From: Heliocybe sulcata
Taxonomy: Eukaryota; Basidiomycota; Agaricomycetes; Gloeophyllales; Gloeophyllaceae
Reading direction: 5' to 3'
Assembly: GCA_004369045.1 (NCBI GenBank)
Contig: ML213503.1
Location: 1,769,121 to 1,833,120, forward strand
DNA length: 64,000 bases
A program made the position numbers and the translations under genes. Each line of letters starts with the position of its first letter. Within the stretch, counting starts at the first letter, position 1. The notes under the pieces are model-generated. The model did not search any database, was not told the DNA's origin, and saw nothing but the letters and a program-made list of their open reading frames with translations. Of this stretch, positions 1-64,000 are shown piece after piece.

Positions 1-2930
1 TGTCCGGGCAACCTTAACACGCGCACCGTCGGCCTTCTCCACGCCGTCCCCTATCGCACGACTGTAGATTGTCTGATATGCGTTCAGAGTCGTCGACTAG
101 CGACCACCTTGCGTGTCAACCCTTTAATCTTCGAAGATACGGTGAAAAGTCCATTCGCCGGGTCCTGCTGCACAGACGCATTCCGGGCAGCAACCAGTCA
201 GACGACGAAGTTCATACAGGGAATAGTGAACTTACCGCCCAATTACACCGCGTGCATGAGATTGCCGGCGCGAGTTGATCCAGGACTTTGATAAACTCGT
301 CCACATTCCATCCTTTTTGCAAAGTCCATCGGCAAGCATGCTGTTTTCCCCTCCGTAGGTACGTATACCCACTCACTGATCACGCCCAATTCAGTATACC
401 AGTAGACAAATTTAATTCCAAATGATATTGCGAGGACCGGCCCGCCCGAACCAGAACGTACGTGAGATGAGGACGGGGACTCGTCTATGAGTCCTTGCAT
501 GACCGAGCCCGAAGTGCGTTGCTCCAATCCTTGCGTCGCGTAACCTGAAGCGTAACAGGCAGATTGAGTGAGGATTGTGTTGTGAACGGCCATGATACGG
601 CTTCATTACCTGTTGGAAGACGATGAATACAGTCTGAAGGCCCGGAAAGCGACGCAGACGATTATACGAGCGACACGTGGGATGTTCGCCCGACCTCGAT
701 GGTTCCCCGTATCGGAAGGTCAGCACGTCGACTCTGTAAGGATGCGGCTAACCGTCGAATTTCACTGCATGCGCTAGGTTCCCTCTTCCATGGATGGGTA
801 GGGATGAGCTTCGGCGGCGCGAGGCCGACATTCAGAGGAGCCCGAAGGCCATCCCGAGTGTTCAACTATTACGTTGTGACTGGGTGCCAAAGACGAATCG
901 CCGGAAGCCAGGCGACGGTAAACAATCGCGGCCTCCAGGGGTCAGTACCGGGACCATACATGAAATTCCTTAGGACAATGTGGCCGGCGCCAAAAGAGCA
1001 ATGGCCGGAAGCCAGACGACGGTAAGGACCAGCGCGGCCTCCAGGGGGCGGTACTGAGACCATCCATGGAATCCCTCGGAACAGTCGACCTGGATTTCTT
1101 CCTAAGCAGCATCGGCGTAGACATTGTACACCCCTACCTCGAGCGGTCGTCGGGAGGGCAAAGGACGTAAGAACCGTATTCGGCGAGGGCAGAGGCAAGT
1201 TGACTGCACCACAGGTCCGCTTGTTCCAAATCTTGCACCGGCGGTGACTGGAGAGGCTCAAAGACCGAAAGCCAAGCCATAGGCAGACGGTGGGTAGATC
1301 GGTTATTCGAGACGTCCGCGTGGTTATGGCGGCTCCGGGGGTTCAGCAAGGCTGAACATGTATTTATAGCCAATACAGATGGAGTAAGGGTGTCTGGCCT
1401 GTGCTGGCGAGCGCCGTCTGCCACTATTGGATCTCGGTTTATGACATCACGAACTCGATCTCCAGCATTAGAACGCGCAATCAAATAATGCAAAGGTGAT
1501 ACGCCGTCTACACGCACCGTAATATCCACATTGACATGGCATTTCGCTGCTATGGCCTCTCAGGGAGGAAGCGCAAAAGACGGGGCCTCCGCCGTACGCA
1601 AGAGCCGAATCTGCTGCCATGTGAATGATTGCGACGAACACGAAGCCGTTCGATCGCACATTCTATTAATCGTTATCTCTCTCCATCTTCCTCCGCAGCC
1701 TGAGCGGCGATCCGGTTTAAGCAGTCTGTTGCGCGTTTAGTGAGCCTCGGGACACGGCAGGAGCGCATGACCTTACGCTATAGGGGATGCGTTCGATTTA
1801 TGCCGTCCACAGATATGGATAGCGTCCATTCAACTTGGAAAGATGGACGTGGCACATGCCGGACAGGAATATGAAAGTTCAGATCGTATCTGAATAAATT
1901 AACCCGCGATCAGCCTCCATAGAGAAGGCAGGACAGCCTTGGGGTCTCGTTCAAGAACAACCGTTCTGGACCGGTTACTTGGACAGATTCGTGGTTTATT
2001 CACGTTAGCCAAGGTCGCCGCTGAATATTCAGGTACGTTAGTGATTACGCAGGGACGTCAAGTTCTTTGCTCTAGCGGCGCTGCGTAAACATAGGAATCT
2101 GGGTCCAGATGGTACGGTGAGATACAATCAGCAGGCATTTATCGAAAGCTCTTGGAAGCGTACCTCAAGCTGATTTTTACGGAAATAAAAAGGCAGACTT
2201 CGAAGCGCTGTCTAGCAAAGTTATCTTAGACACTCAGGGTCTACAAAACGCAGGAATGCCTGTATTTGATCAGACTCGGGACTGGAGATTGGAGAGGAAG
2301 AACTAACCTGTCGCGTCATGGTCCAGCTTCACCCCCGACACACCCGACTGTCGTCTAGAATTTGCCCAGTACATCAAGCTAATCTAGTTCCTGCGTCTCC
2401 GAGAAGGACAGTCGTCCCAAACGCGAGCCAAAGGACGTACATGCTTATGAAAACTCCAGGGGTACTAGGCGAAAATTTCCAGGAGGGACACCGCTGATAA
2501 ATTTGGCGTCACTGTTTGGAGCACTTTTACCTAGCCTCCACTGCAATACCCTTATGTCTTCCAGTACTAGCAGGGGGGCCGCTCCACATTTGCGTAGTGC
2601 ACTCATGAACGACGCATTCGCCGCACATTTTGGAGTGACTTCGTGCCTGGATTGCGGCACTCAGCGTTCACCGACAGCGCTGGCACTGGCTTCGCTTGCG
2701 CTTGACGACAGAAGTCTGCGCTAACCCTACGGAGAACGTAGTTCCCAGGCAGTGAGTGGCAGATAGTTCGCAGACGTAAAATACCACTTCAGAGCTATGA
2801 TGAGAAAACTGCTCCTGATTGGAAGACGCGGGACGCGGTGTCATCACGTGGATTAATAGACGCCGCGTTTAGACGCCGACACTACGTGTAAGTCCTGCAT
2901 GTGGCATCCATTCCGCGCATTCTCCTCCGT
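1..2930. other. Gene-free left end, no supportable gene
   Basis: Both strands carry only short, mutually overlapping open frames, none longer than about 130 codons, and none shows a domain I recognise or a convincing chain of fungal splice sites. Three stretches look slightly protein-like: the minus strand at about 243-593, the minus strand at 1134-1529 (containing VDGVSPLHYLIARS, vaguely like an ankyrin helix pair), and an open plus-strand run at 2121-2306. None can be joined to neighbours with confidence. The only clear structure is the tandem duplication at 883-1089. The stretch could be intergenic or decayed sequence. Confidence 0.5.
883..1089. repeat. Two tandem copies of a ~104-bp unit
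   Basis: The segment at about 883-986 is repeated head to tail at about 987-1089. Shared blocks include GCCAAA, then CCGGAAGCCA (901 and 1005), GACGGTAA, GCGGCCTCCAGGGG and GACCATNCATG. The copies differ by scattered substitutions and a 2-bp length change, so the duplication is old and not an assembly artefact. No coding function is evident. Confidence 0.75.
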
Positions 2931-2939
2931 ATATGAGCC

Positions 2940-3896
2940 ATGCCAGACGAGGCCTCAGACGAGAAACAATGCCGTATCTGCCTCGACGGTCCTGATCCTA
3001 CTCTAGGACGACTTATCCGTCCATGTCAGTGCCGAGGATCCATCAGTGTAAGTCTCCGGTCTCGACATCCATCGCGCTGAAGTCAATGTTCACTGTGCAG
3101 CTGTAGTACGTGCACGTGAAGTGCCTGCAACGCTGGCGTAACTCCTCCGAGACGGCGTTCTTTGCATGCCCGCAATGCAAATACCAATACCACTTCGGAC
3201 GCACCAAGGTCGTAGGCCTTGCCACAAACCCTGGTGAGCTGCTTGTTCAGGGATACCCTCCTCATAGATTCACAAAACTTCTATGATGTACAGTTGTGGT
3301 CGGAGCAGTATCAGCTGTGCTATTCACTGTTCTGGTCCTGTGCTCCTCGTTCGTGACGACGTTCCTGTTGAGCTCGCTCGAGGAAGATTCGGGAGGCAGC
3401 TACTACTACATCTCGTATTGGCCATATGATGCTGTTAAGGATATCGTTCGTGCAGCCATCCGCATACTGCAGGATTCAGATGCAATTATGGACGACACTC
3501 TGCTTCCTGGGCGAATGAGGCGACCTCGTCCCCCAACTGTCCCGGCGTCGCCTCCTGGGATAGTGAAGCGTTTCCTGCAACGTTTCCTACTTGGTCTTCC
3601 CGTGGTTGGCGCGGGATCCCTTATACACATGCTATTCTCGATGCCTCTTCCTATTGGGTGGATTGCCCGGTACAGGGCGTCCCGAAGCAGAAGAGGCGGC
3701 GGAGACTTCGCAACAATCGTCATCGTGGTCCTCATCATTGTAGGAGCTGCGAGGTAAGTGTATACGAATGAGTATTATTGACACTCGTAATTCATAAGCT
3801 GTACGTAGGACCCTTCTCAAAGTATACAGCTGGACGCAAAGGTTTGCTCAGCGCTTGCTCCTACGAGCGGAGGATGCAATACTGGAAGTCGGCTAG
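2940..3896 (+). CDS. RING-CH (MARCH-type) membrane E3 ubiquitin ligase
   Basis: Four exons are visible: 2940-3047, 3107-3233, 3294-3753 and 3809-3896, with introns of 55-60 nt. The N-terminus carries a RING-CH zinc-binding domain: CRIC in exon 1, CQC near its end, HVKC in exon 2 and CPQC after it, the C4HC3 order of MARCH and Doa10-type ligases. Exon 3 supplies hydrophobic segments starting VVVGAVSAVLFTVLVL, then a second around FLLGLPVVGAG and a third at FATIVIVVLIIVG, so the protein should sit in an organelle membrane with the RING in the cytosol, transferring ubiquitin from an E2 to membrane substrates. The start was chosen because MPDEASDEKQCRIC leads directly into the domain; an upstream ATG at 2933 is out of frame. 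The gene converges on the nucleoporin gene with about 120 bp between stops. The substrate is unknown. Confidence 0.85.
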
Positions 3897-4018
3897 ATCG
3901 TGGCTTACACGGGACTGACTGAATGAGACCCTTACCCGTGTATGATGGAAGCGTCGAATGAGAGTCGGACGTATGTACATGCATGTGCAATCAAGATCGG
4001 ATATGTAAATGGCTAGGA

Positions 4019-7000
4019 TTAAAACACCTGTCGTATCCAGCGTCTGAGATTTTCGTAGGCCGCTTTGGTCTCTGCCCTGTTTGGATCGAGCTCGGCGAGG
4101 TATTGAGACACGGCTGCATCGACCCGATCTGCAGGGAACTCCCGGGCAGCCGAAGACTGTGGCCGCTGCGCTTCCTGCATCCAGTCGGAGAGAAGCACCG
4201 CAATGTCCGAGGAGATAGCCTGTACATTTGATTGGTCGTTGAACGGCGGGACCTGCGCGGCACATTGTCATCAAGACTACAGCGCTTCCGAAACTTCCAT
4301 ATGATCTCACCTGGGATTCGTACATCTCGTGGAAGATATCCCATATCTCCCCGAAAGCAACTCCGCATTGTGCCAGCACTCGCGGGGCCCAACCATAGGG
4401 AAGAACACCCTTATTTGCCAAACCAAAGCGAACCAGCAAGGAGGCGATGTATCCTGCATTGAAAGAGTAACTGTTGACGGGCGCGTATTTAAGGCCACAG
4501 CTTCGACACTCACGTAGAGGAAAAGCGCTCTCAGAGGGATAAAACCGCCGACCGAGGGAGACAACTTTCGACATGGCCTGATCAGCGCCAATACTAGGTT
4601 CTACACTGTTCACAGCTTGGCAGCTCTCAGTCACGATGACGTTCTTACCGGAGTTTGGAGAACATACCTTCCTCGAAAATCTGATTCCAGATGGGCCGGA
4701 CTATCGTATCATCCCTATGGTTTGCGACATGGAGGATGAGCAGCTGCATCTCCCATAAATCGAAAGGCTCAGCATATAGCTGGAACAACTGTGTGCAAAC
4801 AGATGTTACCGAGGTGTCTCATGTGGAGCCGTGACCACTAACCTCTGTGACATCGAAGAGACGTTCTGACAGCAAACGGACTCTTTCCCCCACCTCGTCG
4901 GCATCGTTCATATGCGGCAGTAGGTTGTTGTATATCTCCAGCTGCGCCTGCGCGACTTCGAGCTTGTCCTCCAGTTCAGCCAGGAATGCGATCGCCGTCT
5001 CTTGCCTGCGCCCGGCCGATACAGGATATGCTTTCGCGTTACCCACAGCCAAAGTCAAATACTCTAAACGAGCGTCCAACGAGACCTTGAACCTGTGATG
5101 TCCATAAGCTCAACGTTGTCACCGATTAAATGAGACCGCCATACTCTGCAGAGTCCGCTAGAGCGGCAAGTACCTCCGCCGCCCTCAGGGGCTGGCCATC
5201 TTTGACGTAGAACTGCCACAGTAGCTGATATTTCTGAACAGTGACAGGTTCTCGTCTTAGATGAGCTTCAAGATAATGCGGACGCATCTGCAGGGGTTGA
5301 CATCAGGTAAAGCGTTAGCAAGCATTCCAAAACGACGAACCTCTAGAAGTTCATCTGCCAAACCCCTTTCAATTAACCAGTCGTACAATGTTGAGTGGAA
5401 CATCTCATCGGAACTAGACAGTGCCAGCTCGAATGCATGGTTACGAACGGCTTCTTGATTGCGAGGTTCTTGTCCGGCAGCTGTAGATACGCTCTCTTCT
5501 AAAACAGAAAGCGAATCCAGGACCAGATCATAGCATTGCTTTCTCCGCTCCCAAAACTCGACGCGGCGGTCGTTTTCGGGACACCCAGCGTACCAATACT
5601 CTTCACCGAGTCTGTCGGCGTCAGCAAGGACAGCGCCGTAAAGAGGTAACTCCACGGCCCCTACGTCATTATCGGTCAGATGGAGACTAATTCAAGTCCT
5701 GGACACACAAACCCTTTGCGTAGTTCAGTTGCTGATAGTCACCGCAGATTTCTCTCAACTTTTCTAGATCTACGATGCGAGCACCCTTGGTAAAGAGCCT
5801 GCACGGGCGCTCGCGTCAGCCAATCGATGACACTAGGATAACACCCACCGAAGTGATTCATTCAGCCACTTCTGCCTTTCAACTGGATTGGGACTTTCTG
5901 CAGCCTTGCGGACATTTTCCTTGGCCTAGATATCACTTTTCAGTCTGAAAGTTCCGCCCTTCTAAACGTCTATATATACCTTGTACAGTAGGACGTCATC
6001 GGTACTGCAAAATGAACCGCAACGCTCCTGCAGTACTTCACTTATGGTGTCGACCTGGATTGCGTTCAGCCTACTATCGCTCAGAACTGATGAGTAGGAA
6101 GCTTACGCTAATCTGCTGGCCGATTTGCTGATCAATGACAATATTGACAAGGGCCCTTGATGCAGTGACTCCGTCCTCGGTAGTAACAAGACCCTCGAAC
6201 GTGAGAGAAGTCATTAGTCTCTGAGTGTCAGCGTCGGATCTTGGAAGAATCAGCACCTTAGTGGCCCAGGGTTTTCGTCGAAAGATGTACTTACTGGGAT
6301 ATCAGCTCGCCCAGCCTATAGTCGATCAAAAGCAGCAAGAATGATATCGCTTCAATTGTCCTAGCGAGTAATGCCTGTATTTGCGACACGGAGTTTTGTT
6401 CAGCCTAGAGAAATCCTCTCAGCGACTTATTCAAATTGCAGACTAGCTGACGTTTTACCTTCCATGCTTCCTGCTCATTCGCCGCGGCTCCCCTAGCCCC
6501 CGGATTGTCTCCAGGAGCTGAGTGGAACAAATGGGGATTTTTGTCCAGGAACTCCTTCAAGGCATGCAGATTCTTTTGTGTCGTCACAAGAGTTTCTTCC
6601 GGTATAGCGCATTCTAGCAAGCCGACCAGCCTGCGTGAGTTTACCGAACGAAGTTATTTCAAGAGAATCTGGTGATCGAAAACGGTTCATACCCAGGTTG
6701 CGTCAGTTTGACTCTCCAGATAGGCCTTATAAGCCTAGCGAAGTAGAATGCCAGGCCTTCCCGGCGGCCGCTGAACCGTGCTGAACCAGCATTCTCGCCT
6801 AAGATGATATCAGTACACCTGTAGACCTTCAACCGCAGAAACCAACCCGTGCTCGTTCCGTATGTGGGTCGCTCTGTCCACACTGGGCGTTCGCCAAAGT
6901 CATAGAAAGCCTGCTTTGCCACATTGGCCACTTCCGAGCTGACAGTGCCGATCTTTCCTGTACTGAAAGTCGGTGTCGAGAAATCGGCCATGTCCAAGAA

Positions 7001-9098
7001 GGTGTTGCCGCTTGCTATAGCGAGTAGCATGGCACACGCCTGATCCCGTCCAAAACTGCGCTACTTTCATTAACCAACTCAGAATCAAACCAAATAAGTG
7101 ATGCGTACCTGTCGCGGAATTCGATAATCGGCTGAGGGTTACCCTCTGCATGGAACTCTTCGATGACATCTTTCAAGTAGTCAAGCGATCGCCTTTTCGC
7201 CAAGTAAGTTATACCGGCGTTCGTCAGTACGATAAACTGTTTAGGCGGCTCGCAGAATTGAATCGCAAGCTCGTTGAATGCCACCGGAACTGGGGAAGTG
7301 GAGGGAGTGGAGCTATGATAGGGAGCCTGTGGGACTGGAGCAATGGCCCAGGTCATCCCGGGGATCGACAGCAGAGTAGCATACTCCGTCAGAACCGGAC
7401 GTGAAGGATCAGTAGAAGTAGGGACGCCGTAGAGTGCTTGGGATGTCGGTTGGGGCTGCATCTGCTGGGGCTGGCTGTGAGGCTGTGACTGGCTCGTTGA
7501 CCCACGCGAACCGATTTTTGTAAGGTCTGGTGCCAAACAAAAGAGATAGTCTCCTCCACGATTTTCTCCTCGCTGTGCAGCAACAGTCAAGCCACCAGTA
7601 TAACAGGAGCTTTGTAAGGCATCGACGGTATAGGTCCGAGCCAAGTGTTGGGACGGGCGATATCCCGTCTCATGGGCAAGCTGTTGTTCATCTGGATGCA
7701 ATAGATTCGTGGGAGGCAATCGGACATGCACCAGTTGTAATGGTCGGAATCCCGGCGCCGAGCTGTATGACGTGGTGCCATACGAATATCCATACGAAAC
7801 CGACGAAGTGGAAAAGTACAAGCGCACGCCATTGGCGGTGATGGCCATGAGCTGAATGCCAGAACGAGGGGACTCGCTCTGTTCGATAACGTGCAATCCA
7901 ATGATCTGGAACGTGTTGGGTATGAGCGCAGGTGATGCCGGGGCCTTTTCTTGAGCAGATCTATACAGACCAGAGACCACCTGCAGTTGTTGCACTGCCT
8001 TAACTCCGCTCGGTCTGTAGACGCTTATAGTGTTTTTCGACGAAAGCGTATAAAAACAATCTCTTGAATGGTCCGTGACTATTGAGGTGATATGGTCTGT
8101 GAAACAGCTTAATACAGCGCAGTCTCCGGAAGCAAATGGACGGACCTTCCGATTTAGGAGCAGTAAGCCGAGGGAACAGACTGTGCATCCCGCCGACTGA
8201 GTGGTTTATGAGCTGCACCCTCTTGCCAAACCAGCCCTCTTTCTCCTGGTAGTGCAGTTCATACAGATTACCGTCCTGCACACCGCACATAAATATTCTG
8301 CCGTCCTTTGACCCAATGACTGCCGTCAATTCGACCTCTGTCGGCACAGACATGTCGGTAGCGTAAAGTTTGATCTCCTTGAGACTTCGGCTCCCAGAAG
8401 GAGGTGCAGATACAGATACTCCCAGCAGAAGGACGGACACTGGCGTGCAGATTACTAGCAAGTGCGAGATCTCGTCAATGAAGACATTTGCTTTGGGTTT
8501 CACGAGGGCAACATGGGATATCACATCTGGCTGGTCTACGAAGGAGCTCAGCTCTTGACTTCGTTTTCTGGGTTAGCGGAGGACTGTCAGTAGCTGAGTT
8601 GACTCACCCTTCGACATAGTCCCAAAGAAACAACTTGTTGTCAATTGTTATCCAAACGCGATCGAGCTCGGGCATGATACCCATATGTGAGATGGGACTA
8701 GCACCTTTAGCCAGAACCAGACATAAGTCACTGTTGATATGACATGACAGAACCGGACATACTCTCATAATACTGAAATATCGCATCTGGAATGCTAAGC
8801 AACCTCCGCTTCTGGTATGGAACCCGGTAATCATCTGGGAAGATGCTGTACGATGCGGAGGACTGCACTCCAGCTGGAAGGCAGGGTTTCAGATATTGTC
8901 CGCTGAATAACGAGGCCGTAACCACGTACGTATCGTTAACATGTCCCCCAGGTCCGAGAACAGCTGAGCATCTTTGGAATGCTGCTCCTGCAAGACTCTA
9001 CTCGCACTTTGCAAAGCGGGCAAGTCTAGCGCGCCGCCAGACCTCGCCCCAGGTGAAATTTGCTGAGCATTAGATGAAGTACCTGCGCCTTGAGACAT
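4019..9098 (-). CDS. Nucleoporin Nup155/Nup170 family, inner-ring scaffold
   Basis: A many-exon gene reads from MSQGAGTSSNAQQ (start 9098) to a TAA at 4019-4021. Exons in order encode a short Gln/Ser N-terminus, then LFSGQYLKPCLPAG and MPELDRVWITIDNKLFLWDY, typical of the Nup155/170 N-terminal beta-propeller, then KEIKLYATD and DGRIFMCGVQDGNLYEL. A long exon at 7015-7995 has a Gln/Pro-rich loop and FIVLTNAGITYLAKRRSLDYL. The C-terminal half is alpha-solenoid, including AVRNHAFELALSSSDEMFHS and LDVAQAQLEIYNNLLPHM-like sequence (4819-5079), and ends with SLGRRFYPSESAFPL and IWDIFHEMYESQ. The family forms the inner ring of the nuclear pore beside the pore membrane. Exons between 5660 and 6900 are short and I have not fixed all junctions. 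The region from 3897 to 4018 is its 3' flank. Confidence 0.9.
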
Positions 9099-9368
9099 AG
9101 CAGAAGTTCAACTGCGAGCGCGATGCAGAAAGTTGGCAGGCTCTGAGCAGAGTGTTCCAGGTGGAACGCGGCGAGGTGGAACGCGGTAGTGGCACAGCAC
9201 GCGCCGAGGTCACGAATCTGGAGACGCGTCAATTTCTCAACCGTAGGCACGTGTGGCGCGAACCAGCCACAAACTTTCGGACTAGCTACCCAATAACGCG
9301 CTCGCGCAGATAGTGGCCCATGTATGCGAGCGAAGTATGATTAAGACGAGGCAGTCATTCCAGTATAT

Positions 9369-11224
9369 CTACTGACGATATGCCCGCAGCCTCCTCCGCA
9401 AAGAGATCCATCTACGTACGCCCTTACGACGTCTAACTAGCGTCTTTGACCATTTCGATCTTAGCAGTCGCCGGTACCGAGTCCAATCTCCCTTTCCACC
9501 TCCGAGCATGCTCTCCTGCAGCCGCAGCGCCTGCCGCTGTGCATCACCCGGATCTTGTTCTGACAACATCCTGTCCACGATGTCCATTCGACCTTCTTTT
9601 CTGGCAAATGACGCGACGCGTCGGCGGACGCGCTCGTCCACCACTGACGGAGTCCAGCGTGACTTATATCTCTGCGTGATGTGGTCGGCGATGCTTCCGC
9701 AACGGCGATACCGCTTCACAACCCGCAGCAGAAGAGATAGAGTTGTGGAAGTGGGTTGAAGGCCCAGCTCTGGCCGTAAAGTGAAGAGTTCTTCTATCGC
9801 CTCGCGGAGAGCAGTGTATGCTGACATGTCCACCGATTTGACAGGGTGATGTACGATGTGCTGGTGGATGATGTCCAGACATCCACTTCGGTCTTTGTCG
9901 GTTAAGCTCGAGGGGAGGCTCTCCAGAAATGAACGTGTTACTTGCATCGCCAACGACGACATCCCCGAGCGCAATTGACTAGAGACCATCATTCGGATAG
10001 CATACGGCTGCATCAGTAGATGCTCGTGCGACGTTACATCGACCTTGGACCAATGCTGCACGAGCAAATCGTATCTTGCAGCTTCAACCTCTACGGAAGG
10101 TTGCAGTTCCGACATTGCCGGAACTAATCTCCCAGTTTCATTGTCCTTTTTCCTGAATGCCCGGGCGTGCGTCGGCCCAAGGAATTCAAGCCAAACCGGT
10201 AGAGGTATCGAAGCAGTTTTCGCAGTAACCTGGTCCCAAGCGTCCTGCCACCTCCCGATTTTCACCATCCAGCGAGCCCATAATTTCCAGGTCTCCAGAT
10301 TAGGCTCCAGTCTTTTCATGCCCATCTGGTACATGAGCTTTGGCACAGTTCCGTAGGAAGCATGCTCGATAGAGTGCTGGAGCAACAGATTAAATGATCG
10401 TGCGGACTGCAGTTCATAATATGAATTATGGTAGTCGATTAGGCGTAGTACACTTGGTGGTCTCGTGTAATGCATGAGGAACAGAAGACGTTGCTGGAGG
10501 TGAGCAGTAGTCTCCGGGAAAGGAGGGGAAGGCGATGGAAGAGTCGCTACAGGTCCAGCGTCGGCATTAGGAAGATGCATACTCTCACCAGTTCCGACGT
10601 AGCGATCGCCCTCTGGAACATGACGGCCGTCAGGCATTGATGTGAAGTCAGTATCCACGATGCAAGACCCGTCCCCGGGAGCCTGAACCAGTGATAAACG
10701 GGCCTTCATCTGTGACAGATGCTCATGGGGACAGCCAGCAATCGCATGAGTGGAACTCGCTGGAGATGATGAGTGGCGCGTGCCTCTGGATGTGGAGGGC
10801 GAGGGTAGTTGCCCGTGGACCGCGTTCCCTGCAGTTCCGTTTGCAGGGACTGGCGCTGAGGAACAAGACTGAGGTTCGGGAGGACTTGCTCGCCTCGGCT
10901 CGGGTATATCTGGATGACGCGACGAGGATGGTACTCTTAAAACATGAAGACGGTCATTACGGGGATCCTGAGCATCCAATTCAAGTAGGACAAGACATAC
11001 AGCGGTGAATTTTCCCCGGTGTCTCCATATGAATCCGTTCCACCGGCCACTGCCAACTTAATAACAGGAGCAACTGTGCCTACTCGGCGACACCCAATTA
11101 CCCTGGAGGTAGGACGGCTCTGAGCTTGTACATGTCGAGTCCATGCACGACCAGCAGCCACTTGGAAGATGTTGCCGAGGGTACCCGCTACGCTCCTATG
11201 CTTCGGGATAGCATGTTTGAGCAT
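9369..11224 (-). CDS. PPR/helical-repeat-like protein, probably mitochondrial
   Basis: The main exon is a 536-codon open frame (9369-10979). After a disordered Pro/Ser-rich N-terminal third it becomes helical, with PPR-like pairs such as SFNLLLQHSIEHASYGTVPK, then LETWKLWARWMVKIGRWQDA and YTALREAIEELFTLRPEL, and it ends in a very basic tail (RRWISLRRRLRAYRQ). No catalytic motif is visible. An upstream exon at about 11102-11224 reads MLKHAIPKHRSVAGTLGNIF and further Arg/Ala/Ser-rich sequence without acidic residues, a good mitochondrial presequence. It joins in frame through an intron of about 127 nt (donor GTAATT, acceptor CAG before GATCCC). Without that exon the start would be 10979. Fungal proteins of this kind usually act on mitochondrial RNA or ribosomes; that role is inferred only from architecture. 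Confidence 0.6.
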
Positions 11225-11239
11225 ACATGGACATGGATG

Positions 11240-11666
11240 AGCAGCGCAGGGACGTTGACCAAGGTCGGAATCCAGCTCTACGAACTACTAGAGGATCCGA
11301 GCGCCGAGCGCTGAGTACTGAGTACGAGAGCTGGTCGACTTTGCGGTCGCAAGAAATTTGGCCACAATTCCTCCGCGACGCGCCGGCGGCAAGCCTTGCA
11401 AACTTGAAAAGACTTGAAATAACACGTCCGCACCGACGAGCTTGAGTCCCGCAGCAACGATCTCCATCGAGTATACACTATGCACACAGATTGTAGAAAA
11501 TAACAGTGACATGATGAGAAGGAGTGTGTGAATTGCACAAATGCGTAGATAAAAAGATGCGAAGATGCCATGGAAATCATTAGAATGAGCACGGACGAAC
11601 ACATACCATATGGAGACAACGTCGTTGATTGAAATCATCACTGAAAGCAAGAGATATGCAAACTAC
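11240..11666. other. Intergenic, nothing recognised
   Basis: About 430 bp between the PPR-like gene start and the STS1 stop. Only overlapping short frames are present, and no RNA gene or repeat is visible. It should contain the promoter of the PPR-like gene and the 3' flank of the STS1 gene. Confidence 0.5.
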
Positions 11667-12949
11667 CTAAGACTCCTCCATAGGCTGCCCCATGCGGCCG
11701 ACAAGCCACCCGACTTTCTGAACCCACCGGTCACGAACCTGCCGCATAACTTCCAAACCATTGCCTTTGGCTTGGGCGAACGCATCCAAGTCCCGCTCCC
11801 ATGTACGCACTGTCTCCTCCCGGTACATGCCGCCCTGCCTATTGACGGACTCGTCTATATGGGTTACCCATGTTTTCCACTCCTCGGTCAACCGTATAAG
11901 GAGCAAAGGAACGAGCGCCGATTGCGTGAGGGTTGGCTGATCAAGGACGTGTGTGGTCAGAGCAGAGAGAAGTGTGAACACCTCCGACGGGTGTAACTTC
12001 TCCTTCTGTTGAACAGGTGGGGACGTGGCTTGCATTATCGGGTGGCTCCCGGATGCCACGTAGGAGAAATAGGGCAAGTATGTCGAAGCGGTAGAAACGA
12101 AGGACTCAATGTGTGGTCGCAGACGGGATAGAACATAGGAATCTCGCATCCCGCCATTTGAGCTCTCGGATTGAGTATGATTGGAAAACTGAGAGGGCTG
12201 TTGAGAGAAACCGAATCCCAAGCTGCTCTGGCTCGGACCTGCGCTGTGTCTGGTATGACCGATTCCGCCGGAGAAGGTAGTGAATGAGGGGGAATGCGAG
12301 AAGGACGACGTGTTGGAGAAGGGATATGCATCGTGGAGCTTCTTGGCGGCTTGCGCCAGTGCGTGGAGAGCGGTGTCGAGAGTAGGACGGGGGATGAGAG
12401 AAAGAATGACAGGTTTCAATGACGGTTGGGTATTCAGGAGGGAGGTGATTAACGGCAGAAGAGATTCCGATGGCAAGCTCGCTACCATGGTTGACATTAG
12501 CAGACTGCCATACTCTAATGCAGAGGCGACTCACCCAGCAAGACCCCAACATCAATATCATTTCCATCGGAGGGTGCTGCGCCCTTTCCATCTTTGCCTG
12601 GTTTCTCGGCCTTGCCACCTCCTTCTACTGACATGCCCATCCGGGCTCTCTTGGGTACGGCTCGCCTCGGTCGCTCCGGGGTAGGACTCCTGTCCATACT
12701 CTCATCCCTGGGCTGCCTGTTCTCGTCCTCCTCAGGCTCGTGTCTCCGTTTGGATCCTCGTTGAGGAGAAGGCTGCACGACGGCCGCTGCAGGCTGAAAG
12801 GCCGATAATTGTCCATTGGAAGGTCGATTCAGGCCCCCGGCCGACGACGACGACAAGAGGCCAAAGCCAAAGCCAAAAGGCGAAGGCGCCTGCTTGACAG
12901 GGCCTGCATGAAAGTCGAGGTGGGGGTGGGGTGGCATGACATAGGCCAT
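11667..12949 (-). CDS. STS1: Sts1/Cut8-type tethering factor for nuclear proteasomes
   Basis: Two exons, 12535-12949 and 11667-12481, with a 53-nt intron (GTGAGT...TAG), give 409 residues. The junction restores DVGVLLASLPSESLLPLI, the hallmark of the Cut8/Sts1 family. Upstream lies a Pro/Ser-rich N-terminus with basic clusters (GSKRRHEPEE and RRAVPKRARMG) that can serve as a nuclear localisation signal and ubiquitinated Lys region. Downstream is the all-helical domain (SLLNTQPSLKPVILSLIPRP and LTEEWKTWVTHIDESVN). In yeasts the protein anchors 26S proteasomes at the nucleus, and Sts1 is imported by Srp1/importin alpha. An importin-alpha gene and the proteasome subunit Rpn2 lie 12 and 15 kb away. 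The match in motif order and length makes the call firm. Confidence 0.9.
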
Positions 12950-13842
12950 AGCTGATGGTGATGGTTGTGGTCAGCCTCGAGTCGCGCAAAGGCGGCCTCA
13001 TTAGTGCCTTCACCAAGCTTGCCCTAAATTGGTCACGTGGTGTCCTGCCTTATGAACTGCTGGAGAAATTTGTTCCTTTGACCGCGTTCTGCTCTTTGCA
13101 CCCTCGTCCGCCGGGCTCTACCTCGTACGTTCCATGCCTTTCTTTTCTACGGTGACGAGAAAAATATGAATCGCTACTTCGAAGCCACTGTGCTCATGAA
13201 TTTCACTTTATACCCAAATTTCTGAGTCTTTCCTGCCGGCTCAAGTCTCATCCACTGACTTCCTGTTCCAAAGGACCGACGGTCGAACTTGATATCAGTG
13301 GTGAGTTCAGGTTTCTTCTTATGTTGGTGATGAACAAAATAGAAGTCAAGCCCTGATCCGTCTCAAGGACGGGTGTTGATGAGTATACCATGCTAATACT
13401 GATCCTATACGTCCATCGATGTCCTTTCGAAAAGCTAACGTCGATTCACAGGACATATTCCGTACCCTGTTCGTAGGCCATAGGTATGTCGAACACTCCT
13501 CGTTAGATCGAATGATTATTCTCTTCTACTCGAGATTTCCGAACGACGCAGTCTCAGGATTGTTTGTCGTTAAGAGGATTTCTTGTCTTCAACCTAATGA
13601 TCTATGAGAGCGTATCGCAATTGACATTGTGACTGAACACATCATCTTTAGACTGTAGATCAGCCTGGCCGTAACGCGCGCCAAAACAGTAAAAGAGGTA
13701 TCTAGTCGTCCTATTCATGTGCATTATTCTACAGAGTATTGCAAGAAGTTCCATTGTATGTGCTGTATGCTAAATCAATCCGAATATTACAACGTCTATA
13801 TCACTATACCTGTCGAAGGAATGGCGTAAGAGAGTCAACCAG
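12950..13842 (+). ncRNA. Probable non-coding snoRNA host transcript
   Basis: This stretch between the STS1 start and the CAS1 stop has no believable protein frame, yet the plus strand shows intron-like spacing. Interval 1 runs 13125-13273 (GTACGT donor, CTGAC branch, AAAG end). Interval 2 runs 13301-13451 (GTGAGT, CTAAC, CACAG) and carries the snoRNA listed separately. A possible interval 3 begins with GTATGT near 13482 and ends at CTTTAG near 13651. The first two are about 150 nt, far longer than the 50-60 nt introns of the protein genes here, as expected for snoRNA carriers. The exons between them are only about 27-30 nt. Exact ends of the transcript are not determinable. Transcription probably diverges from the STS1 promoter. 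Confidence 0.45.
13327..13402 (+). ncRNA. Box C/D snoRNA, snR53-like, guide for 18S rRNA
   Basis: A box C (GTGATGA, 13327-13333), box D' (CTGA, 13353-13356), C'-like TGATGA (13377-13382) and box D (CTGA, 13399-13402) lie in canonical order over 76 nt. The 10-11 nt immediately 5' of box D (13388-13398) are complementary to the conserved 18S sequence ATTAGCATGG. The fifth base from box D opposes the A of ATTA, the nucleotide methylated in yeast as Am796 under guidance of snR53. A further 11 nt after box C (13334-13344) complement TTCTATTTTGT, which lies just downstream in 18S rRNA. The element sits inside a predicted intron (13301-13451) with its D box about 33 nt before a CTAAC branch site. 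The terminal stem is weak. rRNA comparison is from memory. Confidence 0.72.
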
Positions 13843-16685
13843 TCATGCTGTCGGCCACAACACGTTCAACAACCACATCAGTCCAAGTCCACCAAGCACC
13901 CTTGTCTTCAGTCCAGGTTTCCACCCGTCCGCAAACAGCTTAGATCGCGTAGGCGATGAAGTGGTAGCCGAACTCCCGTCCGCCAGTCGATCCGCCCAAC
14001 TCGGTATGCGTCTCATCGTACCGTCGGATTCAGAAGCTTCCTGCGCCTTGCCTGGCTCGTGCAATGAGTCTGAGACCAACGGGATCTGCTCTGGTCGTGT
14101 CGCAGATGATTCCGCCGTAGTCGAGCTCGTCGTTGGCAGTGATTTCGGCTCATTACCGCATATCCATGCAGTGATCTCTCCCGTAGCTTCTGCCACAAGG
14201 TGGCTGACGTAGACGAACACAATCGTCGTGATCACCATGTTCGTCAATCTCCACCTTGTAGCCGGAATGACGATCAAGATTCCCTTAGTGTCAGCGGCGA
14301 GCCAAAGGTGGAACTGGATGACGAAGGTCTCCAGTGAGCATCGACCTATGAACGCGAAGAACCGAGAAGAAGCCGAGCGCAAGATGACACTGGCATTTCG
14401 CAAGACGACGAACGCCCCGATAGGCAGGAAGGAGATGTAGGGATGCCAGGTGTTGTAGACAAATTTCGAGGGCTGAGTGAGCTCGAATATCATGTACCAA
14501 AGGAGCACGAATGCCGAAAGGCCCAAGCTAGTCTTGAAGGCTAGTGGCCATTGGGGGTGTTCCGTGAAATGATGCTCACGAATCTTGATTGTAGCCAGCG
14601 CAGTGAGCATCCCGAAGTAGACAACCCATAGATCTAAGTTAACCCGGAACGCCCATTCATCCGCGGACCAATGTATCGCGCACGTCCTTCGGAGGATGTC
14701 GAACAAGGACCGCAGAAGCCACTTCTCGCGCATGAACAGAGAGATCAGTCCGGCAGACGCGAAAATCTTGCCAAGCAGGAAAGCCATGTTGTCGTTGTAC
14801 CGAGATCCAATAGCCATGGTCGCGTAGATGATGAGGAACCACATGGATACCAGGGGAGCGAAGTAGTATGACAGGTAGTCCGTGTTCATGATATATGACA
14901 GTAGGAGAGTATATAAGTTAAGGCGAATCATAACCTGTAGCAGAGCTCTGATTAGCCGTCCGCACGTAGAACAGAATCTGTGCTCTTACTTGAGCAATGC
15001 GCTTGAAGCCGAAGTCGGCTTTCTTCGCGTAGAATGTTGTATGGCCATAGCCGGTCATAAATAGGTATGCTGCTACTAGCACGCGTATGGGATTGTATAT
15101 ACCGGAAATCTTGGAAGCCCCCAGGTAATGATATATGAGGATAGCCACTTTCGGCGGAGATGTCAGTAAATGAGCGCTACGAGGGGCAATACAGCATACC
15201 TTGCATCCAGCCTTTCCACTCATCTGTCTGTTCTCGATTCAGAAACCCGAGGTCCTTGTCAGACCGCTTCAGCGTGCCCAGACCAGCGGCTAACGCTAAT
15301 AAGCTGAAGGCCACGAAGCTCAGAGAGTTGAACTGCTTCTGCTCTTTCAGCCAGAAACCTGTCCTGTCAGCCATGTATATAAGGCACAGTGAGCCGCTGT
15401 ACATGAGCAACGACTTGTTCTCCTCCAAAACGGTGGTAACGGCGGACATTGTATATCCTACAAAGTATTAGTCAATAAGTATCGGTGCAGATAAGTTGCA
15501 CAGCAAGCTCCTACCTTTCTCATACCATGCCCGGGCGAACATGCATGGACCCAAGAAGAATATAAAGGCAAGGAAGGCCAGGTATACGAATGACGGCCAA
15601 GGGTATCTTCGACAGCACGTCTTATCGAAGGGGAACTTCTTGGGTAGTGCATCGTTGCAGCGAGAGTTCAGCAGTATGTTGGCCTGGATTTTCACAACAT
15701 CATCCGAGAAGTGCAAGCCGTCATCAGTGCGTGACGGATCCAGCATCAGATTAAACACAGCTGGGTACGAAACGGGCATCGGTGGTCGATTAGGATAGAA
15801 CAAACGAACGGTATCACTAGATGGAGGATTTATGCGATGGTATAAATCAGAATTCATGGCATCAATGTCTGCCATGCGCATCGTGGCTGCCCGCTCCCGG
15901 GTGAGTTTGGCGGGCACAACCTCCTCCACTGGCAGCATGACTATCTCGTCTGCTACTAGCGATGGAGCAAAGGAAATGCTGTTCAGCACCTTCTCCATGT
16001 TCGATTCCCAGGCGGGAAGACCACCGGAGCTCTCAGAGTAGCGCAAGTACCACAGCCCAGAACCCAGGACCAGGAGCGCAGGTTTGGAATGAGGGGACAG
16101 CCTATTGGAAGCACCTGACCCGAGCCCAGACACCAGGATATCCGTCACTCGGGTAGAGTTCAGGAAAGGGTCCCAATAGAATGATAGTCGTGTGCCTGAC
16201 TTTGCGACTAGAGTGTGGTCTGCGTGTTTCTGCTCGTCGTCAGGGGGAGAAGTAGGCAATGCGCCATCGACGAGATGAGCAGTCTGGAAGAACAGTTTCC
16301 GAGTGACGGAATCGCCAATGAACAGGACGTCCCGACCGGAGAGACAAGATGAAGCATCCTTGGGGCCATACGAATGCATCATGCAGCCTGTAAGAGATAT
16401 CATAAGTCTTTCACACCGAGACTGTGCACCACACATACCATCTGGCTGCCAGTTCCGATGCGTCTCGTCCAGGAATCGCCCCTTGCTCAAGAGCGCACCA
16501 CAGCGCATGGGATCGAAATAGTCTGAAGCCTAGGTCGGCACTTGAATGTATCATTCGCAGAAGGAGAACTCACCCAAGAGAACATATCGCAGAAGACCGC
16601 ATATCAATGCTATAGCCAGAGCTAGCCTTGACGCATAGTACATCCATAGCGGATTCAAAGAGAACGAGAGCCGTCTCGGAGGCAT
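13843..16685 (-). CDS. CAS1: Cas1-type sialate/glycan O-acetyltransferase, multi-pass membrane protein
   Basis: Six exons (16574-16685, 16439-16522, 15515-16387, 15200-15457, 14990-15147, 13843-14934) give 858 residues. The N-terminus has one signal-anchor helix ([18 protein letters not shown]). A luminal PC-esterase/GDSL-like domain follows, with RNWQPDGCMMHSY and the nucleophile block [14 protein letters not shown], and a late DGLHFSDD that supplies the catalytic Asp and His. After [18 protein letters not shown] comes the 10-TM acyltransferase region ([40 protein letters not shown]). In Cryptococcus, CAS1 is needed for O-acetylation of capsule glucuronoxylomannan, and in animals CASD1 acetylates sialic acid. 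Intron 2 is 51 nt with no in-frame stop, so a retained form would also translate, but the spliced form restores the family motif. The acceptor sugar in this fungus is unknown. Confidence 0.9.
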
Positions 16686-16968
16686 GGCAGCGGGTTGAGA
16701 GAGCAACGCGAAGTATGGAACTCAGTTAAGAGACATTACAAGCTAGACATGGGAGAGTACTCTGGAAATTGATGTATCCAAGCCAGACGGGAGCGGATAC
16801 GCGTCGACGGGGCGACCGGTAGTTTGAGACTTCGGAGCGCGTACGACGGAGGTCTTGCTGTTAGCGCCACATGGGAAAGTCGGACGCGCTTGCCACACTA
16901 GATATATGAAATACAGATTGACAATTAATTCTGCTGGATGAGAACAAGCTAATATATACATGCAGGTA

Positions 16969-19243
16969 TTATGTCAGTCCATGTCTCGTATGAGTCCGTG
17001 AAATGCAAGCAGGATGCGACAGCAGTAGCGACTGAAGGTTATACAACTCCGAAGGCAGATAATTAGACAGCCGTGGTGCTGTTTGCGTAGGAGAAGCCGG
17101 TTCTACATATATTTTGCATGCATTAGTAGTCGTATCCCAGAAGACAGAGAACACTTACCCTTGGCAATGATTGTTCGAGGAGGTTGGAATACATGAGAGG
17201 TATCGACACCCTGGGCATGCTTTCCACGCGAAGGATTAGATGCAGACATCAATGAATTGCACATGCACTCACCGGCATATGGGTCAGAGGTATAGAAATT
17301 ACGAATCAGGACAACGAAGAGGACCACGACCAGAGGTATAGCAGCTATTCGCAAAGCCCATGCAATGGAACGATGCTTTGTGGTTGTGCTGATAATGGGG
17401 TAGAAAGTCATCCCAAGTAAGAAGCCTATCAATAGACCGCCCAGGTGCGCTGCAGTGCTTGTTCAGAATTGTGTCTGCATATATCAGAACTTCGTCTCTC
17501 ACCAAAATTGTCCACGTCTGTACAGGATAGTGAGTGAGAGTGGATACTGAGGAAGGGCAATGTAACTTACATGGGATATAACCGATTGCCACCGTGATGA
17601 CCAGCTCAACTAGCATAGCTACAAGCTGGATTCACCTCAGTATACCTGCGAGAAGCCGACACTAGCTAAAATCCGCTTACCCGACGTACAGGTCTGTAGT
17701 GGTACTTCCAATGGGCGAAGAGATCAATGAAGGACACCTATTCAGCCGTGAGAACCGAAAGATTGAACGGAAAGCATACGGGTGACTAACCGCGATTGTC
17801 CCCATAATTGCACCGCTGGCCCCGGTAGAGGGAGCGCCCACAAGTGCGAAGTTAGCTCCGAGAACGTTCCTGTAAATGGTTTTAGTACGTGGTCTGCTGT
17901 CACGACCACATTGACCATTTACCCGAAGATACCAGCAGCCATGTAAAGTATCAGAAAACTACCAGAGCCCATTTCTCTTTCAATCTAGCATAATTCGTTG
18001 AGTACAACCAGTGGCTTAGAGGGTGGCGCACACACCTGAGCTGAGGCGGTCATCTGCGCTAGCATGTTCAATAAGATATGGATGATACCGGCATGCAAGA
18101 ATATGGGCGTAATAAACCTGGAACGATGTCAGTAAGACGAATAGCGATCTCTAGTGGCAACTGACCTGAACCATTGATTCGGGGTCTGGTCATGGAACCC
18201 GCCGAAGCCGCAGACATCTTCAACGGAGCAAAGCCGATCGGGGGGATTGGCGGTGTCGTTCAAACCTGCACACACATTAGCACTCCGCTACGCACATAAC
18301 ATTCGTCGCCTGACTTACAAGGTATTTGAGTTGTTGTCGACAAGCCTTGGACAGACTTCATACATGGCGGGAAGCGTGCTCCCAGGTTGATGAGAGCATA
18401 CTCGGACGGACCAAGCATGGGATTGACGACGGGCTGGATCAACTTGTAAGGAGCACCGATGGGTATCAACATGGCATACGCACCTTGAAGGATATAGGCG
18501 TACCCTGTGCTCTGGCGTTCACGACCAACTCATAGATGAAAACAGCAACCATGATCGCCGTCAACGTCCAGACTAGAATATACACGTAAGTAACGAAACC
18601 AAAGACCTGGCCGGGACTACTTACCTACGAACGGGTATCTCTGCCGACCGATTCCACGCTTCTTGTTCTCGATGCGTTGTTCTATTGGGTATTTCCCCGA
18701 AGCCGCAAACTTGGCCCATGGCCGCTTCTCGTCCGTCTGTCTATCCAATGGCGCCGTCGGCATCCCAGTATACTCTGATGGTCAGTTAGTATCTCCTGGC
18801 CGTCCTTATCATTACTGATGGAACATACCAGGATCGTCGGGGTCTCTGAAATGAGGCCTCCGACCCATGTCTGCTGCATTCCCGATCAGGGATGCATCCT
18901 GAGTATAACTGCGAGACTTTGGGCTATCACCTGCAAACCCCCCTGCGTCTTGTTGCGTGTAGGGAAGTCCCTTGGGCGACTGTAAATCTTCATACTGACT
19001 GTCTGGCCGACTGTAACGGCTGCTCGCATCATCACCGATGGGCGAGTAGGGATCGTGAAGCGTTGTCCGCGTGTCGTTGAAACCAGCACCCTTCTTCAAC
19101 CCGGCAGAGGACTCAGCATCGTCGTGATACTCATCCAGGAGCGTGCTGTCTCGGGAAATACTGCCTTGAGGCCGGAGGCTACCTGGACTGAGCTTGTTCA
19201 TGTTATAGGCTTCATAAGTGCTTCCTCGCTCGGGGCCAGCCAT
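16969..19243 (-). CDS. Rhomboid-family intramembrane serine protease
   Basis: About 14 small exons run from MAGPERGSTYEAYNMNK (19243) to a TAA at 16969. The first exon is a long disordered cytosolic region rich in Ser, Asp and Tyr. It is followed by a basic stretch and the first membrane helix (WTLTAIMVAVFIYELVV), the family block NPMLGPSEYALINLGARF, then FITPIFLHAGIIHILLNML. The catalytic serine sits in GASGAIMGT and the catalytic histidine in AHLGGLLIGFLLGM, so both dyad residues are present and the enzyme looks active. It would cleave single-pass membrane substrates within the bilayer. The segment VDNF before the histidine motif is encoded by a 15-nt microexon (17503-17517). The C-terminal tail after DPYA is encoded by two further exons and has no recognised domain. 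Confidence 0.88.
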
Positions 19244-19560
19244 CTCAAGCAGCGATTCGTGAGATGAGAAGAAAAGGTGAAAGAGAAGAGTTTATAATCT
19301 GCCACGACCGGACAGCACGCACTTGCAAGCTATGCAAGTCACAACTCGAACTCCGCCGCAGTCGCCGAGAGTATGGACACGGCCTCTGCACAGCCACCAC
19401 TCGCTTCTCAAACAGCCATGACGCACTCAGGTACTCTCGGTAGGAAATCGTCTGTAGAGCCATTTGCATACGACAAGCGGCGACTACATTCATAGCGAGA
19501 CTCCAAACAAGTGGGAGGATAAAATCATAGTTATTCGGGGACTATAGTAGAGCAAGCTCA
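19244..19560. other. Intergenic, nothing recognised
   Basis: About 315 bp upstream of the rhomboid gene and downstream of the hydrolase/SnoaL gene. No RNA gene, repeat or long frame that makes sense. It must hold the rhomboid promoter. Confidence 0.5.
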
Positions 19561-21481
19561 CTAGTCAATACTGAGACCTTTGCTGGAACTCCATCTAGCC
19601 ATGAGGCGGTTGCTTGGCAATCCGAATGGATTAATAGCCTTTCTCGCCACTTCAGCCCCAGCAACAGGCAACTTCGAATCGTCAAGTATCCCCAGCTATT
19701 TATGATCAGCAAAGATAATATAGGTAATTTAGCAGCCACACCTGCACGAGGACTGAGGCTTGGTCCCAGTATCTGCAGTAGGGACCGTATGAATAAGATG
19801 CAAAGGCCCGAGAAGCCTGATTCGCTCACATATGCCTTGGGAAGCGTCGTCATAAGTAAGAATGAACGCTGGATCTGGCTCTTAAACACTCACTCAAACG
19901 TCAGTTTGTCGCCTCGGAACGCTACCACGCCTACTAGAGCGATCTCCAGCGGCTTCCCTGAAGAACAGAGCCACTGAGTTACTCTCTTGTGCAAGGCTTG
20001 AGACTCACCAGTTGGCTTTATTCCTGGAACGAGCCAATCAATCTCCTACAGAGGGATTTGGCAATGGTATGAGAGGCAGTACGGGCCCAAGGCAAAATCT
20101 TACCGTCGTGTGAGTGCACTTGAAAATCATTTCATCGATAATTCTGTCGGCTCCCACTAGCCTGTGGGTAAGCGTGCTATCAGATCCCGAATTTTCCGTG
20201 ACACCCACCCGTGCGAGATACCGTGATCATCTCCGTATCAGGAGGAGTGACCTGAAGCACCGTGAAGCCCGTCCACATTTCAAAATCAGATAGGAGCAGT
20301 GTCGGCGTCACGTACGTCGACTCTTGTGAAGTGGTACTGGAGACAGGAGTTATAAGGCGTGAAGAGCGTTGTATACGGCACTCTTTACCTTGTAGAATCG
20401 AGCTAGGTCATCATAGCCTACGCCCCCGGTCATGGTAGGGATGTGGTTCACATAAGGCGATGCGACCTGTCCGACTGGGTTGAGCACTTAGATAGATGAT
20501 GATACCGAGGGCGAGTTACCATGGTTTTCATCGTCTCTGAGATCCGTGACGGTCAGACTGTTTTTTCCTCGGAAATCACTATCGTCGAGAGGAACTCACT
20601 AGGTGCATCACGCTCGACGAATTCCTACCGATATATCAGATCACGCAACTTCAGGTTAGTCGATATAACCGACATAATAAGTATGTTGCTCCCAAAGCTG
20701 CTCAAGGTCGAAATGGGGTCCAAGCTCTCTTCGCAACAATTGTAGCGTCCTTGTATACGACAGGCCCGTTGCGGCTTGAATATAAGGATCCTGAGATGGA
20801 CTTTGCCCCGACTTCAGCGACACGGGAGGCTTGGTCAATAGAGGCCAGGGAGGTGACGCCGACACGAGTGGGTAAGTGTAGACCTCGACGGGATGATACG
20901 CAGAGGTCGGTAAAGTGTAACCTAGACCGTCCGGAGTGCGTAGAAGAGTAAAGGATGCCTGTAACTTTTCCTGAGATGCCGCCAGATGAACAGTCGTCCT
21001 AAGCATATATTAAGTGGAATATCTTGGGCGAAAGGAATGTGCTCACGGTATATGGCGACCTTCCTGGTTTATATACAGGAGGTCATGTCCGTCTTCGGCG
21101 AGGGGGCTGAAGTGTATAGCGCACTTGAACCGGGATATCTCGATATACTCCGAGCTTGCAAAGCCATGGTATAGAGTCTTACAATCACTGTCATTGATCC
21201 CATAAGTGAGCAGTGCCCAGTCAACGGAGGCCAGGTATCTCGCAACACGTTGCAACAGGCCATCCAGCGACGCTGACAGGGAGGACGCGGAGTAGTGCAG
21301 CTGTATCACGTTGTAGCCCTCCTCGGCGAACTGTGTGATTGAATATTAGATCAATCTAGAGTTCGGTAGAGCGAGTCCATACCTGGCTGCACCATGCAGA
21401 GTGTTCTTGTGGCAGAAATACCACCAGCGTAGGTGGATCGAACTTGTTCGAAGTTATTCCGTTCAGGTATATACTGGCCAT
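19561..21481 (-). CDS. Two-domain protein: alpha/beta-hydrolase-like plus SnoaL/NTF2-like
   Basis: The gene starts at MASIYLNGITSNKFDPPTLV (21481) and ends with KGLSID and TAG at 19561. The N-terminal half resembles fungal carboxymethylenebutenolidase-like (dienelactone hydrolase) proteins: VVFLPQEHSAWCSQ, FAEEGYNVIQLHYS, YLASVDWALLTYGINDSD and a CAIHFSPLAE strand. The C-terminal half follows LRRELGPHFDLEQLWEQHTY and EFVERDAPKTMKTM, reaching VGVVAFRGDKLTFE and YWDQASVLVQ, which is the layout of a SnoaL-like cone-barrel domain. At least eight exons are needed; the one encoding EFVERDAP is only about 25 nt. I do not see a GxSxG/GxCxG nucleophile elbow, so the N-terminal domain may not be an active hydrolase. 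The substrate is unknown. It shares a 142-bp divergent promoter with the acyl-CoA-binding gene. Confidence 0.65.
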
Positions 21482-21623
21482 GGAGGTCTCTAATGAAAGT
21501 ATGTTCCTCCAGCATCTGTGCGATAAGGAACATTTGTTCTTGTGGGATTACCAAGTACTGCTAAACGTTAAATGCTGGGGCCGCCGCCGTCTGCTGATAC
21601 CCACACTTGGATCCTTCTCAGAC
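21482..21623. promoter_or_regulatory. Bidirectional promoter, 142 bp
   Basis: The start codons of the minus-strand hydrolase/SnoaL gene (21481) and the plus-strand acyl-CoA-binding gene (21624) are separated by only 142 bp, so both promoters and 5' UTRs must share this DNA. No canonical TATA box is evident. Confidence 0.6.
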
Positions 21624-22495
21624 ATGTCCGCGAGCTTCCAGGCTGCGGCCTCCTTCCTTTCGAGCTCACCGGCAGCTAGCAAAGCGTCCAACGACATTAA
21701 ACTAGAGGTTGACGCCTGCCCAGTCGAGTCCTGTCTTGCCCACCCTGACCAGTCCGACTAGTAGCTCTACGGTCTATTCAAGTACGTGACAACATCGCAA
21801 GGACCAGACGCATCCCGCCCATCTCTCTTTGACTTCACCGGCCGCGCGAAATGGGACGCATGGAGCCAGACGGCGAAGAAGTACGCCGATCATAAAGAGG
21901 ACGCTGAGCAGCGATATATCGAGATCGCGCGCAGTTTCGGATGGAGTGAAGAGGCCGCGGCACCGGATACGAAAGGTAAAGAAGTTGAGGTGGATGAGAT
22001 GGACTGGGACGCCAGCGACGACAGCAATGCGGGTGCGAAGGCAGGAGGGGGATCGGGAATGGGCCCAGTCGTCAGCACGGCATCTGCTCCCGTATCAGAG
22101 GAAGATCCTGATACCCTGCACGCCATTGCACTGTCTGGTGATACCCGAAGACTCGAGGAGTTTCTGGACAAACATCCTGATATCCCAGTCGATGATCCAG
22201 ATGAATTCGTCAGTCTCTCGGTCTTCCTCGATCTCACTCCAGTAACACAGGACGCTCTTTAGGGATACACGGCTTTGCAGTTGGCATGCGACCGCGGAAG
22301 TCTTTCTACTGTGAAGTTCTTGCTTGGACGTGGCGCAAATCCAGATTTGAAGGTGCTGTTCTCCCTCTCATGACAACAAATGCACTGTCTCTGAAGCAGA
22401 GAATACCATAGGATCCAGACGAAATGCTCGCCATAGAATTAGCGAGGATTGCTGGTCATGATGACATTGTGGAATTTTTAGAGAAGCGAACGTGA
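21624..22495 (+). CDS. Acyl-CoA-binding domain protein with ankyrin repeats (ACBD6-like)
   Basis: Four exons (21624-21707, 21765-22208, 22263-22352, 22412-22495) give 233 residues. The acyl-CoA-binding domain occupies roughly residues 1-95. The junction of exons 1 and 2 restores the signature KLELYGLFKYVT, followed by FDFTGRAKWDAW, so the Tyr and Lys residues that contact the CoA 3'-phosphate and acyl chain are present. An acidic linker (EVDEMDWDASDDSN) leads to ankyrin repeats: DTLHAIALSGDTRRLEEFLD, GYTALQLACDRGSLSTVKFL and EMLAIELARIAGHDDIVEFL. The architecture equals animal ACBD6 and fungal homologues, which bind long-chain acyl-CoA in cytosol or nucleus. Intron 1 has a weak GTTGAC donor, but no other junction keeps the motif. 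Confidence 0.9.
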
Positions 22496-22746
22496 GAGCC
22501 ATGGCATATATTATGCATCTGGATTACAGTATGAAGCATATTCGTCCTTTCCCCGAAGTGAGATTCGATAGACGAACCAAAGACCTGTCGTCTTCTCGGT
22601 CACCTCTCTGGTCCCGCGAGACCCCTTGCCCCGTGCTGTGGATGCAATGCTGTCCCCATCCAGTTGATGAACCGTGTTCCGACACCTCGTCCTTCCCTTC
22701 TGTCATAGACGCGCGGCGAGCATCTCAAATACATCATCCCCGAGCA

Positions 22747-23132
22747 TCATTTATCCAGGATAGGTGGTTCAGCTGGCGCCGGTGGTTTCGTCGCACTTTT
22801 GTGATACTTCGAGTCCGGAGGTATAATTCCACCCTAAGTAGCCTCGCGTCAATAGACAAGCATAGATCCACCATGGACATGGATACACTCACCAGTGTCA
22901 ATAACCGAACAACTGACGGCGACGGCAAAGCACCGACTCCCAGCCAGTACTTGATTCTGTCAACACTCCATTGAACAGTTTTATAGTGCTCGCCGGCCTC
23001 CGGCTTCGGGTTGTAGACACCCAGGACCTCGATAGGTTTCGCGTCGCGTCGTTTGCGAGAGTCAATGGCGTTGAGACGGAAAGTCTTTTGGTGCCGCTTG
23101 CCGTGCATTGAGAAGCGCAGACGGACACCCAT
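22747..23132 (-). CDS. MRPS16: Mitochondrial small-subunit ribosomal protein bS16m
   Basis: Two exons (22893-23132 and 22747-22833) with a 59-nt intron encode 108 residues. The first exon is the full S16 fold: MGVRLRFSMHGKRHQKTFRL, then RRDAKPIEVLGVYNPKP and KTVQWSVDRIKYWLGVGALP, matching bacterial and mitochondrial S16 in order. The second exon adds a short lysine/proline tail ending PPILDK. S16 binds 16S-type rRNA in the body of the small subunit. Mitochondrial S16 proteins often lack a cleaved presequence, as here. The frame stays open upstream of 23132, but that sequence overlaps the LSM5 first exon, so the internal ATG is the better start. It is divergent from LSM5 with 93 bp between start codons. 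Confidence 0.93.
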
Positions 23133-23225
23133 GGTGGACGCTCGAAAGCAGAGGCGGCGGAAGGAGGTGATCGAGAGCTTCACGCGATTGTGGCAACGTT
23201 CCGAGTCCCTACTTCCACTGCCGCC
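23133..23225. promoter_or_regulatory. Bidirectional promoter, 93 bp (MRPS16/LSM5)
   Basis: Only 93 bp separate the start codons of the divergent MRPS16 and LSM5 genes, one of the tightest divergent pairs in the window. Both products serve RNA-based machines, so co-regulation is plausible. No TATA element is visible. Confidence 0.6.
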
Positions 23226-23702
23226 ATGGCTTCTCAGATATTGCCTCTCGGTCTGTCGCGTGTTCTTTCCGATACCTCGTCCGACGGACTGAGCGCCATT
23301 TGCAGAACTGATTGACCGATGCATTGGGTCGCGAATATGGGTCATTATGAAGAATGACCGCGAGTTCTCCGGTACTCTTCTGGGTTTCGATGACTTCGTC
23401 AGTAAGTCTTAAACGTGGTTTTATCCATATACCTTCTAACAGGAACCAAACATCGTTAGACATGGTTCTAGAGGATGTAACAGAATTGTGGGTCCTGGAG
23501 CCCGTGGTTTATGTTCGTAGTTGACTGACCTAACTGTCCAGCGAAATCACGGCTGAGGGCACGAAAAGGACGACACTAAACCAGACACTATTGAACGGGA
23601 ATAACATCTGCATGGTGAGTTTTATGTTATACTCTTCATTCGTACTCTTTGTCTCATCTCAACGCTCAGCTTGTTCCGGGAAGCAATGGACCTGAGGACT
23701 AA
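23226..23702 (+). CDS. LSM5: U6 snRNA-associated Sm-like protein LSm5
   Basis: Five small exons (23226-23250, 23306-23401, 23460-23487, 23542-23614, 23670-23702) give 84 residues. Splicing restores [20 protein letters not shown], then [20 protein letters not shown] (Sm1 motif with the DDFVNMVL RNA-contact loop) and [13 protein letters not shown] (Sm2 motif). The match to LSm5 rather than another LSm is supported by FEITAEG and the C-terminal SNGPED. The protein is one of seven in the LSm2-8 ring on the U6 snRNA 3' end and in the LSm1-7 mRNA-decay ring. Exons 1, 3 and 5 are 25-33 nt, so the gene is easily missed by gene finders. Confidence 0.95.
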
Positions 23703-24327
23703 AACAGAGCGGCTGCCCGACTATGCCCGCATGTCTCAGGTTGCGGTGAACTACCTACAGATGGCTCCCACTGTGTCGAATGAGGCCAATCCGCATATTC
23801 CGCACTTTCGTGGTTGACTCTCGTGTACGATCATTCCGCCGTAGGAAAGCGCCGTGATTTTCTTGCAGTGCGTATCTGTAATGACCATCGACCACTATCG
23901 TCCTGAATTTCTGAAGGCGGCAGATATACTGCTTGCCCTTTGACGTTAGAGTGCTCTATGGCCGGTGCGATTGAAACACAGAGATGAAGCTTGAAGGACA
24001 ACGATACGGACGGCCGTGAAACACTATATCTATTGCTCTCCGAACAGCGGGACTGGAAATACATGCACATAGATTCAACATTGTCTGGTACCTACTGTAA
24101 AACGTGAACGTACGGTTGATGCGCCTTGAGCGCCAAAGATACATATGGTGGGTTGTCGTGCATCGAACAAGAGCGAAATCAGGACGTGAGATGGATGCTG
24201 ACAGTCACAGGAATATTGCGAGGGATAAAAAGCTCGATACTCAGAGGAGAAACACAATACAACGAACACAAGACAACGACAGGACAAAAGACTGGGCAGA
24301 AAATGTACACTCGAAGCGGATCGGCCA
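23703..24327. other. Convergent 3' flanks, nothing recognised
   Basis: About 625 bp between the LSM5 stop and the importin-alpha stop. The short frames here have no recognisable features. The sequence presumably holds both 3' UTRs. No tRNA or snoRNA pattern was seen. Confidence 0.5.
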
Positions 24328-26198
24328 CTAGTTACCGAAGTTAAATCCGCCTTGGGGAGCGTTGACGTCCGAGTGGAACTATCGCGACAAGCTAAGTTAA
24401 AACACACGGCAACGACTTGAGGATAACTCACAGCAAATGCACCCGATGAGTCGACGTTGGTGCTGCTGATTCCAGCATCCTCCTCCTCGTCGGGGAAATA
24501 CTTGTCCATGATGTTGAACGCCTTCTTGTAAATCTCCAGGTTGTCATGCTGCTGGAGGTTGTGGATGGTGACCATGCCACCAGCCTCCTCAACGTACAGG
24601 GCATACTGGTTGACGGCGCCGGGGCCAGCACTCTCCTTGTCCATCTCTCCGACCTTCAGGATGTTGTCGAGACCGTCCAAAGCAACCTGGATGATTTTAT
24701 TGTCCATCATGGTGAGAAGGTCGCAGAGAGGCTTAATGCACCCTTGCGAGACGAGATACCGGATCTGAGCAGGCTCTTGCAATCCCCCAGAGGTAGCGTT
24801 GGAGATTGCCCAGCATGCCTCCTTTCTGGTCTTGAAGTCAGCGTGCTGCAGGATGTTGATCAAAGGAGGAATGATGTTGGCATCGATCACTGCCTGGATC
24901 TGGGGCGGCGAACCGGCGGTGATGTTGGAGATGGTCCAGCATGCTTCTTTCCTGATACCCTCCTTGGGCGACGACAAAAGCGACAGCAGTGCAGGCAGAG
25001 CGCCCGAGGCAATGACGACCTGAGTCTGGAGGTCATCACCGGTGACGATGTTTCCGATAGAACGCAGAGCTGGGGTCTGAACCGACGTTGAGGGGTGCAT
25101 AAGGAGATCTACAAGGCGCCTGCAAACACCAGATTCAATGACAGCCTGAATCTTGTCATTCGAACCGTCAGAAAGATATGAGATTGCCCAGCAAGCGTCG
25201 ATCAGGATCTCGTCGTCCAAGGAGTAGATAAGCTTGGTGAGAACTGTCAGGGCAGGGGAGATCTGCGGAATGATACAGTTTCAGTACCCGGTACTTTCAC
25301 ACGTGCAGGAAGATCGTACCAGTTCCCAATCAGGCTGAGGCGACTTGCCTCGGCAGAAGTTGCTCAAGGTCCAAGTAGCATTTCTGAGCATACTGAGCTT
25401 GTGATTTTCGCTGAGAAGAGTCAGCAAGGGCCGAAGTGCTCCCTGCTGCAGGACATAGTCTCTGCACTGCGGGCTGTCACCAGCGATATTACCGAGAGCC
25501 CACACAGCCTGCTCCCGTACATCGAGAACGGGCGAGGACAACAGATTGATGAACTCAGGTACAGCGTTCGCGTTGATGATAACCTGGGTATGCTCAGCCG
25601 TACCCGAAGCGATGTTAGTGAGAGCCCATGCAGCCTCGAACTACGATGCTATCTGTCAGCCACGGACACAATCGACTGTGTAATAAAGGCTATTCACCTG
25701 AAGCAAGGAGTGGTTGCCCCGAAGGAACTCTACAAATCTGGGCACGACGCCGCAGCCGATGACCTTTTCGATAGGCGGATTTTTCTCCTTCGAGAGGAGT
25801 TTGCGAAACTTGGTCGTCGCGTCCAGCTGGCGATCAGGGTCATCAGAGAATACACCGTTGACCATCTCTTCCGCCAACTGTGCAGAAGTGTAACCTTCAG
25901 TGCCACCCTGTCGAGCAGTAACAAAGGACGCGTACAGGAGGGTCCCAAGAGCCTGCCTGCACCTCCTCATCGGAGTCAGCCATAGACTCGGGAAGAAAGT
26001 TCCTTCTCTTTGAGATATTTTCCTCCCTCTTCTGCCTTCTGATCTCGACCTGCTGCTCCTCGCGACGGCGCCTGAGCTCATCGGGCTTCAAGTTGCCCTT
26101 GCTCTTAAATTCTGGTTTTCGCGGGCGCCGTTAGCATATGCACGCGTCTTCCGTCAAGCAGAGCACTTACCTCTCCTGCGACGTTCAACGGCTTCCAT
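24328..26198 (-). CDS. SRP1: Importin subunit alpha (karyopherin alpha, Srp1)
   Basis: Exons start at MEAVERRRR (26171-26198) and end at [11 protein letters not shown] with TAG at 24328. The N-terminal importin-beta-binding domain is basic and complete: [20 protein letters not shown], then [16 protein letters not shown]. The body is a run of armadillo repeats with the conserved Trp/Asn ladder that grips nuclear localisation signals: [67 protein letters not shown] and [14 protein letters not shown]. An acidic C-terminal region ([10 protein letters not shown]) is the expected CAS/Cse1-binding patch. The protein carries NLS cargo into the nucleus with importin beta; its yeast homologue also helps Sts1 deliver proteasomes. 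Intron 2 uses a GTGCAG donor after DSDEE. About eight exons in total. Confidence 0.95.
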
Positions 26199-26511
26199 CG
26201 TGAAAGTGGTCTTTAGAGTGGAGTCGAGTGGGTGAGACGCGTTCAGGAAAGAATTGACGCGGGCAGAGTAGAAAGGAAGCAGTCACAGATCACAAGTCAC
26301 GCTAAGCTCCGGTCACGGGCCACAATCTCGGCGCTCAGAGTCATCGATAACGCGACGAATTGATGCCACACAGAATAACGCATCCATCCGCGAACTTCAA
26401 GCCTGGGACTCCACCTCTCTCGATGCCAGTGACTGGGATATCCTTTGATACATGATATATTATACATACTACTTAACCGGTCAGGACCGACATGTCAAGA
26501 GGCACATACAC
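26199..26511. other. Intergenic, promoter of importin-alpha gene
   Basis: About 310 bp upstream of the importin-alpha start and downstream of the dehydrogenase stop. No coding or RNA feature was recognised; it must contain the importin-alpha promoter. Confidence 0.5.
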
Positions 26512-27653
26512 TCAAGCAGTTAAGACCCTCTTTGGTTTACCCTCAAGGAAGCCGACTATATTATCCACAGTGTCCCCCCAGAAAGCCTACCAGTAGCTTC
26601 AATGTAGCTATCTGAACGAGCCCAGCTGGGAAGATACTCACCTCATACATCGAGTCACTCACGTAACCCGTATGCGGGGTCAACGTAACATTGTCGAGGC
26701 TTCTCAATGGGTGGTCAGAAGGCAGAGGTTCTATCTCGTATACGTCCAACCCTGCTCCGGAAATCTTGTGCTGCTGCAGAATCTTCACCAACGCTCTCTC
26801 ATCGACCAAAGGTCCTCGCGATGTATTGATGAAGAACGCTGTCGGTTTCATCAGGAGAAGATCTGACTCCTTGATCAGGTGGTGTGTCCTGTCAGACAGT
26901 ACCATGTGGACGGAGACGATGTCGCTTTGTCGGAAAAGTACTTCCTTGGATTGGGCGAATTCGACCCCAGCCTCTGCCGCACGTTCTCGGGTAAGATTCG
27001 GAGACCACCCTACAACTCTCATATCAAAAGCTTTCGCAATCTAAGAGCTCTGGATTATCGCTGTCGTACGCGGTGTTGGTAGTGACCTACTTACCTTCGC
27101 AGTCATTGATCCAAGCTTCCCCACGCCCACTAGCCCGAGCGTTCTTCCAGCCAATCCTAGTGGAATGTAAGTTTGCCACTTTTGCGCATTCCTCTTGACG
27201 TTTGCATCTTCATGTACTAGATATCTGGCGGTGGCGAGGATCAACGCCCAGATATGCTCCAGAGTCGAGTTCCCCTTGCCAGATGTCCCGGATACCACTA
27301 TACCCTTCGCATTCGCGTAGGCCACATCAATAGCAGCATTCCGCGGACCAGTGGTTGCGATGAACTTCAAGTTCGGTAGTCTGTCGATAACTTCCGCAGG
27401 GAACTTTGTTCTTTCCCGCATGGCGCATACAATCGGATAGGGCTGGAGACGTGCCACGACGTCATCTTCACTGGTCGCCGTATCCGTATAGACGTCCACT
27501 GAGACGCGGTCTTGTACGGGGCTCCAATCGGCGCTTGATAGACCTACATCCTGATAGTCGTCGAGGATTGCGACGCGAAGCTTCTCCGTTGATGACCTTG
27601 CTTCTAGTTGTAAATAAAGTGGAATCGAAGCAACGACAGAACACGTCTTACAT
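26512..27653 (-). CDS. D-isomer-specific 2-hydroxyacid dehydrogenase, NAD-binding
   Basis: The protein reads MSSTEKLRVAILDDYQDVGL, then PYPIVCAMRERTKFPAEVID, TTGPRNAAIDVAYANAKGI, the Rossmann loop LGLVGVGKLGSM (GxGxxG), INTSRGPLVDERAL, GAGLDVYEIEPLP and LTPHTGYVSDSMYE, ending EGKPKRVLTA. The catalytic Arg (NTSRG), Glu (DVYEIEP) and His (PHTG) of the family are all present. These enzymes reduce 2-keto acids to D-2-hydroxy acids with NAD(P)H; the exact substrate (glyoxylate, hydroxypyruvate or phosphohydroxypyruvate) cannot be told, and no ACT domain is present, which argues against SerA. The start codon appears split: AT at 27652-27653, a 55-nt intron (27597-27651), then G at 27596. The last intron separates MYE from AFWGDTVDNIVGF. 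Confidence 0.85.
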
Positions 27654-27873
27654 TGTAGGACCTGTAGATATACGAAGATGAATAATGTAGGGCGCAGCTG
27701 CTCTGTTAGTTATACTTGGTCTGCCTGATGTTGCGAGTGATGAGCGAGGTGAACGCGGATTTGCAGTAGATTATGTGCGGACTCTCATGACGATAGTCAT
27801 CGACGACGCAATCGGTTCTCACGGAAACGAAATAAATGTTCATTGCGGGAATTATGACAGAATACAAAAGCGA

Positions 27874-30800
27874 TTATGCATCATTATCGAAAGGATACTG
27901 TCACGCCAACAGTCAGTAAACAGCGAGGAGGGGTAGGGGGAAGTGGTGCTTACCTCGAACGACTCCGGAGGCTCCGCCTCTGGTGCACTCTCGTCGTGCG
28001 CTATATGAGGTCCGGAAGGTTCCGGCGCTGCATTGGCGTTACCGTTTGGTACTGGCTCCACAGGTGCTGGCTGCTGTGGTGGCAGCTGTGTCTCCAGCTC
28101 GATGAACTCCTCGGACTGATCTGGTTGCCGATCGAGTAAGATCAGAATACCACCTCCACCAGCATACCGTTCCGATGCCATTGCGTTAGCCCCAGCTGTT
28201 AACTTCGAGGCCGCCTTTCCGCCCTTGGGGGCCGCAGTTTTCGTAGAGACAGGTCGCACCGGTTGATACCGGCCTTCCGAAGAGAATGAAATATAGGCCA
28301 ATTGCGCGGGCGTTACTCGCGAGAAGTTAGACAGCTCCTCGGAAGTCTGTTCAGGTTTCTTCGTCTTCCCTTTCCCATCTGGCCCATCCGCAAGATCTGA
28401 TAGCGACCCTGCTATTGGCGAGATGTCCCCCTGGCCGGCGGTCGAAGTTGAGGGCTCGTCGGCTTTCATCTCCACATCCATCTCCTTCTTGGGCTCCAAT
28501 TCCGACTCGCCCCGTTCTTGACCAGCCTTTCTTTTCTCCCGTGCCTTAACCTTTGCCGTGGTCGAGAGCACGGCCGCCGCGACTTTAGTGGGTGCTTCCT
28601 TCTTGGGAGGCTTAGTGGGAGGGGGATAGGCAAAGAGACTGGGTTTGGCATTGGAGACAAACGTGAATTTGGGAGGCTGCAGACAAGTGAGTGACAATCG
28701 GAAATGAACAACGGGTATGTCATACCTTTAGGTCGCCATTGAGACCAATGATGCCCGTGGGCTCGAAGGCCAAGCAAGCTGCGTGGGCGAGGGGGAACCA
28801 GTACCAGAACTGGCAGAACAGGACCATTCCAACAATGGCGCTCGTATTCCTCGTGCCAGCTCGACTCTGCAGGCTAATAGTGGTATTCCTGCCACCGGCG
28901 TCAATGAAGCCCTGCCCAAGGGCAGCACCGAATCGTGCCATGGGATCCTCGTGCTTGTCGCCGACAATCTTCGCATACATCGCCCGCGTCGAAGCAATGG
29001 AAGGGGATGATGCCTCGGATTGCTCAACAAGAACCATACCCAGCGAGATGAGGGCACCTTGCCGGACAAAGTCTACACTATCCTTGGTCATAGGTTCCAA
29101 AATGTCGACAGCATCCTGTAAACCGGTACCCGCACAAGCGATACCCAGAGCAAGAGTCGCACCGCACCGGACGTGAGGGTTGTAACTCTCACTCAGCAGC
29201 TGGACAATTCTTGGGACTTGCGACGGATTCTTGAACAGCAGGAATGCCAACGACGTCACAGCTGCTCTCCGTACGTCGTCCGAGGTATCCGAGACTGCAA
29301 TATGCAAAAGTCTTCTGACAGAGTCATTGTTGGAGGTGCCGGCGTAGGCGAGCGCAAGGGTGTAGACACCACCATAACGCAGGATAGGATCCTATAAAGC
29401 ATGAAACAATGCGCATATACCAACAACTTGGCACGTACCTTCTCTTCAAGGAGAGTCTTAACCATCCCATCAGCCTCCTCTTGCCGCCCATAGTAATTCA
29501 GCGCTAAGCCAATAGCAAGACCACGAATGATCTTCTCATGCTGCGTCTCCCTCGCATAAGTTAACATCTCCTGCGCCGACTGCTCATCCGCACTCCCAAG
29601 CATGACCAGACCCATCGCATAGCCAGCACCCTCGCCAGCGACAGCAGAGTCCGTGAACAGCGTCTGCTTCAGGTCGTCGTATGCCTCAGCGTTCTTGCCG
29701 CCCATTCCCGCGATACCGAGACCAAGAGCAGCACCGTGTTGCACGACTTCTCCCTGAGCGGCTCTGAGCGCATCTCGTAGGTAGCCCTCAACTTGGCGTC
29801 CACAACCAGCATTAATCAATCCCAGAGCGTACAGTGCGCCTCCTTCCGAGTACGCTGCGCCAGGTATCGTGCTCTCCCCGCCAGTTTGCGAAGGCAGGTA
29901 GGGCCCAAGGATGGTCATACCTTGCTCGTAGTAACCTTTGTGGATAACTCCGAGCGCGGCAGTAGCTGAGAACTTGGCCCAGTTTGAAGCCAAGCCAAGC
30001 CAGTCCAGGTTCTCGCGCAAGAAAATGTCTGACGTGGTTCCAGCATGCATAAATGCGTTGGAGAAGGTGAGAGCACTGTGGAATATGGAAGATCGTCCCT
30101 CCAACGCTTCCTGCCGGCATAGTCAGATTGTACATCTCGGCACATAGTAATGGACGTCCGGCGTACCTTCGTACTCTTCAGAATGAGCAGATCTACTTTG
30201 TTATTGCGCTTTAGGAATTCCAAGTACAGCTTCACGGATTCCTGTCCACTAAGGATTTTACGTAAGTTGTCGAAGATCTCCTTCTCCTTGGATCCCTGGC
30301 AGACTATCCTCAGTACTAGGCACTACATACAGCGCAGATACATCATACCTCTGCAGACTCAGGCAGGCCACTCCGTATGTTCTCAAGGAAGTCTAACGAG
30401 CCACCTTCCGCCAAGTCAAAAGCAAACTGGTAGGCTAAGGCGGTCTCCTTCGGCACCAGGGACGTGAGGAGGGGCAGAGCCTTTGAGGAATCACTCAGAG
30501 TGACAAGGAGCCGAGTCAAGGGGTGGATGTCGGATGTTTTGGAATCTGTAGACGGTCGAGGAAACAAGGGGAGAAGGAAATTCAGGACCTGGTCGCGGTA
30601 CGAGAGGGAGACACCAGTATCCAGAACGGCGTCCATGGCGTAAGAGAGGAGGGACGTGTCGTGTGCATGTTCATAGACTTTGGAGATAATGTCGAGACGA
30701 CGGGATTCCAAAGCAATTCCGATCGCCTGTAGGAGCATTAGCGAGGATGGCATGGTCATGCCAGACCACAACGTACCTGTTTGTATTCGCCCTCCTCTAT

Positions 30801-31347
30801 ACACCGCTTAAAGATGCCTTCAATGATAGTGCCTAGCCGGGGATCGATTTTGTCTGTGGATTCTGACCGTGCTTGGATGTACCGGTCAATTGCCTTGGCT
30901 AAAGGCAGACGTTCATGAGCTCACGTACAAACCGAAAGTACCAGAATAACTCACAGACAATGGTCTCCACGTACTCTGCTGACTTCCCAGACCGGGTTTC
31001 AGCCTCAAACGCGCTCCCCGCACCAAGGGCGAACGACAAGGCCTCATCATATTCTCCCAGGTAGTAGTACACTTTGCTCGCTAACAGAGCTGCGGCGTCG
31101 CGAGCGTTCTTGGGTAGCTCTTCAGTTTCATACAAAGATTCTCTGCCATGTACGGATCACGTCAGCAGAGGTTCTACACGATGAAAACACGTCTAACGTA
31201 CATGAGCGCAATGTCCTCCGAGATCTCAGCCCAAAACTCCGTCACGAGCGTGTTCAGTGACTTGAGCGCGTGCTGTTTGAACACTGGGTCAGGCTCTGCA
31301 AGCAGTGCAAGCACGCCCGCCGCCGAGGATTGTTGTCTAGCCACCAT
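27874..31347 (-). CDS. RPN2: 26S proteasome regulatory subunit Rpn2 (PSMD1)
   Basis: The start MVARQQSSAAGVLALLAEPD (31347) leads through ESLYETEELPKNARDAAALL and KVYYYLGEYDEALSFALGAG into helical repeats and then the ring of proteasome/cyclosome repeats with their Gly-rich turns: ALYALGLINAGCG, HGAALGLGIAGMGG, GAGYAMGLVMLGS, GLAIGLALNYYG, GATLALGIACAGTG and ARFGAALGQGFIDAGGR. The C-terminal part has a Lys-rich charged insertion typical of Rpn2 (EKRKAGQERG and EPKKEMDVEM) and ends in EFIELETQLPPQQ and a last exon encoding YPFDNDA. Rpn2 is a scaffold of the 19S base that binds Rpn1, Rpn10 and the ubiquitin receptor Rpn13 through its C-terminal tail. About eight to nine exons. It is divergent from COX13 with about 207 bp shared upstream DNA. 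Confidence 0.95.
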
Positions 31348-31554
31348 TTCGCCCAGAGATACACGAGAGGACGCGGACTTTGCAATACCAGAGACTTTAT
31401 AACGCCTAATGCACTCGACGCGTCACCCTCACGTTCCCTCTGTGGCTGAGCTGCCTCTTTGGGATGCGTGTCGCACGATCGTCTTCCGCACGCAACGCCG
31501 GCCTGTTCCGTGTCGTAGCTCATTGAATTCCGCCATACGCTGTAGCTGTGATCC
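31348..31554. promoter_or_regulatory. Bidirectional promoter RPN2/COX13
   Basis: A 207-bp interval between the divergent start codons of RPN2 and COX13. No TATA box is evident; both are housekeeping genes. I could not identify a proteasome-associated control element by eye. Confidence 0.55.
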
Positions 31555-32171
31555 ATGTCTGGTCTGCTTTCACGATACGCTACGCGCTCATTGTTGCGCG
31601 CTGCTACCCGCCGCGGGTATGCGACCGTTGAGGTCAAGCCGACTGAGGAGTGGGCTGCCAAGCGCGCCGCGGTGAAGCACCACGCTGCTGGTAAGATGAG
31701 GTATTTATGCATCGCGGTGTGGGATGTTCATGAATTAGTGTAGAGACCACTGAGCTCTGGAGAAGGGTCAGGTGAGTATGAAGCGACTCAGCTTAAGGGA
31801 CAGCTCTTAACCACATTCTCTAGCTGGTACATCTGCGGCCCTGCAAGTGCGTTGCTTTGAAGTACATAATTATGAGCGGACGAGTTAATCGTTTCCTGCC
31901 ACAGTCGTCGTTGCCGCTATCTGGGTCCGTAATACCGAAGCCGAACATGCTGAGCATGAGGCGCACCTCAAGGAAGAGCATGGCGGCGAGCTCCCTGAGC
32001 CCCCTGCGTACGAGTACATGAATAAGCGGTCCAAGCCCTTCCCTTGGGGAAACAACACTCTTTTCTTCAACCCTGAGGTTCGTTCCCCACGTCACTACTT
32101 TGCGAACTGTCTCTCTGATTGGGTTTCTCTCTGCGGCTTTGCAGAAGAACAAGAACATGGAGGCGGAATAG
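31555..32171 (+). CDS. COX13: Cytochrome c oxidase subunit VIa (Cox13)
   Basis: Five exons (31555-31690, 31744-31771, 31824-31846, 31905-32077, 32145-32171) give 128 residues. The N-terminus MSGLLSRYATRSLLRAATRR is a classic mitochondrial presequence. The body continues TEEWAAKRAAVKHHA, ETTELWRRVSWYICGPAIVV (the single membrane helix) and then the conserved intermembrane-space block EHGGELPEPPAYEYMNKRSK and PFPWGNNTLFFNPE. This is the complex IV subunit that stabilises the dimer. Exons 2 and 3 are only 28 and 23 nt and between them encode the start of the membrane helix. Confidence 0.95.
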
Positions 32172-32557
32172 ATGCATGGATCGCTCTAGTATGGGACTTG
32201 TCCTGCTACTCAACATGAATCTATCATAGATGCAGTTTCCGTTTCTGTATCCCGTGCTCCAGCATTTCTGCATCTCGCCTGGTGAGGTCCAAACTTCTTG
32301 GGCGAGACGCTCGGCCTCAACACATGCATGGGCTGTATTCAGGCCCGTTTCATTGTGCGACAAATGTTCAATGTCCGTCACAGTTCATCAGAGCTAAGCA
32401 TACAATTCAAGGCTAGTATTATTCAGGATATGCGCATATCGAAACAATTATGTGGGCGAAGATCGAATGTCCTACAGATAGATACACATAAGATAGTATG
32501 CGTGCTGACTTCGTCGATGTCATGAAAGGTAGACTGATGTCAATGACACTCTCAGGA
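32172..32557. other. Convergent 3' flanks, nothing recognised
   Basis: About 385 bp between the stop codons of COX13 and the first Ser/Ala-rich gene. Only short meaningless frames; presumably both 3' UTRs. Confidence 0.5.
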
Positions 32558-33193
32558 TCACCAGATGATGTAGGCGCCAGCAACCACTCCTCCTGCTACC
32601 GCCGCCAAGCCGGAGAGCAACTGTGTCGACATTGTCCAGGGCCGGACATTCGTCGCCGCATTCGCAGCCGCGGAGCTGTATCCACAGCAATCAGGACGTG
32701 CAACCTAGGACTGCGGATCACTATTACTCACGTTCCACTTGCGTACACAGATGCAAGGTCTCCGGTTGCGACGGTGTATACGGAGCCGAGGGTGGAGGTA
32801 ACCTTGCCGTATTCACTGGGAGCCAGTGTCACTGCGGCGCCACCAGCTGAGGTGACAATGGTGTATGCGTGTCCACCAGCAGCTTCAAAAAGCGTTAGCC
32901 GGTCAGCAGAGACATGGAAGAGGGAAGCTCACATGTCACTGTCTCAAACACGCCGTTTCCTAGACTGGTAAAGTCCCCGGCCAAGGATGTCGCTCCTGAG
33001 GCAATGGTGCCCCCAAGCGAGGTAGCGTCGGAAATTACAGAGTCAATCACGGATCCCACTGGCGACCCCAAGTCAGGAGATGGAGTGAAAGTCAGGACAT
33101 GGGATGCACACCTTGACGCTTCTCCTCTACTGCAGCAGCACTGGCGCCGACGACGGCGACAGCGGCGCAGAGGATGGACTTGACAGCGACCAT
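32558..33193 (-). CDS. Secreted Ser/Ala-rich protein with GPI-type tail, paralogue A
   Basis: Four exons begin at 33193. MVAVKSILCAAVAVVGASAA is a signal peptide ending before VEEKRQ, where KR could be a Kex2 site. A 53-nt intron leads to VGSVIDSVISDATSLGGTIA, SGATSLAGDFTSLGNGVFET, then, after a second intron, GGHAYTIVTSAGGAAVTLAP and a Thr/Ser-rich stretch. The last exon encodes a spacer (SAAANAATNVRPW) and a terminal hydrophobic helix (LLSGLAAVAGGVVAGAYIIW) ending at the stop, the form of a GPI-attachment signal. I do not recognise the family, but the product should reach the cell surface or wall. It shares intron positions and every sequence block with the gene at 36662-37521. A TATATAA lies 78 bp upstream (33271-33277). 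Confidence 0.75.
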
Positions 33194-33270
33194 TGTGAAT
33201 TGGAAGAAGGTGAAAGAGATGAGGATCGAATGGGGGAGACAACTGGGGTGGCGGGATTGTCGGGAGCATC

Positions 33271-33277
33271 TTATATA
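33271..33277 (-). promoter_or_regulatory. TATA box of Ser/Ala-rich gene A
   Basis: TATATAA on the minus strand, 78 bp upstream of the ATG at 33193, a normal distance for a fungal TATA element. Its paralogue has the same heptamer upstream, which suggests regulated rather than constitutive expression. Confidence 0.5.
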
Positions 33278-33940
33278 TTTAATCGAGGCATGGCGACCCA
33301 GTCGGAGGCGGTGCAGGCTGTGTGTGACGTCACGCGCGCATATTACCTTCCGCTGCACAGCGGGCTCGTTTCCTCCGCGCATGTCCAGAAGAGATGTTCC
33401 GCCTTCTCTACCTACTTTGTGCCTCTATCCCACAAGAGCCTGAGGCCGTTTACACGCAGTTGCCAGTTACTGTGCCATTACCTAGATATTATCCTGGACT
33501 GGATTTGTCAGAGAAACACAGCTTTAGAAAATATTGCACAGCAAGCCATGTATGAGCGAGCATCCGCAGTCGGACAGAGAGGTATTCCCAGATTCACGGT
33601 GGTGCTATGATTGGCCAATCTGAGATGGCTGCCATTTGAGGGTTGTGGCGGAGGAGGCAGAGAAGCGAAAGATGTAACCCCGCAGCCATGAAATGCTGGC
33701 AAGCGTCCCCTGTACAGCCGCACTCTCGAGGCTGTGGTCCAACGAATCCCTGCTTACGACTTGCGTAACGCCTGCTCTCCCACTATCTGCCAACCCTATC
33801 GAGCAGAACGTCCCATTTGACTTCTGCGCTCTCTTCCATCCTCCGTCCAGTTTTCCGTCGCACGAGGCCAGGTGTCGCCGGGGACAGCCTCGACGACGTG
33901 TGGATCCATGTCTTGTTAAAGTCTGCATGAGGACTCCACT
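33278..33940. other. Divergent intergenic region, nothing coding recognised
   Basis: About 660 bp between the Ser/Ala-rich gene A promoter and the first glycosyltransferase gene. Open frames on both strands overlap each other and match nothing; the long frame at 33104-33610 crosses the first exon of gene A antisense and is a shadow. Confidence 0.5.
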
Positions 33941-36414
33941 ATGCCGTCCATCTCAATCGCACCCAGAATGAATATTCGTCTCGGTGACCGGTCAAGAGCC
34001 AACACTCTGCCTGTATACTCCAACTCGGCCGTAGAGGAAAAGCGCAGGCGCCTTGGCAGACCACCGCCTCTGATCACAGTTCTGCACGTCCCGGTTCCTT
34101 CTCTATCTCGGAAGCTCAGAATACCCATTGTCAGTCCGCTGTGGTTACGACATTACTGCTCTGTACCGCGAACCAGGCGCAGTCCATGGCTATGTCTCCT
34201 ACTCATAGCCCTGTTCGTATTCGTGTTCGTATTGCTCCCATCTCCTAGCGGTGGCTCGAGAAGACGCTGGAACCTGGAAGAGACACAGAGCCAGTTGAAG
34301 CAGGTCCTCCCGAAAGCCTCCACCACGCTGGTCTTCAAACGAGATGACCTGAACCGCATATGGCAATGGGAGATCCAGAGTGGCCATTTCCCCAGTGGTC
34401 GTGCATGTGAGTGAAGTTGCTCTCAGGTTACAATATGCCTAATGGCTGTGGATCTCGAAAGTACCAAAACCGCTCAACTTCCTCACTACTCCCATCAACC
34501 CCGCGTACCCTCCGAACTTTAAAAAGGCAGACTGGGCTAAGCCTGACCATCTGCGTTCCCCCGTAATTACCAACACAAAAGGCATAGGTTCGAATCGAAC
34601 GTATCTCGATGTCCGAGCGCAACCTCCCGATACAGCCTGGCCCCCACGACCCATACCAGGCAGCGTCGCAGACCTGGATGTCATCATGCAGCATTGTGAT
34701 TTCTCCGAAAACAAGGTCCGTGCTTTTCCTGGTTCTCACAAAGCCAGCCCACTGAAAAGCGCATGACAGTACGTTCGCGATTGTCTAGAAGTCCTCAGAG
34801 TCGGCGCGGGCATGGACAATCAAGCGAGGCTGCGCCGCGGTAAGATGGACAGCTGGAAGTACATTTACCTAGAGGACGGAGACGTGAACTGGCACCTGAA
34901 CGTCACGGAACCTCCGCACAGGGGCGAGGGCGCCGTGATCTCATCCTCCCGCTCCCCATCAGCAGAACTAGGCAAAAAATGGGGCGTCGAGTGGGAGCCC
35001 ACCCCGTCGCTGCGCACACCGCCGCGGTACCGCCCCGCCAACACCCTCCCCTCCGCCTGCGACCCCGAGAACCCGCGCATCTTCCACATGTTCTGGGCGG
35101 GCGACTTTACCGACAAGCCCTACATCGCGCTCGTCTCCTTCCTCTTCACCCAGAACCTCGGGCTGCACCTGCCTCCCGACCAGCGCCCGACGACGTTCTG
35201 CCCGCCCCAGCTGTGGATGTGGATCAACCCCGGTCCGGCGTCGTCCGTCCCGAACGAGCACGCGCGGCGGGACATGTTCGAGAAGCTGCGCACGAACGCG
35301 TGGAGCGCGCCGTTCCTGCACCCGCGGTTCAAGGACGCGATCCAGTTCAAGCTGTGGAATACGACGGAGCAGCTGGACGCGCTCCCTGAGCTGCGGGACG
35401 ATTGGCGCGCGCGGCGCGACGGGCTGTTCAACTCTGGCGGGTACGTGTACAAGGCGCCGCTGGAGGAGCAGCAGGAGCCGCTCAGCGCCGCGGCGAGCGA
35501 GACGGACGCTGCGGGGCCGGGGCCGACGGCGAAGGACACAAAGGAGCGCACGCGGGTGCTCAAGGACGAGGAGAAGGACAACCTGTCGACGATCCTGTCG
35601 GACATGGTGCGGTTCGTGCTGTGCCACCGGTACGGCGGGATCTACATGGACACGGACAATGTGTTCCTGCGCGACTGGGAGGAGCTGTGGAACTGGGGCG
35701 GCGCGTTCGCGTACCGGTGGTCGCGGATGAAGCGGTACAACACGGCTGTGCTGAAGCTGGGGCGGCAGAGCGCGCTCGGCGCGTTCCTCCTGCGCACGGC
35801 GGTGAAGAACGGGTTCGATTTTCACCCGATGACGGTGTCGGAGTACACGCAGGACGCGTATTTGGAGGAGCTGCTGCTGCGGTTGCCGGACGCGCTGTTC
35901 GACCCCGCGTGGCTGGCGGTGGAGAACTACCAGACGGATCGGCCGCAGCAGCCGTATTTTCAAAGGTCAGAGGTTAGGTTCGTGCGTGAGCGCGTCGGCT
36001 GACTTTTGAGATGTAGCTTTGGGGATTTCTTTTCGACGCCGCAGAAGGATAATGCTGCGCCGGGTGCGCTGGGCTTTGACGGGTTCTTCAAGGGCGCGTA
36101 TTCGTACCACTATCATGGGAGCGATTACTGGTACGTCCGCCTAAATGACATGCAAGGCGTGGCTCAACGCGTTCCTTAGGTCATGGCCGCTCGACCCCGC
36201 GCGCGACTGGCCAGACCTCGGGCCGCGCTTCGCGGCTTTTGAGAACGGCGCGCGCGCCTCCGCGCTAGCCGCCAAACGAATCGAAGAGGGGAGGGACGAC
36301 GACGTCGCGGACGACCGGCGCGACCTCGACTGGGGCACGGTGCTGAAGCGCACGTTTGAGGCGTACATCCGCGGGGAGCGGCCGAATATGTATGGGGAGT
36401 GGTTGAAGTGGTGA
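33941..36414 (+). CDS. GT32-type glycosyltransferase with DXD motif, paralogue A
   Basis: Five exons (33941-34406, 34462-34715, 34770-35965, 36017-36130, 36180-36414) give 754 residues of type II membrane protein: a cytosolic N-terminus, one membrane anchor (WLCLLLIALFVFVFVLL) and a luminal stem. The catalytic part begins PENPRIFHMFWAGDFTDKPY and contains GGIYMDTDNVFLRDWEEL, the DXD sugar-nucleotide/metal site of the Gly_transf_sug (GT32) fold, then WGGAFAYRWSRMKRYNTAVL and a C-terminal DWPDLGPRF and YIRGERPNMYGEWLKW. GT32 enzymes such as Och1 add hexoses in the Golgi; donor and acceptor here are unknown. Exon 3 is very G/C-rich at third codon positions compared with paralogue B (39428-41913), producing a 331-codon antisense shadow. 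The two paralogues face each other across the epimerase gene. Confidence 0.85.
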
Positions 36415-36661
36415 AATCTGCAACGAGGAGAGGGGGAGGGGGCACAACCATGGACTATTTAAGCAATGCATGCATACCACGGACGCTTAGCGCTCGCTGC
36501 TCACAATTAGGACTAATCATGTATATAGATGTAGGAAGGAGCATTACACCACTAATAGTACATAGATACATTGCATCGCATCTGCGCTTCTATCATGAGT
36601 CCATAGTGCTGGCGTCATCTAATTCCTGTGGCATAGGTAGCAGGAGTCGTGCACATTTCGC

Positions 36662-37521
36662 TTAGAAGACGATCCAAGCCCCGGTCATAATCCCGCCAAC
36701 AACTGCAGCTACGCCTGTGAGCAGAGGCATGGACAGCGTAAAGGGCTGCATGCTCAGCGCAGCATTCTGCGATCTGCGGCGAACACGTCAGGACTGCCCC
36801 GGTAAGAAATAACGCGGGATGCACGCACTGCGAGCTGGCGGCAGCGACGTTGCCGTTGGCGATAGTGTACGTCGCACCGGCAAAGGTGGTCGTGGGCCCG
36901 CTGGGCGCGAGAGTGATGGTCCCGCCGCCGCGGGAGACGACTACGGTGTAGGGGTGTCCTTCGGCGGCTGCGTTCCGGCGGGGGTCAGGAGGGGTTGAGG
37001 GAGTAGAGCGGGACGTACATGTGATGGTTTCGTACACGCCGTTCGCGAAGCTGGTGGCGTCAGAGTGCACGCTTGCGGCGAAGGAAGTTGCGTCGGAGTG
37101 CACGCTTGCGGCGAAGGAGGTCGCGTCGGAGTGCACGCTTGCGGCGAAGGAGGTCGCGTCGGAGTGGACGGAGGATTGGAAGGAGGCGCCGTCTGTCCAG
37201 GCGCTGCCGGCGAGGGAGGTGCCTTCGGAGTAGGCGCTGCCCGCGAGAGAGGTGCCTTCGGAGTAGTAGCTTCCTGCGAGAGAGGTGCCGTACGAGGCGG
37301 CGCTCGCGGCTACCACATAGAGTTAGTGGAGGTTTGGGTGGATTAGGAGGAGGAGGTACCTTCGGACGTGGCGACGGATATTACAGAGTCGATACTGCTT
37401 TGCACTGGTGTCATGTTAGGTTCGTTCGATGGGCAGTCTTGTGGGAATGCGTACATTGACGTTCTTCCAGCGCAGCAGCGCGAACGCCGGCGACAAGGAA
37501 CAATGGAGCAAAGAGCATCAT
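36662..37521 (-). CDS. Secreted Ser/Ala-rich repeat protein with GPI-type tail, paralogue B
   Basis: Five exons. The signal peptide MMLFAPLFLVAGVRAAA is followed by LEERQ, an intron, LQSSIDSVISVATSE, a second intron, and then a long repeat exon: three 11-residue units of the type SEGTSLAGSAY and about four of the type SVHSDATSFAA, before FANGVYETIT. The next exon matches paralogue A (EGHPYTVVVSRGGGTITLAP, then ATYTIANGNVAAASS), and the last encodes a hydrophobic end (LLTGVAAVVGGIMTGAWIVF), a GPI-type signal. Intron positions match paralogue A except the extra intron before the repeats. The repeat block is what distinguishes the two, so it arose by unit expansion in B. Surface coat or adhesin-like roles are guesses; the family is not one I can name. 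Confidence 0.72.
37045..37169 (-). repeat. 33-bp in-frame tandem repeat, four units
   Basis: Units start at 37045, 37078, 37111 and 37144 (the last partial) and are nearly identical, each encoding 11 residues around SVHSDATSFAA. The high nucleotide identity points to recent expansion or ongoing homogenisation. Confidence 0.85.
37201..37299 (-). repeat. Second 33-bp in-frame tandem repeat, three units
   Basis: Units at 37201, 37234 and 37267 each encode an 11-residue block like SEGTSLAGSAY. The period equals that of the neighbouring array, so both arrays probably derive from one ancestral 11-residue unit. Confidence 0.8.
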
Positions 37522-37564
37522 CGTGAAATAGCAGGGACTTCTGAGGGTCTGCGTACCGTCCGCC

Positions 37565-37571
37565 TTATATA
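37565..37571 (-). promoter_or_regulatory. TATA box of Ser/Ala-rich gene B
   Basis: TATATAA on the minus strand 44 bp upstream of the ATG at 37521, the same heptamer as in paralogue A. Confidence 0.5.
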
Positions 37572-38153
37572 CGTCGGGCAGGAACATGCATCTATCACAG
37601 GTGGATCACGGAACACAGCGAAAGCAGTGAACCCGAAAGCGAGTGAAATAGCGCAGCAGCCTCCCGGCAGGCGCAGCAGTCCCCTTGCTGCCTTTGGAAT
37701 CGCACCTTCTTGACACGGCTGAGACTGGCCTCACTGAAAGCGCTGATGGCCTCTTCAACGCCGTCCGCTGTTATTTCGCGACCGCGGTTTCTTCCATGCA
37801 CGACTCGGGACCTGCAGTGAGGCGTCATTGGGGGTTAGTCAGCGGGGGGTTTTCGTCGGGAAATCCGTGCAAACTGCAGCGACAGGTACTCCAAAGGCTG
37901 GAGATGTGATAAGAGCTGGAGCAGTGAATATCGAGGGTGACGGCTGCACGGCGGCCACATGCGAGACGGATTATCCTGAAATATGGAAATGCAGAGTGAA
38001 CCCGAGAAAGACTTGAAGTGAAGCTTCTCAGAGAGAGACTGACAGAGTTCAATAGTAAAGACTAGATGCTAAAAATAGCCATGAAGTCACGATCGCGATC
38101 AGTCTTTCCTCTTGCTCACCCTCGCATACACCCACCTCTGACTCGCCAGTACT
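37572..38153. other. Divergent intergenic region, nothing coding recognised
   Basis: About 580 bp between Ser/Ala-rich gene B and the epimerase gene; it must hold both promoters. A CT-rich run lies before the epimerase start. No RNA gene or repeat seen. Confidence 0.5.
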
Positions 38154-39166
38154 ATGCCCCGCGCCATCATCTCGCCCTCGGTGCTGGCCTCCGACTTTGG
38201 CCAGCTCACCGCAGAATGCACGCGCATGATCAAAGGCGGCGCAGAGTGGCTTCACATGGGTGCGTCCGCCGCTCTCCTCGCCCACATCTCCATACTGAGC
38301 CGCTGGTCTCGCAGACGTAATGGATGGGTGAACGTCTACCGAATACATCCACCCCGAAGCGCTTACTGACGCAAGCTTCCCAGCCACTTTGTGCCGAACA
38401 TCACCATGGGTAAGTCCCGCCCCTTCCACGCCGCGATACATGTTTCCGACGCAGCGCAGGCGCACCCGTCCTGGCTTGCGTGTCCAAAGGCGTCCCCGGG
38501 ATCTTCATGGACTGCCACATGATGGTCGCCCAACCCGAAAAGGTACGCCCCCCCCTCCCTCCAAACACCCTCCCCTCACCACCCCACGCAGTGGGTAAAC
38601 GACATCGCAGACGCCGGCGGATCCCTCTACTGCTTCCACCTCGAAGCAACCTGTACGTCCCCCTCCCCCTCCCTCCCTCCCTCCCACATCCTCACCTCAC
38701 CCCACCCCCTCCCAGCCGACCCCCTCGCCCTCATCGCCCAAATCCACGCCCGCAACATGAAAGCCGGCGTCGCCATCTCCCCCGACACACCCTCCACCGC
38801 CATCTCCGACCCACTCGGCAACGCCGCCGACATGCTCCTCGTCATGACCGTCTACCCAGGTCCGCCCCCCCTCCCTCATTCTCTCACCTCACAGCTAACC
38901 GCCCCCCAGGCCGCGGCGGCCAAAAATTCCTCGACCGCTGCGTCCCAAAGGTCTCTGACCTCCGCAAACGCTTCCCCACAAAGGACATCGAGGTCGACGG
39001 CGGCGTCGGCCCAAAGACCATCGCTCCCTGCGCCGACGCGGGCTCCAACGTCATCGTCGCCGGCACCGCCATCTTTGGCGCCGAAAACCCAGAGCAGGTC
39101 ATCGCCACACTCAAGTCCACCGTCGACGCCGCCCAGGCAAAGATCGCCCAGGCCTCGCTCAATTGA
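38154..39166 (+). CDS. RPE1: Ribulose-phosphate 3-epimerase
   Basis: Seven exons (38154-38259, 38315-38327, 38384-38409, 38460-38542, 38592-38652, 38716-38859, 38910-39166) give 229 residues, the normal size. The TIM-barrel enzyme interconverts ribulose 5-phosphate and xylulose 5-phosphate in the pentose phosphate pathway. Visible motifs are [37 protein letters not shown] (metal-binding Asp and His), MDCHMMV (second metal His), LVMTVYPGRGGQKFLD and IEVDGGVGPKTI (second catalytic Asp). Exon 2 is a 13-nt microexon that supplies the VMDG of the active-site strand. The introns between exons 4-7 are C/T-rich. It sits between two converging glycosyltransferase paralogues, with no obvious functional link. 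Confidence 0.95.
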
Positions 39167-39427
39167 CCTGCCAGAGGGTAGTATACAATGTAAACTACGA
39201 CACTATAGATTCGTGTTGGAAATGACTGCATATATCCCAATTAAAGCTACAACAGGGACCGGCGTCCACAATACGACAAAGTCCCGAGAGCCACTCGGAC
39301 CTCCCATCCGAAATTATTATTCATAACGAACTCGAAACTCTACATAAATACTAAAAACACCGTCCCGACACGGCGCGAGTCTATGTACACCGTCCCATCC
39401 ATCCAATCCCAATCCGAAAGCCCACAC

Positions 39428-41913
39428 CTACCACTGGATCCACTCGCCATACATGTTCGGCCGCTCCCCCCGCACATACCCCTCAAACGTCCGCTTCAGC
39501 ACCGTCGCCCAGTCCAGATCCCGCTTATCGTCCGCCACCTGCTCCTCCCTCCCCTCCTCCGCCTCCACACCCACCCGCGCGAGCCGCTCCGTCGCCACGA
39601 ACCGCGGCCCCAGGTCCGGCCAGTTCCGCGACGGGTCAAACGGTTTCCACCTGCGCGCCCGCAAATCAGTACACGACGACGAACGCCCCAAGGAGCCACG
39701 CACCAGAAATTATGAAAGTGATACGAGTACGCGCCCTTGAAGAACCCGTCGAACCCGAGCGCAGCAGGCGACGCGCTGTTCTGCGCAGGCGTATCAAAGA
39801 AGTCCGTAAAGCTGCCGACCGACCCGTGGTGAGAACTCCCCTCCCCAAAACCGTCAAAACCACTTACTCCGTAAAGTACGGCTGCGGAGGCCGATCCCGC
39901 TGGAACCACTCCGTATTCAACCACGCCGAATCAAACAACGCATCCGGCAACCGCAGAAGCAGCTCCTCCAGGTACGCATCCTTCGTGTACTGGCTCACCG
40001 TCATCGGGTGGAAATCCAGCCCGTTCTTCAGCGCCGTCCGGAACAGGAACGTCCCCAGCGCAGAGTTCCGGTTCATCTTCAGCACCGCAGTATTGTACTT
40101 CTCCAGCCGCGACCACCGGTACGCGAACGCGCCGTGCCAGCCCCATAGCTCTTCCCAGTCGCGCAGGAAGATCGTGTCCGCGTCCAGATAGATACCTCCG
40201 AAACGATGGCACAGCACGAATCGGGCCATATCGGACAGGATGACGGACATCCTGTCGTAAGTGTCGGGTGACTGAGATCCGAGGCGCTGCAGCGGATCGT
40301 CGGGGTTCGTCTCCGAGCCCGTGGCAGAAGCCTTTGCAGCAGCCGTGGTCTCTTCCTCAGACTCGACCGTTTCTTCCGAGGTCGTCTCCAGCTTCTCCCG
40401 TGCAGCTTTCTCCTCGTCAGCGGGGACATTGACAATCACACCGCCAGAGTTGAACAGCGTATCACGCATCTCTCGCCACTCGTCTTTGAGCTCAGGGATA
40501 CCGTCCAGTTGCTCCGTGGTGTTCCACAGCTTAAAGTGGATGACATCCTTGAACCGCGGATGCAAAAATGGCGCAGCCCAGGGGTTCGCCTGTAACGAGT
40601 CATACATGTCCTTGCGCGCATTGGGGTTGGGCAACGAGGCCGCAGGGCCAGGATTGATCCAAAGCCAGAATTGAGGGCGGCACACCTTTGTGTCAGGTTG
40701 ATCTTCCGGCAGATGCAACCCAACATTCTGAGTGAAGAGGAACGACAGCAGGGCAAGATAGGGCTTGTCTGTGAATGGGCCAGCCCAGAACATGTGGAAG
40801 ACCCGAGGATTCTCGTCGTCGCATGGCGCAGGCAGCGTGTTGAATGGCTCGTACTTCAAAGGCGCACGGAGATCGGGAGTGGATTCCCATTCTGCACCTC
40901 GCTTCTTGGTCAGCTCTGAGCTGGCGTCCTGCTCTGCAGCTGAGAGAACGGCGGCTTTCCCCATATGAGGTGTCTCCGTCGTCACGTTCAGAGCCCAGTT
41001 CACCTCTCCCTGCTCAGCATAGATGTATTTCCACTCGTCCATCTTGCCTCGTCTGAGCCTGCCCTGGTTATCCAGTCCAGCACCGAGCCTGAGGACCTCA
41101 AGGCAGTCGCGGACGAACTGAGTAGCGAGTCAACTCGTGTTAAGCAACAGTTCCGCTGTTCACGAACGCACCTTCTTTTTGGAAAAGTCGCAGTGTTCCA
41201 TGACCACGTCCAAATCCGCAGCGCTTCCGGGTACCGGCCTCGGTGGGTATGCAACATTCGGAGGACGGCTCTGGATATCCAAGTACACGCGTTTGGGTCC
41301 GATACCTTGCGTGTTCGTGACAAATGGGGGTCGAAAGCGCAGAGGAATTGTGGGCGCTTTCTTAGGAGGTAGGGCAGGGTTCACGGGTGTTTTCGTAAAT
41401 CCAATTTCTTCGGGTACTGAGCAATAGCAAATCAGCTATAGACCAAAGAGCAGCAAAGCAATACGCACTCTTGCGACTACTTGGATAGTGTCCACTCAAT
41501 ATCTCCCACTCCCATATCCGCTGGAGGTCCTCCCGCTTAAATATTAATGTCGAGGTAGGACCTTGGAACGGCGTCGGCCATTGCTTTTCTTGGGACCCTA
41601 ACCGCCTCGCGAATGCAAACGTTGCATAGATTATTGCCAAAATGGCCAGACACAGTATCACGGGTCCTCTCTTCCTCCCTGGGCGTATCCCGCATTGTTG
41701 TAGACGCGCTGGATTAATGACAGGTACTCTGAGCCTTCGCCCTGGCACTCCGGGTATAGGTAGCGTGATGGACGTGAACAGAGCGCCAGCTGAGTGCCGA
41801 TGGCCCAGCTTCTCCTGGACCACAGAGGAGTATACAGGAAGCCCGTTAGACGTGCGGGGCTTGCTTGAACCGTTGACGCGAGGCGGGGAAGGAAAGAAGG
41901 AGGAGGACGCCAT
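39428..41913 (-). CDS. GT32-type glycosyltransferase with DXD motif, paralogue B
   Basis: Five exons with the same junctions as the enzyme at 33941-36414. The start was set at MASSSFFPSPPRVNGSS (41913); an in-frame ATG at 41958 is less like the paralogue. An N-terminal anchor (GPVILCLAILAIIYATFAFA) precedes KREDLQRIWEWEILSGHYPS, present in both copies. The catalytic part has NPRVFHMFWAGPFTDKPYLA, then GGIYLDADTIFLRDWEELWG with the DXD written as DAD, and the end YVRGERPNMYGEWIQW. The region between NSGG and the DXD motif is the least conserved between copies (Glu/Thr/Ala-rich here). Function should match paralogue A: a Golgi hexosyltransferase of unknown acceptor. The copies are in inverted orientation about 3 kb apart. 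Confidence 0.87.
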
Positions 41914-42241
41914 CGGCGGCAGAGGCGTTACAAAAAGGCAGCCAGCGGATGTGAGCACGACGGTCTGCCGTAGCAGCTGGCCCGGTGATGGAAAAGTCGA
42001 GTTACTAGCAATGGCAATACCAAGAACACCACGTCTAATCGTGGGAAAATATCCCCAGGCGCCTCTCCTCCTTCGGCCGGAGACGGGGCAGTGTTATAAG
42101 AATCCCCGCAACGCCTTCGCGATTTCTGTCCCTCTCTCGCTCAAACTCTGCAGCAGGTCTTATTCTATGGTGGGCAAGTATACAGTGCGACCGACAAGCA
42201 GAAACGACAACCAAGTACTGTTCGTACATCCCTTTTCCCTT

Positions 42242-44577
42242 CTAGTTAGCACCCAGAGCCTGCATCTGCAGGTCAGCCTCATCCGTGGGCACGGAGAGGA
42301 TACGGATAGTGTTGGTGTGCCCCAGACCGCCCTTCCAGCCCTGGACAGCCACGACGTTCGTACCCTTCTTGATGATCTTCAAGGCGAGAGCGCTCTTGAG
42401 GCCGTAGCGGATACGGTTGTCGACCTAGGTGGACAGTCAGCGCTTTGAAGACACGGAGAAATCCCAACCATGCTCACGTCAGTCTGCCATTGCTCGCTCG
42501 TGATGCCCCGAGGCTCAGGGTACCAGAACGGATACACCCCACGGTACAGATGCATCTGCCTGGCGGTCTGCTCGTTCCGGGTAACTGGTTCCGTGTACGT
42601 AAATCTCCGGTAGAGGGAAAGTGCAAGCGTATTTACGCACCCATGATAATCGGTGCGGTCGGGCGGTACTTGGCTACATAACGGGCGGTGGAACCACTCG
42701 TTGAGAGCACAATGATCGCACTGGCATCTTGCTCCGAGGCAGCAGCGACCGCAGCGAGGGCGACGGTTTCTGGAGTGGGAGTCGGGCGGGGCGTGGCATC
42801 CCTGAGCTCGTCGTACAGCGGCGGGTAGCAGATGGCGGACTCGGCCAACAGACAGGTCTCAGCCATCATGAGGACTGCAAGGCCGGTCAGCACGGGCTCT
42901 TTCTCCTACAACAGCAACCAACTCACCGGCCTGGACGGGATATGATCCCTTGGCGGTCTCACCGGACAACATCACGCAGTCCGAACCATCCAAGACCGCG
43001 TTTGCAACGTCGCTGACTTCAGCACGGGTTGGTCTGGGGTTGTACTGCCCATAAAGGTTATTCTGAGTGAGTGGATCACACTTATCAACAAACTTACTGT
43101 CATGGACTATGCAAGGAGGGACATGAGCACGACACGCGACCACCAACCATGGCTACACATACCTCGAGCATCTGGGTCGCAACGATGACAGGCTTGCCAG
43201 CCATGTTACACTTGGCGATCATCATCTTTTGGGCCAGGAATACCTGACTTGCGGGGATCTCGATACCAAGGTCACCACGAGCGACCATTACACCATCGGT
43301 CTCGGCGAGAATCTCGTCAAAATTGGCAACACCTTGCTCGTTCTCGATCTTCACGATGATCTTGATGTTGGCACCATCAGACCCAAGGACCTCACGAATG
43401 TCCTTGACATCCTGAGCGCGACGGATAAACGATGCGAAGATCATGTCGACGCCGTTCTTGACACCGAATCTCAGGTCGTTTTTGTCCTTTGTGGACAGCG
43501 CCGGGAGATCGACGTCCGTCTTGGGAAGGTTGACGCCCTTTCGGGAGGACAGGGTGCCGTTGTTCACAGCACGAACGCGGACGTTGGGCCCCTCGATCGA
43601 GAGAACCAACAGGGACAGGATACCTATCCGGAGAACTGATTAGGGACTGCACATCGGGGAAGGAAAAGCGGCGGTACCGTCATCGACGTAGATGAGCTTT
43701 CCGGGAGCGGTAACCTTGGGAAGGTTGGCCTAAATCCCTCGGCGCTTCAGCGGACGCAATCGACAGCCAATCATAACATAACGACGTACGTAGTCAACGT
43801 ACAGGACCTTCTCGTCGCCGGCCTCAGCGTACTTTGCCTCGGTGGAGACGATGAACTCGTGGCCAGCCTTGATGGGGACCTGCAAGAACGATGGGGTCAG
43901 AGGGTCGATCCTCAGCAGAACTTCGGTGGCAAGGACTGACATCGGCATTGTCCTTCATCAGCCCGGTTCTGATCTCAGGACCTTTCTGCAACGTGAAATT
44001 TAGATGCAGCCACCATAGGACACGAACTGGTACGAACGGTGTCCAAAGCGATAGCGATAGGGCGACCTCCAGGGTTGGCCTCTGATACATCCAGGTCACT
44101 TTATTAGAGAGGGCTCATCAAACGGATTCAGCTACTCACCGGCGGCCATCTTGCGCGTGTTGTCGATAACGCTCTGGTGATACTCATACGAGCCATGCGA
44201 AAAGTTCATGCGCACTACCCGGTCCCGTCAGTTCCCCTATTCCCAAGCCCGCCCAAAAGACTGTGCTCACCGATGTTGACGCCTGCGTTAACAAGTTGCG
44301 CCAGGCTCTCCACGCTGTTCGTCTTCGGCCCTGCCATCCATGATCCATCAGCCCGGCGTTTTCTACCACGCGTATTTAGTTAATCGTACCGATAGTAGCA
44401 ATAATAGCAGTCTATAGCACTCGGGATCAATGTTTGTCCTAGCCATCGAAAAAAGAAGACACGCACTTTGCGGTGGAACTTGGTGTCCTCCGACGGCAGA
44501 GGAATGTTCGTGGTGTTCAAGCCGCCCAACCACTCGATCCTGGACGTGACATTTCCGCGAGTGCTTCCGAGAACCAT
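42242..44577 (-). CDS. PYK1: Pyruvate kinase
   Basis: The start at 44577 ([20 protein letters not shown]) lies 67 bp below a TATA box. Splicing gives [60 protein letters not shown], the mobile B domain ([20 protein letters not shown]), then [105 protein letters not shown] and a C-terminal regulatory domain ending [11 protein letters not shown]. All catalytic residues (K in VKIENE, the ARGDLG loop, T in ATQML) are present. The enzyme makes pyruvate and ATP in the last glycolytic step. About ten exons; exon 2 is a 22-nt microexon (44390-44411). Confidence 0.95.
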
Positions 44578-44643
44578 TTTGTAAAGTAGGCGGGATACAG
44601 GTAGACGGCGAGACGATGAGAAGGGGGTGCGGGCCAATCAACA

Positions 44644-44650
44644 CTTTATA
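44644..44650 (-). promoter_or_regulatory. TATA box of the pyruvate kinase gene
   Basis: TATAAAG on the minus strand. Its position argues that the in-frame ATG at 44637 is upstream of or at the transcription start and that the ATG at 44577 is used. Confidence 0.6.
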
Positions 44651-45190
44651 GGCTTCGGCGGTGGCGCTAGAGAGGTACCCAAATAAAAGGGCTTCGGTGC
44701 AAGCTTATCGATGGGCTCTGGGAGCAACGAACGTTCTGCCAAGTCGCCTGTGTACAGCAACGGTCGTGTGTGGATCAGCTCTCTCTCTCAGGCAGTCAGC
44801 AACGTCGCGCCTTTTTATACTTGATGTTATCGGAGGTTCGGAGCGCGGACGGGGCTGCATGCGGAGGTCGGGGGCGGCCTAGTCATCATCCTCTCAGGTT
44901 ATAAAGCGGCGCGAATAGGTACTAGATCGGACCAGACGACAGGAAAAGCCGCTTTCATTCGTAAATACAGTCAGGAAAATACATATTCTCAGATGTCAGT
45001 GAACAACCGCCCAAACAAGCTGAAAGACGAGGGATTGAAAGAACCAGAACGTAATACCCACATTATTACAAAGATGAAGAAAATCATGAAACCCAGGGCA
45101 CTAACAGCCGCAATATAGCACCATCCAATACAAGTAGACAGCGACAAGGACAAACGGAGCCGCGCGCTTCTGCCCGACCCACATCAACCC
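44651..45190. other. Pyruvate kinase upstream region and CSL gene 3' flank
   Basis: About 540 bp with no supportable gene. The right part is the 3' flank of the CSL gene; the left part is the distal promoter of pyruvate kinase, with a second T/A-rich element near 44812-44820. Confidence 0.5.
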
Positions 45191-47719
45191 TCAGAGGACC
45201 CGCAGCGTCCACCCGTGCATCGACCCATCAACGGCCGCGGCCGCCTGTGCGGCTGCCAGCCAACTAGAATCCATCGACCCGTTATTCCCATTCGCCCCGC
45301 CACCCAAGTTCGCAATATCCATACTGTGGAAGATATTCTCGACAGTCACAGTCCTGCCAGAGTGATACCCAACGCCATCGTACGACCGGATGAACAGCAA
45401 AGGCAAGCTGCGACCCGAAATCTGTGCAGATATCGAACCCTGCCGATCTGGCGATGCGGCGCTGGACGAATCGCCGCTGCGAGTACTGTCATCCTTGTTT
45501 GCAGGCGCAGTCTCTTCCTCCAGCGTCTTGATAATGTCCTGCAAAGGCGGCATCTCTACAACAACAATAGTGTGCAGAGGCCCCGATGGGACATAGCGAG
45601 GAGGTGGGATCATCATGGACTCTGAAGATCCGGAACCGTCCATGGAAGACATCGGTGGAGTTAAAGTATGCACAAAGGGAGAAATCGCCGTCAGCGGGCC
45701 CGGAGGGGCAGCCTGATACACTCGCTGACGCAGAGGGCCAAGATTTCCAAGATAGACATCCAACGGCGTCTGCGTTCTCGTCTTCGGATGCTCATAGAAA
45801 AAGTTCGACACCGTCAGGTCCAACGTGTTGTTTGGCGGACGGTACGTAGGCGCCGTGAACAGGGTGGGAAACGGAGTTATCGGCATCTCTGGGATGTTGC
45901 TATTTTGTCCGAACGCATCGAAAAAGGTATACTGGAACTTGGCTGCAGATCCAAACGTCAGTGTCCCAGGCAACAAGATCTCTAGCGCAATAAACTTACA
46001 GATTCCGACGATAGTCCAGCACAGATAATCATCAACCTCATCCGAGATAACGCGCACTCCGTCCTTCAGCTCGTCACGAATGCGAGGTGAAGAGAAAACC
46101 AAGGGATGCGTGCCCGCCTGCTGCGACATCCCGGGAGCCGGCGGAGCAACTACCCCTGGCGTACCAGGCATGGGCCCAGCCGCAGAGAGATAATGCCGGG
46201 AACCATCTGGATTGACCCTCTGGAGAGCAATTTTCTGCATTTGACTGACAGGCCCGCCATCGTCGGCAATGATCCTGCCCTTGTCGACTTTGCGGATCAA
46301 AAGCGGCGACGTAGCGATACCCGACTGCGTGTCCGACAGTATAATCTCCGAGCCATAAGTCACCGGCTGAGGCCCACCTGTAAAGTCGCCAGTTCATAAA
46401 CGTGAGTAACGGAAAACGATCGATTCCAGGGTCACGTGCACACGTACCGATAGCAGGCGCGTCCGGGGGGCGGCGTACTACATTCACATTGAACGCGGAC
46501 CAGGAAATGTTGCTCGCGCATAACGAGCCGTGGTCAATGGTCATGTATTTGGTGCGTACAGTCTGCGAGTTGATGCGGTTGAACAACGAAACGGGCCCAC
46601 CCGCCAAGATACACGACGAGATATTCCGCGTTTTGGCGGTCTTCTTGGACGGTTTCGATATGATCGTAACAGGTGCCGAGTCAAACGAAGCCCACGTGCG
46701 TCCACTGGGCGGTTCACCACCTTCTGGAGTAAGCGAAGGAGGAGGGGGCTCGGCGATGTCAAGGGACAGCTGGAAGCTTTTTGCCTTCGCCGTGCCAGTG
46801 ACGTGCAAGAACTTGAAGCTCGCATTCATTTGGTTGTCAAGGGGTGCTTTCTGCTCGAACGAGCGTGCTCCGTCCTCAGATACGACCGCCATCGACAACT
46901 GCTGATTCCGCATCTGCCACACGGGGCCGTCGATATGTACGACGGGAGGGGGACAGAGGAAGCGTTTCTCGCTACCATACGACTTCTGCGCAACGGCAGC
47001 GTGAAGACAGACAACGGTAGTCATCGGCATCACGCGGCCAGGGTCCTGCGAGACATGGGATCGGACGACGCGTCGGATCTTCTGGTGAGGGTCGTCTGCA
47101 TCCGTCTCGTCCAACTTACGCTTGCCCGTGGTCTGCTGTCGTAGGCGTTAACGCGATCCGGGATTCATGTGGCAATGACGGATCATGATGAAGGACTTAC
47201 GGAAGTAGAAGGTGCTGGTGCTCCACTGTGCTGAGGAGGCATAACCATGGGGGACGAGCTCCAAGGAGGCATCTGGATACTGCTTGCAGTACTTGACTTC
47301 TTGGTAGACACTAGGATGGATTGCAAGGACGCATTCGGGTCTGAACTGGACGCAGAGGGGCTGATGGGCGGTGGACCGGTAGGAGATTGTGAGGAATTCG
47401 ACGGGTGGTGGGCAGATTGGTGCGTGTTTTGTGTCACCTGGGTCGAATTATGGTTTGAAACATTGGAGGACGGAGCAGAAGAGATAGCGTTTACAAGCAA
47501 GTTCAGATTTGCCTGGGCGGGGGACGCGGAGCGCGACGACTGGTGGGTGTGCTGGGACGAGGGGAGCTGGCCGCGGTGGTCAGCGGTTGCAGCAGAGACC
47601 ATTGGAGAAAGAGAAGGATTAGCAGAAGGGAGAGGATGGACTGTCCTCATTATTTCCCGCGTAGGGCAGAGCGAACTGTGGGAATGAGACTGTGTGAGTG
47701 GGAAGAAAACAAGTCCCAC
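45191..47719 (-). CDS. CSL-family (CBF1/Su(H)/RBP-J-like) transcription factor
   Basis: A low-complexity Ser/Gln/Asn-rich N-terminus (exon 1, start 47719 or 47650) is spliced (GTAAGT...GACAG) to QTTGKRKLDETDADDPHQKI. Then comes the LAG1 DNA-binding Rel-like domain: VVCLHAAVAQKSYGSEKRFL and CPPPVVHIDGPVW. The beta-trefoil domain follows with SQTVRTKYMTIDHGSLCASN, ISWSAFNVNVV, SEIILSDTQSGIATSPLLIR and GGPVSQMQKIALQRV, and a C-terminal Ig-like part reaches PDRQGSISAQISGRSLPLLF. In fungi (cbf11/cbf12 of fission yeast) these proteins bind GTGRGAA-type sites and regulate adhesion, cell cycle and lipid genes without any Notch pathway. The intron after DDYLCWTIVGI is 57 nt and stopless, so the frame also reads through it. 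Confidence 0.9.
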
Positions 47720-47999
47720 GTGTACACCCGTGAGAGCACCGGCCTTTATACCACCCAGACCCCGAGCGACTTATGGTTCCGGGGTCTCCGTACCTTTACG
47801 GCACGCTGACACTGGCGGAACAGGACGTCCTGTCATACCAACTCCGACATGCTATTCATATCCATATGTCGTACAGCAGCTACAATATCCGCATGCTACC
47901 CAGTTCTATGAAGAGCCTCTCAATTGAAGATTGAATGCAATTAGGATATAATAAGTGTCCCCAACCCGGGGTACCATAATAAAACCGTAAAGTGTGTAA

Positions 48000-48780
48000 T
48001 CAATCCAGCAACCATCGGGATAACAAGGATACCAGACCCCTTCTATCGACCTGCTGCTCGTCCGCGGATTCGGGCAGGAACAGCTCTCCGAGCTTGGAAT
48101 CCTCGGGTTTTTGCGCATCAGTAGGCACACTATGTGCACAGCGGAGCGCACGCAAGCCGTTGTACAGGGCATCATCATTCTCAGGCTGGTCACCGGTATA
48201 AGGGGACAACAGATGTTCGTCGGGTCTGGACTGGGCAGGCGCGACAAACATATCAGCTAAAGATGAATGCTCCCATCAGCATATTAGCTAAACTGGACAT
48301 ATGTCAGCACGCACCGAAATGCAAAATCCCAAGCTTATCCTCTTCTTGCAGGACCTTCTTCGCCTGTTCTTCGAGCTCCAAGTCTACAATTTTTGGCGTC
48401 GCAGGAACGGACTCTGATTCCTCCTCGGACTCTACCGGGGAGAAGAGCGGCTCTCTCCCGTGTAAGGGATGGTCCTGGTCGTCCGCCTCCTTTTGATGGA
48501 GCCAGCTCCATTCCTCGTCCTCCTCGGCCAGGGTGCTCACATGAGCAGGGAAGAAGCCGCCCATATTAAACGGGTCCTCTCTGTCGGACCGAGGCGTCTC
48601 CATAGGTGAGCGAAGTGGACTCGTCGCAGTAACTAATGCTAGTCGCTGCCGGATACGACGAGGCGTTCTCCATTGATGCTTTTCGACGGGAGGTGTGAGG
48701 GTCCCGGCATCGGTGATGTCGTTGATGGTTCGAGAAGGGATCTCGAGAACGGGGACAGATTTTGAACGCGGGATGGACAT
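48000..48780 (-). CDS. Hypothetical acidic protein, two exons
   Basis: The start is placed at MSIPRSKSVPVLEIPSRTIN (48780); the frame stays open to an ATG at 48954, but that extension is Trp/Arg-rich and looks like 5' leader. Exon 1 ends after LQEEDKLGILHF, a GTGCGT...TTTAG intron of about 57 nt follows, and exon 2 reads ADMFVAPAQSRPDEHLLSPY and ends LVSLLSRWLLD. The protein is rich in Glu, Asp, Pro and Ser with several SP/TP sites (TATSPLRSPMETPRS, TPPVEK), so it may be a phosphoprotein. A Glu-rich stretch (LELEEQAKKVLQEEDK) could form a short coiled coil. No domain is recognised. Confidence 0.6.
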
Positions 48781-48954
48781 GGTTGTGTGGTGTGTTGGGA
48801 GGCGGAGAGGGTGTCTTATAGCAGACGTGTGGATTAGTGACGTTGCGTTGGCCAATGCAGTCTTGGATTCGAGTGGCGGCCTGCAGTCGCGATCTAATCT
48901 AGTTCCCCAGCCTCGCCCCAGCCAAACGGCCCTTTCCCCAAAGCTTCTTTCCAT

Positions 48955-50035
48955 TTCAAACTCCGCGACGCGTCTTGCCTTGAATTAAACGCGCCTGTGG
49001 CGTCTCGACGCGTTCTTTGATCGAGACCCGATGGCACTGCAATCCGGGGCGCCCCACGAGCGGGACAAACCGGACGCTTATGTTTTCTTTCGAGTTTAAT
49101 ACCTATATATCATTCCAAGTTACTCAGACCACAGTATACGAGCTTGCGGGGCACTTTCCAGCCTTGTTTCTGCGCCAACGTCAGTCGTCAATACATTCGG
49201 AGACGACTCCAGAGCGTACCTGGCAGGCGGGAGCAGCAAGCCTGAAGAAGACAGGTCCTAAGTTAGCGTCGTATGATCGACGAAAGCCGAGGACGGACAC
49301 GCCACAAGCCCCGCATCTCGTGTTTGCGACAGGGGAAGCATCTGTCCTGCGCACTGGTAGCGATACATACAATGAGGTGAGTTCTTATGCGAGTGATCCA
49401 TGAGGTTAATCTGACCGCGAGAGCTCGGAGACGCAGACACCCGATTTCTCCTTGCAATGATTGAGAGCATTACCCTCCGCTAGGCTGTCTGCCACCTCCG
49501 AAGACTGGTTGATGTTGATGTTCGCGAAGGACACTAGTGATGCGAACTAATGATGACAGGTCAGCATGAGAACCGAAACATATCAGAACGCACAAGAGCC
49601 ATGTCGCAGAGCAATGATCAAGCATCACGAGAAATGCATATGATTTTGATTAACTCGTATCCCAATATGTAACCGTTCGTAGAGCAATACATAGCGCCGT
49701 GATGCTGCATCACAGGCGGGGCGCTCGCGTTACTTTATGTCTACGAGAAACAATACGGAGAAAGCCAGCGGATGAAATGAATGGAGGGTAAGGGGGGTTA
49801 ACGGAGTTGAGAAATGCACATGAATGATCATTACAAGATGCTACTCTACCAAGTCCGTGGTCCAAGATGTAGTCCATGCAAAAAAAGAGGAGAAAAAAAT
49901 CATCAACTATCCTATAACGTGCAATCATGCGAGGGGTGAAACAAATAATGCACAACGCGCCGAACGTCCAATAATGCCAGTAGATAGACTGTGGTGGTAC
50001 ACATTAAGTGCTTCTTAGTAGGCATTACAGCCACT
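48955..50035. other. Gene-free kilobase, nothing supportable
   Basis: About 1.08 kb between the hypothetical gene and the TMEM198-like gene stop. Open frames are short and overlap on both strands. There is a possible splice-like interval (GTGAGT near 49377 to a CTAATGATGACAG near 49559, about 180 nt), so a non-coding spliced transcript is conceivable, but I see no box C/D pair inside it. Confidence 0.45.
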
Positions 50036-52866
50036 TCAGTTCGGGGGCGCACGCGGCGCGGTCGACCTCCTCTTCTCGTGTCCAGGTCGGCCAGGTTCGC
50101 GCGACGTCGCTGGGAAAGGTACTGCGTCGCCTTCCGACCTCAACGCTCTCGAGTCACGCCGCGAGCTTCCTTGAGCGGGTGCCTCTTGCTGATGCCGCTG
50201 CCAGTCCTCGACCTTCAAAGTCGAGAGTCTCTTGGAGGAGGTGGGAGGAGCACTCAGCTGCGCCAACTTGTCCCCGCTGAGTGTCCGAGAGCGGACGTGC
50301 TTGCCCTCAGGAGCCTTCTCAGTGGGTTGTTGACGCTTTTCACTCTTCTCGGCGTACTCCTTCGCCTTCTCAGCCTGACGCCTGGCGACGGCCTCCTTCT
50401 CGATCGCCCTCGCTCTTTCCCACTTCGCCTTCGCCTCGGCCACGCTGGCTTCCTGCTTCGCGGCTTCCGTGAGAGGCGCTTGCAAATCTCTCATCTTCTC
50501 CCTGTGTCTCTCCGTAAGTTCCTCAAACGTGATGACACGAGGAACACTCGGTCGCTCCGGTTGGGGCGCAGCAATGCCAGTAGGAGACTTTCTAGGAGGT
50601 AAGATCGTGACGGCAGCCGCAGGCGGAGAGATGGGTGCCGGGCCAGTCCCGCTAACCTTCCGGGTGTGCGACTTGGACGTAAACGGCGGCGTAGGCTGAC
50701 GAGCGGCATCTGCGAAATAGTCGATTCTCGCCGGAGACGCACGACCAGCAGATGGAGCCGATCCACCGCTGGACGACGTTGCCACGCCACCACCGAGCTC
50801 GCCCATCTCAATCATGCTCTCGACCTTTTGGCGACGTGCCAGCGCTTCAGCGACGGCAGCTGGTACCGCAATCCTGGGAGTGGGACTAATAGGCGTAGTG
50901 GCGATGGGAGGGGTAATACCGGATGGAGGCTGGAGAAGTTTCCTGTCCCGTACGTACGAATCCCAGTCGTCGTTCTGAAGAGGTGCACTGAGTGGACGAC
51001 CGATGGACCCGCCGGGACCGGGGGACGTCCGCGTCATGCTAGACAATTCCACAGATTGTATGCGAGACCGGGGATCGGGCTGACGAGGCGGACGCAGGTG
51101 AGTCGCATCAGCGAGAATGGACGAGTTGATGTTCAATCCAGCAGAGAACGATGCGTGGCGGGAACGAGACTCCGACGAGGACGAGGGAGCAGGAGTGCCG
51201 CTCTTCAGAGCATCAAGCGACTTCCGGATGGTCTGAATCTCGCTGAGCAGTTCTTCCTTCTTCTTGATGTCATTCAAAAGAGGGGAGCTAGTCGACGTCG
51301 GTATGGGAGGACGCTCTCCGAGCCTGTCATCAGCTATGAAACTCTTCGGCACGTCTTCTTGAATATCGGTCCCAAGATCCAGAACCGGAAGAGCGCCGGG
51401 ACTCTGCCGCCCAGCCTTCCTCAGTTCGTCATCTGAAGGAGGGGCAGCATAGAAATCAGAGACACCGGACTGGTACCTCTGTCGAGCGCCATTGACAAGA
51501 GTGAACGTCGAACCACGCAGCTCCGCAGAGCTCGGAGTGGCTGGCATATCCACATCCTTCATGAGAGGCATACCCGAGAAGTTGCTGTCGCGCCTGCCGT
51601 GTTTGGTGAGCGCCGGATGTTGAGCCTCCCAATCGCCTCGTTCTTTGTCGATGTCAGCGAAACGCTCCGCCGCTCTGGCTTCCTCCTCTTCATCTCGCCG
51701 CTTCTGCTCCGCTTGGATTTCCCCGAGCTTGCGACGCAGAAGCTTAATCATGCGGAATTGTACTGCGACACCCATTAGAGCTACAGCAGCCATCAGACCG
51801 AGTTCTATCTCCATGACTTGGTTGACAGGGAAAGCGATGTGTTGAGCGACAAATCTCGGGAAGAGATCCACGAAACCGAGGTTCCACATGTAGAACTAGA
51901 GAAAGCCGTCAGCTATATGGCTAATTGCGAACGAGCGAGAATACTGACCTCCTTGAGATTCCCGGTCGTAAAGCAATCAATTCCCAGCATGAATGCGGTT
52001 GAGCCAACAAAGGCGGTCGACACTAGCAGCAGGTGGTAATGCAGCTTTGGAATAGTACACAATACAAACCCAACCACGGCACACGCTATCGCTCCGAGTC
52101 AACCTTTATTCGTGGTAGAACGACGCATGTACGCACCAATGTACATGATCCATCTGTAACCTATGGGGCTGATAAGGCCGCCGTTTCGGAAACACTGAAT
52201 CCACAGAGCGAACGCAAAGCCTCCCCATCCACCAATAAAGTATTTCGTGGCTTTCCAGAAGAAGATCGTGACGGCACCACCAGCCACACCTGCGACAATT
52301 GACGCAAGGAGGAACATGCCTCTAATGGTCTTGGTGGGAGGGTGTATGGCAGCGAGGACGCCAAATTTGACGATGAGGACGAAGCACACTAGGGACAGGG
52401 TGTAGAAACCAATCAGGAAGAACGACGTCCTAGGATGAGGTCAGTACAGCGATCATTGACCTTATCACAGCACTTACCATCGGTTCCGATGACCCAAGAA
52501 CGCAGTAGGAATACCGGTTAGGATGAGAATACCTCCCAAAACTCCGAAGGCTGGATCGATGACAGTTGCCAATTGGGAGGGGTCGGAGGTAGCAGTTGCG
52601 GAGGCTGAGGTAGATGCAGTCGTCGTAGGTGTAACGGTGACATTGACACCCAGCGTGATAGGAATGACGGTGGTGATGGGGATGTTCTGGTTACCGGAGT
52701 GCGATGCGAAGGTGGTTGTTACAGAGGTCGTGACATAGCTGAGCGTCGTGCTCGCTGCAGGAGAGGATGACGATGAGGTGGAAGACTGTGCAGACACGGA
52801 GACTATCGCCGTGAAGCAGGCGAGAGCAAGCGCGAGCAGAACGCGTCGGGTGGTGCGCGCCGCCAT
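50036..52866 (-). CDS. Multi-pass membrane protein, DUF4203/TMEM198-like, with long cytosolic tail
   Basis: The start MAARTTRRVLLALALACFTA (52866) is a signal peptide ending at VSAQ. A Ser/Thr-rich luminal stretch follows with likely O-glycosylation (TTTASTSASATATS), then seven or so membrane segments: FGVLGGILILTGIPTAFLG, FFLIGFYTLSLVCFVLIV, GMFLLASIVAGVAGGAVTIF, GGWGGFAFALWI and so on, the TMEM198/DUF4203 pattern. The last large exon (50036-51889) ends the membrane part and then provides about 550 residues of Ser/Pro/Arg-rich cytosolic tail with a coiled-coil-like segment (KLGEIQAEQKRRDEEEEARA) and a basic end. In animals TMEM198 is linked to Wnt receptor signalling; fungal members have no assigned role. 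Confidence 0.75.
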
Positions 52867-53409
52867 GAGGGAAAGCGAGCAGCGACGTAGAAAGAAGAAA
52901 GGCAATAAAATTAGAGAAAGAGAGGGTTATATGGCAGAGTCGGAGGGGAAGGACATGGATGGACCCCGGGAGAGAGTCGTGCTCGGGAGCGGTGTTCTTG
53001 TGATGGAAGGTGGGAAGACGGCTGCCTTAGTGCTGGAATTAACCGCTTCTTGCCAGCCACCGTCTTATCTCGTTTCGACTCTCACTGTCGCTTGCGGTGC
53101 CCGACAGCGTTCTTCGACGTTTCAGACAGTGTGCAGCAGAAGTCGTTCTCCGCTACTCACGCACAAGTATTTGAATCAGGTTGTCACCGTGGGTACCCTA
53201 TGTATATCCCAACAATTGCCTTACACACGCAGGACTGGCAGGCCGGCGGAGCTGCCGTATGTATTTCTGTTCTCAGTAACATCCCTTCACTATCTCGGCC
53301 AACAGGTTGCTGCCGTACCACTTGACCTGTTGGATAAACTACTCCCCCGCAACACGCCTTCTTTCTGGGAGGCTCGATTCAAGACGCCACAGGGCTAACA
53401 ACGCGGTTT
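52867..53409. other. Intergenic, nothing recognised
   Basis: About 540 bp upstream of the TMEM198-like gene and downstream of the helicase stop. A 216-codon plus-strand frame (52748-53398) overlaps the first exon of the TMEM198-like gene antisense and has no recognisable content. Confidence 0.5.
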
Positions 53410-55254
53410 TCAAGCAAAGTGCTCCATTTTGGTAGGAACAGTTCCTATCTTTCTCAATATGATAGCAAACCGCCTGGGATCGTCGTGCACGACCACCTTC
53501 CCGTCTGGACCTGTAACCTCCCACCGTTCATCTAGTATCGTCACCACCTTGCCGCCGCGCCCGAAGCGTCCAGCTCGCCCCGCGACGTGGAGGTAGTTGT
53601 CCACTCCTCGGTCCTCCGGCAGGCCCAGCATGAAGACATGCGACAACTCCGGAAGATCCAGGCCTCTCGTAGAAGCAGGCTTCGAAACCAAGAGCGCCGG
53701 ATTGTCCACCGGGGTACTCGCATCACCATTTAGGAGATACGTTCTACCCTGATCTCCGAGGAGGTCCAAGGCAATAGCAGAGACACCCAGCTGTTGGAGC
53801 TCGAAAACAGCGCGTTTGACATCCGCCTTTGCCGGCAGCACCAATAGTGCAAGTCGAGGGACATCGAGAGCGAACGCAGCTGCCACCGCCTCCAATGCGG
53901 CTGGGTTAAATGGAGAAGGATTAGTGACGAATTCTATAGTGTATTAAGCTTAGGCGATCCAAGTACAGCCTGTTAATTGATACACTTACTCTTCCTAAGA
54001 TCGTCATCTAATTTTGGCTGGAATGTCTCATCAACATCCTCGTCCTTCACTTGGAAGACTTCGTCAGGAAACTCGGTGCCACCTCGGACATCATCTGACG
54101 GCGGCGCTTGGGGTTCAACAGCTCCCTCGATGTTCGAGATTTTGCCGTCCGGAGATACGACTAGACAACAATGGACTAGTGCTGGTGCATGTGAAGAGGA
54201 GATGGCATCCTTGCTCGACGGTATAGACGACGTTCCGGTGACCTTCACAGTCGGTCCTTGAAACCAGCCAAACTTGCGGACTTCCTCCCGGTATTCCCAC
54301 CTAAAAGTCGCGCTCGTCATGATCAGCTGCGGTCCGCGGTGTTCCACGCCATCCTTGGCCGACGTCTGTTTCTTGTTATAGATGTAATCGAGCAGTAGTC
54401 TCGTAGGGCCCGGGTGCCTCTGGATTTTCATCCTAGCCTTCTCCTGCATGTACTTGTTCGCAAACCTGGGAACAGCATCAATGAGATAGTCCGCCTCATC
54501 GACAACCACGGTCGAGAGGCTATCCAATCGGAGTGCCGTCCTGTCCTTATTGAATACTTCTTGCACAGCTTGAGGGGTCCCTACAAGAACGTGGGGCGGC
54601 ATTTCGTGCAGTCTCGAGATTTGGTCTTGGATAGATACTGATGCACCGCGAATAAGCATCTGGACAACATTATGCAGATTGGAATTTGACGAGGAGGATT
54701 TTGCCAGGATAGCTTCGATCCAGTGGTAAAGCTGATACGCCAGGTCACGGTGCGGAACGAGGACAAGGGAGGTGATTGCAGCTCTGTTGGACGATCTACC
54801 GGAGCTTCGAGCACTGTTCGGCTGTTCGACACGAGGTTTGCTCAGCAGCGCCAATATTAGTCCGAACGACCTTGCAATGGAGTAATTAGACAGCCGGTCG
54901 GGAAACAATGGTCGAACAGACGTACTTTCCGGTCCCGGTACCATCCTTCAATAGTATATTATTACCGCTGAGCACCTGCGGTATAAACTCGCATTGTGTC
55001 TCAGTTGGGTTCCGGACATTAGGGAATGCTGCATGCAAGGATTTGACCACGACAGGATGAACGCCGATGTCTTCGAAACTGATCGCATCCTTGCTGCCTG
55101 CAGCGTTGCTGTACAACCGAGTTGTCAAGAGCTTGATAGACAGTCCCGGACTATAGCGTTGCGAGCGATAAGCATGTATAATGCGACCTGGAGAGACTGC
55201 TGCAAAAGTTGTGCATGCTGTACGCGACAAGAGTTGCATGCCACGTGACGGCAT
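53410..55254 (-). CDS. Mitochondrial DEAD-box RNA helicase, Mrh4-like
   Basis: The start at 55254 gives MPSRGMQLLSRTACTTFAAV, an Arg/Ser-rich mitochondrial presequence. The Q-motif region (ISFEDIGVHPVVVKSLHAAF, NPTETQCEFIP) precedes Walker A, KDGTGTGKSFGLIL, which is interrupted after GTGTGK by a 50-65 nt intron. Further motifs are LVLVPHRDLAYQL (Ia), VLVGTPQAV (Ib), TVVVDEADYLID (II, DEAD), LIMTSATF (III), then in the second domain ALLVSKPASTRGLDLPEL (V) and HVAGRAGRFGRGG (VI). All helicase motifs are intact. The RecA domains are separated by an acidic insertion (KDEDVDETFQPKLDDDLRK). Mrh4 in yeast assembles the mitochondrial large ribosomal subunit; assignment here rests on the presequence and this architecture. 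Three exons. Confidence 0.85.
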
Positions 55255-55624
55255 TCGATGAAGCTTCAAGTTCGGGAAGGCAGCCGTGAGGCAAGTAAAA
55301 ATTTCGAAGTACACATTTTGATAGGGAAAAAAGAAAGCAAAGTCATATCATGTCGTCAGAGCGGTCAGCATATATAATACCGAGGGTATAGTGTGTCTAG
55401 GAAGCAATGTCCTTGAAATGTGGTCGTAAGTAGTTAAGCTGGTGACTAGGGTAGAATGCAGCTGAGGATGAAAGGGCAGAGCCAGGCAAGGTCCGGGGTA
55501 TGGCGAGGACACCTCTACCATGCCATATCAAATAGCACGCTACCCCACCTACGATCCAGTATGTTCATTGCTCGAAGGCACGGTTACCTTCCTCGGATCC
55601 GCGACGATTCATCCTCGCGAGTTC
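55255..55624. other. Intergenic, nothing recognised
   Basis: About 370 bp holding the helicase promoter and the 3' flank of the sugar-transporter gene. No RNA gene pattern or repeat seen. Confidence 0.5.
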
Positions 55625-58246
55625 CTATTCTTCGCCATCTCGAATGGGTTCGTAGGACGCCCTATTGTCTGACTGACCAATAAGGCGGCTTACCCATCCG
55701 CGCCTCGGCCCTGGCGATCGTTTTGGTCGAGTAGGGCTGATGGATTGATGATTCGTCGGCAAGATGCTGTTGACTAAGGAGGCGCGCTCAGACTCGTTGT
55801 CCAATGCTTCTTCTAATTCCTCTGTAATGGGGCTTAGGACAACGGCGCGCCCGAAGACAGCATGGACTCCTTACCTTCGCCGAATACAGCATCCATTTCT
55901 TCCAACGGCACGCCTCTTGTCTCGGGATACACTTCACAAAAATCAGCCTAAAATGGACGAACGGGCAAAAGCAGCACTTACGGAAGTAAACTGATACAAT
56001 ATGTGAGATTCAAGCGAGCTCGCAACCTAACATAGTGGACTTACCAACAACGAAGCTGCAAGCGCAGAACATGCCATGCATCGGGTACAGTCGCCATTCA
56101 ATAAGCTCCTGCAAGATAGGAGTTGCCTCGCCAACAAGGAAGTTGAAAGCCCAGTTCGTTGCGGTCGACAGGGAGACACCCTTCGCTCGCACTGTCAAAG
56201 GCATGATCTACACGAGACTCTATATGAGGCTTCCATGTGACGCAGCGGGAACAGTCATCGTACCTCCGGAGGGTACAGCCATGGCAGGGGACCCCAACTG
56301 TTGCACGCCAGTCAGCACATATTTAGTCAACTGTGTGAAGGGAAGTCTGACCTGTAGCCGAACGATGCATTATAGATGATGACGCATACAACAACAGCTC
56401 TCGGTGTCTCCGGGACATCAATGTACATCCACCAACCAGTGGCTGCCAATGAGATGCCAGTCTACATGCGAAGTCGATCAGGATTCGGTGCCAGCCGCCG
56501 CATCATGGAAATGAAGTACTTACGAGCACGGCACCGGATAGCAGGATAGGTCGCCTTCCCCAGCGGTCAACCAACCACCAACTAGTCAGGATCATGAGTT
56601 CCACTTCATATTATGAAGAAAGTGACGTGGCCCCACGTAGGAACGGTGCTAGCAATATAGAAGATAGAGTTTATTCCAGTCATTAATATGGCATCGCGTC
56701 CCAGCCAACCGGCCTCTGTATGCATGAGCGGATATCAGGGTTGGGACAGCAGACAGAAAGGGATCAAAGACCTTCGAATACTCTCGCTAGAAAGCAGACA
56801 CCGCCCTGTTAGACACAGCACCAACACAAAGGCAGTAGTAGACTTACGAGCATAATACGAGATAACTTAGGAAGAAAGGTTAGCCAGACGTAGTTCGCCA
56901 AACCGCACGACATACCGTTGATCCCGTTCTGTGTCCAGATATGTTTCAGCGTCGAACAAAACACCGTGAAGGGCAGCCTACCAGTTGTGCAAATGCCTGG
57001 GATGACATAGCTAGCAACACGCGGCGTTTATACTTCTTCCACATTACAGCATACGAGCGAGCCTCGCCGGATTCGCGCTGTTTCAAATATTGAGCGGACT
57101 CGCAGCAGTGATAAGACTATGGACTGTACCTCCTGAATGACTCTGTCTTTAATCTCCTGGTACTCGGCTTTCGCTATAACGTCCTCAGGATCTCCTCCGT
57201 GCAAGTCGACCAGAACACGCATGCCCTCGGCATCCCGGTCGACATCAATTAACCAACTTGATAGAGGTGTGTCAGGTAATCGGCGCACTGTACAGCGTCC
57301 GTACGTACCGCGGACTTTCAGGCATGACGAGAGAGCCAGCAGCAAGGATGGCCCCTATGATGCATTGGATGAACAGAGGGATACGCCATGACATGTCGGA
57401 ATCAATGAAGGAGCAGAAGTAATCGACCCACTGCCAGCCCATTAGCGCCCGGTAGAATCAGTTTGAGGAGTGGTTTACTCACAACCGACGACGCATAACC
57501 GAAGATGTTCCCTGTGAATTCCATACAAGCAAGGGCTCCACGCTGCGCACGATAATGAGCCTTAGCACTGAGTTGCCTGACGGTAGATTACTCACATGAT
57601 TTGGAGGGGATATTTCACTCTGATAAATAGGGACGATGGTTCTGGGATACATTTTGAGCCACCGGAGCGATGGTGTGCAGCGACCCTAACTCACGATAGC
57701 AGGCCAACACCGAAACCACTTATAACGCGTCCGAGAACCATCGTTTTGAAGCCAAGCGTGAAAGTTTGCACCGCTCCGCCAACAGTGAATATAACGGCAC
57801 CGATGAAGAGCGTGCCTCTGCGACCAATCATATCGCCCACTCTACCCGCAGCGAGCGATGTTACTTGTCGCGATACGCGTTAGAGAGGCTCAGAAACATA
57901 GCAAAGCGATGGCCGTACTGAATGCGCCAACTTCGAGAACAGCAACCATGGTTCCTAATGATATAGCATCCGGGGAATTGAAGAACTTGCGGAAGTGGGG
58001 TCCAGTGATAACACCAGACATAACGCTGGCGGGAACATATGGATTTCTACACTCGTAAGTCTGGACGGCGACGACATACCCTTGATCATATCCAAACTTT
58101 ACATACAGGCATGAGCGATAGACGTCATTACTATGCGTTTCGACTCTCACCAGGAACACACCCAAGCTAGCGAATACTGAGATGGCATAGAGCAGAGGCT
58201 GCCCTACCAGCCTGTGCCGACTTCCTGGGGCCGCTGCCTCGACCAT
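55625..58246 (-). CDS. MFS sugar transporter (STL/HXT-like)
   Basis: Many short exons run from MVEAAAPGSRHRLVGQPLLY (58246) to SYEPIRDGEE and TAG at 55625. The first helix (LLYAISVFASLGVFL) is followed by the signature FGYDQGVMSGVITGPHF, RVGDMIGRRGTLFIGA between helices 2 and 3, VLGRVISGFGVGLLS, the central-loop segment GMRVLVDLHGGDPEDVIAKA, then PLTVRAKGVSLSTATNWAFN and YPETRGVPLEEMDAVFGE, all classic hexose-transporter motifs. It is a 12-helix plasma-membrane permease; the substrate sugar cannot be read from sequence. A 17-nt microexon (58080-58096) encodes FGYDQG. The C-terminal tail after FGE is a spliced, charged cytosolic region. It is divergent from the Mim2-like gene with about 144 bp between starts. 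Confidence 0.9.
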
Positions 58247-58390
58247 TCTGCATTGATGACCGGCGACGTAGAGGTGAACGGGTATGTTGTATCAGATGAA
58301 GGCGTGTTTACGGATGCTCGCCGACGGAACGGTCTGCACGTGGGCCGTGAGCCGGTCTTCCTCGGACCTCTACCGTCATTATTATCGCCC

Positions 58391-58717
58391 ATGCCCGCCT
58401 CCGTCGCGTCTCTTGACTCTATCTCTCCAGCGTCAGATGATGCCTACGACTCCGACGAGGAGTACCGCCTAGCAGTAGAACAGGAATTCCAAGAAAGCCT
58501 CCAACAATTACAGCTAATTCTGTCGGTCATTCTGCTCCCTTACCTCGGGAAGTGGTTAGGCAGACGGTGGAGTCACTGGGGTAAATATCCAGGCGCTGTC
58601 TGTTGTTTATCTCTTCTGATATCGAATATTTCATCAGCATATGCAAGGTATCTCAGACTCGGCTTAGGAAAGGCGTTCCTTTTTGGCGAGAAGCATCTAT
58701 CGACCGTCTATGCATAG
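58391..58717 (+). CDS. MIM2: Mim2-like mitochondrial outer-membrane import protein
   Basis: Two exons (58391-58580 and 58638-58717) encode 89 residues, almost exactly the size of yeast Mim2 (87). The N-terminal third is acidic (SPASDDAYDSDEEYRLAVEQ), followed by ESLQQLQLILSVILLPYLGK, a single membrane helix, then WLGRRWSHW and, after the 57-nt intron, AYARYLRLGLGKAFLFGE. That order, acidic cytosolic part, one helix with Gly-Lys-Trp-Leu-Gly-Arg exit and a basic aromatic tail, is what the family shows. Mim2 works with Mim1 to insert single- and multi-span proteins into the outer membrane. An in-frame ATG at 58256 would leave only 9 bp to the divergent transporter start, so 58391 is preferred. 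The intron is stopless and in frame. Confidence 0.6.
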   Translation: MPASVASLDSISPASDDAYDSDEEYRLAVEQEFQESLQQLQLILSVILLPYLGKWLGRRWSHWGKYPGAVCCLSLLISNISSAYARYLRLGLGKAFLFGEKHLSTVYA

Positions 58718-58730
58718 CAAGCGCTACAAG

Positions 58731-61022
58731 TCAAACAGGTCTGCGTCTGCTATCCCCGCTCTGTCTTGGGCCGTTGTAAACTATACGTATCAGGTTCAAC
58801 AGACCGCCAGTCGGGATGAATCCTTTCCGCCTCATCTGATTCACTATTTCCTGTGCGGCACCCCAATCGCCCCTTCGAATGAGCCCCGAGAGGATGATCC
58901 ACCACGTATTGTAGTCTTTCTCCACTTTGTGCCGGTCCATGTCAGCATAGTATGCGAGGGCTTGCCGCAGACCCTCAGGTCGTGGATTCTGTAAACATGC
59001 CTTCAGGAGAATGTGGTATGTGACACGATTGGGCTTGATATTGCGCCGTTCCATGCTCTGGAGAATGTGGCTCTTGCATTCATCGCGGAGCTTGGGATCC
59101 AGCCACTCATTCCGGCACATTCCACTCAGGAAACTCGTGTAAGTAACTTCATTAGGCCAGATACCCGGGTCCTGTTGCTGCTCCATCCATCTGAGAAGGT
59201 CAAACGCCCCTTTTAACTTTGATTCATCCTTCTCTCCTACAGCGTGATCGAGGATGGCAGTGTAGGTTGCGACGTTCGGTGTGATCTTCTGCATCCGCAT
59301 GATGTTGGTGACCAGTTGCGGCCCATCTTTCCGGGAAGTCTTATACAGGGCGGAGAGTACTGTGGACCAAGTGAAAACGTCGCCCTCCAGACCCGCGTCC
59401 GTAAGCGCCTGGAACGACGACGCGAAGGACTTCATGTCTCCTTTCCGGGCATAATACTGCATAAACGTATTATATGACACCACGTCCGGCGTCGGGCCGC
59501 CAGTCTTCATCCTCTGGTAAAGATCGCGAGCCTGCTCCTCGAGACGAGCCAACAATAACCCGTGAAGGACGGTATTGTAGACCTGCAACACCTGAGACTG
59601 TTCGGCGCTCTTTGGGAAGGCGAGCATCTCGAACTCCTTGAAGCGGGCCATTGCCAGGTCGGTTTTGCGCATGTTAAAGAGGGTGGACAAGAGAGCGCGA
59701 TATGCCATGCAATCCGGTTTGATTCTCGCTTCCTTCATGGCATCCCATGTTATTAAAGTCTCATCGAGAGCTCTGATTGCTCCATAGCCGTCCAAGAGGG
59801 CGGTCCACATCTCTATGCCAGGTTTAACACCCTGCGCACGGGCGTCGTTCCACAATTTCTCTGCCAAGTCCACTCTCCGGCATTTGAGGAACCCCCCGAT
59901 GAAGGAGGTCCAAGCAGTTGTCGGCATGAGGACAGGTCGTTCTTTACTGACAGCCTCAGGAGTAGGGGCCAGCCAAGGGTTTGGCGGATAGAAGCCCGCA
60001 ACAATTTCGTTATAACGTTTCTCGAGCAGTCCCGTACGATGATCGTTGGTGATATCCTTGATCCATCTTGACAGGCTAGCAGGCTGCGAAACCAGCCTAG
60101 CCCTGTCCAGAGTAAGCATGTATTCCGCCACTTTCCGCTTTAACGCCTCATCACCATTCAGTTCCTCCAAGAAGAGAGTAACCGATGGTTGCCTGACTCG
60201 CAGGCGAAACCGCAAAGCCATGTGAAGGGCGTCGTTGAAGGAGTCTCGCATAGCGTGTGCCGTGATCGCAGCTATAAATAACTGGGTTCTGCCATAGCCA
60301 GTAGTGTTGGCCTGGCTAAGAGGAGGCTCTGCAAGGGCCTGCCAGTCTTCTGCCTCCATATCGTCCTCTAACTGCGGCTCCTTCAAGTCACGACCACTGT
60401 CCCAAAGCTCGTCGTATCTCTCATAGAGACGGAGGACAGCTTCGGGCTCATGGCACTTGATATGGAGAATCATACAATATCGCAAAGCGGTCTCCGCACC
60501 TCCAGATGCCGTCACAACGGCCATGTGCTCCACGGCTTCTCTACGTCCGACTTCCCATTCCTCTCTTTCTGACCGAGGGCAGAAGGCAACAAGCAGTCTC
60601 GAATACGCGTCGAGCTGAGCAGGGCTGAGGAATTGCAGCAAATCCTTTTCTTGCAGGGTCAACCAACCCGCCCATGCCGTGTCAAAACGCCCCTCTTGGA
60701 GTGCATTCCGTAGTTCAGATGTCACGGTATGAAAAAGATGTACTTCGTGGCCAGATGGAACCCGTGCCGATGACGATGCTAGCAGACTTATCTGAGCGCG
60801 TATCCGGTCCTTGGCTCGAGTACTGTTGCTCAAGGAAGACGAAGGGGTCGGAGGTAGAAGTTCGTCGCGGGTTAGGACCTTCTTGGTTGGGGCGGCTCCA
60901 TCGCTGGTTAAGACCGTATTGCGACGAGGGCCACTGCTAGCATTGCGATAGCCTAGGAAAGCGGGCACCAAGAAGTCGAAGAGAACAGCTGGAGCCCTGT
61001 TAGCAGCATAGCGCACGAGCAT
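58731..61022 (-). CDS. Mitochondrial pentatricopeptide-repeat protein
   Basis: A single-exon frame of 763 residues from MLVRYAANRAPAVLFDFLVP (61022); an in-frame ATG at 61145 adds 41 residues without presequence character, while the internal start gives a basic, hydrophobic mitochondrial targeting sequence. The C-terminal two thirds hold PPR units of 35 residues: AWTSFIGGFLKCRRVDLAEK, EMWTALLDGYGAIRALDETL, MAYRALLSTLFNMRKTDLAM, VVSYNTFMQYYARKGDMKSF, VFTWSTVLSALYKTSRKDGP, VATYTAILDHAVGEKDESKL, EVTYTSFLSGMCRNEW and RVTYHILLKACLQNPRPEG. The Thr-Tyr/Asn pattern at the code positions suggests RNA binding. The gene has no introns, unlike its neighbours. Its stop is 13 bp from the Mim2-like stop on the opposite strand. 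Confidence 0.85.
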   Translation of the reverse strand: MLVRYAANRAPAVLFDFLVPAFLGYRNASSGPRRNTVLTSDGAAPTKKVLTRDELLPPTPSSSLSNSTRAKDRIRAQISLLASSSARVPSGHEVHLFHTVTSELRNALQEGRFDTAWAGWLTLQEKDLLQFLSPAQLDAYSRLLVAFCPRSEREEWEVGRREAVEHMAVVTASGGAETALRYCMILHIKCHEPEAVLRLYERYDELWDSGRDLKEPQLEDDMEAEDWQALAEPPLSQANTTGYGRTQLFIAAITAHAMRDSFNDALHMALRFRLRVRQPSVTLFLEELNGDEALKRKVAEYMLTLDRARLVSQPASLSRWIKDITNDHRTGLLEKRYNEIVAGFYPPNPWLAPTPEAVSKERPVLMPTTAWTSFIGGFLKCRRVDLAEKLWNDARAQGVKPGIEMWTALLDGYGAIRALDETLITWDAMKEARIKPDCMAYRALLSTLFNMRKTDLAMARFKEFEMLAFPKSAEQSQVLQVYNTVLHGLLLARLEEQARDLYQRMKTGGPTPDVVSYNTFMQYYARKGDMKSFASSFQALTDAGLEGDVFTWSTVLSALYKTSRKDGPQLVTNIMRMQKITPNVATYTAILDHAVGEKDESKLKGAFDLLRWMEQQQDPGIWPNEVTYTSFLSGMCRNEWLDPKLRDECKSHILQSMERRNIKPNRVTYHILLKACLQNPRPEGLRQALAYYADMDRHKVEKDYNTWWIILSGLIRRGDWGAAQEIVNQMRRKGFIPTGGLLNLIRIVYNGPRQSGDSRRRPV

Positions 61023-61532
61023 ATATGAGAACAAGCTGGACTTGGAAGGTGGTAAAGCGTGGCCGGCCGTTTCCGATTCGGACGCTCGCGACGGACCGAG
61101 ATGTTCGATATACGAAAGTGATACCGAACCACATATGTAGTACATAATCTGCAGCCGTTGAGGGATACGTCTATCTCACGTCCGTGAGACATGTTGAAAA
61201 GAATGATTACAACAGACCGCGGATCGACACAAGGCGGAGGCGGACAATGCAGGTGTTGGTTTCAATATTGCTTGGGCCTAACGGGTCCACAACTCAACCA
61301 CCAGGAAGAGTAAACGAAAAGCCGGTTATTAGAGCTCAGAAAGAAGCTTGTCGATATCAATGTAATAAATATCTGGTCAACCCGAGACTGCAAAGCCACG
61401 CCCGCCTGAGGGACCATCAGGGTCCGGCAAATGCCGAACATGAGTTGCAAGGCTCTCGAAGACCGCCAGACTTGCTCGTTCCTATAGGCCTAAAGTTCCG
61501 CATCCCACTGTATTGTCAAGGCCTTGCACAAG
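61023..61532. other. Divergent intergenic region PPR/cyclophilin
   Basis: About 510 bp between the PPR start and the U-box cyclophilin start. Contains only short frames; no RNA gene or repeat recognised. It must hold both promoters. Confidence 0.5.
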
Positions 61533-63599
61533 ATGGGACACGGCAACTCTGACAAGCTCTATATCACCCATGCCGAGCACTCTGGCATGTTTGGCCAACA
61601 TACGGCCTCAATGTCAGGTTTCAAGGCGTCAGTCAGTGTATTCCGGCTTCCAATGCACCGTCTAAACTGTATTATTGTAGGAAGCCACAGACGCCTCATC
61701 CTGGGAACCTCACGCCCTTCGATTGCTGTGCATTGACGTCGCAGCCTTTCCAGAACCCCGTGTGCGCCAGGAACGCGGATGGGACGGGGAACGTCTTCGA
61801 GCTGACCAACATCATACCATGGCTAAAGTGAGTCCTGACAACCTATTCTCCTGTCAAGCAAGAACAAGCTATACTTCAGACAACATAACAACATCAATCC
61901 CATAACACAAGAGCCTTTAACACCAGCCGACCTCATTCCCCTGCACTACTCCAGGAAAGCGTCTGGCGAGATCCATGACCCCATCTCTTACAAGCCTTTC
62001 AGTGAACACTCCCACATAGTTGCAATCGCAACGACAGGGAATGTGTTCCTTGCTGACAGTGTAAAGGGAGGGAAGGACCTGGTGGAGGACGTTCCGTTCA
62101 AGAAGTGAGTTCCCTTAGTGGAAGTTTATCCAGCAAGAACTTACGCATGTGAACCAGGTCGGACGTCATCACGTTACAGAACCCTCATGGTATGCCGCCA
62201 GCGTCGATCGCAGCTCCAAGCACGTCGAGAGCGAGTACGGGGACGGAGAAAGCCAAGGCAGTAGTTCCGAAGGTGAATCCTGCATTGGCGAAGGTGAAGG
62301 AGAAGCAGCCTTGTGCGTCCTGCCGCTGTTAATTACTCCTCGCTGGACTTATGCTTAGTCTATAGGGAATGTCTCCCCGTATTCCACCGGTCTTCCTGGT
62401 GCATCGCTCACATCGACTTCCGTCGACCCGGAGACTGCTACTTCGAGGCTAGTCTGGGATGAAGTGTGTACCTGCGGCTTGTGGTTATTTTACCTGTCTG
62501 ACTGTTGTTCAGGAAGAGATCATGTTCGAAGCTATTTCGAACCCACCCAAAGGCAAGGGCAAGGAGAAGGACGTCGGCAAGCGTAGGGCCTACGTTCGGG
62601 TAGTCACGAGTCTCGGAGGCTCGCTTAATCTCGAGCTCTTCTGCGAAAAGGTATCTCAGATCCACATATGTTGTTTGCGCTTGAAGGCTCATACAATACT
62701 TCAGGCGCCAAAAACGTGTTATAACTTCCTCATGCTAGCCCGGAATGGGAAGTACAATGATAATTTGTTCCACCGGCTGATACCGAATTTTATGGTAAGC
62801 GTCGCGGTTTAGGTTGGATACCGTTCTCAGTCTATGATCACAGATTCAAACTGGTGATCCTACCGGCACTGGCGCTGGTGGAGAATCGTACTGGGGCACG
62901 CCTTTCCGGGACGAATACGATATGAAGGGCGCTGCAAAGCATGATGCTCGTGGGGTTGTAGCAATGGCCAACAAGGGACCGTCGACAAACGGGTATGTTA
63001 GCATTGACATAGTCCTTCACCGCAGTAATCCTGATATGTCTGCCACTTAGGTCCCAGTGGTATGTGACCTTTAGGGAAACGCCGCATCTGGACAAGAAGC
63101 ATACCGTTTTTGGGAAGGTAGTGGGCGGGGAGGATCTTCTTGATACCCTTGAGAAGCTGCCCGTGAAGCCTGGCACGGAGCGACCAGCCAAGCCAGTGAA
63201 GATAACCGAAGTCATCATGTTTGTAGTCCACTCTCTCATCCCTGTTTACGTGCTCACCATTTCGCTCGTAGTTATCAAGATCCCTTTGAAGAGTACAAAG
63301 AGCGGCTAGCAAAGAAGCTGGCCAAACGGGCTGAGGCAGAGTCCAACCCGGCTGCGACGAAGCCTCACGAGAAGAAGACCGGCGACCATATGAACTGGTT
63401 TGGTGTGAAGGTTGGGACGGAGAACAAGCCCACGGTGGCAGGAGAAGGAGGCGGGGTAGGGAAGTACCTCAACCTGAATGCGAACAACAAGCGACCCCTA
63501 ACCACGGCATCTCCTGCTCCCGCGGCAGCACCGGAGGCTGGGATCGGGGAGGCGAAGAAGAAGAGGAAGCTTGGGTTCGGCGATTTCGAGGGGTGGTGA
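61533..63599 (+). CDS. CYP8: U-box cyclophilin, PPIL2/Cyp60 type peptidyl-prolyl isomerase
   Basis: The protein starts [20 protein letters not shown], the family's fixed N-terminus, and after a 53-nt intron continues with the U-box: [50 protein letters not shown] and [21 protein letters not shown] Ser/Ala linker precedes the cyclophilin domain: [40 protein letters not shown] (catalytic Arg, Phe, Gln), [20 protein letters not shown] and [14 protein letters not shown]. The residue equivalent to Trp121 of CypA is His (TPHLDKKH), so weak cyclosporin binding is expected. A Lys-rich tail ends [14 protein letters not shown]. Human PPIL2 is a spliceosomal cyclophilin and ubiquitin ligase. About eight exons. 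Confidence 0.93.
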
Positions 63600-63723
63600 A
63601 AGCACTCTAAGCGTATATAGATGTAGTTGTACGATCTGCGTAATATTAGTGCTATGGTAGAGTAGTACAGTGTCCATGGATATGGATATTCTAGTCAATA
63701 TAGGCTTGCTGCGAGGAAATAAA

Positions 63724-64000
63724 TCAGGCCATGACTGGGACACGCTCCCTCTGCTCTGGCTCTTCTTCGTGTGTATTTGGAATAGGCTCTGCATAGACTG
63801 TCAGCGGAAGTTTCAATAGCAGCACTGGATATGTACCTTCTGGCGCGACAGGCACATTGACTGGGGCACTGGGAAGTTCGACAGGTGCCTGCTCGGCCTC
63901 GCGCTCTGTTGCCTGCACTCTGACATTGATGATATGCGCGATTGCAGGAGGAGATTCACTCACACTCTCGGCTTGAAGTGCTTTCAGCTCAGCCTCCACG
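63724..64000 (-). CDS. Partial C-terminal end of an unidentified protein
   Basis: Only the end of this minus-strand gene lies in the window; it continues past the right edge. The last residues read EAELKALQAESVSESPPAI, AHIINVRVQATEREAEQ, then a Pro/Val-rich stretch and HEEEPEQRERVPVMA before the stop at 63724. A 39-nt stopless interval (GTACAT...GACAG, near 63798-63836) could be a very short intron; the frame is open either way. Too little is present to assign a family. Confidence 0.4.
   Translation of the reverse strand, partial: VEAELKALQAESVSESPPAIAHIINVRVQATEREAEQAPVELPSAPVNVPVAPEGTYPVLLLKLPLTVYAEPIPNTHEEEPEQRERVPVMA

Follow-up and report, generated by a model that had tools for sequence, protein, structure and literature searches.

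Stable box C/D snoRNAs are bound by fibrillarin, Nop56, Nop58 and Snu13. In yeast, the 18S rRNA methylation Am796 is assigned to snR53 (PMC5199042), and a table in PMC3511168 makes the same assignment. Yeast snR53 and plant snoR53Y (RF00338 and RF01279, clan CL00080) are alike in their target base, the 18S A796 equivalent. The Neurospora crassa homologue of snR53 is CD11, an intronic snoRNA of 79 nt, and its D' guide is listed with both 18S-Am793 and U6-Am47 as targets (PMC2780460). A guide shared by 18S rRNA and U6 snRNA thus already has a listed precedent. The CD11 table gives mgU6-47 as the human counterpart, and we infer from the common guide that Neurospora U6 Am47 is human Am53. More than half of box C/D snoRNAs are reported to engage in accessory base-pairing, forming another helix with rRNA near the target (PMC5389607). 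For crosslinking in yeast, PMC6171561 names snR53 as one of three guides that lacked stable, reproducible rRNA hybrids, and such data therefore show no snR53 pairing even in yeast. Some fungal snoRNAs are carried by non-coding hosts similar to UHG and gas5, with one snoRNA per intron and short ORFs (PMC2780460, PMC3596301); the snoRNA hosts described for Neurospora have ORFs of 159-267 bp (PMC2780460).

We analysed a window of 64,000 nucleotides from the basidiomycete Heliocybe sulcata, in which Rfam gave no match at gathering scores. The sequence from 13327 to 13402 on the plus strand is very probably a box C/D snoRNA of snR53 specificity, carried in a 151-nt intron of a short host of low coding capacity and directed at 18S rRNA with accessory pairing, with U6 as a probable or at least possible further target. 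The features are collected in Table 1. A preliminary description of this DNA had placed boxes C, D', C' and D here, spaced as in a snoRNA of 76 nt, and all four were found at that spacing: box C agrees with RUGAUGA, box D is CUGA, and internal D' and C' boxes lie between them. The guide, of at least 10 nt, directly precedes box D. Its target base is opposite the fifth position from the box (D+5), and it forms 11 bp with the 18S copy designated L065 and 10 bp with the organism's own U6. In the predicted fold there is no clear terminal stem beside boxes C and D; by eye, the flanks offer a G-U pair, two mismatches and four pairs.

Table 1. Features of the snoRNA locus, in window coordinates.
Feature	Position	Strand	Basis or remark
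snR40-like C/D element	13148..13227	+	Rfam RF01201, 24.2 bits, below gathering
snR40-like box C GTGACGA	13152-13158	+	
snR40-like guide TATACCCAAATTT	13209-13221	+	
snR40-like box D CTGA	13222-13225	+	
Candidate host intron 1, GTACGT ... CTGAC branch 13254-13258 ... CCAAAG, 149 nt, weak acceptor	13125..13273	+	relaxed scan
Candidate 27-nt host exon between both snoRNA introns	13274..13300	+	inferred from intron scan
Candidate host intron 2, GTGAGT ... CTAAC branch 13435-13439 ... CACAG, 151 nt	13301..13451	+	strict intron pattern
Probable box C/D snoRNA core, snR53 specificity	13327..13402	+	box pattern, guide match, simulation
Box C GTGATGA	13327..13333	+	sequence
Accessory element ACAAAATAGAA, complementary to 18S 825-835 (yeast numbering)	13334..13344	+	match and duplex energies
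Box D' CTGA	13353..13356	+	sequence
Predicted hairpin between D' and C', 8 bp, CAA loop, -10.1 kcal/mol	13356..13374	+	fold
Box C' TTGATGA	13376..13382	+	sequence
Guide CCATGCTAATA	13388..13398	+	18S A796 equivalent by D+5; first ten bases also fit U6 ATTAGCATGG
Box D CTGA	13399..13402	+	sequence

The 18S reference was a set of four bacterial genome records (L062, L063, L064 and L065) that contain eukaryotic 18S rRNA, presumably as contamination. The guide CCATGCTAATA pairs with ATTAGCATGG of 18S, which is present in all four copies because the search pattern required it, and TTCTATTTTGT is present in three of the four. In L065, whose 18S begins at 2050, counting puts A796 opposite D+5, exactly the yeast position at which the guide had been proposed to aim; the corresponding counts in the other three copies are 787, 800 and 775, as expected of other species. 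The second complementarity that had been noted after box C was also borne out, the accessory element ACAAAATAGAA matching 18S 825-835, and its order along the snoRNA relative to the guide suits antiparallel pairing on one 18S stretch. The focal element thus resembles yeast C/D snoRNAs with accessory pairing, as described in general terms in PMC5389607, in having a potential second helix close to the target. The full stretch from box C to D' pairs with L065 18S 819-835 with one bulge (-16.6), which places D'+5 on U822. We do not claim U822 as a D' target, since the part of 18S concerned varies among the four copies.

The organism's own 18S rRNA presumably carries the site as well. A DNA search of its assembly with the L065 18S found only 18S 1070-1307, at the end of contig C19, where Rfam calls SSU rRNA, and did not find the target region. 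The contig stops within this fragment (578285-578522 of C19, or 9285-9522 of the excerpt L067), and the sequence preceding it is without a match to L065 18S. Neither the accessory 18S target (with up to one mismatch) nor the 18S 3'-end motif (with up to two) was found in the organism's genome, and searches of viral contigs with an 18S and a 25S motif were empty. A search of the genome with 400 bases from the start of the L065 large-subunit part likewise gave no match; having no positive control, it shows little.

The combination of features at 13327-13402 is rare. Counting both strands, the window has a single instance of the four-box pattern with a loosely defined C', compared with an average of 0.02 in each of 200 simulated order-1 Markov windows, a figure that is somewhat generous since the pattern was drawn up after the element had been seen. 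A 10-nt 18S guide at box D beside the four boxes occurred in none of the 200 Markov windows. The accessory match was scored against a 201-nt stretch of 18S (696-896) chosen by us. It was equalled by 44 of 20,000 shuffles and by 11 of 20,000 19-mers from the window, the latter count being conservative because the sampled 19-mers may contain the focal element itself. A 10-nt guide match alone is not significant. Two CTGA sites in the window have at least 10 nt complementary to the targets, and box C is perfect at the focal site only. A CTGA at 1346 on the minus strand follows a 10-nt match to 18S 1123-1132, adjoining the yeast Gm1126 site, and its box C, 104 nt upstream, departs from the motif at one base; this match is probably due to chance. 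The presence of two such sites in one window could suggest that the focal element, too, is a fortuitous resemblance within an ordinary intergenic stretch, but we find this hardly credible given that boxes, a guide to a known methylated base, an accessory helix, a long intron and a second snoRNA-like element all occur together.

Across the genome, CCATGCTAAT is found at 55 sites, compared with 21 for the reversed control. Three of the 55 have CTGA within 3 nt, and boxes C and C' lie upstream only at the focal site. A second genomic CCATGCTAATACTGA, on the minus strand of contig C7 near 1105608 (L036), was set aside as it has neither box C nor C', as was a site with CTGA 3 nt past the motif (L051), which has no boxes. 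If the 18S and U6 bases are both methylated in this organism, the focal element is the sole candidate found with the exact ten-base guide together with boxes. These counts bear on the idea that the element is a decayed or unexpressed copy whose working gene lies elsewhere or is absent from the assembly. The lack of a clear terminal stem and the low Rfam scores fit such a pseudogene, and, as the assembly yielded only a minor part of the rDNA, other loci could be absent too. However, the element has kept all four of its boxes as well as its guide and accessory stretch intact, and none of the 54 other CCATGCTAAT sites is flanked by boxes C and D, so that we judge a pseudogene quite improbable.

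The Rfam models relate the element to two known families. When only 13201-13660 was searched, the top match was mammalian snoU6-53 (RF00377; 21.8 bits, E 0.022, cut-off 36), followed by bits by plant snoR53Y (RF01279; 19.5 bits, E 0.55, cut-off 43). Both emerge in this short-stretch search only and are absent from the whole-window search to E 3, in which a match to sR44 at 12933-12982 (E 2.5) was taken as chance. When the genome was searched to E 10 with the yeast snR53 model, RF00338, none of the 62 candidates scored, out of 1429, gave a match. The guide core CCAUGCUAAU followed by CUGA is common to the focal element and the Rfam consensus sequences of both snoR53Y and snoU6-53. Within the snR53/snoR53Y clan, the guide core of the snoR53Y consensus is that of the focal guide, whereas the element scores far under the snoR53Y cut-off. 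The snoR53Y guide aligns to the D' half of its model, in contrast to the focal guide at box D; this comparison of layout is with plant snoR53Y. In snoU6-53 (also MBII-28), guide plus box, CCAUGCUAAUACUGA, is identical to that of the focal element, but by position in the Rfam alignment this guide is again in the D' half. The terminal box D of snoU6-53 has no focal counterpart, there being no CTGA between 13403 and 13451. Neurospora CD11, likened here by its table description rather than its sequence, is similarly intronic with 18S and U6 as targets. In PMC2780460 the D' guide of CD11 is tabulated against 18S and U6 and its D guide against 26S A356, whereas the focal element has its 18S/U6 guide at D, and its C-to-D' stretch carries the 18S accessory match.

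The genome of H. sulcata contains at least four U6 genes, and ATTAGCATGG, to which ten of the guide bases are complementary, is present in all four that were found. The copies each read GATTAGCATGGCCCC and contain GATTAGCATGG. The U6 base opposite D+5, with 10 bp of guide pairing, is at the position that we take to be human A53 (human numbering). Because ATTAGCATGG is common to the two RNAs, a guide that looks specific to 18S can in fact be ambiguous between 18S and U6. The focal RNA could accordingly be mainly a U6 guide, a functional counterpart of mgU6-53, with the 18S match arising from ten bases shared by chance. The presence of GATTAGCATGG in every U6 copy found, the rank of snoU6-53 as the best sub-threshold Rfam match with its identical guide and box, and the near-equal duplex energies (-15.2 with U6 and -15.9 with 18S) are all consistent with this. 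Nevertheless, we consider it unlikely: the accessory element fits 18S over 11 nt, whereas its longest exact partner in U6 is 5 nt; the guide forms one pair more on yeast-type 18S than on U6; and Neurospora CD11 is tabulated with both targets. By analogy with the CD11 entry in PMC2780460, both 18S and U6 are probably served, or able to be served, by the one guide of the focal snoRNA. A more specific arrangement, in which a single D guide for 18S A796 and U6 A53 has moved from the D' to the D half and an accessory helix available to 18S alone sets the sharing between the two RNAs, is put forward tentatively, as somewhat less probable than an even chance.

The element lies in an intron-like interval, and the signals that had been reported for it, GTGAGT at the start, a CTAAC branch and a terminal CACAG, were all recovered. 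This interval is the only strict intron pattern within 12900-13900 on either strand. Intron-like patterns in the window are commonest at 50-59 nt, with 31 found compared with a shuffle mean of 7.6, so that the earlier estimate of three times the normal intron length is close: 151 nt is nearly three times the peak and unusually long, as expected of a snoRNA-carrying intron. A relaxed intron scan gave a second candidate intron upstream, one among many alternatives, and this interval contains a further C/D-like element resembling snR40. The two elements sit almost identically in their candidate introns: the 5' splice site lies 27 nt from box C and the 3' splice site 48 nt from box D in the snR40-like element, and 26 and 49 nt in the focal one. 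The guide and box D of the snR40-like element, UAUACCCAAAUUUCUGA, are identical to the snR40 family consensus over 17 bases (TATACCCAAATTTCTGA). The 14 bases ending in its box D, ACCCAAATTTCTGA, occur once in the genome, and the reversed control does not occur.

The match of the upstream element to RF01201 scored 24.2 bits against a gathering score of 50, with E 2.2 in the window and 0.0068 in a 196-base search. In a whole-genome search with RF01201 it ranked second, at E 2.34, among five weak matches that all stayed below the cut-off. At the same limit, five of 14 control genomes also gave matches; given these, and with no match over the cut-off at home, the model alone proves nothing. We take the guide TATACCCAAATTT to be the one for 25S Um898. 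This putative target is based on the Rfam consensus together with the assignment of yeast snR40 to 25S Um898 and 18S Gm1271 listed in PMC5199042. A snR40-like element paired with a snR53-like one is not among the three fungal snoRNA clusters named in PMC3596301, and our search of the snR53 and fungal or basidiomycete snoRNA literature found no paper on such a pair. The seven snoRNAs named in a Pleurotus survey all belong to other families (PMC5040776). The preliminary reading of the locus as an intron-borne snR53-type snoRNA stands with respect to boxes, D+5, accessory pairing and long intron, and was incomplete in that it missed the fit to U6 and the snR40-like neighbour.

The candidate host transcript looks to have little coding capacity. 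With both candidate introns removed, the longest ORF beginning with Met is 31 codons if transcription starts from 13000 and 62 codons if it has started by 12955. The 62-codon frame begins at 12955 and would enter the candidate host exons (12955-13124, plus strand). With 13484-13651 also removed, and transcription from 13000, the longest such ORF is 23 codons. Unspliced frames of 66 and 62 codons exist near the focal element, in a stretch that the preliminary description had called empty to protein-based gene finders. The interval 13484-13651 on the plus strand (GTATGT ... TTTAG, 168 nt) was tried as a third snoRNA intron and rejected, having no snoRNA shape in the fold and no Rfam match inside. 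The short ORFs here and the 159-267 bp ORFs listed for Neurospora hosts (PMC2780460) suggest that the candidate host resembles UHG-like fungal snoRNA hosts, likewise with one snoRNA per intron, its splicing being predicted from sequence signals. On both sides the locus is flanked by minus-strand genes, for a Cut8-domain protein (11667-12497) and a Cas1-type acyltransferase (13843-14931). The frame 12515-12949 has no Pfam match.

Together, these features suggest how the element may act. The host transcript would be expressed and spliced, and the snoRNA intron would be debranched and trimmed down to a snoRNP. The guide before box D would then pair with ATTAGCATGG of 18S and position the methylase on the yeast A796 equivalent, while the stretch after box C would pair with 18S about 22 nt downstream, forming a second helix that would steady the complex with 18S. 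U6 snRNA may also pair with the guide, at the human A53 equivalent. The focal snoRNA is a sound new example of a known box C/D type. With it, a window that is empty at Rfam thresholds gains a probable rRNA methylation guide with accessory pairing, and likely a host gene for two snoRNAs. If double targeting is true, the accessory helix would provide a straightforward way to test how a ribosomal and a spliceosomal RNA share a single guide.
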